This document shows, piece after piece, positions 1-54,832 of a stretch of 54,832 nt of DNA; within the stretch, counting starts at the first letter, position 1, and every line of letters begins with the position of its first letter. The stretch covers positions 1 to 54,832 of the forward strand of contig CACIPU010000006.1 of NCBI GenBank assembly GCA_902588625.1, given 5' to 3'. Below the pieces are notes generated by a model that made no database searches, was not told the origin of the DNA, and worked only from the letters and a program-made list of their open reading frames with translations. The stretch comes from an uncultured Pelagibacteraceae bacterium. Lineage in GTDB: Bacteria; Pseudomonadota; Alphaproteobacteria; Pelagibacterales; Pelagibacteraceae. Made by a program: the position numbers and the translations under genes.

Positions 1-1
1 A

Positions 2-571
2 GTCATAAAAGGAATTGCTGCAGCAAAAAAAGCTGGATTAAAAATTAAAATCAATACTGTAGCTTTAAAAGGAATTAATGATGATGAAATTTTAAGTCTA
101 GTTAGTTGGTGTGGTGAGAATAAATTTTCACTAACTTTTATTGAAGTAATGCCAATGGGTGAAATCGGGGAAAAAAGAGTAAACCAGTACATACCTTTAA
201 CTGAAGTAAAAAGTTTAATTCAAACAAAATATAGTTTAACAAAAGACTCTTTAAGAACCTCAGGTCCAGCAACATACGTACATTGTCACGAGACAGATCA
301 AAAAATTGGTTTTATTACACCTAATACACATAATTTTTGTGAGTTATGCAATCGAGTAAGAGTTACGTGTACAGGAGAAATGTATATGTGTTTGGGGCAG
401 CAAGATAAAGCAGATTTAAAGACACCTTTAAGAAAAAGTGAGAATAATCAAATTTTAAAAGACGCTATATACGAAGCTATTTCAAGAAAACCTAAAGGTC
501 ATGATTTTATTATTAATAGAAAAAAAGAAGAAAAGTTTGTTCCTCGACATATGAATGTAACAGGTGGATAA
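2..571 (+). CDS. moaA: GTP 3',8-cyclase MoaA, C-terminal part (5' end outside window)
   Basis: This is the C-terminal half of MoaA, the radical-SAM enzyme that starts molybdenum cofactor synthesis by rearranging GTP in the cytosol. The frame is open from base 2, so the first in-window ATG at 149 is internal and the true start lies upstream. The second iron-sulfur cluster motif is visible as Cys-x2-Cys-x13-Cys (FCELCNRVRVTC...MC, about bases 338-392). The protein ends in the Gly-Gly tail (MNVTGG) that MoaA needs for activity. moaD and moaE follow directly on the same strand, which confirms the assignment. The radical-SAM CxxxCxxC motif must lie outside the window. Confidence 0.94.
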   Translation, partial: VIKGIAAAKKAGLKIKINTVALKGINDDEILSLVSWCGENKFSLTFIEVMPMGEIGEKRVNQYIPLTEVKSLIQTKYSLTKDSLRTSGPATYVHCHETDQKIGFITPNTHNFCELCNRVRVTCTGEMYMCLGQQDKADLKTPLRKSENNQILKDAIYEAISRKPKGHDFIINRKKEEKFVPRHMNVTGG

Positions 572-572
572 A

Positions 573-839
573 ATGGAAATTCAATTAAAACTTTATGGCT
601 CATCAAAAATATTAAGTAATAAAGAAATTTTACATATTAAACTTCCAAATAATTCAAATATACAAAAACTTAGAAGTGTATTAAATAAAATTATTTCTGA
701 AAAATATTTAAAAAACAATTTACAAAATTTATCCAAAACGGCAGCTTTTTTTAGTGAGGCAGATGAAGTTGTTAATGACAATTACAAATTAAAAGATAAA
801 GAGTTAATTTCAATTATTCCTCCAATTGGCGGCGGTTAA
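573..839 (+). CDS. moaD: Molybdopterin synthase small subunit MoaD
   Basis: This is a ubiquitin-fold sulfur carrier of about 88 residues. It donates sulfur from a C-terminal thiocarboxylate to precursor Z in the molybdopterin synthase complex with MoaE. The diagnostic C-terminal Gly-Gly is present (IIPPIGGG). ATG 573 is preferred because it gives the usual MoaD N-terminus (MEIQLKLYGS). An in-frame GTG at 564 would overlap moaA by 8 bases. The stop overlaps the moaE start by one base, so the two subunits are probably translationally coupled. Sequence similarity outside the fold is low, as is normal for MoaD, so the call leans on the tail motif and position. Confidence 0.9.
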   Translation: MEIQLKLYGSSKILSNKEILHIKLPNNSNIQKLRSVLNKIISEKYLKNNLQNLSKTAAFFSEADEVVNDNYKLKDKELISIIPPIGGG

Positions 840-1297
840 TGACACTACATACTTTGTTAGTTGATGCAAAAGAAGAAAAGATATCTTCAGAAAAAGCAAA
901 AAAATTTATTCTATCTGAAGAAAATGGGGCTGAATCTATTTTCATTGGAAGAGTAAGAAATGAAAATAATGAAAAAAAAGTAAAAGCGGTTACTTACGAT
1001 GCGCATGATAAAGCTGTTATAAAATCCTTTAAATCAATATGTACTGATGCAAAAAACAAATTTGATAAAAATGCCAAAATTTTTTTAGAGCATGCTAAAG
1101 GATATGTGCCTGTTGGAGAAATATCCATTTTAATAGCAGTTGGGTCGGGACATAGAGATGAGGCTTTTAAAATTTGTAGATATATATTAGAAGAAATAAA
1201 ACATCAGTCGCCTATATGGAAAAAAGAACATTATATCGAAGGCAAAGAAGAATGGTTGCCAGGACACTCTATAAGACCAAAAGAAGAGGTTAAATAG
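839..1297 (+). CDS. moaE: Molybdopterin synthase catalytic subunit MoaE
   Basis: MoaE is the large subunit of molybdopterin synthase, which converts cyclic pyranopterin monophosphate to molybdopterin using MoaD thiocarboxylate. The 152-residue length is normal for the family. Typical blocks are visible: the N-terminal FIGRVRN stretch, the GHRDEAF segment and the PIWKKEHY segment with the catalytic lysines, followed by WLPGH. The ATG overlaps the moaD stop by one base. This is the last gene of the moa run: the next gene, a permease, starts one base after the stop, so the operon may read through into it. Confidence 0.93.
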   Translation: MTLHTLLVDAKEEKISSEKAKKFILSEENGAESIFIGRVRNENNEKKVKAVTYDAHDKAVIKSFKSICTDAKNKFDKNAKIFLEHAKGYVPVGEISILIAVGSGHRDEAFKICRYILEEIKHQSPIWKKEHYIEGKEEWLPGHSIRPKEEVK

Positions 1298-1298
1298 T

Positions 1299-2201
1299 AT
1301 GGAAAAGGATAAAGTTAATTCAGCAATTTTAATTGTTTTAATCGCAGGTATATTTTGGTCTTTTGGCGCATATGTCGTTCGTTGGATCGAGGATGCACGC
1401 TCTGTTCCTTGGCAGTATCTTTTTTTTAGAGGTTCTACTATTTTTATATTAATAAATATTTACTTATTTTTAAAAGAAGGAAAATCATTTACTAATAATT
1501 ATAAAAATATTGGATCTTCAGGAATTATAGGTGGTGTAGCTTTAGGCTGTGCCATGATGTGTTTTATATGGTCAATCACTCATACAACTGCGGCAGTTAC
1601 ACTTTTAATGTTAGCTGCCATGCCATTTATGACTGCTATATTAGGATATGTCTTTCTTAAAGAAAAAGTTTCAACTATCACTTTTACTTCGATTGTTGTA
1701 GCAGCTATTGGCATTATCTTTATGGCTTTTACTAGCAGATATGTTGGAACTTTATTTGGTTTAGCTATTGGTCTTTTATCATCATTTGGATTTTCAATTT
1801 TTTCTGTTTCTTTGAGATGGAAAAAAAATACTCCAACATTCACAACCGTAGCTGTTGCTGGATTTTTTTGTGCAACTTTTTCATTTATTGTTTTAATGTT
1901 CAATGATACTGAGTTCTTTACCACATTTAGAAACTCATCATTATCTGCTTTACATGGATCTCTAGTTTGTGCTGGAATGATACTTTATTCAATCGGTTCA
2001 AAGCATCTTCCTGCAGCAGATCTAACTTTGCTTTCTTTAACAGAAGTTCTAGGGGGAATTTTTTGGGTATGGGTTCCTTTTATGGGCATAAATGAAATTC
2101 CATCTACTAATACTATAATTGGAGGAAGTATTATTACTTTTGCTCTTTTATTTTATAGTTTGAACACTAAAAGAAATAGAAGATTTATCGGTCTTAACTA
2201 A
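1299..2201 (+). CDS. DMT superfamily (EamA-type) transporter
   Basis: This is an integral membrane permease of 300 residues with about ten hydrophobic helices arranged as two EamA repeats, the standard architecture of drug/metabolite transporters. Helix-edge motifs typical of EamA are present, such as YVFLKEKVS near residue 120 and LLSLTEVLGGIFWVW in the second repeat. The substrate cannot be read from sequence. It starts one base after moaE ends, so it may be co-transcribed with the moa genes, although no functional link to molybdopterin is evident. It is the first of four EamA proteins in the first 22 kb. Confidence 0.88.
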   Translation: MEKDKVNSAILIVLIAGIFWSFGAYVVRWIEDARSVPWQYLFFRGSTIFILINIYLFLKEGKSFTNNYKNIGSSGIIGGVALGCAMMCFIWSITHTTAAVTLLMLAAMPFMTAILGYVFLKEKVSTITFTSIVVAAIGIIFMAFTSRYVGTLFGLAIGLLSSFGFSIFSVSLRWKKNTPTFTTVAVAGFFCATFSFIVLMFNDTEFFTTFRNSSLSALHGSLVCAGMILYSIGSKHLPAADLTLLSLTEVLGGIFWVWVPFMGINEIPSTNTIIGGSIITFALLFYSLNTKRNRRFIGLN

Positions 2202-2264
2202 TGTCGCAGTGACAATCTTGGAACTTAAAATTTCATTTAATTAATATAGAAGTAGATCAAATTT

Positions 2265-2690
2265 ATGAATAAATTTTTTGCATTAATACTGATCTTATTT
2301 GTTTCTCAAACAGCTTTTGCTGCTGATCAAACCATAGAAATGCTTAATAAATTAGGTAAAGAAAATATGGTTTACTCGAAAAAAATCGTAAAAGTCGATG
2401 TTGGAGATACAGTTTTCTGGAAATCAACAAAACCTGGTCATAATGTGGAATTTATTAAAGGCGGAGTCCCAGAAGGGGTGGAAAAATTTAGATCTCCTTT
2501 AAGCAAAGATACAGAGTATAAATTTGAGATTCCTGGAATTTATGCTTATTGGTGTACACCGCACAAAGGAATGGGAATGATTGGTTTTGTTATTGTTGGC
2601 AATGATAAATCAAATTTAGAATCTTTAAAAAAAGTAAAGTATCAAGGAAAATCGAAGAAAATAGCTGAAGAGCTTATAAGTTCTTTATAA
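2265..2690 (+). CDS. Pseudoazurin-type blue copper protein
   Basis: This is a small periplasmic electron carrier with one type 1 copper. Residues 1-20 form a Sec signal peptide ending AFAAD. The cupredoxin ligands are in place: a His in PGHNVEF and the C-terminal loop YWCTPHKGMGMIG, which supplies Cys, His two residues later and Met eight residues after the Cys, exactly the pseudoazurin spacing. Family members shuttle electrons to copper nitrite reductase, cytochrome peroxidase or a terminal oxidase. No such partner is nearby, so the acceptor is unknown. It stands alone, with a 63-base gap upstream, and is convergent with the next gene. Confidence 0.9.
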   Translation: MNKFFALILILFVSQTAFAADQTIEMLNKLGKENMVYSKKIVKVDVGDTVFWKSTKPGHNVEFIKGGVPEGVEKFRSPLSKDTEYKFEIPGIYAYWCTPHKGMGMIGFVIVGNDKSNLESLKKVKYQGKSKKIAEELISSL

Positions 2691-2693
2691 TTT

Positions 2694-2921
2694 TTAATTT
2701 GGATTTTTTTTTAAAGTTTCAATATAATCTATAACTTCTTGAAATTTTTTGTCATCAATATCTTTATAACTATTTTGAAATCTTGACTTTACAGATATTG
2801 CAACATGTGCATATGGGTTACGACCTCTAGGATGATTTGGATGATCAGGTAATTGACCTTTTAAATAATCGCCAGCTTCCTGTATGATTTTCCAGAGTTT
2901 ACTTGCGTTTTCTTTGTTCAC
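2694..2921 (-). CDS. Small uncharacterised protein (75 aa)
   Basis: I do not recognise this protein. It is soluble-looking, lacks a signal peptide or membrane segment, and carries a Pro/His/Arg-rich middle (QLPDHPNHPRGRNPYAHVA) between two likely helices. The start is a GTG at 2921 preceded by AGAGGAAG, a reasonable ribosome binding site. Reading through a conserved-looking central motif rather than low-complexity sequence, plus the good Shine-Dalgarno, suggests a real gene. It lies 3 bases from the pseudoazurin stop in convergent orientation, just downstream of the MFS gene on the same strand. Confidence 0.55.
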   Translation of the reverse strand: MNKENASKLWKIIQEAGDYLKGQLPDHPNHPRGRNPYAHVAISVKSRFQNSYKDIDDKKFQEVIDYIETLKKNPN

Positions 2922-2966
2922 TCTTCCTCTTTTCTTGTTTTATCTCTTCTTTTTGTATTTTTAATA

Positions 2967-4256
2967 TTATTTTTTATCTGTATTTGATAGATCAGCAGCT
3001 GTGGTAGGATCTAGTTCAATACCAAGAGGTGTAATATTTCTAGGTAATGGAGTAAATGTAGAATCTGGATTATCTTCGTAATCTCTTTTTGTAATTCTGT
3101 ACATTCCAAATAAACCAATTAGTAAATGAAAAATACCTAAAAAAATAAAAAATCCATTGACCCCATATATTTTCATAAAAACTGAACATAGAAAAGGGCC
3201 ACCCATTGCTCCGATTCCAAATATGATTTGTAATCCTGCACCAGCAGCAACAAATCTTTCTTTTTCAATGAAATCATTTACGTAAGCCAAGTTTAGAGTA
3301 AACATGGGAAGAGCAAAACCTGCGTATAAAATTACAAATATAAAAAATATTATTTTATTAACCCCAAAACTAGATGCTAAATACATATTTTGCATAGAGG
3401 CTCCCGATGAAAGTATTGCCATAACACAAAAAAAGGTAGACAAGATTGTGCAAGCAATAATAATTATCCTCCTATCATGTCTATCTGAAAAATAACCTAT
3501 AGGAAACTGAAAAAGTGCTCCTGAAATTGTTATTAAAAATAAAAAAACAGAAATCTCAAAAATAGTAAAATTAAGTGTAGTAGCATAAACAGCACCAACT
3601 CCAAATATTGCCGAATGAATTAAACCTGTGCAAAACATACTAAAAGTTCCGAGCGGAGAAATATTATATAATTGTTTGATTTTCATAAAACTAATCTTTT
3701 TAAATTTTGGCGCTGATCTTTTTACAAGTAATATTGGTATCAAAGCGATTGAAAATAATAATGATATCAGTATAAAAGGCTCATATTGATCTGGTTTATT
3801 AAAGTTTAATAGCAGCGTGCCAATAGCAAGACCAATAAATGTTATGAACATATAAATAGAAAGTACTCCACCTCTATTTCTATTCGTAGCTCTGTCATTA
3901 AGCCAACTTTCTACTACTATATAGACTCCAATAAGACTGAAGCCAGTAAGAAATCTAGCAAAGGTCCATATAATTGGATCTACAAAAATTGCATGAATTA
4001 AAATAGATAAAGAAGCCATAGAAGCAAAGGCTGCAAAAACTCTAATATGCCCAACTTTACTTACAAGATTTGGTACCATGTTAGCACCAAAAAAATAACC
4101 AACAAAGTAGCCAGACATTATTATTCCAGTAGTAACAAAACTAAAGTCTTCAATTACCGATCTGACCTGTAACAAATTTCCTTGAAATCCATGTGCTGTA
4201 ATAAGTATTGCAAAGCCAGAAAAAAGGGCCCATGAATTTTTAAATATTTTGAACAT
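2967..4256 (-). CDS. MFS transporter (YcaD-like)
   Basis: This is a major facilitator permease of 429 residues with about twelve hydrophobic helices. The loop after helix 2 and the cytoplasmic GYFSDRHDRRIII motif in the second half match the MFS signature (G-x3-D-R-x-G/D-R-R). The overall pattern resembles the YcaD/UMF group, putative exporters or importers of unknown substrate. The C-terminal 40 residues are hydrophilic (PLPRNITPLGIELDPT). It runs on the minus strand with a 57-base gap from the downstream-transcribed EamA gene. No substrate can be inferred. Confidence 0.85.
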   Translation of the reverse strand: MFKIFKNSWALFSGFAILITAHGFQGNLLQVRSVIEDFSFVTTGIIMSGYFVGYFFGANMVPNLVSKVGHIRVFAAFASMASLSILIHAIFVDPIIWTFARFLTGFSLIGVYIVVESWLNDRATNRNRGGVLSIYMFITFIGLAIGTLLLNFNKPDQYEPFILISLLFSIALIPILLVKRSAPKFKKISFMKIKQLYNISPLGTFSMFCTGLIHSAIFGVGAVYATTLNFTIFEISVFLFLITISGALFQFPIGYFSDRHDRRIIIIACTILSTFFCVMAILSSGASMQNMYLASSFGVNKIIFFIFVILYAGFALPMFTLNLAYVNDFIEKERFVAAGAGLQIIFGIGAMGGPFLCSVFMKIYGVNGFFIFLGIFHLLIGLFGMYRITKRDYEDNPDSTFTPLPRNITPLGIELDPTTAADLSNTDKK

Positions 4257-4313
4257 AATTGTTGAGTAATTATGCTTTCATTATATAAATTGCAACTAGA
4301 TAATTTCAAAAAA

Positions 4314-5171
4314 CTACCTTTTTTTTAAGCTCAATATAGAGTGAATAGCAATTGTTATGATAATGATCACTCCTCCAAAAACTGTTTCTATGCTTGGTGA
4401 CTCTTTTATAACAAGCCAAACCCATAAAGGACCAAATATAGTTTCTAAAAGAAAAAAGAGGTTAACCTCTGCTGCAGTAATATATCTTGGAGCTATCGTG
4501 ACAAGAACAAATGGTATAGCAACACACATAATACACATCAAAGGAATAATTATAAAATCGTTTCCTTTTAAAGTTAAATTATCTGCAAAGTAAAATGCTA
4601 CAATAGCTACTAATAGTTTACCAAACATAGCTGATGGAACCAAATCAATTTTTTTTGCAGATCTTATAATTACCGCACCAGTAGCTAAACCAAATGCTGT
4701 TAATAGACCTAAAGCATTACCTAATAAGTCACCCGCATCCACAGCATCATAAAAAATATAAATTACCGACAAAGTAGTTATAATAATAGCTATCCAAGTT
4801 TTTTTATCAGGGGACTCTTTTAAAAATATAAAACTAAGAATAGCAGAAAGCATAGGAGCTAAAGCAATCATAATAAGAGTATTTGCAACATTAGTATTTT
4901 CTATTGAAATAACAAAAGTAATATTTGTAACAGAGAACGTTAAAGCATACGCAACACCTCTCCAACCATTACTAATTGTTTGTTTAATGAAATTATTTTT
5001 ATAAAGTAATAATAAACCAAAAAAAACAACAGCAAATGGTATAAAGCCTCTGTAAAAAATTAAGTTCCAGGAATTAATACCAGCCACACGAATTAAAAGA
5101 GAATCCGGAGTCAAAAATATAACAGCTGTAAAAGCCATTAACATTCCTTTTTTTTGATTGCTAAAAGTCAT
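4314..5171 (-). CDS. DMT superfamily (EamA-type) transporter
   Basis: This is a ten-helix EamA permease built from two repeats, with the typical FIFLKESPD loop in repeat one and FLLETIFGPLWVWLVIKESPS in repeat two. I start it at ATG 5171 (MTFSNQKKG). The longer frame opens with a GTG at 5198 that would overlap the bhmT promoter on the other strand. It is divergent from bhmT. The substrate is unknown. Placement next to a SAM-controlled methyltransferase might mean transport of a methylated or sulfur compound, but that is only positional. Confidence 0.85.
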   Translation of the reverse strand: MTFSNQKKGMLMAFTAVIFLTPDSLLIRVAGINSWNLIFYRGFIPFAVVFFGLLLLYKNNFIKQTISNGWRGVAYALTFSVTNITFVISIENTNVANTLIMIALAPMLSAILSFIFLKESPDKKTWIAIIITTLSVIYIFYDAVDAGDLLGNALGLLTAFGLATGAVIIRSAKKIDLVPSAMFGKLLVAIVAFYFADNLTLKGNDFIIIPLMCIMCVAIPFVLVTIAPRYITAAEVNLFFLLETIFGPLWVWLVIKESPSIETVFGGVIIIITIAIHSILSLKKR

Positions 5172-5182
5172 ATTTTTTATTA

Positions 5183-5211
5183 TTGACAATATTTGCACGA
5201 TTAGATACAGT
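5183..5211 (+). promoter_or_regulatory. Putative sigma-70 promoter of bhmT leader
   Basis: TTGACA at 5183-5188 is a perfect -35 element. It is followed after 17 bases by TACAGT at 5206-5211 as the -10 element (four of six consensus bases). This would start transcription near 5218, immediately before the SAM-II aptamer, so the whole riboswitch leader would be transcribed. No start site has been mapped. Confidence 0.6.
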
Positions 5212-5218
5212 TATAAAT

Positions 5219-5268
5219 AGCGCTGAGTTAAATCTACTTGCGAGCGCTTTATAAATCCTGCTAAAGCG
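5219..5268 (+). promoter_or_regulatory. SAM-II riboswitch aptamer
   Basis: The sequence follows the SAM-II pattern closely: a P1 stem AGCGCT/AGCGCT (5219-5224 with 5243-5248), the GAGTTAAA-type loop, TTGC before the second strand, then ATAAA and the pseudoknot strand GCTAAA (5260-5265). SAM-II is an S-adenosylmethionine-binding H-type pseudoknot found in alphaproteobacteria. The last bases GCTAAAGCG (5260-5268) are exactly complementary to CGCTTTAGC at 5284-5292 inside the downstream terminator. They could therefore act as an antiterminator strand when SAM is absent. Confidence 0.9.
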
Positions 5269-5278
5269 ATTTTCTCGT

Positions 5279-5307
5279 ACCACCGCTTTAGCCGGTGGTT
5301 TTTTTTT
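5279..5307 (+). terminator. Riboswitch-controlled intrinsic terminator
   Basis: ACCACCG (5279-5285) pairs with CGGTGGT (5293-5299) around a 7-base loop, followed by a run of nine T (5299-5307). The left arm end and loop overlap the 9-base antiterminator complement of the SAM-II pseudoknot strand. This fits SAM-dependent transcription termination before bhmT. Confidence 0.88.
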
Positions 5308-5330
5308 AGAAATCAGATTCAATTAAAAAC

Positions 5331-5388
5331 CGGGTATTTAACCGAATTGTGCACCCGACATTCGTCAAAGCACTAAAACCGGAGGAGG
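5331..5388 (+). promoter_or_regulatory. SAM-V riboswitch aptamer abutting the bhmT ribosome binding site
   Basis: A CGGGT/ACCCG stem (5331-5335 with 5353-5357) encloses ATTTAACCGAATTGTGC. GTGC (5349-5352) can pair with GCAC (5370-5373), giving the SAM-II-like pseudoknot that defines SAM-V. The strong Shine-Dalgarno GGAGGAGG (5381-5388) follows within a few bases, so ligand binding can control translation initiation. A tandem SAM-II/SAM-V arrangement before bhmT is established for marine SAR11-type bacteria. Here the first element would act on transcription and the second on translation. Confidence 0.87.
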
Positions 5389-5394
5389 ATAGAC

Positions 5395-6480
5395 ATGAAG
5401 AATAAGAGAGCAATGTCTAAAGATAAAAAAAGAAGTTTAGTCGAAAGATTAAATTCAGGACCAGTAATCTGTGCAGAGGGATTTCTTTTTGAAATAGAAA
5501 GAAGAGGATATATGTCCTCGGGAGAGTTTGTTCCGATGGTAGCTTTGAATCACCCGGAAGCCCTAGAAAATTTGCATAGAGATTTTCAACATGCAGGCTC
5601 TGATATTGTTCAAGCATTTACTTATAATGGACATCGTGAAAAAATGCGTGTTATTGGTAAAGAAAAACTATTAGAACCGCTTAATAGATCTGCATTGAAA
5701 ATTGCAAAAAAGGTTGCAACTAGCCCAATCGGAGCTGAGCATAATTTAATGGCTGGAAATATTTCAAATTCAAATATTTGGAATGACAATGATCCAAAAA
5801 CACATAAAGAAGTTGAAAAAATGTTTTCAGAAATGGTTGGTTGGGCGGTCGATGAAGGCGCAGATATGCTGATCGGTGAAACTTTTTACTATGCTAAAGA
5901 GGCTTACACGGCTTTAAAGGTTATGAAAAAAACAGGTCTGCCAAGCGTCATTACGATTGCACCTATGGGTGAAAATATTATGAGAGATGGCGTTTCAATC
6001 ATAGATACTTGTAAAGAATTAGAACAATTAGGAGGAGATGTAGTTGGAATGAATTGTTTTAGAGGTCCAAATACAATGATGCCATATATTAAAGAGGTTA
6101 GAAAAGCTTTAAAATGTCATATAGCTGCTCTACCTATTAATTTTAGAACGACTAAAGATCATCCTACTTTTTTTAATTTGCCAGACAACAATGGATGCAC
6201 ATGTCACACACCTCACAAGACACCATTTCCTACAGCATTAGATCCAATGCAATGCAACAGATATGAAATTGGAAAGTTTGCAAAAGAAGCTTTTAGTCTT
6301 GGAATAAATTATCTAGGTGTCTGCTGTGGCGCAAACCCAATGCTAATTAGAGAGGTGGCAGAATCTGTTGGATTGACAGTACCGGCAAGCAGGTACAAGG
6401 AGGATATGTCTACTCACATGCTATTTGGAACACATGAAAGAATTCCAAAACATCAAAAGGACTATCAAGATAAAGCTTAA
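5395..6480 (+). CDS. bhmT: Betaine-homocysteine S-methyltransferase family enzyme (riboswitch-controlled copy)
   Basis: This is a zinc-dependent methyltransferase of the BHMT family, a TIM barrel of 361 residues. It is predicted to move a methyl group from glycine betaine to homocysteine, giving dimethylglycine and methionine in the cytosol. The three zinc cysteines are present: Cys221 in GMNCFRGP and Cys310-Cys311 in GVCCGAN. The N-terminal GPVICAEG and AFTYNGHREKM segments match the family. ATG 5395 is chosen because GGAGGAGG lies six bases upstream. The tandem SAM riboswitch leader is strong support for a methionine/SAM role. A second BHMT (27605-28651) lacks this leader. Another methyl donor is possible. 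Confidence 0.93.
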   Translation: MKNKRAMSKDKKRSLVERLNSGPVICAEGFLFEIERRGYMSSGEFVPMVALNHPEALENLHRDFQHAGSDIVQAFTYNGHREKMRVIGKEKLLEPLNRSALKIAKKVATSPIGAEHNLMAGNISNSNIWNDNDPKTHKEVEKMFSEMVGWAVDEGADMLIGETFYYAKEAYTALKVMKKTGLPSVITIAPMGENIMRDGVSIIDTCKELEQLGGDVVGMNCFRGPNTMMPYIKEVRKALKCHIAALPINFRTTKDHPTFFNLPDNNGCTCHTPHKTPFPTALDPMQCNRYEIGKFAKEAFSLGINYLGVCCGANPMLIREVAESVGLTVPASRYKEDMSTHMLFGTHERIPKHQKDYQDKA

Positions 6481-6512
6481 TTATGTTATAGTTTGTCAAA
6501 ATTTAATAAATT

Positions 6513-6872
6513 ATGATAAAGCAAATAACAAGCAACGAAGTAAAAGAACATGTAAAAAATAATCCTCAATCTATATTGTTAGATGTAAGAACAGAAGAAG
6601 AATGGAATGTGGATGGAAAACCAGATGGTGAAAAAATTGGTTTAAAGACTTATTTTTTAACAATACAAGATGAAAATTTTATCAATGACTTTAAAAAATT
6701 GGGCATCAATAAAGATACAGAAATATTAACTATGTGTATGGGTGGTGTTAGATCCCAAGCAGCAGCTGAACTTTTAATAAAAGAAGAATATAAATGTACA
6801 AATGTTTCTGATGGTTTTCTAGGCAATTCTGTCAGTCCAGGCTGGAAGAACTCAGGGCTGCCCAGCAAATAA
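6513..6872 (+). CDS. Single-domain rhodanese-like sulfurtransferase
   Basis: This is a 119-residue cytosolic rhodanese domain. The N-terminal LLDVRTEEEW motif and the active-site loop CMGGVRSQ, with catalytic Cys at about residue 77, are typical of single-domain sulfurtransferases (CxxGxRS loop). The C-terminal GFLGNSVSPGWKNSGLP resembles the usual GG...W..GLP ending. It starts 32 bases after bhmT on the same strand and may share its transcript. The sulfur donor and acceptor are unknown. A link to homocysteine/methionine sulfur metabolism is only suggested by position. Confidence 0.88.
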   Translation: MIKQITSNEVKEHVKNNPQSILLDVRTEEEWNVDGKPDGEKIGLKTYFLTIQDENFINDFKKLGINKDTEILTMCMGGVRSQAAAELLIKEEYKCTNVSDGFLGNSVSPGWKNSGLPSK

Positions 6873-6876
6873 TGTT

Positions 6877-7431
6877 TTATATAGAATAAGGTTTTCTACC
6901 AAATATTTTTCTAACAAAAGGCTTGAAATCTTTAAGTGTTAATGATTTAAAATTTGGATCAAATGATTTTTGGTCCCATTTTTCACAGAAATTTATAGTA
7001 TCATTATAATATTTATGCCCTTTGAATTTTTCTCGTTCATTCCTATTTCCACCCAGATGATGAGCAAAGTAATACATTTGAAATACTCCATGTTTTTCTA
7101 TTATCCAATGAGTCTTTTCACTTACATACGGTTTTAAAATAGCAGCAGCGCATTCAGCATGATTTAAAGGAGCTAACTCATCTCCAATATCATGCAATAA
7201 ACAGGCGACCACCATTTCATCACTGGCTTTTTCATTTAAAGCTCTTGTTGCTGTCTGGAGAGAATGTTCTAATCTAGTTATTTGATAACCTTCCAAAGTA
7301 TCTTTTAATCCACCCATGAACTTTAATAGTCGATCAGCAGTTCCATTTATATACTTTTGTTCATGTTTATCTAAAAAAAGATATTCTTCTTTGGTCCCAT
7401 CTTTCATTTGATTAAATTTTACTTTTTCCAT
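6877..7431 (-). CDS. HD-domain (TmpB/MIOX-like) putative mixed-valent di-iron oxygenase
   Basis: This 184-residue HD-domain protein retains all six expected metal ligands: His56 (LEHSLQTA), His80-Asp81 (LLHDIGD), His91 (NHAECAA), His114 (EKHGVFQ) and Asp153 (EKWDQKSFD). That pattern matches the HD oxygenases (PhnZ, TmpB, MIOX) that cleave C-P or C-C bonds. Its ATG overlaps the upstream dioxygenase gene by 13 bases, the pairing seen for TmpA/TmpB, which convert 2-trimethylammonioethylphosphonate to glycine betaine and phosphate. The PhnZ second-sphere Tyr-x-x-Glu pair is not at the same spacing here: the equivalent positions are Leu46 and Tyr49. The substrate may therefore differ, and a hydrolase role cannot be excluded. 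Confidence 0.72.
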   Translation of the reverse strand: MEKVKFNQMKDGTKEEYLFLDKHEQKYINGTADRLLKFMGGLKDTLEGYQITRLEHSLQTATRALNEKASDEMVVACLLHDIGDELAPLNHAECAAAILKPYVSEKTHWIIEKHGVFQMYYFAHHLGGNRNEREKFKGHKYYNDTINFCEKWDQKSFDPNFKSLTLKDFKPFVRKIFGRKPYSI

Positions 7432-8528
7432 TTTAAGTTAAACTTTCTTTCTAAATGTCTTAACTTTCCTTCAGTTGAATCATGGTCGATATAACATCCC
7501 TTTAAATATCTTTTACCTTCACTAACATCATAAGAAGTTCTTCCATGTAATAATCTATGATTATCCATCATTAATAAATCACCTTTTTCTAATCTAAATT
7601 TTATTTCAAATTTTGATGAGGCATAAAGATCAGCAATTAATTTTCTAGCTTCATAAAATTTTTTAAGTTCATTTTTTTCTAAAGCTGGCACATAATCTAA
7701 TCTTGTACTATATCTAACCTGTTTAACTTTATTATTTTCATCTAATTCAATTAATTCTCCCCAATTTTCAAGAATTATAGTTTTGTCAACAAACCTAAAT
7801 CTTACTTTAGTTTTCGTAAGTATTTTAAATAAATCTTCATGATTTTTTCTTAAATATTTTGCAACAGAAAAACCATCAACTAAAGTTGAAAAACCACCTT
7901 TCACTTCATTTTCAATACAGTGTAAGAGTTGTATACAAGGAATTGGTTTTCTATAAGGGTTATCAGTATGTGGAGTAAGAGCTATAGAAGTATAAGCTAA
8001 ATCATTGGGTTTTGGTACAGACCTAACACTAAATGACTCACCAAAGTTTGTTGGTCTAATTGTTCCAATAGAATTAGCAAAATTTACTATATAATTATCT
8101 TCCAGAGGAACATTTTTAAAAATTACAAAACCATATTTATAAAAATTTTGTAATAAATTATACATTTCTTTTGTTTCAAAAATATCTTTTTTGTATAGAG
8201 CCTTTGGCTTTTTATTGAGACTAGAATCCCATAAAACTATATTTTCCAAAGGTTCTTTTTTATTTATTTCATATAGCAAACTTTTAACTTCATATTCAAA
8301 TTTTACTCCGTCTGTAAATTCAATATTAAGGTGGCCATTATTCATTGATGCATTTTTTATTCCTAGTTTTTGATCAAGTTGAGATGGGTCATACAACCTT
8401 TGATCATTATACTTATCCACTAAATTTTCTGTTTTTGCTCTTTCTCTTAACCAAAGAGGATGTATTTCAAAGCTTTCATTTGAAAGGTTAACTAAAACAA
8501 CATTATTTTCTTCTATTTCTATTTTCAC
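7419..8528 (-). CDS. TmpA / gamma-butyrobetaine-hydroxylase-like 2-oxoglutarate Fe(II) dioxygenase
   Basis: This 369-residue protein has an N-terminal DUF971-like domain (IHPLWLRERAK...DQRLYDPSQLD) and a TauD-type jelly-roll domain. The iron triad is visible: HTD in TPHTDNPYRKP and the distal His in LLHGRTSYD. The family includes gamma-butyrobetaine hydroxylase, trimethyllysine hydroxylase and TmpA, all acting on trimethylammonium compounds. The N-terminal zinc cysteines of BBOX are absent (LRERAK instead of LRDNC). Translation probably starts at GTG 8528. The overlapping HD-domain gene downstream favours a TmpA-like role. The substrate is inferred, not proven. Confidence 0.78.
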   Translation of the reverse strand: MKIEIEENNVVLVNLSNESFEIHPLWLRERAKTENLVDKYNDQRLYDPSQLDQKLGIKNASMNNGHLNIEFTDGVKFEYEVKSLLYEINKKEPLENIVLWDSSLNKKPKALYKKDIFETKEMYNLLQNFYKYGFVIFKNVPLEDNYIVNFANSIGTIRPTNFGESFSVRSVPKPNDLAYTSIALTPHTDNPYRKPIPCIQLLHCIENEVKGGFSTLVDGFSVAKYLRKNHEDLFKILTKTKVRFRFVDKTIILENWGELIELDENNKVKQVRYSTRLDYVPALEKNELKKFYEARKLIADLYASSKFEIKFRLEKGDLLMMDNHRLLHGRTSYDVSEGKRYLKGCYIDHDSTEGKLRHLERKFNLKWKK

Positions 8529-8595
8529 TTAGCTGCTCTCTTAATTCTTTATGTTCACAATATACAATGTGATAAGAAGATTAAAAAGTAGGAAA

Positions 8596-9468
8596 ATGAA
8601 AACTAAAGATATATTTATTGCATTATTGGTACCTATCATTTTAGGATTTGGCTTTGTTATCGCAAAGCCAGCTATGCAGTATTTTCCACCATATTTACTA
8701 ATGGGAATGCGTTTTACTATACCAGCTTTAATGCTTGTATGGTGGTTTCCATTACCAAAAGGTTTGTATTTTGATTTATTTAAAGTTTCATTAATAGGAA
8801 GCACTTTACAATATGGCTTAACTTATACAGGGCTAAATATTATTGATGCTTCCTCAGCCGTCCTTCTTGTTATGCTAGAAGTCCCCTTTGGAATAATAAT
8901 TGCATTTTTTTTATTAAAAGAAATTCCTACTATAAAGAATATAGTTGGTTTAGTTATAGCCTTTATTGGAGTGTACATTTTAACCGGTGCACCAAATCTT
9001 GAGGGAAAATATATTGGAGTAATACTAGTTTTATCTGGTTCATTTACTTGGGCGCTTGGAGCAGTGATGGCAAAACCCTTAAGTAAAAAAATTGGTGCAT
9101 TTGCTTTAATGACTTGGTTGTGCGTTTTTTCAGGACCGATGTTATTACTTATATCTTTTGTTTTTGATGGGAATCCAATGATCTACATTTTAAATGCAAA
9201 TATTAATAGTTTTTTAACAGTAATTTTTCTTGGATTTTTTATGCAGCCAATTGGTTATGCTGCTTGGTACTATGTTTTAAAAAGATATCCAGTTAATAAA
9301 GTTATGCCTGTTTTGCTTATACTGCCTGTGACTGGATTAGTTACATCCATTTTTTTACTAGGAGAAGATCCACCAAAGCAAGTTTTTCTAGGTGGATTCG
9401 TTATAATTTCTGGAGTAGCGTTAATATTATTTACAAAGACAAATAAAAATAAGAAGGAGAAGAAATGA
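8596..9468 (+). CDS. DMT superfamily (EamA-type) transporter
   Basis: This is a ten-helix EamA permease with two repeats. The first ends in FFLLKEIPT and the second in SIFLLGEDPPKQVF, the usual loop signatures. I prefer ATG 8596 (MKTKDIFIALL) because AGTAGG sits just upstream and the protein then begins at the first helix. An ATG at 8551 would add 15 residues. The stop overlaps the next gene (9465) by four bases, so it is translationally coupled to the dehydrogenase. It heads a plus-strand run of catabolic enzymes and is a candidate importer or exporter of their substrate. Confidence 0.85.
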   Translation: MKTKDIFIALLVPIILGFGFVIAKPAMQYFPPYLLMGMRFTIPALMLVWWFPLPKGLYFDLFKVSLIGSTLQYGLTYTGLNIIDASSAVLLVMLEVPFGIIIAFFLLKEIPTIKNIVGLVIAFIGVYILTGAPNLEGKYIGVILVLSGSFTWALGAVMAKPLSKKIGAFALMTWLCVFSGPMLLLISFVFDGNPMIYILNANINSFLTVIFLGFFMQPIGYAAWYYVLKRYPVNKVMPVLLILPVTGLVTSIFLLGEDPPKQVFLGGFVIISGVALILFTKTNKNKKEKK

Positions 9469-10406
9469 AAATAGGATTTATAGGTTTGGGTAATGTAGGC
9501 GGAAAGCTTGCAGGAAGTTTAATAAGGAATAAATTTGATGTAATTGTAAGGGATTTAGATAAAAAGTTAACAAAAAAATTTTTAGACCTAGGAGCATCCA
9601 TCGCAAGCAACGCAAAAGATTTAGCTGAAAAAACTGATCTTATTATAACTTGCCTTCCTTCCCCCGAAATTTGTTCAAAAGTTATGGAGTCCGAGGATGG
9701 GGTTATAAATGGATTGTCAAAAAATAAAATTTGGTTAGAAATGAGTACAACAGATAGTGCTGAAATAAAAAGAATTGGAGCTCTAGTTAAAGCAGCTGGT
9801 GCTATCCCTTTAGATTGCCCAGTAAGTGGAGGATGTCACCGTGCAGCTACAGGAAATATTGCAATCTTAGTTGGTGGAGATAAAAATGCTTTTAATAAAA
9901 TTTTACCAGCTTTATCTGCAATGGGTAGAAAGATTTTACATACTGGAGAACTTGGTAGTGCTTCAATTTTAAAAGTGATTACTAATTATTTAGCATCAGT
10001 AAATCTTGTTTCAGTGGGTGAAGCTTTAACAGTTGCAAAAAAAACAGGTATGGATTTAAAAACAACTTATGAAGCTATCAAAATATCTTCAGGAAATTCT
10101 TTCGTTCACGAAACAGAAAGCCAAGTTATTTTAAATGGATCGTATAATATAAGCTTTACAATGGATTTAGTTTTAAAAGATATGGGTCTCTTTAACGATT
10201 TATCAATAAAGAATAATATCCCTCTAGAGCTATCACCTTTAGTTTTAAATATATTTAAAGATGGAGAAAAGAAATATGGTCCAAGAGCATGGTCATCAAT
10301 GATAGTAAAAAGACTAGAAGACGCATGTAATATTAATTTAAGAGCAGACGGTTTTCCTGCTGAATTAACCGATTCTGAACCGGAGGAAAAAGGTCATCAA
10401 ATATAA
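9465..10406 (+). CDS. 3-hydroxyisobutyrate dehydrogenase family oxidoreductase
   Basis: This is an NAD(P)-dependent beta-hydroxyacid dehydrogenase of 313 residues. The Rossmann motif GFIGLGNVGGKLAG opens the protein. The substrate loop DCPVSGGCHRA near residue 120 and KVITNYLAS near 170, with the catalytic Lys, match the HIBADH/6PGDH family, and KDMGLFNDL is the C-terminal signature. Members oxidise 3-hydroxyisobutyrate, tartronate semialdehyde, gamma-hydroxybutyrate and similar acids. It overlaps the upstream permease by four bases and is followed by an aldehyde dehydrogenase, so the two probably act on one route. The actual substrate is not readable. Confidence 0.88.
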   Translation: MKIGFIGLGNVGGKLAGSLIRNKFDVIVRDLDKKLTKKFLDLGASIASNAKDLAEKTDLIITCLPSPEICSKVMESEDGVINGLSKNKIWLEMSTTDSAEIKRIGALVKAAGAIPLDCPVSGGCHRAATGNIAILVGGDKNAFNKILPALSAMGRKILHTGELGSASILKVITNYLASVNLVSVGEALTVAKKTGMDLKTTYEAIKISSGNSFVHETESQVILNGSYNISFTMDLVLKDMGLFNDLSIKNNIPLELSPLVLNIFKDGEKKYGPRAWSSMIVKRLEDACNINLRADGFPAELTDSEPEEKGHQI

Positions 10407-10427
10407 TTTTTATGATAATAATTTGAA

Positions 10428-11858
10428 ATGCTAGACAAAAGAAATTTTTATATAAATGGAAAATGGGTAACCCCTTCAAAACCAAATGATTTTGAGGTTA
10501 TAAATCCATCAAATGAAGAACCTTTTGCTATAATTTCATTGGGATATAAGGAAGATACAGATGCAGCGGTAGATGCAGCTAAAAATGCATTTAGCAAATG
10601 GAAAGAAACTTCAAAAGAAGAACGAATAAGTCTTTTAGAAAAATTACTTAAAATTTATAAAAAAAGATTTGACGAAATGACAGAAGCTATTACGACCGAA
10701 ATGGGCTCACCTATAGATTACTCGTCTTCAACACATACAGTTTCTGGCCAATCCCACTTAGAGGATTTCATATTGAGATTAAAAGAATTTAACTTTGAAG
10801 AGCATTTTGACTCAAAGTCAAATAATTACATAAGTTATGAACCTATAGGTGTATGCGGTTTAATTACACCGTGGAATTGGCCAATTAATCAAATTGCACT
10901 AAAAGTAATACCAGCAATTGCTACGGGATGTACAATGATACTTAAACCATCTGAGATAGCACCTGTTTCCGCAATGCTTTTTGCTGAAATGATAGATGAA
11001 GCAGGTTTTCCATCTGGAGTTTTTAATTTAGTTAATGGTGATGGAGCTGGCGTAGGAACATATATATCTGCTCATCCTAACGTCGATATGGTTTCCTTTA
11101 CAGGATCAACTAGAGCAGGAAGATTAATTTCGAAAAATGCAGCTGATACAATTAAAAGAGTTTGTTTAGAATTAGGAGGTAAAGGTGGAAATATTGTTTT
11201 CGCCGACTCTTATCCAAATGCAGTTAGAGATGGAATTAGAAATGTAATGAGTAATTCTGGACAATCATGTGATGCCCCAACAAGAATGTTGGTTGAAAAA
11301 TCAATTTATAAGAGAGCTATTAAAGAGGCGGCCGACGAAGCAAAGTTAATTAAAGTTGATTTAGCTTCTAAGAGAGGTGCTCACATAGGTCCAGTAGTTT
11401 CAAAAACACAATATGATAAAATTATAAATTTAATTAAAAGCGGAATAGATGAAGGTGCAACATTAGCTGCCGGAGGCCCTGATCTTCCAAATAATTTAAA
11501 TAAGGGCTATTTTATTAAACCAACCATTTTCACAAATGTTACGAATGATATGCAAATTGCAAAAAAAGAAATTTTTGGACCAGTTCTATCAATAATATCT
11601 TTTGAAACTGAAGAAGAAGCAATTAAGATTACTAATGATACAGAATATGGTCTTGGCAATTATTTACAAACTGAAGATAAAGAAAAAGCAAAAAGAGTTG
11701 CAAAAAAATTAAGATCAGGAGTTGTATACATTAATGGGAACGCTGCTGATGCGGGAACCCCTTTTGGGGGATATAGACAGTCTGGAAATGGTAGAGAAGG
11801 TGGCACATGGGGATTAGAAGAGTTCTTAGAAGTAAAAACAATTACTGGATGGAAATAA
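10428..11858 (+). CDS. NAD(P)-dependent aldehyde dehydrogenase (candidate betaine- or trimethylaminobutyraldehyde dehydrogenase)
   Basis: This is a full-length ALDH superfamily enzyme of 476 residues. Catalytic Cys281 lies in SGQSCDAPTRM and the general base Glu248 in LELGGKGG. The cofactor loop TPWNWPINQ and FTGSTRAG are also typical. It would oxidise an aldehyde to the acid in the cytosol. The window encodes a choline dehydrogenase (22191-23774) but no other aldehyde dehydrogenase, so betaine aldehyde is a plausible substrate, as is 4-trimethylaminobutyraldehyde on the route to gamma-butyrobetaine. These assignments are by context. The sequence itself supports only a general ALDH. Confidence 0.88.
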   Translation: MLDKRNFYINGKWVTPSKPNDFEVINPSNEEPFAIISLGYKEDTDAAVDAAKNAFSKWKETSKEERISLLEKLLKIYKKRFDEMTEAITTEMGSPIDYSSSTHTVSGQSHLEDFILRLKEFNFEEHFDSKSNNYISYEPIGVCGLITPWNWPINQIALKVIPAIATGCTMILKPSEIAPVSAMLFAEMIDEAGFPSGVFNLVNGDGAGVGTYISAHPNVDMVSFTGSTRAGRLISKNAADTIKRVCLELGGKGGNIVFADSYPNAVRDGIRNVMSNSGQSCDAPTRMLVEKSIYKRAIKEAADEAKLIKVDLASKRGAHIGPVVSKTQYDKIINLIKSGIDEGATLAAGGPDLPNNLNKGYFIKPTIFTNVTNDMQIAKKEIFGPVLSIISFETEEEAIKITNDTEYGLGNYLQTEDKEKAKRVAKKLRSGVVYINGNAADAGTPFGGYRQSGNGREGGTWGLEEFLEVKTITGWK

Positions 11859-11874
11859 TTCTTTGCTAATAAAA

Positions 11875-12672
11875 ATGAACAAAAAAGATAAGTTAAAATA
11901 TTATAAATTTTTAAATTCACTTCCAAAAAAACTTAATAAAATTTATTTTTTAAAATTGAAGGGGAAATTTAAATTAAATAATAAATCGAAAAAGAAAAGT
12001 GGATTTGACCCAGTCACTAATATAGATAGAGCTTTTGAATTATTTTTAAGAAAAGAAATTTTAAAAATTTTTCCTAACGATGGTATTGTCGGAGAAGAGT
12101 TCGGTAAAAGAAAAACAAAAAGTGGTTGTACATGGGTACTTGATCCAATTGATGGAACCAGATCATTTGTTATAGGTAGCCCAACTTGGAGTAATTTAAT
12201 AAGTGTAAATTATAAAAAAGTTCCTATTTTAGGATTAGTAAATTTTCCTATACTAAAAAAATATTATATTACAGGAGCAAATCACGAATCTTATTTAGTT
12301 GAAAATAATAAGTTTAGAAAACTTCGTGTTGCAAAAGATACACCATTTAAAAAAACTAAAATGGCAGGCAGCTTTTTTGGTTGGTTACCTTTAAAAAAAC
12401 AGATAAAGATAAGTAAATTAGTCAGTTTAATGAGGTTTCCATGCTCAGACGCTCTAAGTTACTGTCAACTTTGTGAAGGCAAATTAGACGCTGTAATCCA
12501 ATGTTCGAACAAAATATGGGATGTTCATCCAATGATACCTTTAATTAAGAACGCTGGTGGTTTAATAAATACATGGAAGAATAAAGACGCAAAACTAGCA
12601 GGTAATATCGTTGCAAGTTCAAATATAAAGACCCACAAAAAACTCCTAAAAATGCTTAAACCAGTAGCTTGA
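11875..12672 (+). CDS. Inositol-monophosphatase / HisN-type phosphatase family
   Basis: This is a metal-dependent phosphatase of the inositol monophosphatase fold, about 265 residues. Motif 1 GEEFG supplies the first metal glutamates, motif 2 is DPIDGTRSF and motif 3 is WDVHPMIPLIKNAGG (the usual W-D-x-A/H-P/A-x2-L-x3-A-G-G). The SFVIGSPTWSN segment resembles histidinol-phosphatase (HisN) relatives more than classical IMPases. ATG 11875 is preferred to the TTG at 11863. It sits 16 bases after the aldehyde dehydrogenase and 4 bases before a glycerophosphodiesterase, suggesting a phosphoester-handling sub-operon. The true substrate is uncertain. Confidence 0.82.
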   Translation: MNKKDKLKYYKFLNSLPKKLNKIYFLKLKGKFKLNNKSKKKSGFDPVTNIDRAFELFLRKEILKIFPNDGIVGEEFGKRKTKSGCTWVLDPIDGTRSFVIGSPTWSNLISVNYKKVPILGLVNFPILKKYYITGANHESYLVENNKFRKLRVAKDTPFKKTKMAGSFFGWLPLKKQIKISKLVSLMRFPCSDALSYCQLCEGKLDAVIQCSNKIWDVHPMIPLIKNAGGLINTWKNKDAKLAGNIVASSNIKTHKKLLKMLKPVA

Positions 12673-12676
12673 ATAA

Positions 12677-13321
12677 ATGGCTCACTTATTAATTCATAGA
12701 GGCTTAGCAAAAAAAAACTTTAAAGAAAACACTATTTCAGCATTCAGATATTGTTTTAAAAAGAAATATGGTATCGAAACAGATATTCATTTTACCAAAG
12801 ATAATAAGATAGTTTGTTTTCATGATTTTAATCTAAAAAGTAAATTTAAAATTAATAAATTTTTAAAGAATAATAGTTATCAATATTTGTTGAAAATTAG
12901 TAAAAGAAAAAAACAACCTATTCCGTTACTTAATGACTTGATAAAACTATCTAAAAATAAAAGATTTTTAATGTTAGAAATAAAACCTTTACTTACTAAA
13001 GAAAATCTCAAAACTTTGTTAAAAGAAATTAAAAAATTAAAAAATTATTCTCTAACTTCTTTTAAAGAAAAAAATATTACTAATTTATATAAAATGAAAA
13101 AAAAATTGAATTTAGGTCTTTTAATCCCATCAACTTTTACATTTAATAAAATTTTAGAAAAAAGTAAAAAAAAATATATTAAATTTTTAGTTCTAGAAAA
13201 GAAATTTTTAAAAGAAAAAAAATTGAATAAAATTAAGAAAAAATTATACTTTTATACAATTAAAGATAAAAAAATATTTAACAAATTTAATAATAAAAAT
13301 CTTATATTTGAAAATTTATAA
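12677..13321 (+). CDS. Glycerophosphodiester phosphodiesterase (short GDPD)
   Basis: This is a GDPD-family TIM-barrel enzyme of 214 residues, short against the usual 240-250. Catalytic features are visible: HRG near the N-terminus (LIHRGLAKKN), ENTISAF, IETDIHFTKD with the metal acidic residues, and CFHDFNL. MLEIKP supplies the later Glu-Lys. It would release an alcohol such as choline from glycerophosphodiesters, giving glycerol 3-phosphate. That would feed the choline/betaine genes elsewhere in the window. The second half is very Lys/Ile-rich and degenerate, so either the family has been shortened here or activity has drifted. No signal peptide is seen, so the site is cytosolic. Confidence 0.78.
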   Translation: MAHLLIHRGLAKKNFKENTISAFRYCFKKKYGIETDIHFTKDNKIVCFHDFNLKSKFKINKFLKNNSYQYLLKISKRKKQPIPLLNDLIKLSKNKRFLMLEIKPLLTKENLKTLLKEIKKLKNYSLTSFKEKNITNLYKMKKKLNLGLLIPSTFTFNKILEKSKKKYIKFLVLEKKFLKEKKLNKIKKKLYFYTIKDKKIFNKFNNKNLIFENL

Positions 13322-13323
13322 TT

Positions 13324-14454
13324 TTAATTATTTTTTAAATAATTTAATCTTCCAATAATTTCATCGCGATCAATATAATAACCTTGTAAATGTCTGTGAC
13401 CTGAATTTGGATTAAAAGCAGTTCTTCCATGCAAAACTCTTCTATTGTTAAAGGAAAAGATATCACCAGGTTTTAACCTAAATTTAATTTGAAATTTATC
13501 ATCATGAAGTAAATTCCCGAATCTATGATGAGCTTTATAAACTTTTTCCATCAAATCAGGATTACAATCTAATACATCCATTGTAGCAACACTAAATCTT
13601 ATATCATTATAATCATTATCTTTAGTTAAGGAAATTGCTGGAGCATGGTAACCTCTGATTGACTCTTGTGTATAATCTTTATCTTTAAATTTAAAAGGAA
13701 CATTAACTAAAGTATCAAAAACTTCTTTTTCACTTTTTCTTAAATAATCTGCGACTGCAAATCCGTCTACCGCAGAAGAATCTCCCCCTTCTGCTGAATT
13801 AATTAGGCAATGTAAAAATTGATATCCTGGGGGAGTCTCAAACCATGGTAAATCCATATGATTACGTAAAGCATGTGCCGAATAAGCAGAGTTATTTGGT
13901 TTAGGAATATTAATAACTTCAAAGGGTGTTTTAAAAAAAGTTTCTCTTGTGTGGCTTATTCTATTTAATACGGGAAATGCAGATTCTTTTTCAATAGGTG
14001 TATTTTTGACAATAGCAATTCCTTTGTAATGTAGAATCTCTAACCATTTTATTAAACCTTCATCAGATGACATTATTTCATCATGTTCGATACTTATTGA
14101 ACTTAAATTTTTTTGAAGCAAACTATTCCAAAGTTTGTAGGGTGAGTTATATTTTTGTTTATTTTTTAAAGTATAACAATTTTCTCTAAGCCATTTTGGA
14201 TCAAAATAACTGGTATGATTTCCTTCACTCCATTCAATTACTAACTTACCTTCATCGTTGATTTGACAGTCTTTTGCTTTAATTTCTGTTGAAACTTCAA
14301 GAATATTAAACATCCTGTGCCTTGAGTCTTTATCATGCGCTGTAGGACAATTATCTCTTAACCAAAGATAATTAAAATTACTTTTTTCTCCATCAGCCCA
14401 AAAAATATCAATTGATGAACCGTTAACAGAGATTTTTGAAATATTTATCTCCAT
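13324..14454 (-). CDS. Gamma-butyrobetaine hydroxylase-like 2-oxoglutarate Fe(II) dioxygenase
   Basis: This 376-residue enzyme joins a DUF971-type N-terminal domain (YLWLRDNCPTAH, HRMFN) to a TauD jelly roll. The iron ligands are HMD in RNHMDLPWFE and the distal His in VLHGRTAF. PPGYQFLHCL and GGDSSAVDGFAVADYLR match bacterial gamma-butyrobetaine hydroxylases, which form L-carnitine in the cytosol using 2-oxoglutarate and oxygen. A Cys is kept in the LRDNC zinc site. It is divergent from a betaine-class ABC transporter, with an SDR and a BKACE gene beyond. That context favours butyrobetaine/carnitine breakdown. A different trimethylammonium substrate is possible. Confidence 0.82.
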   Translation of the reverse strand: MEINISKISVNGSSIDIFWADGEKSNFNYLWLRDNCPTAHDKDSRHRMFNILEVSTEIKAKDCQINDEGKLVIEWSEGNHTSYFDPKWLRENCYTLKNKQKYNSPYKLWNSLLQKNLSSISIEHDEIMSSDEGLIKWLEILHYKGIAIVKNTPIEKESAFPVLNRISHTRETFFKTPFEVINIPKPNNSAYSAHALRNHMDLPWFETPPGYQFLHCLINSAEGGDSSAVDGFAVADYLRKSEKEVFDTLVNVPFKFKDKDYTQESIRGYHAPAISLTKDNDYNDIRFSVATMDVLDCNPDLMEKVYKAHHRFGNLLHDDKFQIKFRLKPGDIFSFNNRRVLHGRTAFNPNSGHRHLQGYYIDRDEIIGRLNYLKNN

Positions 14455-14483
14455 ACAATATGATTATGCTAATTTAACTAATA

Positions 14484-14498
14484 ATCAATTCAATTGAT
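14484..14498. promoter_or_regulatory. Inverted repeat in the divergent promoter region (possible operator)
   Basis: ATCAATT-C-AATTGAT is a perfect 7+1+7 inverted repeat. It sits between the divergent hydroxylase gene and the ABC transporter operon, 30 bases from the hydroxylase start. It could be an operator shared by both units. No regulator gene is nearby, and AT-rich DNA makes such repeats less surprising. Confidence 0.35.
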
Positions 14499-14629
14499 AA
14501 TTGAATATTAATATATAGTTTAAAAAAAACATTCTTACGTATAGCTAATTGGAAGCAGTAAAAGGTTGAATTTTGCTGGATTTCAAGTTGTAATGCATCA
14601 GTTTAAACTAACAATGGGAGGGAAATTTA

Positions 14630-15649
14630 ATGCAATTTCTTAAAAAATTAGGTCTTTCAGTATTGTTTGCTTCTGTATTAGCTCTAGGAACATCTAGTGC
14701 AAATGCTGCTTGCAAAGCAAGACTTGGAGACTTTGACTGGAGTAGTGCAAACATCCATACTGCAATAGCAGATTTCATTCTTACAAATGGATATGGTTGC
14801 CAAGTAGAAGTAACAAAAGGAAGTACTACACCAATTATGGCTGCTCACTACGATAAGCAGTTAGATGTAATTACTGAAGTTTGGTATGACAATATTATTG
14901 CTAATTATGAGCCCCACGTAGAAGCGGGTACAATTATGAATATTGGAGTTAATACACCAGACTCTCAGCAAGCTTTTTACGTAGATAAAACTACAGCTGA
15001 TAAATATGGTTTAAAATCAGTAGATGATATGAAAGATCCAAAAATAGCTGCGCTATTTAAAGATCCAGAAGATCCATCAAAAGGTAGAATGACTAGCTGT
15101 ATTTCAGGTTGGACTTGCTACACAGTAAACTTGGTTAAGCAAAAAGAGTATGGTCTAGATGAATTCTATACTAATTTTGATCCAGGTTCTGGTGGAGCAT
15201 TAGATGCTGCAATAGCAGGTGCTTTTGCTAAGAAAAAACCAATCTTTACATACTACTGGGCTCCAACTGGTTTAATGGGTAAAGTTGATCTAGTTAGATT
15301 AAAAGAGCCTAAATTTGATTCTGATTGCTGGAATAAAATGTCTGCTGTTGTAGAAGACATCAAAGCAAATGGACCAGATGCATATAAACCAAGCTGTGCG
15401 TGCGAATATAGAGATATGGCTTTAACAAAATCTGTTTTAACTGACTGGGCTAAAGCTCATCCAAAAGAAACTGAATTTTTAAAGAAATATACTATTCCAA
15501 CAGCTACAGTTAACAAAATGTTAGCTTTCTATGAAGACGAGTCAGATGGTGACATGGAATTAACTGCTAAACAGTTTTTAAAAACTGAAAGCATGTGGAA
15601 AAAATGGGTTCCAGCAGACGTTGCTAAAAAAGTAAGCGCGGCTCTGTAA
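14630..15649 (+). CDS. Betaine-class ABC transporter substrate-binding protein (OpuAC/ProX type)
   Basis: This is a periplasmic binding protein of 339 residues. Residues 1-26 form a signal peptide (AGAC-type hydrophobic core ending SANAAC). The mature part has the OpuAC fold of quaternary-amine binders, with DFDWSSANIHTAIADFIL and the EVWYDN segment contributing aromatic side chains expected for a cation-pi cage. Several cysteines, including CISGWTCYT and CACEYRD, probably form periplasmic disulfides. The Shine-Dalgarno GGGAGGG lies six bases upstream of the ATG. A terminator separates it from its permease, so the binding protein should be made in excess. The ligand could be betaine, carnitine or butyrobetaine. 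Confidence 0.9.
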   Translation: MQFLKKLGLSVLFASVLALGTSSANAACKARLGDFDWSSANIHTAIADFILTNGYGCQVEVTKGSTTPIMAAHYDKQLDVITEVWYDNIIANYEPHVEAGTIMNIGVNTPDSQQAFYVDKTTADKYGLKSVDDMKDPKIAALFKDPEDPSKGRMTSCISGWTCYTVNLVKQKEYGLDEFYTNFDPGSGGALDAAIAGAFAKKKPIFTYYWAPTGLMGKVDLVRLKEPKFDSDCWNKMSAVVEDIKANGPDAYKPSCACEYRDMALTKSVLTDWAKAHPKETEFLKKYTIPTATVNKMLAFYEDESDGDMELTAKQFLKTESMWKKWVPADVAKKVSAAL

Positions 15650-15670
15650 TCTAATATTAAAATAATTTTG

Positions 15671-15701
15671 AAAGAGCCCTTATATAGGGCTCTTTCTTTT
15701 T
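15671..15701 (+). terminator. Intergenic terminator between binding protein and permease
   Basis: AAAGAGCCC (15671-15679) and GGGCTCTTT (15687-15695) form a 9-base-pair stem with a 7-base loop, followed by C and five T. It probably terminates most transcripts after the binding-protein gene and protects its mRNA 3' end, with partial read-through to the permease and ATPase. Confidence 0.85.
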
Positions 15702-15720
15702 ATTAATCTTTGTTAAACAT

Positions 15721-16740
15721 ATGAAAAAAAATAAAAAACTATATATAAACTTAGGTTTATTATCATTTTTTATATGGTTATTAATTTTTAGTTATAACTC
15801 ATCAAAAAGAAAACCTGAAAATGTAGGAGAATTGCTAAACGATTTTTCTTGGCTGCATCAATGGCCTAAGTGGTTAGATTTACCTTTAATGAAATATATT
15901 AATATAGCTTTTAAAAAGTTAAATGAAAGTTATGGATGGATTTTCGAAGCAATAAATAATTTTTTACTTTGGCAGTTGATGACATTAAAAAATTTTTTAA
16001 TTTTAGCGCCGTGGCCGCTTGTAGTTCTAGGAGTAGCAGTAATAGCTTACTTTGCTAGCGGTCGAAAAATTGGAACAACTATTTTTGTGGGAGTATGTAC
16101 CTTTTTTATTGGCTTTTTACATCCAATTTTTTGGACAAAAGCAATAGAGACAACAGCAATAATGTTAATTAGTATATTTTTGTGTGTAATCTTCGGTATA
16201 CCTGTTGGAATTTTAATGGCAAGAAGTGAAAGAGTAAGAGATAAAATTCTTCCAGTATTAGATTTAATGCAAACAATTCCTGCATTTGTTTATTTAATTC
16301 CTGGTATCATGTTATTTGGTCTTGGTGCAGTTCCAGCAATTATCGCAACTTTTATTTATGCAGTACCACCATTAGTTAGATTAACTGATTTAGGAATTAG
16401 ATTGGTTGACAAAGAAGTTATTGAAGCCGCTGATGCTTTTGGTGCAGATAAAAAACAGAAATTATTTGGAGTTCAATTACCTTTAGCTCTTCCAAATATA
16501 ATGCAAGGAATAAACCAGGCGACCATGATGGCTTTAGCAATGGTAGTTATAGCTTCAATGATTGGAACAAGAGGTTTGGGGGATGAAGTTTTATTAGGTT
16601 TACAGCAATTAAATGTAGGACGTGCAGCTGAAGCAGGAATTGCAATTGTACTATTAGCGATTGTTTTAGATCGAATTACACAATCATATGGTGAAACACT
16701 CCAAGCAAGAAATATGCCAATAAAAAAGGAGAAAAAATAA
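15721..16740 (+). CDS. Betaine-class ABC transporter permease (ProW/OpuAB type)
   Basis: This is an inner-membrane permease of 339 residues. It has an N-terminal hydrophobic anchor (about residues 7-24), a linker and a C-terminal transport domain. The EAA coupling loop is recognisable at EAADAFGADKKQKLFGVQLPLALPNIMQG, followed by QATMMALAMVVIASMIG, both characteristic of ProW/OpuAB. It works with the binding protein upstream and the ATPase downstream. Its stop overlaps the ATPase start by one base, so the two are coupled translationally. Confidence 0.92.
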   Translation: MKKNKKLYINLGLLSFFIWLLIFSYNSSKRKPENVGELLNDFSWLHQWPKWLDLPLMKYINIAFKKLNESYGWIFEAINNFLLWQLMTLKNFLILAPWPLVVLGVAVIAYFASGRKIGTTIFVGVCTFFIGFLHPIFWTKAIETTAIMLISIFLCVIFGIPVGILMARSERVRDKILPVLDLMQTIPAFVYLIPGIMLFGLGAVPAIIATFIYAVPPLVRLTDLGIRLVDKEVIEAADAFGADKKQKLFGVQLPLALPNIMQGINQATMMALAMVVIASMIGTRGLGDEVLLGLQQLNVGRAAEAGIAIVLLAIVLDRITQSYGETLQARNMPIKKEKK

Positions 16741-17768
16741 TGTCAAAAATAGAAATTAATAATATTTATAAAATTTTTGGAAATAATCCTCAATCTGTCC
16801 TACCTATGGTTCAAGATGGAGCAAGCAAAGAAGAAGTGCTTGAAAAAACAGGTCACACAGTAGGTTTAGATAATGTTTCAGTTAAAATAGAAGAGGGAGA
16901 AACTTTTGTATGTATGGGTTTATCAGGATCAGGAAAATCTACCTTAATTAGACATATTAATAGATTAATCGACCCAACTTCAGGAGATGTGCTGGTAGAT
17001 GGACTCAATATAATGAACTGTGATCCGAAGCAGTTAATTGATTTTAGAAGACATAGTATTAGCATGGTATTTCAAAGGTTTGGCCTTTTTCCACATAAAA
17101 CTGTAATGCAAAATGTTGGTTATGGCTTAGAAGTCCAAGGAATAAACAAGGATGAAATAAATACAAGAGCTATGGAAAAAATAGAAGCAGTTGGTTTAAA
17201 TGGTTTTGAAAACCAATATCCAAGTCAATTATCTGGAGGCATGCAACAGCGAGTAGGATTAGCTAGAGCATTAGCAACAAATACAGATATTATGTTAATG
17301 GATGAAGCATTTAGTGCACTCGACCCTTTGATTAGAAGTGATATGCAAAAACAATTAATTGATTTACAAGCAGAATTAAAAAAAACAATAGTATTTATAA
17401 CTCACGACTTGGACGAGTCTTTGAGATTGGGCGATCATATTGCAATTTTAAATGCAGGAAAATTAGTTCAAGTTGGAACTCCTGTTGAAATTATTATGAA
17501 CCCGGCCGATGAATATGTAAAAGCATTTGTTAAGGATGTAAACAGAGCTAAAGTAGTTAAGGCTAAAATAATAATGACACCAAGTAATCAATTTAAAGGT
17601 AAAGATAAATCCAATAATAGAATTAAAGTAGGTGAGGATCAGTTTTTAGAGGAATTTTTATCTAAAATTGTTTGTAGCGATACGACAGTTGAAGTTGTTG
17701 ATAAAAAAGGTGACATAAAAGGTTATATCACAAATAAAGAATTGGAAACTTCATTAGTAAAGTCATAG
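16740..17768 (+). CDS. Betaine-class ABC transporter ATPase (ProV/OpuAA type)
   Basis: This is the cytoplasmic ATPase of the transporter, 342 residues. The Walker A GLSGSGKST lies near residue 60, the signature is LSGGMQQR and Walker B is IMLMDEAFSALD, followed by the switch His in FITHDLDES. An N-terminal extension of about 35 residues before the core is normal for ProV. The C-terminal 80 residues are a regulatory CBS-like tail (VEVVDKKGDIKGYITNKE), shorter than two full CBS domains. It ends the transporter operon; the SDR starts four bases later, so it may be co-transcribed. Confidence 0.93.
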   Translation: MSKIEINNIYKIFGNNPQSVLPMVQDGASKEEVLEKTGHTVGLDNVSVKIEEGETFVCMGLSGSGKSTLIRHINRLIDPTSGDVLVDGLNIMNCDPKQLIDFRRHSISMVFQRFGLFPHKTVMQNVGYGLEVQGINKDEINTRAMEKIEAVGLNGFENQYPSQLSGGMQQRVGLARALATNTDIMLMDEAFSALDPLIRSDMQKQLIDLQAELKKTIVFITHDLDESLRLGDHIAILNAGKLVQVGTPVEIIMNPADEYVKAFVKDVNRAKVVKAKIIMTPSNQFKGKDKSNNRIKVGEDQFLEEFLSKIVCSDTTVEVVDKKGDIKGYITNKELETSLVKS

Positions 17769-17772
17769 ATTT

Positions 17773-18561
17773 ATGACTACCCAATCTCTCAAAAATAAAA
17801 AAATAGTTATATCAGCTGGCGCATCAGGAATAGGGTGGGCTATTACTAAAGTATGCATATCTAGGGGCGCCCAGGTATTTTTGTGTGACATCAATCAGAA
17901 ATTGATAAATAAAATTAACAAAAATATTAAATATAAAAATAAAATATTTGCATATGAATGTGATGCCTCAAATGAATACGAAGTTATAGATTTTTTTTCA
18001 AAAATTTTAAAAAAAACAAAAAAAATAGATTCTTTAATTAATAATATAGGAATAGCTGGTCCCACGGGAACTCTAGACAAACTTGATTCTCAAGAGTGGG
18101 AAAAAACAATTCAAGTTAATGTTATTAGCCACTTTTATTTTACTAAACAAGCTATTCCAATGATTAAAAAAAATAAATCTGGCACTATTATTAACTTGTC
18201 ATCAGGAGCAGGAATAATGGGTTTTCCCTTAAGATCTCCTTATGCAGCCAGCAAATGGGCAATTGTTGGTTTAACGAAAACATTAGCTATGGAACTTGGA
18301 AAATTTAAAATAAGAGTAAATGCAATTTGTCCAGGAACCATCAAAGGAGATCGTATGAAAAGAGTCGTGCGCGATAAAGCAAAATTTTTAAAAACTTCAC
18401 AAAGATTGATAGAAAAAGAATTTATTTCAATGGCTTCTATGAATGGTTGGATTTATGAAGAGGATATTGGAAAGATGTGTGCTTTTTTAATTTCGGAAGA
18501 CTCTGAGAGAATATCAGGCCAAATTATTGGAGTAGATGGTAACGCTACAAGATTAGATTAA
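17773..18561 (+). CDS. SDR family NAD(P)-dependent oxidoreductase (candidate carnitine dehydrogenase analogue)
   Basis: This is a classical short-chain dehydrogenase of 262 residues. The cofactor motif is SAGASGIGWA (usual TGxxxGIG), with NNIGIAG, the catalytic Ser in INLSSGAG and Tyr-x3-Lys in YAASKWA. The acidic residue in FLCDIN suggests NAD preference. It begins four bases after the ABC ATPase and ends five bases from a convergent BKACE gene. In known carnitine operons the 3-dehydrogenase belongs to the 3-hydroxyacyl-CoA dehydrogenase family. None is seen here, so this SDR is a candidate replacement oxidising the 3-hydroxyl. That role is inference. Confidence 0.85.
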   Translation: MTTQSLKNKKIVISAGASGIGWAITKVCISRGAQVFLCDINQKLINKINKNIKYKNKIFAYECDASNEYEVIDFFSKILKKTKKIDSLINNIGIAGPTGTLDKLDSQEWEKTIQVNVISHFYFTKQAIPMIKKNKSGTIINLSSGAGIMGFPLRSPYAASKWAIVGLTKTLAMELGKFKIRVNAICPGTIKGDRMKRVVRDKAKFLKTSQRLIEKEFISMASMNGWIYEEDIGKMCAFLISEDSERISGQIIGVDGNATRLD

Positions 18562-18566
18562 TTAAA

Positions 18567-19454
18567 TTATTTATGTTTTTTAAGTTTTAATTTTTCTCTT
18601 GTTTCGGCTGGGGTCATTATTGATGAGCCTAAATCTTCAATAATTCTAATAGCTTTTTCCACTAATTGAGCATTTGTTGCTAATTTTCCTTTAGATAAAT
18701 ATAAATTATCTTCAAGTCCTACTCGGGGATTTCCACCCATCACTACAGTTTGAGCTACATAAGGCATTTCATTTTTTGAAATTGCAAACCCAGACCAGAT
18801 AGCTTCTTTAGGCATAATATCTATCATTGCCTGCATTGCTAATGGAGTTGCTGGAGCTCCCCACGGAATACCTAAACACAATTGAAACATTGGAGGATCA
18901 CTTAATAATCCTTCCTTATATAGTTGTGAACCAAACCACATATTTCCTAAATCAAAAGCTTCTATTTCTGGCTTTACACCAATCTCTTTTAATTTTTTTG
19001 CAGCTTTTCTTAAATCATTAGGAGTATTTACTGTAATAACAGAACTATCACCAAAATTTAAAGTTCCACAATCTAAAGTACAAATTTCTGGAAGTAATTG
19101 TTCAGCATTAGCAATTCTTTCCATTACATTAGCCATATCTGTAAGTGGACCAAACTCTAGGGGGTTTTTTCCTTGTCCAATATCTAAATCACCACCCATC
19201 CCTGTTGTTAAGTTTAATACTACATCTGTGTCACTAGACCGAACAAGATCAACTACCTCTTTGTATAATTCAATTCTTCTACTTGGTTTACCATCATCTT
19301 CTCTTACATGGATATGCGCAATTGCTGCACCAGCTTTTGCAGCTTCAATTGCTGCAGTAGCTATTTGTTTTGGTGTTTTGGGTAGATCAGGATGTTTTTT
19401 TGCTGTATCGCCTGATCCAGTAACCGCACAAGATACAAATACGTTTTGATTCAT
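18567..19454 (-). CDS. Beta-keto acid cleavage enzyme (BKACE/DUF849), probable dehydrocarnitine cleavage
   Basis: This is a zinc-dependent BKACE-family enzyme of 295 residues. It condenses a beta-keto acid with acetyl-CoA to give acetoacetate and a new acyl-CoA. The metal histidines are His47 and His49 in AHIHVRED, and LNLTTGMGG and FDLGNMWFG are family blocks. Members acting on 3-dehydrocarnitine release betainyl-CoA, which a thioesterase turns into glycine betaine. A hydroxylase, betaine-class transporter, dehydrogenase and hotdog thioesterase within 7 kb support that substrate here. Other BKACE substrates such as 3-keto-5-aminohexanoate remain possible. Confidence 0.87.
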   Translation of the reverse strand: MNQNVFVSCAVTGSGDTAKKHPDLPKTPKQIATAAIEAAKAGAAIAHIHVREDDGKPSRRIELYKEVVDLVRSSDTDVVLNLTTGMGGDLDIGQGKNPLEFGPLTDMANVMERIANAEQLLPEICTLDCGTLNFGDSSVITVNTPNDLRKAAKKLKEIGVKPEIEAFDLGNMWFGSQLYKEGLLSDPPMFQLCLGIPWGAPATPLAMQAMIDIMPKEAIWSGFAISKNEMPYVAQTVVMGGNPRVGLEDNLYLSKGKLATNAQLVEKAIRIIEDLGSSIMTPAETREKLKLKKHK

Positions 19455-19520
19455 AAATTTTTAAAAAGCTATAAAATCGTAACATTACGCAGCGCTGTAG
19501 TCGACTAAAAAATTAGAATA

Positions 19521-20432
19521 TTATTCCCATTTAGAATAATCAAATACAGTGAAGTTTTTTACATAATTTAATGTATGAATACCTCTAATACTTTTATCAT
19601 AAGTAGGAAAGATATTTTTTATTTTTTTTTCATTATATTTTTTTTTAAATATATTTTTAATTTCATTAAATGAAATAAAAGCACCGTAATTTCCTGGCAA
19701 ATAAGCTTGGCTAATTCTATAAATTTTTTTTTTTGATTCAATTATTAAACCTGCATTTCTTCCTATAATATTTGATTTTAAAACTGGATTCGAATTTAAT
19801 GGTTTCCAATTGGTAGACAGTGGATTTCTTGAACTGAATGCATGTAATTTATTATAAAGAAATTCATTTTCAGGTTTTGATACTAGCAAAATCCATCTAT
19901 TTTCCCATTTAAAAATAACTGGATCTACACAATCTATGTTTTTAATAATTTTTTTAACAAATTTCCATTTATTTGGAAATTTAATACATTTATAGAGTCG
20001 CACTGATTTATTTGCACAAGACTCAGGGATCATAAAGTATTTTTTATTATATTTAAAAATAAACGGAAATGATAAGTGAAAATTTTCTTTAATTATTTCT
20101 TTAAAATATTTTATTTTATTTTTTTTATCAATCTTAATACATGAAATTGAGCCCTTTTTATTATTCACAGAATAATCTTCAAAAAAAATAAAATTAAATT
20201 TATTTTCTTTTACGACCATAGGATCTGCAAACCAACGATTTTTTGGGTTGGCAATTTTAATAATCTTATCTACATTTATGTTATTTTTCCAATTATCTCT
20301 TATGTATCCTATGTTCCATTGAATTTTTTTTCTTAAAATGCGAGTGAAGATAAAAGTTTCAAAAATTGAATAAATATCTTGAAAAGATCTTATGCTTTTA
20401 ATTTTAAAGAAAATTTTATTAAAAATATTCAT
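19521..20432 (-). CDS. Beta-propeller protein resembling GIPC-transferase N-terminal / GH43-like domains
   Basis: This protein of about 303 residues is predicted to be soluble, very rich in Lys, Ile and Asn, and has no signal peptide. The central repeats contain RWFADPMVVKE, FFEDYS, MIPESCANKSVRLYKC and CVDPVIFKW. These recall the five-bladed propeller found in glucosamine inositolphosphorylceramide transferase N-termini and in bacterial polysaccharide loci. The DP and PE/ES motifs recur in several blades. ATG 20432 is preferred to a TTG at 20447. It is unrelated to its methylamine neighbours and even more AT-rich, so it may be an inserted surface-polysaccharide gene. Its function is not known. 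Confidence 0.6.
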   Translation of the reverse strand: MNIFNKIFFKIKSIRSFQDIYSIFETFIFTRILRKKIQWNIGYIRDNWKNNINVDKIIKIANPKNRWFADPMVVKENKFNFIFFEDYSVNNKKGSISCIKIDKKNKIKYFKEIIKENFHLSFPFIFKYNKKYFMIPESCANKSVRLYKCIKFPNKWKFVKKIIKNIDCVDPVIFKWENRWILLVSKPENEFLYNKLHAFSSRNPLSTNWKPLNSNPVLKSNIIGRNAGLIIESKKKIYRISQAYLPGNYGAFISFNEIKNIFKKKYNEKKIKNIFPTYDKSIRGIHTLNYVKNFTVFDYSKWE

Positions 20433-20509
20433 TATATTTTTATACAATATTATATATTCTTAATATATAATATGATTTAAATTTTAATCATGGATCTAAT
20501 AAACTATAT

Positions 20510-20971
20510 ATGCTTTTAAAAACTGAAAAAGTAATCAAGGAATGGACAGACTACAATGGTCACTTGAACGTTGCTTTTTACGTACATGTTTTTGATATAG
20601 CTGCAGACATAATGTTAGATAATTTTAAGATGGGCGGTCATTCAGCAAAGCAAGATAAAAAAACTACATTTGTTGCCGAAATGTATACAGCATATAAACA
20701 GGAAGTTAGATTAGGAGAAGAGGTAGAAACACATTTAACTTATGTTGATCATGATAAAAAAAGAATTCACTACAGACTTTCAATGTTTAATAAGGAAAAA
20801 AAATATTTAGCTGCGACAAATGAAGTTTTATCTTTATATGTAGATCTAAGCAAAAGAAAAGTTGTTGAGTTTGGACAAGATAGACTAAAACTAATGGATG
20901 AAACAATTAAAGCAAATTCGTTAAATTTTAAATCTGATAATTTATTTTTTTCTCATAAATTGAAAAAATAG
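20510..20971 (+). CDS. Hotdog thioesterase (4HBT family), candidate betainyl-CoA thioesterase
   Basis: This is a 153-residue acyl-CoA thioesterase. The motif WTDYNGHLNVAFYVHVFD carries the catalytic Asp and the conserved GHxN-x3-Y of the 4-hydroxybenzoyl-CoA thioesterase family. The middle shows YVDHDKKRIHYRLSMFN. Thioesterases of this type hydrolyse betainyl-CoA in carnitine operons of Pseudomonas and Sinorhizobium, where they sit next to BKACE genes. Here it lies about 1 kb from BKACE, with one unrelated gene between. It meets the next gene tail to tail with no spacer. Substrate assignment is contextual. Confidence 0.82.
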   Translation: MLLKTEKVIKEWTDYNGHLNVAFYVHVFDIAADIMLDNFKMGGHSAKQDKKTTFVAEMYTAYKQEVRLGEEVETHLTYVDHDKKRIHYRLSMFNKEKKYLAATNEVLSLYVDLSKRKVVEFGQDRLKLMDETIKANSLNFKSDNLFFSHKLKK

Positions 20972-21916
20972 TTATCTTATTGGATTTTCAGTTGCAATAT
21001 ACTGATCTTTAACTTTCTCTCTAATATAAATATAAATACCTGCCAAAATAATTAATAATACTCCAACAAAGGTTCTTATACTTGGAATATCATTAAATAA
21101 TAAGTACCCAGTTATTATAGACCAAATAATTAACGAGTATTCAAAAAGAGAAATAGCTGATGGTGAGGCAATACTATAAGCAGAGAAAACAAAGTAAAAA
21201 GAAAAGGTAGCGACCACACCCATTATAATAATTATTGGCCAAGCATAAGTTGGATTAGTACCCCATTCTCTTAACAAAAATTGAAAAGTTGGATCGGTAA
21301 AATTATTGAATTGACCTTTTCCAGTAAATATAAAAAATAAAATACTTATTGATATTGCCCCAATATAAAGGTGTAACATTTGGGTATAAACATTATCTTT
21401 ATCAGACGTAATTTTGGTAATCGTCATTGATATAGCGTAACATAAAGCACAAGCAACTGGCGCCAAACTCATTACATTAAAATTATTAAAATCAGGGTTT
21501 AAGACAATGTATACACCAATAAACCCCACGAAGATTGCGCCCCATCTTCTAATACCAATTTTTTCCTTTAAAAAAATCATTGCTAAAATAGATATAAAAA
21601 AAGGGCTAGAAAAAAATAAAGCATTTGCCATTGCAAGAGACATAAAAGTTAAAGAAAGGTAAAAAAAACTAAAACCAAAAAAGAAACAACTAACTCTAAG
21701 TATTGCTAGATAAGGGTAGTGACTTTTTAAAATAATTTTTTGTTTAGAGAGTATTAAATAACTAATTAAAAGAATAGAAGCCGTAACAGTTCTTCCAAAA
21801 TATAATTCATAAAGGGAAGAATCTTTATAAACAAATTTTATTAAAGCATCTTGAATTGAAAATATCGCCATGCCTATCAGAATATATAATATTCCTTTTG
21901 GATTATTATTTTTCAT
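20972..21916 (-). CDS. DMT superfamily (EamA-type) transporter
   Basis: This is a ten-helix permease of 314 residues with two EamA repeats. The loop MIFLKEKIGIRRWGAIFVGFIGV and the second-repeat SLFEYSLIIWSIITGYLLFNDIPS are close to the RhaT/YdcZ-like EamA pattern. It resembles the S-adenosylmethionine/amino-acid EamA group in the early GMAIFSIQDALIKFVYK helix, but a substrate cannot be assigned. It is the last gene of the minus-strand block led by the second BHMT; it starts six bases after the DUF1289 gene ends. Confidence 0.85.
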   Translation of the reverse strand: MKNNNPKGILYILIGMAIFSIQDALIKFVYKDSSLYELYFGRTVTASILLISYLILSKQKIILKSHYPYLAILRVSCFFFGFSFFYLSLTFMSLAMANALFFSSPFFISILAMIFLKEKIGIRRWGAIFVGFIGVYIVLNPDFNNFNVMSLAPVACALCYAISMTITKITSDKDNVYTQMLHLYIGAISISILFFIFTGKGQFNNFTDPTFQFLLREWGTNPTYAWPIIIIMGVVATFSFYFVFSAYSIASPSAISLFEYSLIIWSIITGYLLFNDIPSIRTFVGVLLIILAGIYIYIREKVKDQYIATENPIR

Positions 21917-21922
21917 ATAAAA

Positions 21923-22186
21923 TTACTTTTTAATCTGGTTTTTCTTAAATATAGAAATACCTGTTTTAACTTTGTGATTGTAAGATTCTTGAAAAGCATC
22001 TAATTGCCAACCAGACATTCTTCCAAGCAATTCAGTGATATTTTCTTCTTTCCAATTATTACTTGTTTCGTCATCTTTCCATATTATTTTTTCTTTTTCA
22101 GTTCTTGCACAACCATAACAATAACCGGTGTTATAATCTGTTTTACAAATACTTATACATGGAGATATAATTTTTCGATTATTCAT
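21923..22186 (-). CDS. DUF1289 family small cysteine-rich protein
   Basis: This is an 87-residue protein of the DUF1289 family. Four cysteines appear in SPCISICKTDYNTGYCYGCART, the family signature, followed by the usual IxxW (KIIWKDD). The Cys4 arrangement suggests a metal or iron-sulfur site. The family is often encoded next to oxidoreductases, but its role is not known. It starts four bases after the end of the choline dehydrogenase gene, so it is part of that operon. Confidence 0.85.
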   Translation of the reverse strand: MNNRKIISPCISICKTDYNTGYCYGCARTEKEKIIWKDDETSNNWKEENITELLGRMSGWQLDAFQESYNHKVKTGISIFKKNQIKK

Positions 22187-22190
22187 ATTA

Positions 22191-23774
22191 CTACCTATTT
22201 AATATTGCATCAGATGCTTTTTCTGCAATCATAAGTGTTGGAGCGTTTAAGTTTGCGCTAGGAATTTCTGGCATTACAGAAGCATCTACCACTCTAATGT
22301 TTTCGAGTCCATAGATTTTAAGATTTTCGTCAACCACAGCCATTTTATCTATTCCCATTTTTAATGTTCCACAAGGGTGGTAAGCTGTTTCGGCGTTAGA
22401 TTTAATATATTCATTTAATTGCTCATCGCTTTGTTTATCTTCACCTGGACCAATTTCTCTTCCAGAATGTTCAGCCAAAGCAGGTTGTGACAAAATTTTT
22501 CTAGCTACTTTAATACACTCTCTTGTTTGTTTTAAATCATCTTCATCTTCCAGATAATTAAATAGTATTTTTGGATAATCATAGGGATCTGATGAATTTA
22601 ATTTAATATACCCTCTGCTTCTCGGGTGATTTGGGCTTGCGTGTAATTGATAACCGTGGGATTTCGGATTAACTAAACCATGATCAATAACAAAAGAAGG
22701 AAAAAAATGAAACTGGATATTAGGTATTTTTCGTTCCGGAGAAGATTTTGCAAATCCTCCAGCTTCTAAATACGATTGAGAGCAAGGTCCTGTTTTAGAT
22801 AAAAACCATTGAATACCAGCAAGAACCTTAGGAATTAATTTAGTGTATTTGTAAAGTGTATTTGGAGTTTTGCATTCTTGTTGAACATATGTTTCTAAAT
22901 GATCTTGAAGATTTTTTCCAACCCCTTTTAAATCATTAACAACACTTATTCCCTTTTCTTTTAAATGATTAGCATCCCCAACTCCTGAAAGCATTAATAG
23001 TTGTGGTGAGTTAATTGAACCTCCGCTAAGTATTATTTCCTTATGAGCATAAAATTTTTCAATTTTATTTTTAATTTTTACTTCAATACCTACCGCTTTT
23101 TTTCCATCAAAAATAATTTTTTCTACAAAAGAATTAGAAAAAATATTCAAATTTTTTCTTTTTTTAACGGGATTTAAATAATATTTTGAAACACTTGCTC
23201 TTTCTCCATTATGTATTGTGGTATCAAACATTCCCATTCCTTCTTGAAGTTCGCCATTCATATCAGCATTAATTTTATGGCCAGCTTCAGAAGAGGCATT
23301 TAGAAAAGCACCAAATAAAGGATTATTATTTTTAGATTGGTTTACAGGTAGCAATCCTAACGCACCTCTATATTGATTTTCACCACCCGACCAGTTTTCT
23401 ATTTTTTTAAAGTATGGAAGAATTTTATCATATGACCAAGATTTTAAGCCAAAACTTTCCCATCTTTCGTAATCATTTTTATTTCCTCGCACAAAAACCA
23501 TACCATTATGAGCTGAACATCCTCCAATCATTTTTCCCCTAGGACAAAATAATCTTCTATTATTTAAATTTGGTTCAGGTTCAGAATAGTACTTCCAATT
23601 ATATTTTGGGTCATGCATTGTATATAACAAAGCCAAAGGCATCTTAACTTTCCAGATATCACTTGATTTACCTGCTTCAAACACAGCAACTTTATCATTT
23701 TGGTTTTTTGACAATCTATTCGCAAGCACACATCCTGCTGATCCAGCTCCAATTATTATATAATCAAACGTCAT
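22191..23774 (-). CDS. betA: GMC oxidoreductase, probable choline dehydrogenase
   Basis: This is an FAD-dependent GMC-family enzyme of 527 residues, predicted to oxidise choline to betaine aldehyde at the inner membrane surface. The dinucleotide motif DYIIIGAGSAGCVLANRL is at the N-terminus. GMC signature 1 lies around GGCSAHNGMVFVRG and signature 2 around GSINSPQLLMLSGVG. The catalytic histidine is in AYHPCGTLKMG and the C-terminal block is VVDASVMPEIPSANLNAPT. Its ATG overlaps the upstream PhnZ-like gene by four bases (ATGA). Operon mates demethylate betaine, which supports choline, although other GMC alcohols are possible. Confidence 0.87.
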   Translation of the reverse strand: MTFDYIIIGAGSAGCVLANRLSKNQNDKVAVFEAGKSSDIWKVKMPLALLYTMHDPKYNWKYYSEPEPNLNNRRLFCPRGKMIGGCSAHNGMVFVRGNKNDYERWESFGLKSWSYDKILPYFKKIENWSGGENQYRGALGLLPVNQSKNNNPLFGAFLNASSEAGHKINADMNGELQEGMGMFDTTIHNGERASVSKYYLNPVKKRKNLNIFSNSFVEKIIFDGKKAVGIEVKIKNKIEKFYAHKEIILSGGSINSPQLLMLSGVGDANHLKEKGISVVNDLKGVGKNLQDHLETYVQQECKTPNTLYKYTKLIPKVLAGIQWFLSKTGPCSQSYLEAGGFAKSSPERKIPNIQFHFFPSFVIDHGLVNPKSHGYQLHASPNHPRSRGYIKLNSSDPYDYPKILFNYLEDEDDLKQTRECIKVARKILSQPALAEHSGREIGPGEDKQSDEQLNEYIKSNAETAYHPCGTLKMGIDKMAVVDENLKIYGLENIRVVDASVMPEIPSANLNAPTLMIAEKASDAILNR

Positions 23775-24307
23775 ATAAGCTTAGAGATTAAAAGATTTTT
23801 ATATTCATTTATGGATTTAATTTTTAATCCAGATTTTTTTGCCATTTCATCAAACTTTCTTAACTTAATAGAACTTTCAAAAAACTGATTAGTCTCAAAT
23901 TTTTTAGATTCTTCATTACTCATTATTCCACCTTGCATTTTTAAACTTATTTTAGATGCCCTTGATAATAAACTATAATATTTTCTCTCTCTCGCTAAAT
24001 ATCTTTTCGCTTTAACATGATATTTGATTGGTCCAAGCACGTCTTTAGAAAAATATTTTTTTAAAAATTCATAACCTACGTCTTCATGTTTTCCATCTTT
24101 ATTTTTTTTAACTAAATCATAAGGATTTTCTAAAATGAAATGTCCATAATCATGCAGAAGACTTGAACATATAAGATTACTAGAACTATTTTTTTCTTCC
24201 GCTATCATTGCAGTTTGTATCATATGTTCACTCATAGTAACTTTTTCACCTATATAAAGAGATGTATTACTTAAAAAATTAGATGTAATTTGATCAATTA
24301 TTCTCAT
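23771..24307 (-). CDS. PhnZ-like HD-domain organophosphonate oxygenase
   Basis: This 178-residue protein follows PhnZ along most of its length. PhnZ oxidatively cleaves the C-P bond of 1-hydroxyphosphonates with a mixed-valent di-iron site. The ligands are all kept: His28, His52-Asp53 (LLHDYGH), His74, His97 (IKYHVKAKRYL) and Asp153 (LRKFDEMAKK). The substrate-gating pair Tyr18/Glu21 (YIGE) is also kept, as is the phosphonate-contacting Lys101. The MQGGIMS block matches PhnZ too. It overlaps betA by four bases and follows a TauD-type dioxygenase by nine. Together these suggest release of phosphate from a choline-like phosphonate. Confidence 0.85.
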   Translation of the reverse strand: MRIIDQITSNFLSNTSLYIGEKVTMSEHMIQTAMIAEEKNSSSNLICSSLLHDYGHFILENPYDLVKKNKDGKHEDVGYEFLKKYFSKDVLGPIKYHVKAKRYLARERKYYSLLSRASKISLKMQGGIMSNEESKKFETNQFFESSIKLRKFDEMAKKSGLKIKSINEYKNLLISKLI

Positions 24308-24316
24308 TAGCTAAAA

Positions 24317-25144
24317 CTAATTAGGTCGATCACCTTCAATAGCTATTCTATCCATAATTCTTTCATAACCTAAACCTCTTCCAGGAAAAAAATCAGCAAT
24401 AGCATAATGTAAAACACTTCTATTATCCCAAATTGCAATAGCATTTTCAGTCCATTGAAATCTACAAGTTAAATCTAAACGAGCTTGATGTTCAAAAATT
24501 TTTTTTAATACTTCTTCACTTTCTGTTTTTTCTAACCCAATTATTTGTTTTGTGTAAGTCCAGTTTACATATAATATTTTTTTTCCAGTTTCTGGATGTG
24601 TTCTTACAATTGGATGAGTATTAGAATATTCATCAATATTTCCATTCCCTTCCATTGATTTGTAATCTTTTACAAAAAAAGCTGCACCCAGAGAACTATG
24701 TACTGCTTTTTTATCTTCGACTTTTTCTTTTATATTTCTATCGAGCGTTTCCCAAGCAAGCTCCATATTTGAAAAAACAGTATCTCCCCCAACAGGAGGT
24801 ATTTTAATCGATTTTAAAATTACAGCTTTTGTAGGTTTAAGATTGTAACTTACATCACTATGCCAATTCTCTCCCCACTGGTTTTTTTCATTTGGATCTT
24901 TAATTATTCTAACTATTTCTGGATGGTTTTCACGACCTTTAACATAAGCATGTTTTTCAAGGGGTCCAAATTTTCTTGCCAAAGTTTTATGTTCTTCTGC
25001 TGTAATTTTTTGATCCCTAAAAAAAATAACTTTGTGCTCTAAGAGTAAGTCATTAATTGTTTTAAAATTTTTATCAGATGAATCTTTAAGATTTATTCCA
25101 TTAACTTCTGCTCCAAGAGCACCGGAAAGTAATTTTATATTCAT
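24317..25144 (-). CDS. TauD/TfdA family 2-oxoglutarate Fe(II) dioxygenase
   Basis: This is a 275-residue TauD-fold dioxygenase. The iron motif is HSD in ENWHSDVSYNLKPT, with the distal His in RSVLHYAIAD and the 2-oxoglutarate Arg in GLGYERIMDR. The N-terminal GALGAEVNGINL and VIFFRDQKIT are standard TauD blocks. In known phosphonate systems the HD oxygenase PhnZ is paired with PhnY*, a different dioxygenase type, or TmpA. Here a TauD-type enzyme sits directly before the PhnZ-like gene and could hydroxylate the alpha carbon. It follows the dimethylglycine dehydrogenase by 33 bases. A sulfonate or ether substrate is an alternative. Confidence 0.88.
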   Translation of the reverse strand: MNIKLLSGALGAEVNGINLKDSSDKNFKTINDLLLEHKVIFFRDQKITAEEHKTLARKFGPLEKHAYVKGRENHPEIVRIIKDPNEKNQWGENWHSDVSYNLKPTKAVILKSIKIPPVGGDTVFSNMELAWETLDRNIKEKVEDKKAVHSSLGAAFFVKDYKSMEGNGNIDEYSNTHPIVRTHPETGKKILYVNWTYTKQIIGLEKTESEEVLKKIFEHQARLDLTCRFQWTENAIAIWDNRSVLHYAIADFFPGRGLGYERIMDRIAIEGDRPN

Positions 25145-25177
25145 AACACACCCTATTAAAAAAAAGCTTTTTTGTCA

Positions 25178-27595
25178 TTAGCTTTTCATTTTACCACCAT
25201 TTGCATCATACAAAGGTCTATCTGTTACATGTGCTTTATAAAGATTTCCATTAATTTCAACGTCCAGTGATGTTTCGTGTTTTGATAGTTCTATAGGTAC
25301 ATATCCTAAGGCCATACTTTTTTTACTATGATGAGCATAACCACCTGAAGTTATATACCCAACACACTTATTATCTTTTAGTATTGCTTCATCATTAGAT
25401 ACATCAATATCTTTTGTATCTATTGTCATAGTAACTAATTTCTTTTTTATGCCTTTCTTTTTTTCATTTAAGCTAGCCTCTTTACCAACAAAATCTTTAT
25501 TCCAGTTTATAAAAATGTCTAATCCAGATTCTGCAGCAGTAAAATCTGGCCTGAAATCTAGCATCCAAGCACCCCAGTTTTTTTCTAGTCTTAAAGACAT
25601 TAATGCTCTTGATCCATAAAATTTTAAATTTAAATCTTTTCCATAAGTTTCAATTTCTTCAAATAACTTTAATTGAAATTGTGGAGCGGTATAAATTTCA
25701 TAACCTAATTCACCTGAAAAAGATATTCTATTTAATATGACAGGAACCCCACCAACAAAAGTTTCTTTTGTATCTCTAAATTTTAAAACCTCATTTGATA
25801 CATCATCTCTGCAAATTTTAGATAATAATTTTCTGGAATTTGGTCCCGAAATGGCAATACCATGAAAATCATCGGATCTATTTTTATATATTACTCCATC
25901 TTTTGGTAAAAATTTCTCAAACCACCTTCGGTGCATTTCCTGAGCAGCTCCTGACCCAAAAAGCATAAATTTATTTTCATTTAAACATGCTACAGTTAAG
26001 TCACCATAAAGTTTCCCTTTATGTGTTAGCATTGGAGTTAAAACAATTCTACCTGCTTTTGGAATATTGCCAGCTAAAATGTAATTAAGAAAATTTCTTG
26101 CTTCTGGTCCAGTGAATTCATGTTTTGCAAAGTTTGCTATTTCAGTTGCACCAACAGCAGTTCTTACTGCTTCTATTTCTTGCGCAATATATTTATGTGA
26201 TCTTGAACGTTTAAAAGTAGGTTCTTCATGAGCGTCTTTCTCATTTTTAGAAAACCATAAAGCGCTTTCTAAACCAAAAGAATCACCCATAACTGCTCCT
26301 TTTTTTAACAATCTATCATATATAGAAGTGGTTTTTTGCCTACGCCCTTTTGGTAAAGTTTCATTTGGAAACGTCATTACAAATCTTCTTTCATAATTTT
26401 CTGAAGATTTTATTGTTCCGTATTCGGGAGAAGCATAATCACCAAATCTAGCAACATCCATAGCCCAAATATCAGTAGAGGGTTCTCCATCTATTATCCA
26501 TTCAGCTATTGATTTTCCAACACCTCCAGCTTGACAAAATCCAGCCATAACTCCTACCGCTACCCAATAATTTTTTTTACCAGGAACAGGACCAATTAAA
26601 GGATTGCCATCAGGACCAAAGGTAAAAGGGCCATTAACAATATTTTTTATTCCTGCTTTTTCTAGAGCAGGAATTCTTTTAAAACCAATTTCAAGACGAT
26701 CTTGAATATTATCTAATTTAGGTTCAAGCAACTCATGTCCAAAGTTCATTGGTGTTTGTTTTACTTGCCATGGTGTTGATTTAAACTCATAAGTTCCTAG
26801 GAGCATTCCTTGAGCTTCTTGTCTAAAATATATATTACCCTCAAAATCTGTTCCTATTGGTAATCTTGGTTCATTAATCCTTTCTTTAATTTCAGGAATA
26901 GTTTCTGTAATTAAATAATGGTGTTCCATTGGTTGAACTGGAAGATTTATACCAGCTAACTTTCCAACTTCTCTTGCCCATAAACCACCTGCATTAATTA
27001 TAATTTCAGCATTAATATTTCCTTTTTCTGTTACTACATTCCAGGAACCATCTTCTTTTTGATTTGTTTCCAGCACAGGAGTATGAGTATAATACTTTGC
27101 ACCATGTACTTTAGCTGACTTTGCATAAGCATATGTTACTCCTGAGGGGTCAACTTCTCCATCAATTGGATCCCATAATGCTGCCAAATAATGCTTTGGA
27201 TTAATTAAAGGATGTTTTTTTACCACCTCTTCAAGGGAAATAAATTCTTGATCCAAACCCATGTATCTGGCTTTTGATCTTTCTCTTTTTAAATAATCAT
27301 ACCAAACTTCATTAGAAGCTAAGTAAAAACCTCCACTTGGCTTAAAACCTACTGAGTGACCAGAAGTTTCTTCAATTTCTTTATAAAGCTTGATGGTATA
27401 AGCCATTAATTTGGAAATATTGGGGTCAGAAGATATAGCATGGACTGACCCAGCTGCATGCCAAGATGAGCCAGATGTAAGCTCATTTCTTTCTAACAAA
27501 ATACAATCTTTCAATCCAAATTTTGCTAGATGAAAAAGAATGGAGCACCCAACAACTCCACCTCCGATTACCACTACTTTAGCATGTTTTTCCAT
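25178..27595 (-). CDS. Dimethylglycine/sarcosine dehydrogenase-like flavoprotein (DAO plus GcvT)
   Basis: This two-domain enzyme of about 805 residues has an FAD-binding DAO domain (about 1-390) and a C-terminal folate-binding GcvT domain (about 430-800). The Rossmann motif is VVVIGGGVVGCSILFHL. TSGSSWHAAG carries the His that binds FAD covalently in dimethylglycine dehydrogenase. It would remove a methyl from dimethylglycine and pass it to tetrahydrofolate. ATG 27595 is preferred over the TTG at 27601. It follows bhmT copy 2 by nine bases, so betaine to dimethylglycine to sarcosine would be encoded in sequence. The choice between dimethylglycine and sarcosine is contextual. Confidence 0.88.
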   Translation of the reverse strand: MEKHAKVVVIGGGVVGCSILFHLAKFGLKDCILLERNELTSGSSWHAAGSVHAISSDPNISKLMAYTIKLYKEIEETSGHSVGFKPSGGFYLASNEVWYDYLKRERSKARYMGLDQEFISLEEVVKKHPLINPKHYLAALWDPIDGEVDPSGVTYAYAKSAKVHGAKYYTHTPVLETNQKEDGSWNVVTEKGNINAEIIINAGGLWAREVGKLAGINLPVQPMEHHYLITETIPEIKERINEPRLPIGTDFEGNIYFRQEAQGMLLGTYEFKSTPWQVKQTPMNFGHELLEPKLDNIQDRLEIGFKRIPALEKAGIKNIVNGPFTFGPDGNPLIGPVPGKKNYWVAVGVMAGFCQAGGVGKSIAEWIIDGEPSTDIWAMDVARFGDYASPEYGTIKSSENYERRFVMTFPNETLPKGRRQKTTSIYDRLLKKGAVMGDSFGLESALWFSKNEKDAHEEPTFKRSRSHKYIAQEIEAVRTAVGATEIANFAKHEFTGPEARNFLNYILAGNIPKAGRIVLTPMLTHKGKLYGDLTVACLNENKFMLFGSGAAQEMHRRWFEKFLPKDGVIYKNRSDDFHGIAISGPNSRKLLSKICRDDVSNEVLKFRDTKETFVGGVPVILNRISFSGELGYEIYTAPQFQLKLFEEIETYGKDLNLKFYGSRALMSLRLEKNWGAWMLDFRPDFTAAESGLDIFINWNKDFVGKEASLNEKKKGIKKKLVTMTIDTKDIDVSNDEAILKDNKCVGYITSGGYAHHSKKSMALGYVPIELSKHETSLDVEINGNLYKAHVTDRPLYDANGGKMKS

Positions 27596-27604
27596 TGTCA
27601 AATA

Positions 27605-28651
27605 CTAAAGAGTTTTTGCAGCATCAGTATTGTGCTTCTTTAATGTTTTATCAGTACCATGCGCATAGTGTTTAGACATGTCAGGATAAAATTTATAAGA
27701 AATTGGTTTTCTTCCAAGAGCAACCGCCATTTCTCTGACATGGTGAGGCTCTGCACCACAACAAATTCCAATAAAGTTTATTTTTTTTTCAGCACATTCT
27801 TTCGCAAATTGAGCCATTTCAAATCTATTACAATATTTATTATCTAGGGCAACAGGAAAGGCATTTCCACCAGGTATACAATCACAACCTTCATCAGTTT
27901 GATTTAAAAAACCAGGCTCTTTTTCAGTCGTTCTATAAGGCACCGGTAAAGCCGCAACATGACAAGAAACACTTTTTCTGATTTCTGGTAAAAGTTTCAT
28001 AGTCATTTTTGGGCCTCTAAAACAGTTTAACCCAACAACATCTGCACCATTATCTTCTAGTATTTTACATGCATCACCAGGAGAAAAACCATCTCTAGTT
28101 TTGCCATCTCTTCTGAATGCATAATTACATACTGCTATTAATCCAGCATCTTTAATAACTTTTAGTGCAATTTTCATTTCTTCTACCCAAGTAATTGTTT
28201 CAGCAACTATAAAATCAACACCTGCTTCTTTTGCCCAAGCAACTTGTTCTTCAAACATTTTCTGACATTCAGTATTGCTTTTTTTATCATTTGGGTCATA
28301 AACATTTGTATTAGCTACATCTCCACAAACCATTAGATCTAGATCTTTAAATTCTTTTTTAGAATCTTTTGCTATTTGTAGTGCATTTTTTTGAAGAGGT
28401 TCAAGAAGTTTTTCTTTTCCTATTATTCTCAATTTTTCTCTATGACCATAGTAAGTGAATGCCTGAATAATATCGCTTCCGGCCCTTATAAACTCTCTAT
28501 GTAATTGAGAAACTACTTCTGGGTGTTCTAAAACTACTTCTGGAACAAAAGCTCCAGCTGATAAATATCCTCTTCTTTCCATTGCAAAAAGGTATCCTTC
28601 TGCACAAAGAACAGGTCCTTTATTAAGTCTTTCTATTAAATTTTTACTCAT
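27605..28651 (-). CDS. Betaine-homocysteine S-methyltransferase family enzyme (second copy)
   Basis: This is a BHMT-family enzyme of 348 residues, clearly paralogous to 5395-6480. Zinc cysteines are in GLNCFRGP and GICCGAEP, and the shared blocks GPVLCAEGYL and AFTYYGHREKLR are aligned. It heads the minus-strand operon with the dimethylglycine dehydrogenase-like gene, TauD, PhnZ and BetA, with GGAGAGAAA before the ATG. No SAM riboswitch is visible in the 230-base upstream spacer. This copy therefore looks like the catabolic enzyme, while the other serves methionine supply. A different methylated donor for one copy is possible. Confidence 0.9.
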   Translation of the reverse strand: MSKNLIERLNKGPVLCAEGYLFAMERRGYLSAGAFVPEVVLEHPEVVSQLHREFIRAGSDIIQAFTYYGHREKLRIIGKEKLLEPLQKNALQIAKDSKKEFKDLDLMVCGDVANTNVYDPNDKKSNTECQKMFEEQVAWAKEAGVDFIVAETITWVEEMKIALKVIKDAGLIAVCNYAFRRDGKTRDGFSPGDACKILEDNGADVVGLNCFRGPKMTMKLLPEIRKSVSCHVAALPVPYRTTEKEPGFLNQTDEGCDCIPGGNAFPVALDNKYCNRFEMAQFAKECAEKKINFIGICCGAEPHHVREMAVALGRKPISYKFYPDMSKHYAHGTDKTLKKHNTDAAKTL

Positions 28652-28881
28652 TTTCTCTCCTATTAAATTATTATTTTATTTATTTAATTTGCTAATATTA
28701 AATTTTCTGGAAAGAATTAGATTTCAGATGATAATAGAATCTTGCAATATAGATATTCTTTATATTTTTTTCTACAACGTTAATCATTGTAAATAAAACC
28801 TTATCATTTTCATTTAAATGGTAAAGCTTTTTCCACAAAACCTATGGTTGTTTTAAATCTTTGATATTGTTAAGATATTAT

Positions 28882-29511
28882 ATGGCGCAAAAAGATGTTG
28901 GCAACAAAATACCCATTTACAAGTTAAAGACAACAGATGAGGTAATGCGGTACTATGATGATTGGGGAATAAAGAACAAATATGACCAAGACATGGTTGA
29001 TTGGAAATATTCGGGACCCAAAGAAACAGTAGAAGTTTTTAAAAAGTATGAAATAAATAAAGATGTAAAAATATACGATGCTGGTTGTGGAACCGGTTTA
29101 GTAGGTGTTGAGTTAAAAAAATATGGTTATTGTAATTTTGATGGAGCAGATCTTTCACAAAAGTTATTAGATTTAGTTCCTAAAAATCTCTATAAAAAAC
29201 TTTCTAAGGTTGATTTAAACAAAAAAATAGAAATTCAAAACAATACATATGACGCTGTAATGTGTGTAGGTACTTTTACTTTTGGCCATGTTAAGCCACC
29301 AGCCTTAGACGAATTTTTAAGAATAACAAAAAATAAAGGGCTAATTTGTTTTACTGTAAATGAGGGTATTTATAAAGAATATGGTTTTGATAAAAAGATT
29401 GAAGAGTTAAAAGAAAGTAAAAAATTGAATATAAAAGAATTTTTTAAATCTGACTATATCAAAAGTAAAGACGTAAACGCCTGGTTATGTTTGGCAGAGG
29501 TAATGAAGTAG
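28882..29511 (+). CDS. Class I SAM-dependent methyltransferase
   Basis: This soluble methyltransferase of about 209 residues has SAM-binding motif I at YDAGCGTGLVG, motif II near FDGADLSQKLL and the post-motif YDAVMCVGTFTFGH. The fold is the class I Rossmann type (methyltransf_11/25). ATG 28882 (MAQKDVGNK) is preferred over a TTG at 28861. It is divergent from bhmT copy 2. The acceptor is unknown. Given the neighbourhood, an amine or thiol acceptor is conceivable, but nothing in the sequence shows it. Confidence 0.85.
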   Translation: MAQKDVGNKIPIYKLKTTDEVMRYYDDWGIKNKYDQDMVDWKYSGPKETVEVFKKYEINKDVKIYDAGCGTGLVGVELKKYGYCNFDGADLSQKLLDLVPKNLYKKLSKVDLNKKIEIQNNTYDAVMCVGTFTFGHVKPPALDEFLRITKNKGLICFTVNEGIYKEYGFDKKIEELKESKKLNIKEFFKSDYIKSKDVNAWLCLAEVMK

Positions 29512-29521
29512 TTAAATAAAA

Positions 29522-29758
29522 CTATTTTAAAAATCTTCTGTAAGTAATTATTACCGCAAACACAATGATTAAAGCAGCTATTCCTTGATCACCAAGACTA
29601 TTTAATAGCGTGATTAAATTTTTTGTTACTTGTGAACCTAAAAAAGCCACGTCGGGACCAAATAGTATTTCAGCAAGAACTGAGACACCCAACAAAAGAA
29701 CACCCAATTCAATAAACTGTCTTAAGTAACTTCTTATTTTTATAATCCATGCATTCAT
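29522..29758 (-). CDS. Small two-helix membrane protein, paralogue of 29874-30089
   Basis: I do not recognise this 78-residue protein. It has two hydrophobic stretches, about residues 16-32 and 59-73, separated by a loop. Its second half (LLNSLGDQGIAALIIVFAV) matches the neighbouring small protein (LVQSLGDAGIVGLIAAIII), so they are tandem paralogues. AAAGGATTTT precedes the ATG. A strong hairpin separates the two genes on the same strand. Small size, good ribosome sites and duplication suggest an abundant membrane component of unknown function. Confidence 0.65.
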   Translation of the reverse strand: MNAWIIKIRSYLRQFIELGVLLLGVSVLAEILFGPDVAFLGSQVTKNLITLLNSLGDQGIAALIIVFAVIITYRRFLK

Positions 29759-29783
29759 AAAATCCTTTCACTCATTTAAACTT

Positions 29784-29818
29784 ACTACCCTAGCCCGAAA
29801 ATATTGGACTAGGGTAGT
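29784..29818 (-). terminator. Strong stem-loop between the two small membrane-protein genes
   Basis: ACTACCCTAG (29784-29793) and CTAGGGTAGT (29809-29818) are perfect 10-base complements around a 15-base loop. Read on the minus strand it follows the 29874-30089 gene, but no long T run follows. It may therefore be a processing or stabilising hairpin that lets the first gene accumulate more mRNA than the second. A partial terminator is the alternative. Confidence 0.6.
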
Positions 29819-29873
29819 TAGGTTTTTAATCGTCAGTTTATTACTAAGAGGGAAAACTAACGGGATAAAAAAT

Positions 29874-30089
29874 CTATTTGTAAAAACCTAATATTATAAT
29901 AGCAGCGATTAAGCCGACTATTCCTGCATCGCCTAGTGACTGAACTAAACTAACAATATTGTCAGCTATGCCACTTACAAATGGAACATTTCCACCAAGA
30001 AGCGATACTACGATTCCTAATCCAAGTAGCGATATAACTACATGAGTTAGGCTTCGTACTGTACCTGAGAAACCTGCAAGCATTTTCAT
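29874..30089 (-). CDS. Small two-helix membrane protein (71 aa), first of tandem pair
   Basis: This is an unrecognised membrane protein with two helices (about 17-32 and 55-70) and a short Gly/Pro loop (GGNVPFVSG). I start it at ATG 30089 (MKMLAGFSG) because GGGAGGTG lies about seven bases upstream. The open frame extends to 30125 through what looks like leader sequence. A possible -10 TATGAT (complement of 30165-30170) would give a leader of roughly 65 bases that includes two palindromes. The SLGDAGIVGLI block is shared with the downstream paralogue. The very strong ribosome site suggests high expression. Confidence 0.68.
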   Translation of the reverse strand: MKMLAGFSGTVRSLTHVVISLLGLGIVVSLLGGNVPFVSGIADNIVSLVQSLGDAGIVGLIAAIIILGFYK

Positions 30090-30111
30090 ACTTAACACCT
30101 CCCTTAAATTG

Positions 30112-30127
30112 ACTTGTTTAAACAAGT
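30112..30127. repeat. 16-base perfect palindrome in leader of small membrane-protein gene
   Basis: ACTTGTTTAAACAAGT is its own reverse complement. In RNA it would form ACTTGT/ACAAGT with a TTAA loop about 10 bases upstream of the Shine-Dalgarno of the 30089 gene. As DNA it has the size of a dimeric repressor site. It is the largest of seven short palindromes in this spacer. Confidence 0.55.
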
Positions 30128-30140
30128 GCTACCGAATCAA

Positions 30141-30261
30141 CTATCGATAGCGTATGAACTTTAGTATCATACTACATATAGATATCTAGATAATTATAAT
30201 GCTTAAAAATCAATAAAATGGCCATTTTTAGGGTTTTCCACACAAATTTTTAGGCCTAAAA
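30141..30261. repeat. Cluster of six further short perfect palindromes
   Basis: Between the divergent small membrane-protein and SMR genes lie CTATCGATAG (30141-30150), AGTAT-C-ATACT (30163-30173), TAGATATCTA (30179-30188), TATCTAGATA (30183-30192), AAAATGGCCATTTT (30215-30228) and TTTTAGGCCTAAAA (30248-30261). All are exact. The last two share a GGCC core and are 33 bases apart centre to centre. Their role is unknown; operators or transcript hairpins are possible. Confidence 0.55.
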
Positions 30262-30290
30262 TTGCATAAAAAAGGATGAAATTACCTCTT

Positions 30291-30324
30291 CTCTTTATAT
30301 ATATCTCTACTCTTTATATATATC
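30291..30324 (+). repeat. Direct repeat CTCTTTATATATATC, two copies
   Basis: The 15-base unit occurs exactly at 30291-30305 and 30310-30324, a 19-base period, ending 23 bases before the SMR start codon. Each copy contains TTTATATATA, which could serve as overlapping -10 elements. Alternatively the repeats could be regulator half-sites on one face of the helix (roughly two turns). Confidence 0.6.
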
Positions 30325-30347
30325 AGAGACTGATCTAAATTATAAAA

Positions 30348-30689
30348 ATGAACCTTACATACGCATACATATTTCTAGCTTTAGGTATTGGTTTTGAATT
30401 AGTAAGTACTAGTTATTTAAAAGACACTAATGGTTTCACAAAACTTTATCCCTCATTAATATGTATAATTACTTTGTGTATTTGCATATATCTTTTGGCG
30501 CATTCAATGAAGTTTATCCCAGTAGGAATTGTTTATGCGACCTGGGCAGGGTTGGGTATTGTGGGTATAACAGTAATTGCAGGTATAAAATATAATCAAA
30601 TCCCAAATTTACCAACAATTATTGGAATTTCACTTATAATTATTGGAGTTATCATTGTACATCTAATGAATGATATTGATGTTAAATAA
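30348..30689 (+). CDS. SMR family (EmrE/QacE-like) small multidrug exporter
   Basis: This is a 113-residue, four-helix SMR transporter of the inner membrane, expected to work as an antiparallel dimer coupled to protons. The essential glutamate is in helix 1 (GIGFELVSTSYLK). The family motif YATWAGLGIVGI lies in helix 3, and helix 4 is NLPTIIGISLIIIGVII. The Trp in the YATWAG motif fits EmrE-like exporters of quaternary ammonium cations, and E. coli EmrE also exports betaine and choline. In this neighbourhood it may relieve an excess of quaternary amines. Its stop overlaps the next start by one base. Confidence 0.88.
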   Translation: MNLTYAYIFLALGIGFELVSTSYLKDTNGFTKLYPSLICIITLCICIYLLAHSMKFIPVGIVYATWAGLGIVGITVIAGIKYNQIPNLPTIIGISLIIIGVIIVHLMNDIDVK

Positions 30690-31108
30690 TGAAACAGGTT
30701 TTTAATGAAATTAAAATAAATACAAAAGGACAAGGTTTATATAATTTTACAAATAAAACTATTTCGTGGTTGAACGACCAAAAAATAGTAAATGGAATAC
30801 TTAATATTAATATATTACATACTAGTGCATCGTTAGTTATACAAGAAAATGCTGATCCAGATGTTTTATACGATTTAAAATTTTTTTTTGATAAATTAGC
30901 TCCTATGGACAATAAACTTTATAAACATACCACAGAAGGTAAAGATGATATGCCCGCACATATAAAATCAGCTCTTACAAACAATCAGCTGACATTAAGT
31001 TATAAAAATAAAAAATTAATGTTAGGAACCTGGCAGGGTCTTTATTTGTTTGAACATCGTCTTCAAAAACATACCAGGATTTTAACACATCATCTAATTG
31101 GAGATTAA
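30689..31108 (+). CDS. YjbQ / UPF0047 family protein
   Basis: This is a 139-residue protein of the YjbQ family, a beta-barrel with conserved His and Glu side chains. Typical blocks are present: ILHTSASLVIQENADPDV, EGKDDMPAHIKSAL and LGTWQGLYLFEHR. Family members have weak thiamin phosphate synthase activity, but their physiological role is unsettled. It is coupled to the SMR gene by a one-base overlap and followed nine bases later by a fumarylacetoacetate hydrolase-family gene. Confidence 0.9.
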   Translation: MKQVFNEIKINTKGQGLYNFTNKTISWLNDQKIVNGILNINILHTSASLVIQENADPDVLYDLKFFFDKLAPMDNKLYKHTTEGKDDMPAHIKSALTNNQLTLSYKNKKLMLGTWQGLYLFEHRLQKHTRILTHHLIGD

Positions 31109-31117
31109 TTTTACAAA

Positions 31118-31954
31118 ATGAAATTACTTAGATATGGAGAAAAAGGTAAAGAAAAGCCTGGAGCATTAGATAAAAAAAATAAAATAAGAGATCTCTCATC
31201 TATTATAAAAGATTTTGACCCAGAAAATATTAATTTTGATGTTCTTAAAAAGATAAAAGAAGTCGATCTTGAAAAGATGCCAGAAATATCTAGATCAACT
31301 AGAATAGGATCTTGCATAAATAGACCAGGTAAATTTATTGGAATTGGTTTAAATTTTTCAGACCATGCTACTGAAATAGGGGCACAAATTCCAAAAGAAC
31401 CAATTGTTTTTATGAAAGCCACAAGTTGTATCTCAGGACCAAATGATAATATTGTGATTCCTGAAAACTCTAAAAAATGTGATTGGGAAGTTGAAATTGC
31501 TTTTGTAATTGGAAAAAAAGCAAAAAATATTGTGGAAGCTGACTCTGAAGATCATATTTTTGGATATTGTATTGTAAACGACATTAGCGAAAGAGAATGG
31601 CAACTTGAAGGAACCGGTCAGTGGGTAAAAGGAAAATCTGCTGATACATTTGGTCCTATCGGACCATATTTAGTAACCAAAGATGAGATTAGAGATGTTA
31701 AGAATTTAAATATGAAATTAGACGTAAATGGAAAAAATATGCAAAAAGGCAATACAAATAAAATGATTTTTAATATTAATTTTTTATTGTCTTACCTAAG
31801 CAAGTTTATGTCTTTGTATCCAGGAGATATAATTACAACTGGAACACCTCCTGGTATAGGTAATGGTAAAAACCCTCCAATTTTTTTAAAAAAAGGAGAT
31901 GAAGTTAGGTTATCAATAGATTTTCTTGGTGAACAAAAACAAAAAATTAGTTAA
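31118..31954 (+). CDS. Fumarylacetoacetate hydrolase family enzyme
   Basis: This is a 278-residue FAH-fold enzyme. The metal-binding glutamates lie in the DWEVEIAFVIGKKAKNI region, with GIGLNFSDHATEIG, FMKATSCISGPND and ITTGTPPGIG as further family blocks. Members hydrolyse acylpyruvates, decarboxylate oxaloacetate or hydrate 2-keto-4-pentenoate. The true reaction here cannot be told. Its stop is five bases from the convergent glutamine-synthetase-like gene. It probably shares a transcript with SMR and yjbQ. Confidence 0.88.
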   Translation: MKLLRYGEKGKEKPGALDKKNKIRDLSSIIKDFDPENINFDVLKKIKEVDLEKMPEISRSTRIGSCINRPGKFIGIGLNFSDHATEIGAQIPKEPIVFMKATSCISGPNDNIVIPENSKKCDWEVEIAFVIGKKAKNIVEADSEDHIFGYCIVNDISEREWQLEGTGQWVKGKSADTFGPIGPYLVTKDEIRDVKNLNMKLDVNGKNMQKGNTNKMIFNINFLLSYLSKFMSLYPGDIITTGTPPGIGNGKNPPIFLKKGDEVRLSIDFLGEQKQKIS

Positions 31955-31959
31955 ATTTT

Positions 31960-33285
31960 CTAACAATCTAATGTGTTAAGTTTTTCCCAGGTAGTTATTG
32001 AATCTTCTTTAGAAAACTTTTCATTTTGATTAAAATTCTCAATTTCCTGGTTTTTTAATTTTAGATAACTTGTAATATTTTTTTCACCTAAAGCATTTAA
32101 TAAAACTTCACTTTTACTTAGATGCTCTAAAGCCTCCTCAAGATCTGAAGGTAGTTTTTTTATATTTGGATAGTTTTCCCCATCTGTATACATATTTACA
32201 AATAAAGGCTGTCCAGGATCACGTTTTTTTTCCATTCCATCAATTCCAGCCGCTATAATTCCTGCTTGTAGAAGATAAGGATTTGAAGATCCGTCCATTA
32301 AGCGTAGCTCGAATCTACCAGGATCTGGAACTCTAATCATATGTGTTCTATTATTTCCAGTATAAGATATCCTGCTAGGGGACCAGGTAGCTCCAGATGC
32401 AGTAGTTGGAGCATCGATTCTACGGTAGCTATTTATTGTTGGGTTAAAAAAAGAGCTCAAAGCTTCAGCAGAATTTAGAACTCCTCCCAAAAAGTTATAA
32501 GCTAATCTTGTTAATCCTAATTTATCTCCTTTATCTAAAAACAAATTTCTTGAACCGGTCCAGAGAGATATATGAGCATGACAACCATTACCTGTTAAAT
32601 TTTCAAATGGTTTAGGCATAAAAGTTGCTCTTAGTCCATTTTTTTCAGCAATTGTCTTTACCATAAATTTAAAAAATACATGTCTATCTGCAGTATTAAG
32701 GCAATCTGTGTAATCCCAATTCATTTCAAATTGTCCGTTAGCATCTTCATGGTCGTTTTGATAGGGATTCCAACCCATTTTTAACATGCAATCACAAATC
32801 TCCTTAATAAGGTCGTACTGTCTCATCAATGCAGATTGATCGTAACAAGGTTTAGATTGAGTGTCTCTAGAATCTGAAATTGCTGTGCCTTCAGGATTTA
32901 TTAAAAAATATTCACATTCAACACCTGATTTTAAAATCATATTATTTTTTGAAAGTCTCTTAATTTGGTTTTTCAGCATGACTCTCGGTGAAGCTTCTAC
33001 AGGTTTTCCATTCATCCATAAATCAGATGCTAACCATCCAACTTCTTTTTTCCAGGGGAGTTGAATTAAACTATCAGGATCTGGAATAGCAAACATATCT
33101 GCATCAGCTGGCGACATGTCTAACCATGTTGCAAAGCCAGCAAAACCAGCCCCATTTTTTTGCATTTCTTTAATTGCTTCTGCTGGTACTAATTTGGATC
33201 TTAAAATACCAAACAAATCAACAAAGCTTATTAAAAAATATTTAATTTTTTTTTGTTTTGCAATTTTTGATAAATCTTTAGCCAT
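31960..33285 (-). CDS. Glutamine-synthetase-like ligase (GmaS/GlnT type), 441 aa
   Basis: This glutamine-synthetase-fold enzyme has an N-terminal beta-grasp (YFLISFVDLFGILRSKLVP) and the catalytic domain with SGVECEYFLI, DHEDANGQFEMNWDY, NGCHAHISLW and the C-terminal RFELRLMDGSSNPYL. The length and the GAGFAGFATW block resemble gamma-glutamylmethylamide synthetase, which joins glutamate and methylamine using ATP. A second, longer paralogue (38863-40332) lies beside the glutamate-synthase-like genes. Which of the two makes gamma-glutamylmethylamide is not decidable by eye. It follows a 47-residue membrane protein gene by 12 bases. Confidence 0.85.
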   Translation of the reverse strand: MAKDLSKIAKQKKIKYFLISFVDLFGILRSKLVPAEAIKEMQKNGAGFAGFATWLDMSPADADMFAIPDPDSLIQLPWKKEVGWLASDLWMNGKPVEASPRVMLKNQIKRLSKNNMILKSGVECEYFLINPEGTAISDSRDTQSKPCYDQSALMRQYDLIKEICDCMLKMGWNPYQNDHEDANGQFEMNWDYTDCLNTADRHVFFKFMVKTIAEKNGLRATFMPKPFENLTGNGCHAHISLWTGSRNLFLDKGDKLGLTRLAYNFLGGVLNSAEALSSFFNPTINSYRRIDAPTTASGATWSPSRISYTGNNRTHMIRVPDPGRFELRLMDGSSNPYLLQAGIIAAGIDGMEKKRDPGQPLFVNMYTDGENYPNIKKLPSDLEEALEHLSKSEVLLNALGEKNITSYLKLKNQEIENFNQNEKFSKEDSITTWEKLNTLDC

Positions 33286-33297
33286 ATAGTTAATTAA

Positions 33298-33441
33298 TTA
33301 TAATATTGAATCTTTGTAAAGTATTATTAAAACAAGTAAAACAAGAATTACTGCTAAAAAAACACCATACTTTGCTTTAGGAAAGGCAATTCTGCTCATA
33401 CGATTTGGTGTTTTATTTTTATTTTCTTCTTCTTTTTCCAT
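33298..33441 (-). CDS. 47-residue single-pass membrane protein
   Basis: This is a short open frame on the minus strand, ATG at 33441 and TAA at 33300-33298. The N-terminus is charged (MEKEEENKNKTPNRMSR), then a basic stretch and one strong hydrophobic helix (about residues 26-42, GVFLAVILVLLVLIILY) with a short tail. It sits between the terminator after the Amt-associated small gene and the glutamine-synthetase-like gene, which it precedes by 12 bases. I do not recognise it. The clear membrane design and position in a tight gap favour a real gene. Confidence 0.5.
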   Translation of the reverse strand: MEKEEENKNKTPNRMSRIAFPKAKYGVFLAVILVLLVLIILYKDSIL

Positions 33442-33459
33442 AATTTTTAAAATTAGTTA

Positions 33460-33489
33460 AAAAAAAAGGGCGCTAATAAATTAGCGCCC
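33460..33489 (-). terminator. Intrinsic terminator after the amt-associated gene
   Basis: GGGCGCTAA (33468-33476) pairs with TTAGCGCCC (33481-33489) with a four-base loop. Read on the minus strand, the stem is followed by the complement of an A run (33460-33467), giving eight U. It ends the transcript carrying amt and the 81-residue gene. Confidence 0.9.
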
Positions 33490-33509
33490 AAATTTTTAGT
33501 TATTTTATA

Positions 33510-33755
33510 TTACCATTGCGGCTCGATGTTTTTATGAGCATTTGGTCCAGGTGATTTCCTAGCCAATTTTTTTTGCTCCTCAGCTTCACTGCTGCCTGTT
33601 GCAACATGCCAAGCCAACCATGCAATAACACCAATTAAGAGTAACCATCCTTCAGTTCCAACCATAGGATAAATCTCCCCGGCAACTTGCATTCCTTCTG
33701 TCGCTGAATCAACGTCAGTTGTTAAATGCTTTACCCAACTTGTTAATGTAGCCAT
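33510..33755 (-). CDS. Small single-pass membrane protein downstream of amt (81 aa)
   Basis: This is an unrecognised protein with one hydrophobic helix (GWLLLIGVIAWLAWHVA, about residues 36-52), a mostly polar N-terminal segment and a basic, Pro/Asn-containing tail (KSPGPNAHKNIEPQW). GGAGAAAT precedes the ATG. It starts 16 bases after the end of the Amt gene and shares its terminator, so it is probably co-expressed. It could be an accessory subunit of the transporter. That role is inferred only from the operon. Confidence 0.65.
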   Translation of the reverse strand: MATLTSWVKHLTTDVDSATEGMQVAGEIYPMVGTEGWLLLIGVIAWLAWHVATGSSEAEEQKKLARKSPGPNAHKNIEPQW

Positions 33756-33771
33756 AAGTTATTTCTCCTTT

Positions 33772-35157
33772 CTATCTGCTAGCTGAAGAAACTGCCTTCT
33801 CCTCTTTTGAAGCAGCCTCCATAATGTTATAGTCTAGTCCAGCTAGTTCCACTTCACGAGGAATACGTAATTTTCCTGCTGCATGAAGTATTTTAGCTAT
33901 GACATAGCCTGGTATAAAACCAAGAACTACGAACATAATAAATGCTCCGATTATCATTCCTACTGGATTAATTGCTGCATAACCCAAACCATCATATCCT
34001 GATGAAGGGTAACCCCATAGAACGAAACCACATATTATTAGTCCGACAACTCCTGCGTAACCATGAACGGCAACAGCACCAACTGCATCATCAATTTTGA
34101 ACCTACGTTCAACCCAGTAATGCATTTTGTAAGCAATATATGTACCAATACCTGCAATTATCATTGATTGTATTGGATGATATAAATCGTTACCTGCTGA
34201 AGCGGTAATAATACCAGCTAGTCCACCTGAATAAGTCCAGAATGGATCTCCTTTTGAAACCCAATATCCAGCTAATAAACCACCAGATAAAGACATCAAA
34301 AAGTTCATAGTAATACCACTAAGTGTTGTTGGCGTTACATAGATGTTCGTTGCAGTATAAAATGTTACTCCATCTCCCAATCCATATTCTGGCCCAAGAT
34401 CAAATATTGGTATGTTACACGCTGCGTAGAATCCCCAGAAACCTGTGTAAATACAAAATAGTCCTACACAAACCAACCAAGGGTTTCTTGGTCCTATGTT
34501 TCTTGGCTCTCCACTTGAAGAAAATTTACCAATACGTGCACCTAAAACAGCGAGCACACCTAAAGCAAATCCTCCGGCACAAGCGTGAATTACCCCTGAT
34601 GCATAAGCATCGTGGTAACCTAAAAGTTTAACCATCCAACCATCGAAGTGCCAACCCCAAGCTGCATCTATTGTCCAAAATACTGAACCAATCGCTATGG
34701 CTAAAATTCCAAATGCGAATGTTGTAATTCTTTCAATTAATGCTCCTGAAACGATTGAAGCTGCTGTCCATGAAAATAGTAAGAATGCAGCCCAAAATAC
34801 TCCGTTGATGTGATCGTTTAAGTTAATTGACATTATTGAACTCATAGGATTAGCCAATTCATTTGCACCAAATCCTCCTCCCAAAATTAAACCAGTACTC
34901 TCAGTCATTATTGACGGAGCTATTCCTGGTCCAGTTGGGAAGGCCCAATAAATCCACCAACCAAAGAAAAACCAAGTTACTGTTACCAGCGGTATCAGCA
35001 TCGTATTTTTCATTAATGTATGTTGGTGATGTTTGTAACGTGAAGCTCCAACTTCATACATACAGAAACCCACGTGAATTAAAAACATGAGTACTACTGT
35101 GATCCAGTAGTAAAATTCTGTAAATATGACCATTAAAGCATCTAAACCATCAGTCAT
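33772..35157 (-). CDS. Amt/MEP/Rh family transporter lacking canonical ammonium-site residues
   Basis: This is a 461-residue inner-membrane channel-like transporter with about eleven helices. Amt blocks are present: VGFCMYEVGASR, the GFWGFYAACN helix and AVAVHGYAGVVG with the second twin histidine at His365. The usual DFAGGxxVH segment reads HACAGGFALG (residues 191-200). The essential Asp (E. coli AmtB D160) is therefore Ala192 and the first twin His (H168) is Gly200. Those changes abolish transport in AmtB. A different substrate, such as a methylated amine, or a sensing role is likely. It lies beside the GlxBCD/GmaS-type genes. GGAGGGAAT precedes the ATG. Confidence 0.88.
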   Translation of the reverse strand: MTDGLDALMVIFTEFYYWITVVLMFLIHVGFCMYEVGASRYKHHQHTLMKNTMLIPLVTVTWFFFGWWIYWAFPTGPGIAPSIMTESTGLILGGGFGANELANPMSSIMSINLNDHINGVFWAAFLLFSWTAASIVSGALIERITTFAFGILAIAIGSVFWTIDAAWGWHFDGWMVKLLGYHDAYASGVIHACAGGFALGVLAVLGARIGKFSSSGEPRNIGPRNPWLVCVGLFCIYTGFWGFYAACNIPIFDLGPEYGLGDGVTFYTATNIYVTPTTLSGITMNFLMSLSGGLLAGYWVSKGDPFWTYSGGLAGIITASAGNDLYHPIQSMIIAGIGTYIAYKMHYWVERRFKIDDAVGAVAVHGYAGVVGLIICGFVLWGYPSSGYDGLGYAAINPVGMIIGAFIMFVVLGFIPGYVIAKILHAAGKLRIPREVELAGLDYNIMEAASKEEKAVSSASR

Positions 35158-35278
35158 AATTATTCCCTCCTCTTAATAAATTGGAATTATTCTATTAGGT
35201 GCGACAAGTACTACAAGGAGCTAGAGTCGTTTATTAACAAGGCTTTTAGATATTAAAACAACTTGAGATTGTGTATTT

Positions 35279-35674
35279 TTAGAATTTTTTATATGCTTTT
35301 TTTAAGTCAACAAGTGGATGTTTTGGTGACATTTGAAATTTTATCAATAACTCTCTAGCAATCATATCTCTATCTTGCTGGCTATCCGGTAATTTTATTT
35401 TTTTTGGGATAGTTACCCAACCATTCGCATTTCTGCAAAAAACAGCAGGTCGTCCTTCTTCATAACCCATATGAACATCTTCTAACCAATTAAGATCATC
35501 CCAACCCATATGCTCAATATATTTTTTAAGAAATGGAGTTACTTTTTTATAATCTGGCAATAGATTTACGTCATATCTATATCCTATATGTTGACCAATC
35601 ATTTTTTCTCTAGAACTTTCTTTTTCTTTTGGTTGAGAGATTTTTTTTATTTTTTTGTTTTTCTTTTTAGCCAT
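35279..35674 (-). CDS. Conserved-looking uncharacterised protein at end of glutamate-synthase-like operon (131 aa)
   Basis: I do not recognise this soluble protein. It has a very basic N-terminal tail (residues 1-25, mostly Lys) and then a compact domain with YRYDVNLLPDYKKVTPF, MGWDDLNWLEDVHMGYEEGRPAVFCRN and WVTIPKKIKLPD. It starts five bases after the GlxD-like gene ends, so it is surely co-transcribed. The acidic/aromatic block and lone Cys do not match a fold I know. An accessory subunit of the neighbouring synthase is a reasonable guess. Confidence 0.7.
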   Translation of the reverse strand: MAKKKNKKIKKISQPKEKESSREKMIGQHIGYRYDVNLLPDYKKVTPFLKKYIEHMGWDDLNWLEDVHMGYEEGRPAVFCRNANGWVTIPKKIKLPDSQQDRDMIARELLIKFQMSPKHPLVDLKKAYKKF

Positions 35675-35679
35675 ATTAT

Positions 35680-37065
35680 TTAAATTTTATGGAAATCATC
35701 CACTCCTACAGTATGATTAGTTCCTGTTAATGGAACTTTTGCTAAAGCAGAAGCTTCCATTGTTAATGCTGCTAGATCTTCTGGTTCTAAAGAATGAACA
35801 TTAGTTTTACCACAAGCTCGAGCTAATAATTGCAATTCCAAAGCCATTGTATGCAAATAATTGTAAACTCTTAATGCCGCATCATCTGGATTTAATCTTT
35901 TTCTTAATTTTGGATTCTGTGTAGCAACCCCAACTGGGCAACGGCCAGTATGGCAATGATAACAATGTCCAGCCTTAACTCCCATTTCTTTTTCAAAATC
36001 AACACCTGGGATTTCTTTATTACAATTTAATGCTATCATTGATCCAGTTCCTATCGCAACTGCATCAGCACCTAAAGCTAAAGCTTTTGCTAAATCAGCG
36101 CCATCTCTTACACCTCCAGCATAAATTAATGTTACTTTACCAGATTGACCAACATCATCTAAAGCTCTTCGAGCTTCTCGAATAGCTGCAATACCTGGAA
36201 TACCAGTATTCGCTGCAGCAATGTGTGGTCCAGCTCCTGTAGAACCTTCCATTCCATCTAAGTAAATTGAATCAGGATCACATTTTGCAGCCATACGCAC
36301 GTCATCATAAACTTTTGCAGCTCCTAATTTTAATTGAATTGGAACTTGGTTATTTGTTAATTCTCTTAATTCTTGAACCTTTAACGCAAGATCGTCCGGA
36401 CCTAACCAATCAGGATGTCTTGCTGGAGATCGTTGATCAATACCTGAAGGAAGAGATCGCATTTCAGCAACTTGGTCAGTTACTTTTTGTCCCATTAAGT
36501 GACCACCCATTCCAACTTTTTGTCCTTGACCTATAAAAACTTCTATACCATCAGCTAACTGAGCGTGGTGAGGATTAAATCCGTATCTTGATTGAATACA
36601 TTGATAAAACCATTTTTCAGAATAACGTCTCTCATCTGGAATCATACCACCTTCACCAGAACAAGTAGCACTTCCAGCCATTGTTGCTCCTCTAGCTAGC
36701 GCAGTCTTTGCTTCGTAAGAAAGAGCACCAAAGCTCATTCCTGTAATATAAACTGGAATATCTAATTCGATTGGATTTTTACATCTTGGACCAATAATAG
36801 TTTTGGTTTCACATTTTTCTCTGTAACCTTCGATAACAAATCTTGTTAGTGTACCTGGTAAAAAAACTAGATCATCAAACGTTGGTATTTTTCTCATTAA
36901 CGCCATACCACGCATTCTGTAACGACCTAATTGAGCTTTTATATGAATGTCATCAATAACTTCAGGAGTAAAAATTGCATTTTGTCCTAGTAAACTTTTA
37001 TTTCTACCATTAGAAACCTTAAGGCTTCCGTTACTTTTTTTATTAGTTTTTTTCTTTTTTGCCAT
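35680..37065 (-). CDS. Glutamate-synthase FMN-domain protein (GlxD / N-methylglutamate synthase MgsC type)
   Basis: This protein of about 461 residues corresponds to the central FMN/Fe-S domain of the glutamate synthase large subunit. GAGPHIAAANTGIPG and YAGGVRDGADLAKALALGADAVAIG form the FMN barrel. CYHCHTGRCPVGVATQNP carries the three cysteines of the [3Fe-4S] cluster. The order GlxB-GlxC-GlxD equals GltB cut into separate genes, as in MgsABC, which makes N-methylglutamate from methylamine-derived gamma-glutamylmethylamide. ATG 37065, one base after the GlxC stop, is favoured by an upstream AAGGAGC. The Lys-rich N-terminal tail is unusual. Confidence 0.88.
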   Translation of the reverse strand: MAKKKKTNKKSNGSLKVSNGRNKSLLGQNAIFTPEVIDDIHIKAQLGRYRMRGMALMRKIPTFDDLVFLPGTLTRFVIEGYREKCETKTIIGPRCKNPIELDIPVYITGMSFGALSYEAKTALARGATMAGSATCSGEGGMIPDERRYSEKWFYQCIQSRYGFNPHHAQLADGIEVFIGQGQKVGMGGHLMGQKVTDQVAEMRSLPSGIDQRSPARHPDWLGPDDLALKVQELRELTNNQVPIQLKLGAAKVYDDVRMAAKCDPDSIYLDGMEGSTGAGPHIAAANTGIPGIAAIREARRALDDVGQSGKVTLIYAGGVRDGADLAKALALGADAVAIGTGSMIALNCNKEIPGVDFEKEMGVKAGHCYHCHTGRCPVGVATQNPKLRKRLNPDDAALRVYNYLHTMALELQLLARACGKTNVHSLEPEDLAALTMEASALAKVPLTGTNHTVGVDDFHKI

Positions 37066-37066
37066 T

Positions 37067-37909
37067 TTATATTGCTCCTTTTTTTTCATGTGGTTCTAAT
37101 GCATCGTAATTCCAAAGTTTTTTACCAGCTACTACTTTAGTCATTTTACTAAAGTCAAAGTCAGAGCCTATTTCTGCAACTTTTAGCTTTCTTTTTATCC
37201 ACGATATATCGTCAGAAGTAAGTTTAGATGTTACCGCATCGCTTCCAAAAGATTTGATTTTTCCTCCAATAAAAATTGTACCATCGTACATAGAGTCTCC
37301 TAAATTGATACCAGCATCTCCTAAAACGATTATTCTACCTCTTTGCATCATAAAACCTGTAAAAGCACCTGCATCACCTCCTACAATGATAGTTCCACCT
37401 TTCATATCAATTCCAGTTCTAGCACCAACACTTCCTTTACAAACTAGATCCCCACCACGAATAGCTGCCCCAAAACAAGATCCAGCATTTTTTTCTATAA
37501 CTACTTTTCCTGCCATCATATTTTCTGCACATGACCAGCCAACTCTTCCAGTAATTCTCACTACAGGACCATCAATAGAACCCACGCCAAAGTATCCAAG
37601 AGATCCTTCAAATATTAAATTTAATTTATTTAAAATACCAACACCCAGACTATGCTTACCTTGCGGGTTTTTAACTACTACAGTTCCATATCCTTCACGC
37701 ATTAAAGAATGAAGTTTATCATTTAACTCAGCACATGATAATTCTTTTGCGTCAACTTCGGTTCTTTTGTTAAAATCAACATCATGAGCACCATAATAAA
37801 AAAAATTTTCAGCTTCTTCAGGGTTAAAAAAAACTTGTTGAGTTCTTCCTGCTAGCACCTCTTTGTGCATACCCATTGATTGAGATTTAGAATTTTTTAA
37901 ATTTGCCAT
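37067..37909 (-). CDS. GltB C-terminal beta-helix domain protein (GlxC / MgsB type)
   Basis: This 280-residue protein matches the GXGXG beta-helix domain at the C-terminus of the glutamate synthase large subunit, also seen in formylmethanofuran dehydrogenase FwdC. Repeating GG.. turns are visible in RGGDLVCKGSVGART, GGTIIVGGDAGAFTG and LGDAGINLGDSMYDG. Alone it has no catalytic residues. It probably scaffolds the amidotransferase and FMN subunits. It overlaps the upstream GlxB-like gene by 13 bases, so subunits should be made in step. Confidence 0.9.
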   Translation of the reverse strand: MANLKNSKSQSMGMHKEVLAGRTQQVFFNPEEAENFFYYGAHDVDFNKRTEVDAKELSCAELNDKLHSLMREGYGTVVVKNPQGKHSLGVGILNKLNLIFEGSLGYFGVGSIDGPVVRITGRVGWSCAENMMAGKVVIEKNAGSCFGAAIRGGDLVCKGSVGARTGIDMKGGTIIVGGDAGAFTGFMMQRGRIIVLGDAGINLGDSMYDGTIFIGGKIKSFGSDAVTSKLTSDDISWIKRKLKVAEIGSDFDFSKMTKVVAGKKLWNYDALEPHEKKGAI

Positions 37910-38838
37910 ACTTTTACTTCTCCATCATAAGGATCATAAGTATCTATTTCTTGAGGTAACAACGATCTAATTGCTATTTCTTCAGATCCTAAAGCTACCA
38001 AATCATCTGATTCATATAGCACCATTGGTTTTGCCGCCATTGTATCTTTTGCCATACCCAGTGAATCTTTTGTCGCTACCAAATAAGTAAAAACTCCATC
38101 TAATTCTTTCAAAGAGTCTTGCATACCATTTTCTAAAGAAGCGCCTGACCTCATTTTTTGTGCCAAATAAACAGCTATTAATTCCGAATCACATTCTGAC
38201 ATAAAACGCATACCTTTATTTTCAAGAGCTCTACGATTATTCCAATAATTTGTCAGCTGTCCGTTGTGAACAACCGCAACATCGCTAAAAGGATACCCCC
38301 AAAAAGGGTGCGCTGATCGTATATCAACACCCGATTCAGTCGCCATTCTAGAATGGCCAATTGCATGTGTGCCTTTAATTTTATCTAATCCATATTGTTT
38401 TGATACTACAGATGCGTCACCAATATCTTTTACTAATTCTAAAGTTTTACCTAAAGATAATATTTCTGTCATTTCAACACTTTCAATTTTTTTTGAAAAT
38501 TCCATCAGATCTTTGTCATATTTAATAACATATCTAAATGAGTATGGAGTTAATTGTTGATCTTGCAGTATATCAGCTCCAAGATCTCTTATAAATTTAT
38601 CAACTTGCTTTCGTCTTTCATCGTAAACAGCTTTTTCTTCATTAGCTGCTGTACTTCCTTCTTTAACATTTTCACCAACTTTAAAACGTAAAATATAATC
38701 CCCTTTGCTTCCTTCTCCATACAAAGCATAACCAGTTGAGTCCGGTCCTCTATGTTTGAGAGCTTGCAACATTCCTTGCATCTCAGATCCGATATCAACA
38801 GTTTTACCTCTATGTATTAATCCTGCTATTCCACACAT
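37897..38838 (-). CDS. Class II glutamine amidotransferase domain protein (GlxB / MgsA type)
   Basis: This is a 313-residue Ntn-hydrolase amidotransferase domain. Cys2 after the initiator Met (MCGIAGLIHRG) is the nucleophile, followed by ALKHRGPDSTG, GHSRMATESG and AVVHNGQLTN, the standard glutamine-binding blocks. It would release an amine from an amide such as gamma-glutamylmethylamide or glutamine, and channel it to the FMN subunit. It lies 24 bases after the glutamine-synthetase-like gene. The family covers GlxB, MgsA and the GltB amidotransferase domain. Methylamide preference is inferred from context. Confidence 0.9.
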   Translation of the reverse strand: MCGIAGLIHRGKTVDIGSEMQGMLQALKHRGPDSTGYALYGEGSKGDYILRFKVGENVKEGSTAANEEKAVYDERRKQVDKFIRDLGADILQDQQLTPYSFRYVIKYDKDLMEFSKKIESVEMTEILSLGKTLELVKDIGDASVVSKQYGLDKIKGTHAIGHSRMATESGVDIRSAHPFWGYPFSDVAVVHNGQLTNYWNNRRALENKGMRFMSECDSELIAVYLAQKMRSGASLENGMQDSLKELDGVFTYLVATKDSLGMAKDTMAAKPMVLYESDDLVALGSEEIAIRSLLPQEIDTYDPYDGEVKVWQI

Positions 38839-38862
38839 AATATTTTATTTCCTTTTTTTTGA

Positions 38863-40332
38863 CTACGGTAAACAATCCAAATAGGTATCAAGATCCCACT
38901 GAGTAGTGGCCCCTAAGAATTTTTCCCATTCATCATTTTTATACCAATGAAATACTTTGTACATTTCATCAGGCATAGCTGATTGAATAACTTTGTCATC
39001 TTTTAAATGTTCTAAGGCTTCACCAAGACTTAAAGGTAATTTTTTAACTTTTTTTCCTTCGGCTTGGGCTTCATACATACTTCTCGATTCAGGCTTTCCA
39101 GGATCAATATCATTTGTTATTCCGTCATCAAAACATTTTAACAATCCAGAACCCATTAAATATGGATTGTGCATTGAATCCACCGAACGATATTCAAATC
39201 TTCCTGGCGCAGATACTCTTAAACCACAAGTTCTATTTTGATAACCCCAGTCTGCATAAACTGGTGCCCAAAACCCTTGATCCCACAATCTTCTATATGA
39301 GTTTACAGTTGATGAACCAATTGCAGTTAAAGCACCAAGATGTTTCATAACGCCACCAATTGACTTTAAACCTATTTTTCCTGGCAGCTGAACATCTTTT
39401 GTGTCCGGCATAAAAGTATTTTCTCCACCCTCAACATAAGTAAAAACTTCATCAACACCTGGTAAAGATTTATGTCCTAACTTATTAACTTTATCTTTTC
39501 CACCAGTCCATAATGACATATTGGTATGACAACCACTTGCAGACACACCCATGAATGGTTTTGTCATAAAGCAAGCTATTATATTAAACTCTCTAGCAAC
39601 TTGTGCGCAAATTTGTCTATACGTTGAAAGTCTATCTGCATTTCTTAAAACATCATCGTACATCCAGTTTAATTCTAGTTGTCCTGGGGCATCCTCATGA
39701 TCTCCTTGAATCATATCAAAACCCATCGCTCTTGCGTATTCCATCACTTTCATGAAAACAGGTCTTAAGGATTCAAATTGATCTATGTGATAACAATAAG
39801 GTTTAGAAAAACCTTGCCCAGTAGGAGTGCCATCTGGGTTTTTAGTTAACCACATCATTTCTGGCTCTGTTCCAACTCTTAATTGATAGCCATGTTTTTT
39901 TTTAAATTCTTGAGCATGTATTCTTAAATTTCCTCTACAATCAGATGTTAAATGTGCACCTGGGTTTTCTCTTTCTTCTCTGTTTCTAAAACAAGTAACA
40001 AATACTCTTGCAACTTTTTTATCCCAAGGCAATTGAACAAAAGTTTCTGGATCTGGTATTCCAACTAGCTCTTTTGCCTCTGGTCCATAACCAATATAGT
40101 TCTTATGACGATCTACGAATAAGTTTGCAGTAGCTCCGTAAACTAATTGAAATCCTTTTTCACATGTTCTTTCCCAGTGGTCTGAAGGTATACCTTTACC
40201 AACAACTCTACCCGTCACAGAGATAAATTGGAAAAAAATGTAAGTAATGCCGAGTTCATTAATCTTTTCTCTAACCTTTTTGACTAGTTTATCTCGACCT
40301 GGCTGGCTAACATGTTTTTCTAAATCTGTCAT
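38863..40332 (-). CDS. Glutamine-synthetase-like ligase (GlnT/GmaS type), 489 aa
   Basis: This is a glutamine-synthetase-fold enzyme next to the GlxBCD-type genes. Catalytic blocks include VGTEPEMMWLT, GDHEDAPGQLELNWMY, ASGCHTNMSLW and GRFEYRSVDSMHNPYL. The arrangement glnT-glxB-glxC-glxD is known in rhizobia, and the equivalent gmaS-mgsABC in methylamine users. The product would be glutamine or gamma-glutamylmethylamide. An insert around GGENTFMPDTKDVQLPG makes it longer than the paralogue at 31960. CTCCC opposite the start gives a GGGAG ribosome site. Confidence 0.87.
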   Translation of the reverse strand: MTDLEKHVSQPGRDKLVKKVREKINELGITYIFFQFISVTGRVVGKGIPSDHWERTCEKGFQLVYGATANLFVDRHKNYIGYGPEAKELVGIPDPETFVQLPWDKKVARVFVTCFRNREERENPGAHLTSDCRGNLRIHAQEFKKKHGYQLRVGTEPEMMWLTKNPDGTPTGQGFSKPYCYHIDQFESLRPVFMKVMEYARAMGFDMIQGDHEDAPGQLELNWMYDDVLRNADRLSTYRQICAQVAREFNIIACFMTKPFMGVSASGCHTNMSLWTGGKDKVNKLGHKSLPGVDEVFTYVEGGENTFMPDTKDVQLPGKIGLKSIGGVMKHLGALTAIGSSTVNSYRRLWDQGFWAPVYADWGYQNRTCGLRVSAPGRFEYRSVDSMHNPYLMGSGLLKCFDDGITNDIDPGKPESRSMYEAQAEGKKVKKLPLSLGEALEHLKDDKVIQSAMPDEMYKVFHWYKNDEWEKFLGATTQWDLDTYLDCLP

Positions 40333-40403
40333 TAAAACTCCCTCTAAATTTTTATGATAATAGAAAGGTAACTGAAAAATTAATTAGTGTCTAGATCGTA
40401 TGT

Positions 40404-41753
40404 TTAGCTCCAAGGAAATGGGCTATGTGAAGAAGGATGAAGTTCACCCTTCACGTATCGGTTGAATCTAAATGGTTTTAATAATTTACTTTCTTGTCCA
40501 AGAATTTCGTCAGCTACAAGTTGACCAACCCCAAGCATTTTATAACCATGATTTGAATCTGCAATAATATAAACATTTTCACAGAAACGATCAAAGATAG
40601 GAAAAGAGTCTGGAGTAAAACAACCTAGTCCGCCAGATGGCACTCTATTATATAAATTAGATTTCCCTTCAAATCTTTTTTGACAGTGCGCTAAAGCTGA
40701 TGACCACATGTCAGCAAATTTTTCGTCTGTTTGATATTCTTTTGATGCAGTTCCATATGGGTCAACTTTTACTTCATCTAATGGTTTATGTACTTTGTAC
40801 GGAGCTGCACCACCCTGAACACCAAGAGATTCACAAATATCTGGTTTGTAATAAATACCCCACATTTTATCTGTAATTAAGGAACCATCCTTATCAGAAT
40901 ATAATGGCGCATCACTATCCACATGAACAAGAGGAGGCATTTCTCCACTATCCGTTTTAAAATAATCCATTCCTACTTTCATCACACCTTCTTGTAGAAA
41001 CCAATATTTCCACATTGGAAAATCTTTATGCGTTTTTCCTTTTTCATCTTTAATTTCTATTTTATTTGATAGTTCAAGCATATTCCAAATACTTCTAACC
41101 CACGGACCAACACCAACAATAACTTGATCACATTCTATCAATCCTTTTGATGTTTCTACACCTGTTATTGCATTGCTATTACTTCCTCTTTTAAATCCAG
41201 TTACCTCAACTCCTGTTATAATTTTTGCTCCCGCAGCTTCTGCTTTTTTAGCAACACCTTTTATCGCTACTTTATTTTTTGAATAACCTCCACGTTTTTC
41301 ATGAAGTATATTTGTTATATCTTTTGCTTGCCAGTCACTAAAAATTTTTTTCATATACTTAGTACATTCTTTTTCACCTACAATAAATTCTGATTCATAT
41401 CCAATATTTTGTTGTTGTTCATAAATTGTTTCAACATCTTTTCTCATACTTTCAGGACTAATTTGCAAATATCCAACTGACTCATAAGACCATAATTTGG
41501 GGTCACTTTCCCATAACTCAACACTGTGAGCCATTAACTCCCTCATTGCTGGTTGAAAATAATTATTTCTTACAACTCCACATGCAATTCCACTTGCGCC
41601 TGCAGCAACTGAAGATTTATCTATAACAACGATATCATTTTCTTTAACACCACCATTTTTTTTTAATTTTTCTCCTAGATGCCAAGCAGTACTTAAACCA
41701 TGTACTCCTGCTCCAATAACTACATACTTTGCTTTATTTGGAATTTTTGTCAT
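40404..41753 (-). CDS. FAD-dependent DAO-family oxidoreductase (sarcosine oxidase beta-like), amine substrate unknown
   Basis: This is a 449-residue flavoprotein. YVVIGAGVHGLSTAWHL binds the ADP part of FAD, VAAGASGIACGVVRNNYFQPAMRELM resembles the SoxB substrate region, and ADSNHGYKMLGVGQLVADEI is the C-terminal flavin block. It would oxidise an N-methyl amine. Its ATG overlaps the TMAO demethylase gene by four bases, so it most likely acts on the next metabolite: dimethylamine, methylamine conjugate or N-methylglutamate. No DmmABC-type dimethylamine monooxygenase is seen here, which makes this gene a candidate substitute. Confidence 0.82.
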   Translation of the reverse strand: MTKIPNKAKYVVIGAGVHGLSTAWHLGEKLKKNGGVKENDIVVIDKSSVAAGASGIACGVVRNNYFQPAMRELMAHSVELWESDPKLWSYESVGYLQISPESMRKDVETIYEQQQNIGYESEFIVGEKECTKYMKKIFSDWQAKDITNILHEKRGGYSKNKVAIKGVAKKAEAAGAKIITGVEVTGFKRGSNSNAITGVETSKGLIECDQVIVGVGPWVRSIWNMLELSNKIEIKDEKGKTHKDFPMWKYWFLQEGVMKVGMDYFKTDSGEMPPLVHVDSDAPLYSDKDGSLITDKMWGIYYKPDICESLGVQGGAAPYKVHKPLDEVKVDPYGTASKEYQTDEKFADMWSSALAHCQKRFEGKSNLYNRVPSGGLGCFTPDSFPIFDRFCENVYIIADSNHGYKMLGVGQLVADEILGQESKLLKPFRFNRYVKGELHPSSHSPFPWS

Positions 41754-44083
41754 GACTTTACTTTTGTTTTGCCCGGATCATAAAATGGAAAGCTAACAAC
41801 TTTAGCTTTAATTCTTTTTTGATGTCCATCAAGTTTACCAATTTCAACATTTGTACCTATATCCGAATATTTAACATCCATTCTGCAAAGTGCAATATTT
41901 TTATTTAAGGTGGGAGATATCATTCCACTAGTAATTAGGCCTACTGTAGCACGCCCAACGTGTACCCCATCTCCATTAATAGCTTGTTCTTTTCCAATTA
42001 ATTCTAGTCCAACCAATTTTTTTTGAGGAGTTTCTTTTCTTTTAATTAATGCTTCTTTACCGACAAAATCATCCGCTTTTGTTTTTAAAGGCACTGCAAA
42101 CCCAATTCCAGCTTCAAATGGATCTGTTTGATCATTAAATTCGTAACCATAAAAAATAAGTCCAGCTTCGATTCTAACCATATCTAAACCCTCTAAACCC
42201 ATTGGTGTTATGCCCAAATCTTTTCCATGTTTAAATACTTTTTCCCAAACTTTAGAAGCATCTTTTGGATGACACCAAATTTCATAACCTAACTCTCCAG
42301 TATATCCAGTTCTAGATACAATAATTGGTATACCAACATGATCATCTATTCTTGCAATTGCAAATCTAAACCATTGAAGTTCATTTATTGTTGGTTGTGT
42401 AGGAGGTGTCCAAACAAATTTTTCTAAAATTTTTCTACTATTAGGACCTTGTACAGAAATATTATGTATTTGATCTGTAGAAGATTTAACCCAAGCTTTA
42501 TATTTTTTTTTCTTTGAAAGTTCTCTTAACCAGGTACCACCATATTCTTGCCCTCCAATCCATCTAAAATTATCTTTGGCTAAACGAAAAATTGTCCCAT
42601 CATCAATCATTCCTCCATTTTCGTAACACATAGCAGAATAACTAACTTGACCAATAGCAATTTTTTTTACATTACGAGTTAATGCATACTGCATTAAATT
42701 TTCAGAATCTGGACCAACTATTTCAAATTTTCTTAAAGGTGACAAATCAATTGCAATAGCTTTCTCTCTACATGCAGTATATTCTTTTATAGTTCCATAG
42801 TTTGTATAGTTATTTGCCAACCAATAACCATTATAATCTACAAAATTTCTACTTAGCTTGGATGTATTTTTATGAAATCCAGTTTCTTTTGTTAATTTAG
42901 GTTCCGAGTCTTCTTTCATTCTAAACGCTATCGCTTTCGAGTATTTTTGCTCTTTAGGATAAATTCTAACAAAAATATCTGTTGGATTCCATCCATTTGC
43001 TGGATCAACATCACAGGGGCAAGCAGAAGATGCACAAATTAAATCTTTTGTTGCTCTAAATAATACATAATCACCTGGTCTAGACCAAGGCTCGTCAAAA
43101 GAAGCAACATTTAATTGATTTATACTTGTGTTAAAAAAAAGATTAATAGCTATCCAACCTTTTCTAGGCTTTACCTCATAGCTTTTAAAAGCTTTACTAA
43201 AATTATCTGAACAGTTTATATGACCAAAATATCCCATATCCTCGTAATATTTTGAGGTACAAGCATAGTTAAAAGTATCATGTCTACCCACAGTATCTCT
43301 AACAACTTCGATCATTGGATCATGATACGCATCATAAAATTTTGAAAATAAACCTGGAGCTGGGTAGGCCGCACCCATAAAAGTACGAGTAGCCGTAGGA
43401 TCAATTATACTTTCAATTCCTTTATCTAATTTAGCTTTGTCAAAAGTTAAGAAATCTGAGCACTGTCTTCCAGCAGGATCTATGATTTGAATATACTCTC
43501 CTTTTTTTACTTCATATATTTCAGCCGTACGTCTTTTAACTAGTTTTTCAAAAGAAGGGTCTCCAAGAGGATCAGGTAAAAGGAATTGTTCTTCACTATC
43601 TTCAAATTTAGATTTATTAAGAAAAATAGTTAGATCTGTTGGAGGATTCTGCTCATGTACATTCATAGCGTCCCCAGGTGCAGCAAGCATAACTATACAT
43701 TTGTCTTTTGCTGTTAAAATTATTTTTTCACCCACCAAACAATCTTTATCAAATATTATTGATGATTTTACTTTGTTAAAATCAATATTCTTACGTTTAA
43801 ATAATTTTGAAATTTTTTCATCTTGCAGAATTGCTTTTTTTGAAAAATTACCATCTCCGTTTTCACTTAAATTTAAAATCGATAAATCACATTTACCTTT
43901 AGAATTAAAAACTATTACTTCACAAATTTGCTTACCTTCATCATTAATTATTTCTACTTTATCTTCTGCTAAAACTTCTATAACTGAAAGGCCTCCACCT
44001 TGAACGAAGTATCTTTCAACTCCTGGTGGTAAAGTTCTTAGTCCAGGGTTTTTTATATCAAGACTAGTTGAGGCATTATCCAT
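41750..44083 (-). CDS. tdm: Trimethylamine N-oxide demethylase (DUF1989 plus GcvT fusion)
   Basis: This protein of about 777 residues has an N-terminal pair of DUF1989-like domains and a C-terminal GcvT folate-binding domain (about 400-775). That fusion is the architecture of Tdm, which splits TMAO to dimethylamine and formaldehyde and passes the one-carbon unit to tetrahydrofolate. The cysteine-rich metal segment SACPCDVDPANGWNPTDI and an upstream Cys in NYACTSKYY fit the Zn-thiolate site. ATG 44083 is preferred to a TTG at 44092. It is divergent from a TMAO-class ABC transporter, which strongly supports the role. Confidence 0.87.
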   Translation of the reverse strand: MDNASTSLDIKNPGLRTLPPGVERYFVQGGGLSVIEVLAEDKVEIINDEGKQICEVIVFNSKGKCDLSILNLSENGDGNFSKKAILQDEKISKLFKRKNIDFNKVKSSIIFDKDCLVGEKIILTAKDKCIVMLAAPGDAMNVHEQNPPTDLTIFLNKSKFEDSEEQFLLPDPLGDPSFEKLVKRRTAEIYEVKKGEYIQIIDPAGRQCSDFLTFDKAKLDKGIESIIDPTATRTFMGAAYPAPGLFSKFYDAYHDPMIEVVRDTVGRHDTFNYACTSKYYEDMGYFGHINCSDNFSKAFKSYEVKPRKGWIAINLFFNTSINQLNVASFDEPWSRPGDYVLFRATKDLICASSACPCDVDPANGWNPTDIFVRIYPKEQKYSKAIAFRMKEDSEPKLTKETGFHKNTSKLSRNFVDYNGYWLANNYTNYGTIKEYTACREKAIAIDLSPLRKFEIVGPDSENLMQYALTRNVKKIAIGQVSYSAMCYENGGMIDDGTIFRLAKDNFRWIGGQEYGGTWLRELSKKKKYKAWVKSSTDQIHNISVQGPNSRKILEKFVWTPPTQPTINELQWFRFAIARIDDHVGIPIIVSRTGYTGELGYEIWCHPKDASKVWEKVFKHGKDLGITPMGLEGLDMVRIEAGLIFYGYEFNDQTDPFEAGIGFAVPLKTKADDFVGKEALIKRKETPQKKLVGLELIGKEQAINGDGVHVGRATVGLITSGMISPTLNKNIALCRMDVKYSDIGTNVEIGKLDGHQKRIKAKVVSFPFYDPGKTKVKS

Positions 44084-44128
44084 ATATAACAAGGACTATA
44101 TCAGTGTGACAAAAGTATGCAATTCAGT

Positions 44129-44157
44129 TTGACTCGTAAATTTTATGACCATAGACT
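44129..44157 (+). promoter_or_regulatory. Putative sigma-70 promoter of the TMAO-type transporter operon
   Basis: TTGACT (44129-44134) and TAGACT (44152-44157) are separated by 17 bases. The predicted start near 44164 leaves a leader of about 43 bases ending in AGGAGGG (44192-44198) before ATG 44207. The 123-base spacer is shared with divergent tdm, so both could answer to one regulator. Confidence 0.45.
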
Positions 44158-44206
44158 TAATTATATAAGGTTTAAATCTTAACTAACATATTAGGAGGGT
44201 AATATT

Positions 44207-45148
44207 ATGTTAAAAACACTAAAAGGATTGGTTGTTGCTGCAATCATATCGGCATTTAGTTTTGCTACATATGCGGCTGACAGCAAAAAACCAACAAGAA
44301 TTCCAGTTCACAATTGGTCAAGCCAAATTGTAATGGCTTATGTGATTGGTGGAATAATTGAAGACATGGGTGGTAACGTAGAATACGTTCCAGCGGATTC
44401 TCAAGCGGTATACGAATCAATTCGTATTGGAGATGTAGATATATCTCATGAAGTTTGGCAGTCAGCTTTCGGTAAATCATTCGATGCTGCTCGTGATAAA
44501 GGTGGCGTACTTGATTGGGGTGACCATGAAGCAAGAACTTTAGAAGATATGGGTTATCCAAACTGGGTAGCTGAAAAAGGTCTTTGTCCAGGTTTACCAA
44601 ACTGGGAAGCTATGAAAGACGAAAAATGTTGGAAAAATTTCGTTACTCCTGACTCTGGCGGAAAAGGTCGTTGGTTAGAAGGTCCACAAAGTTGGCACCA
44701 AGACTTAATGCCTCAGCGTTTAGAAGCTTTAGGACTAGCTGATAATTGGATGGTTAAATTTGCTGGTGGTGCTGATGCACTATGGGCAGAATTAGCAGCA
44801 GCTGAAAAAGAAGGAAGAGGAACTATGATTTTTAACTGGACACCAAACTTTACTGATGGTGCTGGTTTTACATTTATTCAATTCCCGCCTTATTTTGATG
44901 GTTGCAGACCTGCTGATGGTGGAGATGGAAAATGCGGTTCACCTGATGGCTATCTGAAAAAAGCTGTGAATGAAAACTGGACGAAAAGTCATCCAGATGC
45001 AGCAGCTATGTTTAAAAAACTATCATTTAACACAGCACAAATTGGTGCAATGGCAGCTTATGTAGACATTGACAAAATGACTCATGAAGACGCTGCAAAA
45101 ACGTGGTTAAAGAAAAACAAAAAAGTTTGGAAAAAGTTTACTAAATAA
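44207..45148 (+). CDS. tmoX: TMAO-class ABC transporter substrate-binding protein (TmoX/OpuAC type)
   Basis: This is a 313-residue periplasmic OpuAC-fold binding protein. Residues 1-23 are a signal peptide ending TYAAD. Aromatic-rich stretches VHNWSSQIV, SHEVWQSAF, GPQSWHQDL and FNWTPNF can form the tryptophan cage for a trimethylammonium head. It is divergent from tdm and followed by matching ATPase and permease genes, so TMAO is the most likely ligand. Betaine is the alternative. It is only distantly similar to the binding protein at 14630. AGGAGGG precedes the start, and a terminator follows the gene. Confidence 0.87.
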   Translation: MLKTLKGLVVAAIISAFSFATYAADSKKPTRIPVHNWSSQIVMAYVIGGIIEDMGGNVEYVPADSQAVYESIRIGDVDISHEVWQSAFGKSFDAARDKGGVLDWGDHEARTLEDMGYPNWVAEKGLCPGLPNWEAMKDEKCWKNFVTPDSGGKGRWLEGPQSWHQDLMPQRLEALGLADNWMVKFAGGADALWAELAAAEKEGRGTMIFNWTPNFTDGAGFTFIQFPPYFDGCRPADGGDGKCGSPDGYLKKAVNENWTKSHPDAAAMFKKLSFNTAQIGAMAAYVDIDKMTHEDAAKTWLKKNKKVWKKFTK

Positions 45149-45179
45149 TACTTGGTAAAACTTAAGCTTTTAATGATCT

Positions 45180-45210
45180 CCCCTAGTGAAAACTAGGGGG
45201 GATTTTTTTT
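45180..45210 (+). terminator. Intergenic terminator after the TMAO-type binding protein
   Basis: CCCCTAGT (45180-45187) pairs with ACTAGGGG (45192-45199) around GAAA, followed by GGA and a run of T (45203-45210). As with the other ABC operon in this window, it should raise binding-protein mRNA over the downstream genes. Confidence 0.87.
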
Positions 45211-45241
45211 TATTTTTAGTGTAATTTGTAAGTTAGGGGAT

Positions 45242-45625
45242 ATGAAAAAACTGCTCATATATATATTTTTAGGTTTGATCCTTTCTAATATGGGATTTGC
45301 ACGTTCAACTGGCTGTACCGAAGGTGACTGTGAAAATGGAGTTGGAACTTGGAATTACACAGATTTAACTTCATACACAGGAGAATGGAGCGGTAGTAAT
45401 AAACATGGACAGGGGACTGAAACTTGGCCAAACGGATACATATACAAGGGAACTTTTCAAAATAGTAAATGGAATGGACAGGGAACTTTGACTTTCCCAG
45501 ATGGAGCCACATATGTTGGCGAGTGGAGTGATGGTAACATGAATGGACAAGGAACTTTCACTTTAGCAGACGGAACAGTTAGGAAAGGCATTTGGAAAAA
45601 CGGTAATTTAGCTGAACCAAATTAA
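45242..45625 (+). CDS. Exported MORN-repeat protein
   Basis: This is a 127-residue protein with a signal peptide (about 1-20, ending GFARS) and about four MORN repeats. The units read YTGEWSGSNKHGQG, YKGTFQNSKWNGQG, YVGEWSDGNMNGQG and RKGIWKNGNL, each followed by a T..NG or T..DG turn. MORN repeats bind lipids or proteins and are best known from eukaryotes, but also occur in bacteria. It lies between the binding-protein and ATPase genes of the TMAO-type transporter. Function is unknown. Periplasmic or outer-membrane placement is likely. Confidence 0.85.
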   Translation: MKKLLIYIFLGLILSNMGFARSTGCTEGDCENGVGTWNYTDLTSYTGEWSGSNKHGQGTETWPNGYIYKGTFQNSKWNGQGTLTFPDGATYVGEWSDGNMNGQGTFTLADGTVRKGIWKNGNLAEPN

Positions 45626-45633
45626 ATAAAACA

Positions 45634-46158
45634 ATGTTATTAGAAAATAGTTTAAAAAAATTCAAAGAAGCTTCCGAAGAATTTAAAAAAATGTTTGGCC
45701 TTATTGGTTTGACCATAATAATAATTTTTTCATTTATGATTTTAAATATTTTTTTTGGAGCGACCGACAAGTCAACAGAAGGTAGCAAAACTGCAGAAAA
45801 CGAAACAGTTGTTGCTTCACTTCCTAAAGGTAGATTGAATTTTTTTGAAGGGAACGAGGGACACAAATTATCTGCGAGCGAATATAAAGCGGTATGCAAA
45901 AATACTAAAATTGTAGTTCAGCGTGCAATGATAGGGGCGAACCTCACGGATTACGAGGCGCAAAAATTATATTCCGACAACGGAAATAAAATTGATAAAT
46001 TTTCAGTAAAATGGGATGATTCTGCAAGTAAATGTTTTGCAGAATATACAATAAGAGCTTTGCAAGGTACGACTGAAACAATTACAGTATCGGGTGAAGC
46101 CAAAGGGTTTTTAAAAACAAGTATAGATACTAGAGTATATTATATAAAAAATTTTTAG
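45634..46158 (+). CDS. Single-pass membrane protein with unknown exported domain (174 aa)
   Basis: I do not recognise this protein. An amphipathic, charged N-terminus (residues 1-20) precedes one hydrophobic helix (LIGLTIIIIFSFMILNIFF, about 25-43), then a Ser/Thr/Glu-rich linker and a C-terminal domain with two Cys (YKAVCKNTKI and SKCFAEYTI) that could form a disulfide if periplasmic. It lies 8 bases after the MORN gene and 7 before the transporter ATPase, so it belongs to the same transcript. It may be an envelope partner of the MORN protein. Confidence 0.7.
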   Translation: MLLENSLKKFKEASEEFKKMFGLIGLTIIIIFSFMILNIFFGATDKSTEGSKTAENETVVASLPKGRLNFFEGNEGHKLSASEYKAVCKNTKIVVQRAMIGANLTDYEAQKLYSDNGNKIDKFSVKWDDSASKCFAEYTIRALQGTTETITVSGEAKGFLKTSIDTRVYYIKNF

Positions 46159-46165
46159 GGAGAGT

Positions 46166-47200
46166 ATGTCTACACCAGTAATAAAATGTGAGTCCGTTTA
46201 TAAAGTTTTTGGAGTAAATGCTAAAAAAATGCTTCAAGGTGTTAGCGGTAATGTGGATGCAAAATCTTTCCAAGAAGCTGGCTGTATTGTGGGAGTTAAC
46301 AATGCTTCTTTTGAAGTTTCAAAAGGAGAAATGCTAGTTGTAATGGGATTATCTGGTTCTGGAAAATCAACATTGCTGCGATGTATATCAAGATTAACAG
46401 ATGCCACAGCAGGAAAAATTTATATCGAAGGTCAAGATTTATTAGCCTTAAAAAATAAAGAGTTGATTGAATTAAGAAGAAATAAAATGGGGATGGTATT
46501 CCAAAGTTTTGCTCTTCTTCCCCACAAAACAGTTTTAGAAAACATTGCCTTTCCTTTGCAGATAAAAGGAATGAAAACTGAAGATAGTATTTCGAAGGCT
46601 GTTGAAATGTCCAAACTTGTAGGTCTTGAAGGAAGAGAAAATTATTTTCCGCGAGAGCTATCTGGTGGACAACAACAAAGGGTAGGAATAGCAAGATCTT
46701 TGGCTGTCGAACCCGATATCTGGTTTTTAGACGAACCCTTTTCTGCGCTTGACCCATTAATCAGAAAAGAAATGCAAGATGAATTTTTAAGACTACAAGG
46801 CACTTTAAAGAAAACAATTATGTTCGTCACACATGATTTTGACGAAGCACTTAGACTTGCAGATCGGATTGCAATAATGAAAGATGGAATAATCGAACAA
46901 TTAGATACTCCAGCCAATATTGTTTTAAGTCCAGCAACAGAATACGTTAGAAAATTTACTCAAGAAGTTCCAAGAGAAAAAGTATTAAAAATAGAATCTG
47001 TGATGGAGCCAATGAGTGGTACTAAAAACTTGAGTGATTTAAAAGTTTCTAAAGATGCAATTATAGAAACCGTAGCTGAAAAAATTTTAGGTCAAGAAAA
47101 ACCAGTATCTGTTATTGATTCTAATAATAAAGTTGTTGGAGTTGTTAAACCTTCTAAAGTTATTCATACCGTATTTGGTGGTAGAAAAGAAAATTCATAA
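46166..47200 (+). CDS. tmoW: TMAO-class ABC transporter ATPase (TmoW/ProV type)
   Basis: This is a 344-residue cytoplasmic ATPase. Walker A is GLSGSGKSTLLR, the signature LSGGQQQR and Walker B IWFLDEPFSALD, followed by FVTHDFDEA. The N-terminal extension (VYKVFGVNAKKML...EAGCIVGVNNASFEV) matches the ProV subgroup, as in the ATPase at 16740. A C-terminal regulatory region of about 80 residues (SVIDSNNKVVGVVKP) resembles one CBS domain. GGGAGAG lies just before the ATG. The permease gene follows by three bases. Confidence 0.9.
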   Translation: MSTPVIKCESVYKVFGVNAKKMLQGVSGNVDAKSFQEAGCIVGVNNASFEVSKGEMLVVMGLSGSGKSTLLRCISRLTDATAGKIYIEGQDLLALKNKELIELRRNKMGMVFQSFALLPHKTVLENIAFPLQIKGMKTEDSISKAVEMSKLVGLEGRENYFPRELSGGQQQRVGIARSLAVEPDIWFLDEPFSALDPLIRKEMQDEFLRLQGTLKKTIMFVTHDFDEALRLADRIAIMKDGIIEQLDTPANIVLSPATEYVRKFTQEVPREKVLKIESVMEPMSGTKNLSDLKVSKDAIIETVAEKILGQEKPVSVIDSNNKVVGVVKPSKVIHTVFGGRKENS

Positions 47201-47203
47201 TAT

Positions 47204-49363
47204 ATGGAAATTATAAAAAAATATCCAAAATCATTTCAATGGCTTTTTTTATTGATAGCTTTTTTTGGTTTGTGTTTTGCGATAGATGTCCCTGAGGGAT
47301 ATCAATATATAAGGTCTATAGCAGAATATTCGAGAGATCCAAATCTAAGTTCTTATAATTTTTTTGGCATAGAAGTAAGATATTATGCGTATGACACTCT
47401 TTGGAGGCTGCCACCATTGCTTGGCTGGCTATCAATCTGGGTAAACGATTCATTGTTTTTTTTATTAAATGACTGGATGCCAATTGAGTTTTGGAATGAA
47501 GATATTAAAGAGTATCAAACACGACCACTGATTTTACAAATTACCAGAGTAATTTCAGCTACCATGCTTTTTTTAATTGAATTTATTCGTGAAATTTTAA
47601 TTGGTGGAATCAAGACTACCGTTGCATTTACAAGTTGGGATTGGATTGATGCAAATCCATGGGCAGAATTACCTGGAATTCCATGGACTATAGTTACCGC
47701 TGGAGCATTCATATTGGGTTATAAACTTAATGGAAAAGGTCTTGCAATATTTTCAGCCATTACCATGATTTATATTTCCGTATTTGGTCAATGGAAACCT
47801 TCAATGGAGACACTTTCATTTGTTTTAGTTGCGGCCCCAATTTCTTTTCTTCTTGGTTTAGCTCTAGGAATTTGGGCGTATAGAAGTAAGAGAGTTGAAT
47901 CAGCATTGAATCCTATACTAAATGTAATGCAGACCATGCCACATTATTCTTATCTAGTTCCGATAATGGTAATATTTGGAGTTGGAGACCACGCTGGAGC
48001 AATAGCAACAATAATTTTTGCAACACCACCAATGGTACGTTTGACTTTATTAGGGCTTAGAAAAGTATCACCAGATGTTGTTCATGCGGGAAAGATGAGT
48101 GGTTGTAATGATTTTCAACTTTTATTTAAAGTTTTAATTCCAACAGCAAGAAGAGATATTTTAATTGGAGTCAACCAAGTCATTATGCAGTGTTTAGCTA
48201 TGGCGGTTATTGCATCATTTATAGGTGCCAAGGGGTTAGGTTGGAATTTATTGTTAGCCTTAAACCAACTTAGAATTGGTTTAGCTTTAGAAGCTGGTAT
48301 TTGTATAACTCTAATTGCAGTACTTTTAGATAAAATGTCTTTGGCCTGGGCTCATAAACAAACAGATTATTTTGCCAATCTTTCTTTTTTTGAACGTCAT
48401 AGATATGGGATATTTTTTGTTGGAGCGGTAATAGTTGGATTAATATTTGCTTCCTTTGGATCTTTTTATTTTAAAGAAGGTTTTAATTATTTGTATGAAG
48501 TACCGCACAATAAAGGAATATCAGGAGAACCTTTCTGGAATGCAGGTGTTGATTGGATATGGGATACTTTCTTCTACCAATTAAAAGTTTTTAATACATG
48601 GTTAATCCAAGACGTATTACAACCAATGAGGGCTGCTTTTCTTAGAATGCCAGTTGTCGCAACTTTTGTTTTGGTTATGGGTACTGGTTATATAATTGGT
48701 GGCATTCGATCAGCAATTGTAGTTGGAGGATTTACATTATTTATAGCTCTAAGCCCGTGGTGGGATAGAGCTTTGGTTACAGCCTATATGGCAACTTTTG
48801 GTGTAATTGCATCAGGTATAATTGGAATAACTATTGGTTCTTTAGCTGCGCAAAATAAAACTAGCACAAAGATTGCCTTAGGAATATGTGATACTCTTCA
48901 AACGTTTCCGTCTTTTGTTTACTTGATTCCCGTGATGATGCTTTTTGGTGTAACGGATACATCTGTATTAATTGCAGTTATAGTTTATGCAACTATTCCT
49001 GCAACACGTTACACTATCGAAGGACTTCGTAGTGTTCCGCCCGCTTTACACGATGCGGCTTCAATGTCTGGTGTAACACCTATGCAGAGATTGCTAAAGA
49101 TTGAATTTCCACTTGCTTTTCCTCATATTATGCTTGGAATTAATCAAACCGTTGTTTTTGCATTATTTATGGTAATTATTGGAGCTTTCATTGGAACAGA
49201 AGATTTAGGACAATATATTTTAAAAGCTTTGTCTGATTTAAAAGGAGGAGGAAAAGGACTAATTCTAGGACTTTGCGTTGCGTTTATTGGTTTAGCTGTT
49301 GATAATTTAATTCGTACTTGGGCAAATAAGAGAAAAAAATTATTAGGACTAGAAGATTATTAA
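47204..49363 (+). CDS. tmoV: TMAO-class ABC transporter permease, two transport domains fused (TmoV type)
   Basis: This is a 719-residue inner-membrane protein with two complete ProW-like transport domains in one chain. Domain 1 ends around residue 390 and domain 2 around 710. Each has its own EAA coupling loop: HAGKMSGCNDFQLLFKVLIP and HDAASMSGVTPMQRLLKIEFP. Each is followed by an INQ helix (GVNQVIMQCLAMAVIASFIG, GINQTVVFALFMVIIGAFIG). Typical ProW permeases have one domain and dimerise, so here a pseudo-heterodimer is built in. It ends at the start of the iron alcohol dehydrogenase with no spacer. Confidence 0.9.
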   Translation: MEIIKKYPKSFQWLFLLIAFFGLCFAIDVPEGYQYIRSIAEYSRDPNLSSYNFFGIEVRYYAYDTLWRLPPLLGWLSIWVNDSLFFLLNDWMPIEFWNEDIKEYQTRPLILQITRVISATMLFLIEFIREILIGGIKTTVAFTSWDWIDANPWAELPGIPWTIVTAGAFILGYKLNGKGLAIFSAITMIYISVFGQWKPSMETLSFVLVAAPISFLLGLALGIWAYRSKRVESALNPILNVMQTMPHYSYLVPIMVIFGVGDHAGAIATIIFATPPMVRLTLLGLRKVSPDVVHAGKMSGCNDFQLLFKVLIPTARRDILIGVNQVIMQCLAMAVIASFIGAKGLGWNLLLALNQLRIGLALEAGICITLIAVLLDKMSLAWAHKQTDYFANLSFFERHRYGIFFVGAVIVGLIFASFGSFYFKEGFNYLYEVPHNKGISGEPFWNAGVDWIWDTFFYQLKVFNTWLIQDVLQPMRAAFLRMPVVATFVLVMGTGYIIGGIRSAIVVGGFTLFIALSPWWDRALVTAYMATFGVIASGIIGITIGSLAAQNKTSTKIALGICDTLQTFPSFVYLIPVMMLFGVTDTSVLIAVIVYATIPATRYTIEGLRSVPPALHDAASMSGVTPMQRLLKIEFPLAFPHIMLGINQTVVFALFMVIIGAFIGTEDLGQYILKALSDLKGGGKGLILGLCVAFIGLAVDNLIRTWANKRKKLLGLEDY

Positions 49364-50563
49364 ATGTCTAATTTTGATTGGGGTTATCCTAATACAGTTT
49401 GGTTTGGAAATGGAAGAATTAAAGACTTACCGAAAGCTTGTCGAATATTAAGTATAAAAAACCCTTTATTTGTAACCGATAAAGATTTGGTAAAAACAAA
49501 AATGGTGGAAGAAACTCTTGAAATAAATAAAAGAGATAAATTAACAACTGCTATTTTTTCAGATCTAAAAGGAAATCCATTAGGTAGCCAAGTAAAAAAA
49601 GGAGTTGAAGTATTTAAAAATGGTAAACATGATGGAGTAATAGCTTTTGGAGGAGGCAGTAGTTTAGATGTTGGTAAATCAATAATATTACAAGCTGCAC
49701 TTAATAGGCCACTTTGGGATTTTACTGACGGGGGATCATTTTGGAATGAAAATGATTACCCTTCATCAATGGCTAAAAATAAAATAAGTAATCCTGATAA
49801 CTTAGATCCTTTTATAGCAATTCCTACTACAGCTGGCACCGGTTCAGAAACATCAAGAGCTGCAGCAATAATTAATGACGAGACAAAAGTTAAAAAAATT
49901 GTTTTTCATCCCAGAATGTTACCTACGTTAACTATTCTTGATCCTAAACTTACTGTAGGCATGCCAGCGTTTTTAACTGCAGCGACCGGAATGGATGCGT
50001 TTGCTCATAACTTAGAAGCATACTGTGCACCAGGTTATCACCCAATGGCAGACGGTATAGCATTAGAAGGAATGTCATTAATTAAAAAATGGTTAGCTGT
50101 AGCTGTTAACGAGGGAGAAAATTTAGAAGCAAGAGGACATATGATAACATCTTCAAGTATGGGAGCTACAGCTTTTCAAAAAGGTTTAGGAGCAATACAT
50201 TCATTAAGTCATCCTGTTAATTCTCTGTTTAATGTTCACCATGGTCTTTCCAATGGGATTTTTATGCCTTACGTTCTTACTTTTAATAGATCAACCATAG
50301 AAAATAAGATAGCAAAACTTAGTGAGTATCTAGGTTTAAAAGAAGCAACATTTAATTCATTTGTTGATTGGGTGGTAGAGTTAAAAGAACAAATTAAAAT
50401 TCCACATACAATTTCAGAATCTGCAAAAATAAATGATCAAGACATAGAAAAAATGTCTCCAATGGCTTTAGATGATCCGTGTACACCAGGTAACCCAAAA
50501 AAGCTTGTTATAGATGATATGGTATCAATGTATCAGCACAGTGTTCAAGGAAAGTTATTTTAA
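49364..50563 (+). CDS. Iron-containing alcohol dehydrogenase
   Basis: This is a group III metal-dependent alcohol dehydrogenase of 399 residues. The cofactor motif is FGGGSSLDVGKSI, with PTTAGTGSE for phosphate binding. Metal ligands are expected in DAFAHNLEAYCAP, GAIHSLSHPV and NVHHGLSNG. It starts at the base after the transporter permease stop, so it is co-expressed with TMAO uptake. Plausible substrates are formaldehyde, methanol or another small alcohol/aldehyde produced by demethylation. The specific substrate is not readable. Confidence 0.9.
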   Translation: MSNFDWGYPNTVWFGNGRIKDLPKACRILSIKNPLFVTDKDLVKTKMVEETLEINKRDKLTTAIFSDLKGNPLGSQVKKGVEVFKNGKHDGVIAFGGGSSLDVGKSIILQAALNRPLWDFTDGGSFWNENDYPSSMAKNKISNPDNLDPFIAIPTTAGTGSETSRAAAIINDETKVKKIVFHPRMLPTLTILDPKLTVGMPAFLTAATGMDAFAHNLEAYCAPGYHPMADGIALEGMSLIKKWLAVAVNEGENLEARGHMITSSSMGATAFQKGLGAIHSLSHPVNSLFNVHHGLSNGIFMPYVLTFNRSTIENKIAKLSEYLGLKEATFNSFVDWVVELKEQIKIPHTISESAKINDQDIEKMSPMALDDPCTPGNPKKLVIDDMVSMYQHSVQGKLF

Positions 50564-51258
50564 ATTATTTTTTTAAAATTTTCGTAAATTGTTTTGGCAC
50601 TTTTGTTAAATACATTTAAATTTTGCTCTACATCTCTTTTAAATTTTTCTAGAGCATTTTCTCCTAAAGTTTTTTCTAAAGCCGACTTATATTCCGGTAC
50701 GCAAGCCCACTCAGGAACAGTTTTATTAGTTTGTTCAACGTGAAACTGTAACCCAAAAGCTTTATCAAAAGAAAAAGCTTGAACTCTGCATTCAGGAGAA
50801 CTTGCTAACAATTTTGTATTAGAAGGCAAATCGTGAGCTTCATAAGAATGCCATTGTAAAACTTTTAAATCTTTACTTAATCCCTTAAATAAAGAATTAT
50901 CATCTGTTACAGAAACTTTTAATACACCAATTTCTGGTGTTTTCATTTTTCTTACCTTACCACCAATCGCTTCACTAAGAAGTTGAGCGCCCAAACATAA
51001 ACCTAGGTACGGTTTTTTATTTATAGAAACAAATTTATGAATCGCTTCTTTTTCTGGCTTTAACCATGAAAAAGCTTCTTCCTGCCAGGTATCCATCGGA
51101 CCTCCCATTACAATCATTGCATCATAGGGATCTAAATTGGGTATTTTTTCATTTTCATCTAATTCTACAGTATCTATTTTAATATTGTCTTCTTTCATAA
51201 ATTTGAGGAATATACCTGGATGTTCAATATTAATATGTTGTAGAACTAAAAATTTCAT
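50560..51258 (-). CDS. Class I glutamine amidotransferase-like protein (232 aa)
   Basis: This is a stand-alone GATase1-fold protein. The nucleophilic Cys is in LGLCLGAQLLSEA and the His-Glu pair in LQFHVEQTN, with MVMGGPMDTW forming the oxyanion strand. Stand-alone members hydrolyse gamma-glutamyl amides or partner a synthetase. The start codon abuts that of the divergent gene at 51259, another GATase1. With gamma-glutamylmethylamide-type enzymes in the window, hydrolysis of such an amide is a reasonable guess. It ends overlapping the iron alcohol dehydrogenase by four bases, tail to tail. Confidence 0.87.
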   Translation of the reverse strand: MKFLVLQHINIEHPGIFLKFMKEDNIKIDTVELDENEKIPNLDPYDAMIVMGGPMDTWQEEAFSWLKPEKEAIHKFVSINKKPYLGLCLGAQLLSEAIGGKVRKMKTPEIGVLKVSVTDDNSLFKGLSKDLKVLQWHSYEAHDLPSNTKLLASSPECRVQAFSFDKAFGLQFHVEQTNKTVPEWACVPEYKSALEKTLGENALEKFKRDVEQNLNVFNKSAKTIYENFKKII

Positions 51259-52050
51259 ATGAATAAAATAAAACTATTAATTGTTGAAGGCAATACCAAA
51301 GAAGAAAATATAAACTTCAATAATGCTGGCTGTGTTACTCAATCGCAAAATTTTAAATTACATATAGATAATCTACTACCAGATTGCGAGATAGATATAA
51401 TTGAACCAGGAAACCATGAATCTGTTTCGAAGATTTTATCATCAATAAAAAAATACGATGGTGTAATATTAACCGGAAGTACTTTACGTGTTGAAAATGA
51501 GAGCAAAGAAGTGAAAAAACATATCGAATTTGCTAAAAAACTTTTTGAATGTGAAAAAAAAATTTTTGCTGCATGCTGGGGTTTACAAATAACTGTTACA
51601 GCGGCTGGAGGAAAATGTAGATTAGCCCCAAGAGGAGCTCACGTTGGAATTGCTCACGATATTCAACTTACTGAAAATGGAAAAAAACATAAACTTTTTA
51701 GTTCTAAACCACATAAATTTACTACACCCGCATTTAACTATGATGAAGTGGAAATTCCCCCAAACAATTCTGTGTTATTAGCTAGTAATAAAATTAATAA
51801 ATTTGAAGCATTATACTTTACTGTTGGAAAGTCAGAAATATGGGGTTTACAGTATCATCCAGAAATTCCTTATGATTATATGATTAAACTAATCAAATAT
51901 AGATCTGAAGCCATGATTGAAAAAAAAATTTTTAAAAACCAAAGTGAAATTGAACTGCATATTAATACTATAGAAAAAGCCAAAACTGAACTAAGTGATG
52001 AACAAAGGACTATAGAATTAAAAAATTGGCTTAATTATTTAAAAAACTAA
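51259..52050 (+). CDS. Class I glutamine amidotransferase-like protein (263 aa)
   Basis: This is a second stand-alone GATase1 protein, divergent from the first. The Cys nucleophile is in [16 protein letters not shown] and the His-Glu in [12 protein letters not shown], with [13 protein letters not shown] as oxyanion strand. It has an extra C-terminal helix region (residues 215-263). It is only distantly similar to its neighbour, so this is not a recent duplication. The shared CATATG leaves no spacer, so each gene must use regulatory DNA inside the other. Its stop overlaps fhs by four bases in convergent orientation. Substrate unknown. Confidence 0.85.
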
Positions 52051-53738
52051 AACAAACCTTCAATTTCATCTTTATCATTTAGTTTTATATTATCTGCAGC
52101 AGGAATTTTAGGAAGTCCAGGCATAGTCATTATTGATCCACATATAATTACTACAAATTCGGCGCCACTAGAAAGTCTTACTTCTCTGATAGGTAAAGTG
52201 TGTCCAGATGGTGCGCCTTTTAAATTAGGATCAGTTGAAAAACTATATTGTGTTTTTGCAATGCAAATAGGAAATTTACTAAATCCATCTTCTTCAATTT
52301 TTTTAATTTGTTTTTTTATTTCATCATCCGCTTCTATTCCACTTGCTCCATACATTTCTTTTGCTATAGCTTGGACCTTGTCTAAAATAGGCATTTCTCC
52401 TGAGTATAAAAACTTAAATCCATTTTTTTTTTCGTTGTTGCATATTTCGACAACATTATTTGCAAGATCTCTTGTTCCTTCTCCTCCTTTTTCCCAATGC
52501 TTGCAAAGACTTACTTTTACACTAAGTTTACTACAATGATCTTCTATAACTTTAATTTCTTTATCTGTATCAGTAATAAAATGATTTATTGCAACAATAA
52601 CATCTAAACCAAACTTTTTTATATTTTGAACGTGTCTTTCGAGATTAGGTAAACCTTTTTTTAATAACTCAACATTTTCTTTTTTTAAATCTTCTTTTTT
52701 TACTCCACCATGCATTTTTAATGCTCTAATTGTTGCTACTAGAACAACACAGTTTGGTTTAATATTAGCTTTGCGACATTTAATATTTAAAAATTTTTCC
52801 GCACCAAGATCTGCACCAAAACCAGCTTCAGTCACAACATAATCAGATAATTTTAGCGCAGTTTTTGTAGCAATAATTGAATTACAACCATGTGCAATAT
52901 TTGCAAAAGGCCCACCATGAATTATAGCAGGATTATTTTCTAATGTTTGTGTAACGTTTGGTCTGATTGCATCTTTTAACAGTACTGTCATAGGACCCTG
53001 AGCATTAAGATCTTTAGCGTAAATTGGTTTTTTATCTTTCGTATAGGCAATTGTTATATTTCCTATTTTTTCTTCAAGTTCTTTTAAATTATTTGATAAA
53101 CAAAAAATAGCCATTACTTCTGAAGCAACGGTTATATCAAAACCATCATCTCTCGGAATATTATTTTTAAGTTTACCAAGATTAATTTTTATGGTCCTTA
53201 GTGCGCGATCATTTAAATCTACTACACGTTTCCATACAATATTTTCAACATCAATTTTTAATTTATTTCCCCAATAAATATGATTATCAATTAGAGCTGA
53301 TAATAAATTATGTGCCGAGGTTATAGCATGAAAATCACCTGTAAAATGTAAGTTGATTTGTTCCATAGGAACTACCTGTGCATAGCCTCCACCAGCAGCT
53401 CCTCCTTTCATTCCAAACGATGGACCCAAACTTGGTTCTCTTAAACAAACTATGGATTTTTTTCCTATTTTATTTAATCCATCACTAAGACCTACAGATG
53501 TTGTAGTTTTACCTTCACCAGCTGGCGTAGGAGTTATTGCAGTAACTAAAATTAAGTTACTTTTTTTTTCTCTTATTTTTTCTATATATTTTAAATTTAG
53601 TTTTGCTATATGACGCCCCATGGGGCTAAAAGCTGCAGGTTCATCAGGAATATTAACCTTAGCAAGCACGTCTCTAATTGGCTTCATTTTTGCCGCTCTA
53701 GCTATTTCAATATCTGATTTTATCGTACTCATCGGCAT
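52047..53738 (-). CDS. fhs: Formate-tetrahydrofolate ligase
   Basis: This 563-residue ligase makes 10-formyl-THF from formate, THF and ATP, or runs in reverse to release formate and ATP. The phosphate-binding loop is [40 protein letters not shown] and [16 protein letters not shown] are family signatures. The length is normal. It is divergent from soxB, and its folate product links the methyl groups freed by Tdm, the dimethylglycine dehydrogenase and sarcosine oxidase to biosynthesis or formate release. Confidence 0.96.
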
Positions 53739-53823
53739 TCCTATATCTAAAAAAGTATATTATGTATACATGTTATTTTTAAGTTCTTTTACAATTTAGC
53801 GAGGTTATACTAAGATTATTAGA

Positions 53824-54832
53824 ATGCAAAAATATTCAATATTTAGTCTAATTAAAAATGCATTTAGCAACCACCAAAACTGGGAAGTTGCATGGAAAGA
53901 TCCTGCGCCAAAAAAAGAATATGACGTAATTATTATTGGAGGTGGAGGACATGGTCTCGCTACAGCTTATTATTTAGCAAAAGAACATAAAATTACTAAT
54001 GTTGCCATATTAGAAAAAGGATGGATCGGTGGAGGAAACGTAGGAAGAAACACAACAATACTTAGATCAAATTATATGTGGGATGAAAACGGTCTTTTCT
54101 ATGAGCATGGTATGAAATTGTGGGAAAGTTTATCTCAAGAATTAAATTATAACGTGATGTATTCACCAAGAGGAATAATTAATCTTGCTCATTCAGATGC
54201 CCAATTAAATACATATGCTCGTCGAGGAAACTCTATGAGACTGAATGGCATAGATGCAGTGATGCTTGGAAGAGAGGAGTTAAAAAAAATGATTCCATTC
54301 GCAGATTTTTCTAAATCTTCACGCTTTCCTATTTTTGGTGGTTTAATGCAGCCGCGAGGTGGAACAGCGAGACATGATGCTGTTGCGTGGGGATATGCCA
54401 GAAAAGCAGATTCTATGGGAGTTGATATTATTCAACACTGTGAGGTAACAGGATTTGATATTAATAATGGTAAAATTCAAGGAGTTCAAACTACAAAAGG
54501 AAATATTAAATCAAAAAAAATAGGTTTATGTGTAGCAGGTAGCACATCATTATTAGCCGAAAAATTAAATATGAAATTGCCAATTGAGTCTCATGTTCTT
54601 CAGGCTTGTGTTTCTGAACCAGTAAAACCTTTCCTTGACCATGTAGTAACTTTTGGAGCTGGACATTTTTATTGCAGCCAATCTGACAAAGGAGAAATGG
54701 TAATGGGTGGAGATCTTGATGGATATAATAGTTATGCCCAGCGAGGAAATTTACCAACATTACAACATGTATTATCAGAGGGCGTTGCCATGTTTCCAAA
54801 TTTAAGTAGATTAAAAATGTTGAGAACGTGGG
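53824..54832 (+). CDS. soxB: Heterotetrameric sarcosine oxidase beta subunit, partial (3' end outside window)
   Basis: This open frame of 336 codons starts at ATG 53824 and is still open at the window edge. The FAD motif is YDVIIIGGGGHGLATAYYL. GRNTTILRSNYMWDENGLFYEHG is a hallmark of SoxB, and PRGGTARHDAVAWGYARKAD carries the His that binds FMN covalently. It would oxidise sarcosine to glycine and formaldehyde or methylene-THF with the SoxA, SoxG and SoxD subunits expected beyond the edge. Next to fhs, this is the usual soxBDAG-folate context. N-methylglutamate dehydrogenase subunits are related and a weaker alternative. Confidence 0.93.
   Translation, partial: MQKYSIFSLIKNAFSNHQNWEVAWKDPAPKKEYDVIIIGGGGHGLATAYYLAKEHKITNVAILEKGWIGGGNVGRNTTILRSNYMWDENGLFYEHGMKLWESLSQELNYNVMYSPRGIINLAHSDAQLNTYARRGNSMRLNGIDAVMLGREELKKMIPFADFSKSSRFPIFGGLMQPRGGTARHDAVAWGYARKADSMGVDIIQHCEVTGFDINNGKIQGVQTTKGNIKSKKIGLCVAGSTSLLAEKLNMKLPIESHVLQACVSEPVKPFLDHVVTFGAGHFYCSQSDKGEMVMGGDLDGYNSYAQRGNLPTLQHVLSEGVAMFPNLSRLKMLRTW

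Follow-up and report, generated by a model that had tools for sequence, protein, structure and literature searches.

A TauD-type dioxygenase, a PhnZ/TmpB-type HD-domain oxygenase (hereafter HD) and a choline-dehydrogenase-like GMC oxidoreductase form a real, widely conserved operon in SAR11 bacteria. GMC is its constant member, and TauD and HD probably do not form a dedicated pair, because they have been gained and lost separately. In the reading that we favor, to which we assign a probability of about 0.5, HD would be an oxygenase of the TmpB-like, C-P-cleaving kind that was added to the glycine-betaine island of SAR11, and TauD would be a separate dioxygenase.

A conserved operon and its place in the glycine-betaine island

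The window, by which we mean the whole stretch of 54,832 nucleotides analyzed here, comes from a SAR11 (Pelagibacteraceae) genome, a 990-kb draft that is 78% complete. The three genes and the related features around them are as follows:

25144..24317, minus strand: TauD-type Fe(II)/2OG dioxygenase (TauD), 275 aa, of a SAR11-specific lineage (PF02668, E 1e-58)
24307..23771, minus strand: PhnZ/TmpB-type HD-domain mixed-valent diiron oxygenase (HD), 178 aa, predicted to cleave alpha-hydroxyphosphonates
23774..22191, minus strand: GMC-family oxidoreductase (GMC), choline-dehydrogenase-like, 527 aa
25178-27601, minus strand: dimethylglycine/sarcosine-dehydrogenase-like protein (DMGDH), by its Pfam domains (DAO-FAO_M-GCV_T)
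27605-28651, minus strand: BHMT-type homocysteine S-methyltransferase (PF02574, E 4e-41)
20510..20971, plus strand: 4HBT thioesterase of the betainyl-CoA-thioesterase type (PF13279; matches the thioesterase part of PRK07531)
18567..19454, minus strand: BKACE-type beta-keto acid cleavage enzyme, putatively for the step from carnitine to glycine betaine
14630..17768, plus strand: ProX-ProW-ProV type betaine/choline ABC transporter, a candidate quaternary-amine importer
13324..14454, minus strand: gamma-butyrobetaine-hydroxylase-like dioxygenase of the same island (TIGR02409, 320 bits against a cut-off of 414.75)

The reading frames of TauD, HD and GMC are all open at these positions on the minus strand, with nine bases between TauD and HD and a four-base overlap between HD and GMC, which bears out the tight packing described in the original prediction. 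A scan of GTDB genomes returned 80 HD loci, all of them in Pelagibacteraceae (SAR11); 74 carry TauD, HD and GMC in the same order and on the same strand, and most of the others lie at contig ends. This conservation goes far beyond chance, since HD and GMC share four bases, no more and no fewer, in 79/79 loci, and the distance from TauD to HD stays between -50 and +9 bases in 75. The TauD-PhnZ-BetA synteny that the prediction proposed to survey is therefore widespread in SAR11 and not unique to one genome. We also dropped the idea that HD was inserted into a TauD-GMC operon in the window's genus only, as the triple was found family-wide.

Among family genomes at least 90% complete, GMC is present in 18/18 that carry TauD and 10/10 that carry HD. 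The gene had been named betA; its score exceeds the cut-off of the choline-dehydrogenase subfamily model PRK02106 (732 bits against 605) but not that of the betA equivalog TIGR01810 (665.8 against 732.1 bits), which corrects the name to choline-dehydrogenase-like.

Directly upstream of TauD in the window, on the same strand, lie the DMGDH and BHMT-type genes. That the operon holds them is thus correct for the window but not as a general feature, since among the SAR11 loci compared they adjoin TauD in just part of the window's genus. In 53 other SAR11 loci the gene immediately 5' of TauD encodes the betainyl-CoA-type thioesterase, and BKACE and associated genes follow farther out; this thioesterase is the upstream gene in most SAR11 loci and belongs to the carnitine-to-betaine route. 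SAR11 Bhmt has been treated elsewhere (PMC12478193). We assign the BKACE label from sequence family and from a conserved position beside carnitine dehydrogenase in relatives, and an enzyme of this name is part of the glycine-betaine island of Arctic SAR11 described in 2025 (PMC12421898). The published island order matches our loci L239 and L240, and the relatives L239-L254 show it as well. Betaine transporter, carnitine, BKACE, thioesterase and choline dehydrogenase genes follow one another in conserved order in the island. The window holds most of them, though with their order partly changed, and we identified no carnitine dehydrogenase in it. The ProX match is under its cut-off (83 bits), and the transporter is conserved in the island. 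The setting in relatives, made up of thioesterase, BKACE, carnitine dehydrogenase and betaine transporter, agrees with the published one.

The HD-domain oxygenase

The roles of the active-site residues of such HD enzymes are established from the structure of PhnZ. The window's HD keeps the metal ligands H28, H52, D53, H74, H97 and D153 (the H...HD...H...H...D pattern), Y18 and E21 of the YxxE loop, and the phosphonate-contact residues H56, K101 and R150, along with Ser118 and Gln125 (for residue roles see PMC8177086); the earlier count of six metal ligands plus Tyr18, Glu21 and Lys101 was thus accurate. Catalytic, metal and phosphonate-contact residues are invariant in 84/84 SAR11 copies from the same slot, the position before GMC. 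The nearest PDB sequences are TmpB (6npa, E 1.5e-29) and then PhnZ (4mlm, E 1.4e-23), and a predicted model of HD (pLDDT 84) matches the two folds about equally (TMq 0.86 and 0.85, respectively). Because of this invariance and of the likeness to TmpB and PhnZ, HD is very probably an active alpha-hydroxyphosphonate oxygenase, and the claim that it is an intact PhnZ/TmpB-type enzyme holds at the level of sequence.

Profile models ranked TIGR03276 (166 bits, cut-off 214.6) above TmpB (NF049941; 152 bits, cut-off 300) and TmpB above PhnZ1 (NF052439; 127 bits, cut-off 300), HD being under the cut-off in each case. SAR11 HDs linked to TmpA likewise fall short of the TmpB cut-off, at 154-158 bits. 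Residue Met29 is of the TmpB type; residue 156 (PhnZ 164) is Gly in TmpA-linked HDs and Ala in TauD-linked ones. We counted this Ala for Gly, and the 152 bits against the 300 of the TmpB cut-off, against the favored reading. HD is likely TmpB-like in function; we do not file it as TmpB because it reaches neither the curated cut-off nor a TmpA neighbor. As the original prediction had noted, PhnY* is absent beside HD: neither a PhnY*-type gene nor a true TmpA gene adjoins it in the window locus, where the neighbors are TauD and GMC.

Six of the 60 relatives, all six in the genus, encode a true TmpA (532-551 bits in the four that were scored, against a cut-off of 400), and every one of them has HD. 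HD adjoins TmpA in two of them, where TmpA reaches 532 bits with its model and 452 bits in a match to the TmpA of the PDB; in the other four the sole HD found is the copy in the TauD slot, and in three of these four, with both flanks of TmpA read, no HD lies on either. In our tree the SAR11 HDs form one clade (support 99) in which TauD-linked copies are sister to copies at the TmpA locus; the clade falls outside the main TmpA-linked one, on long branches and with an unsure placement that we also counted against the favored reading. Since there are TmpA genomes with a slot HD only, and since the sister branch lies beside TmpA, the simplest reading of these sequences gives the slot HD the ability to work as a TmpB.

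We found no TmpA orthologue in the window's genome (78% complete), and the hydroxyphosphonate would therefore come from TauD, from the TmpA-like enzyme at 7 kb, or by import. The TmpA-like pair at 7 kb is indeed separate, as had been claimed; the HD of that pair is without the Lys and Arg that bind phosphonate. Two further genes near the slot were considered as the missing hydroxylase: a 2OG oxygenase (v4), which is not constant, is a possible candidate, and an aldolase (v3) was rejected as it is of the HpcH/HpaI type. None of the 14 HD-carrying SAR11 genomes tested contained a PhnD-type phosphonate binding protein, which makes betaine-type transporters the more likely uptake route for the substrate of HD.

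Our wider comparison took in 289 Alphaproteobacteria genomes, 66 with a Phn-HD match. Nineteen HDs adjoin TmpA in the loci read, and none lies beside a TauD. Relatives of HD were absent from viral contigs, for which reason we rejected a phage-borne origin, and phage records gave one weak match; plasmids held HD relatives only below 60% identity and no TauD match.

Marine surveys would assign such a gene differently. Pelagibacterales sequences, which make up 45% of marine phnZ, have been counted as 2-aminoethylphosphonate (2-AEP) catabolism, and among the genes of that catabolism phnZ is the one most widely found in surface waters (PMC9381506); phnZ has also been divided into subclades, with the 2-AEP form rare (PMC8316502). 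That HD is a PhnZ for 2-AEP, or a PhnZ1 for methylphosphonate, would agree with this usage, with its position within the Phn-HD group and with the tolerance of PhnZ for several R-hydroxyphosphonates (PMC10574752). We nevertheless regard this as improbable, given the higher score with TmpB than with PhnZ1 (152 against 127 bits), the TmpB-type Met29, the absence of PhnY* and a phosphonate transporter beside HD, and the betaine-gene setting.

TauD and its relation to HD

The roles of the substrate-pocket residues of E. coli TauD are well established. We compared this pocket (sequence checked against 1gqw) with 100 TauDs of the SAR11 order. The equivalents of the HxD...H iron triad (H99, D101, H255) and of the 2OG-binding Arg (R266) are invariant, as befits the superfamily, and those of the anion-binding His70 and Arg270 are retained. 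Four positions are replaced in 100/100 sequences: Tyr73 by Val, Asn95 by Gly, Asp94 by Trp and Phe206 by Tyr. Trp90, Glu92 and Tyr197 of TauD are conserved. SAR11 TauD thus lacks Y73 and N95, the residues that contact the amine of taurine; Gly95 is frequent across the wider TauD family, so the pocket pattern is only partly special. The taurine-dioxygenase equivalog PRK09553 is the closest NCBIfam entry and is missed (220 bits, cut-off 313). That closeness speaks for an ordinary taurine dioxygenase standing next to HD for operon convenience, HD itself having drifted to a non-phosphonate role. We consider this very unlikely: Val and Gly replace Y73 and N95 throughout, on which grounds we dropped the plain taurine dioxygenase, and the phosphonate-contact residues of HD are invariant.

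The pocket residues are the same in genomes with and without HD, which points to one TauD substrate across all genotypes, with an anionic end and without the amine contacts of taurine. Elsewhere in the class, the next relatives (42-47% identity) are not linked to HD and give no functional clue. A second family of the order has orthologues (67-74% identity) in ten genomes, of which five lack HD; they lie at a strictly conserved locus that differs from the SAR11 slot. The neighbors there are EamA and alkylsulfatase-like genes, suggestive of sulfur-ester chemistry. We lean to a non-phosphonate primary substrate for TauD, because in a genome without HD the product of phosphonate hydroxylation by TauD could go no further, while a sulfonate or sulfate ester would decompose by itself.

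Reading the slot in 198 family genomes revealed four states: TauD-HD-GMC, TauD-GMC, HD-GMC and GMC alone. Eleven genomes (92-99% complete) carry TauD-GMC with no HD anywhere in the genome, and three (93-99% complete) carry HD-GMC with neither TauD nor TmpA; the latter three also count against the favored reading. Ninety-two of the family genomes are at least 90% complete and 32 of these carry GMC: both genes are present in 6, TauD only in 12, HD only in 4 and neither in 10. Given GMC, TauD and HD are not associated (odds ratio 1.25, p=1), nor clearly so when less complete genomes are added (odds ratio 2.75, p=0.19); the unconditioned association (p=0.003) arises because both reside at the slot. 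These p-values are rough, as the genomes are related to one another. The comparison at genus level includes several incomplete genomes, which we likewise counted against the favored reading. On the GMC tree, the presence of HD changes at least 4 times and that of TauD at least 2 times.

These data weaken the original prediction, which saw in TauD and HD the best candidate in the window for an undescribed enzyme pair, and do not support an obligate pair: each adjoins GMC without the other, and they are independent given GMC. A dedicated pair, in which TauD would hydroxylate a choline-type phosphonate at C1 for cleavage by HD and so replace TmpA in SAR11, is possible but doubtful. It would account for TauD lying directly 5' of HD in 74/80 SAR11 loci, for the absence of a TmpA orthologue from most TauD-HD genomes, the window's included, and for a TauD pocket with the anion site (H70 and R270 equivalents) kept and the amine site rebuilt. 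It sits poorly with the eleven genomes (at least 92% complete) that hold TauD without HD in the same slot and the three (at least 93% complete) that hold HD without TauD, with the lack of association given GMC, with TauD at another locus in another family, with a pocket unaffected by the presence of HD, and with the finding of no TauD-HD pair elsewhere in the class.

Proposed route and comparison with known systems

In the favored reading, with HD as a TmpB-like enzyme of the glycine-betaine island, the locus would be an island variant whose one slot before GMC accommodates several optional front-end enzymes. From sequence and setting we infer the substrates of HD and TauD, the product, and any hand-over between the two enzymes. 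HD may cleave an N-methylated aminoethylphosphonate that carries an alpha-hydroxyl group, with (R)-1-hydroxy-2-(trimethylammonio)ethylphosphonate as the most likely substrate; the products would be glycine betaine and phosphate. This betaine would join that formed from choline by GMC and an aldehyde dehydrogenase; betaine derived from carnitine through BKACE and the thioesterase would enter the same pool, and BHMT and DMGDH would demethylate it. TauD might act on a small zwitterion other than taurine, anionic at the head and both cationic and bulky at the other end; trimethyltaurine or choline sulfate, for example, would yield betaine aldehyde. In genomes without TmpA, TauD may also produce the hydroxyphosphonate for HD.

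If much of the marine Pelagibacterales phnZ is slot HD, counts of 2-AEP catabolism would be partly misassigned, and the enzyme would more likely act on an N-methylated phosphonate, with release of glycine betaine and phosphate. Phosphonate turnover would then be linked with how SAR11 manages glycine, methyl groups and energy, and not solely with the scavenging of phosphate. Genomes with TauD only, with HD only and with both occur naturally and allow direct testing of the roles of both enzymes. Among the papers searched, none joins phnZ, Pelagibacter and choline dehydrogenase.

TauD resembles E. coli TauD in its fold, iron triad, 2OG-binding Arg and anion-binding His and Arg; it differs at Y73, N95, D94 and F206, changed to Val, Gly, Trp and Tyr and invariant as such in the SAR11 lineage. 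A 2023 review recognizes four versions of the oxidative phosphonate pathway (PMC10574752). The locus shares with PhnY*/PhnZ (2-aminoethylphosphonate) and PhnY/PhnZ1 (methylphosphonate) the oxygenase superfamily, the catalytic residues and an adjoining Fe/2OG enzyme, but has no adjoining phytanoyl-CoA-hydroxylase-type PhnY* and no phosphonate transporter, and lies among betaine genes. The Arctic island is alike in order, with BKACE, class II aldolase, thioesterase, SMR, a dioxygenase termed BBOX(2), choline dehydrogenase and a DMT transporter; by gene order, BBOX(2) would correspond to the TauD of the window. The published text mentions neither an HD oxygenase nor a phosphonate, whereas HD stands between dioxygenase and choline dehydrogenase in the window.

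TmpA/TmpB of Leisingera caerulea turn 2-(trimethylammonio)ethylphosphonate, which is of the choline type, into glycine betaine and phosphate (PMC10574752, PMC8177086). The original prediction had proposed a route from such a phosphonate to betaine and phosphate; it fits the choline/betaine setting, but is not new, being the TmpA/TmpB pathway. The dioxygenase of the window is TauD-type, unlike the BBOX-like TmpA, and its HD is under the cut-off of the TmpB model. The two systems are alike in an HD with the YxxE loop, six metal ligands and phosphonate-contact residues, in glycine betaine and phosphate as likely products, and in sister SAR11 HDs that stand beside a true TmpA.

Candidate oxygenases and a demethylase elsewhere in the window

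Two further regions of the window, both on the minus strand, are of note:

6877-7431 and 7419-8528, minus strand: TmpA-like dioxygenase/HD gene pair (TmpA model score, residue alignment)
41750-44092, minus strand: trimethylamine N-oxide demethylase (1151 bits, over the cut-off of 1100)

In the 7-kb pair, the dioxygenase scored 342 against the TmpA model's cut-off of 400; this dioxygenase is widespread across Pelagibacteraceae. Aligning the residues of its HD partner revealed that the metal ligands are kept, and that Asp, Gln and Glu line up with the His, Lys and Arg with which PhnZ and TmpB contact the phosphonate. The substrate of this pair is probably not a phosphonate. With the demethylase, the window has a further methylated-amine route.

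TmpA in SAR11

Within the genus of the window, a bona fide TmpA is present in six SAR11 genomes (loci include L255, L256, L257, L030 and L032), with copies 73-77% identical to that of genome G011; the four that were scored reached 532-551 bits, versus a cut-off of 400. Their neighbours are EamA and 3-hydroxyisobutyrate-dehydrogenase-like genes, and no HD gene lies beside TmpA in three loci (L255-L257).

An internal stop splits the TauD of G019 (L027, 844-1670), a genome that also carries TmpA; this split may reflect redundancy, or possibly an assembly error.

Phn-HD genes beyond the family

A different Phn-HD gene, ~42% identical, occurs in a second family of Pelagibacterales (L035, L036, L038, L237, L238), near phosphonate genes (the phnC/phnD transporter and the phosphonoacetaldehyde hydrolase phnX); its top-scoring model is hydroxymethylphosphonate dioxygenase (188 bits, cut-off 300). 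In Alphaproteobacteria other than SAR11 (L209, L220), genes for another BBOX-like dioxygenase, the second, and for a BKACE-type protein come after TmpA-HD, which ties TmpB to carnitine/betaine genes outside SAR11 as well.
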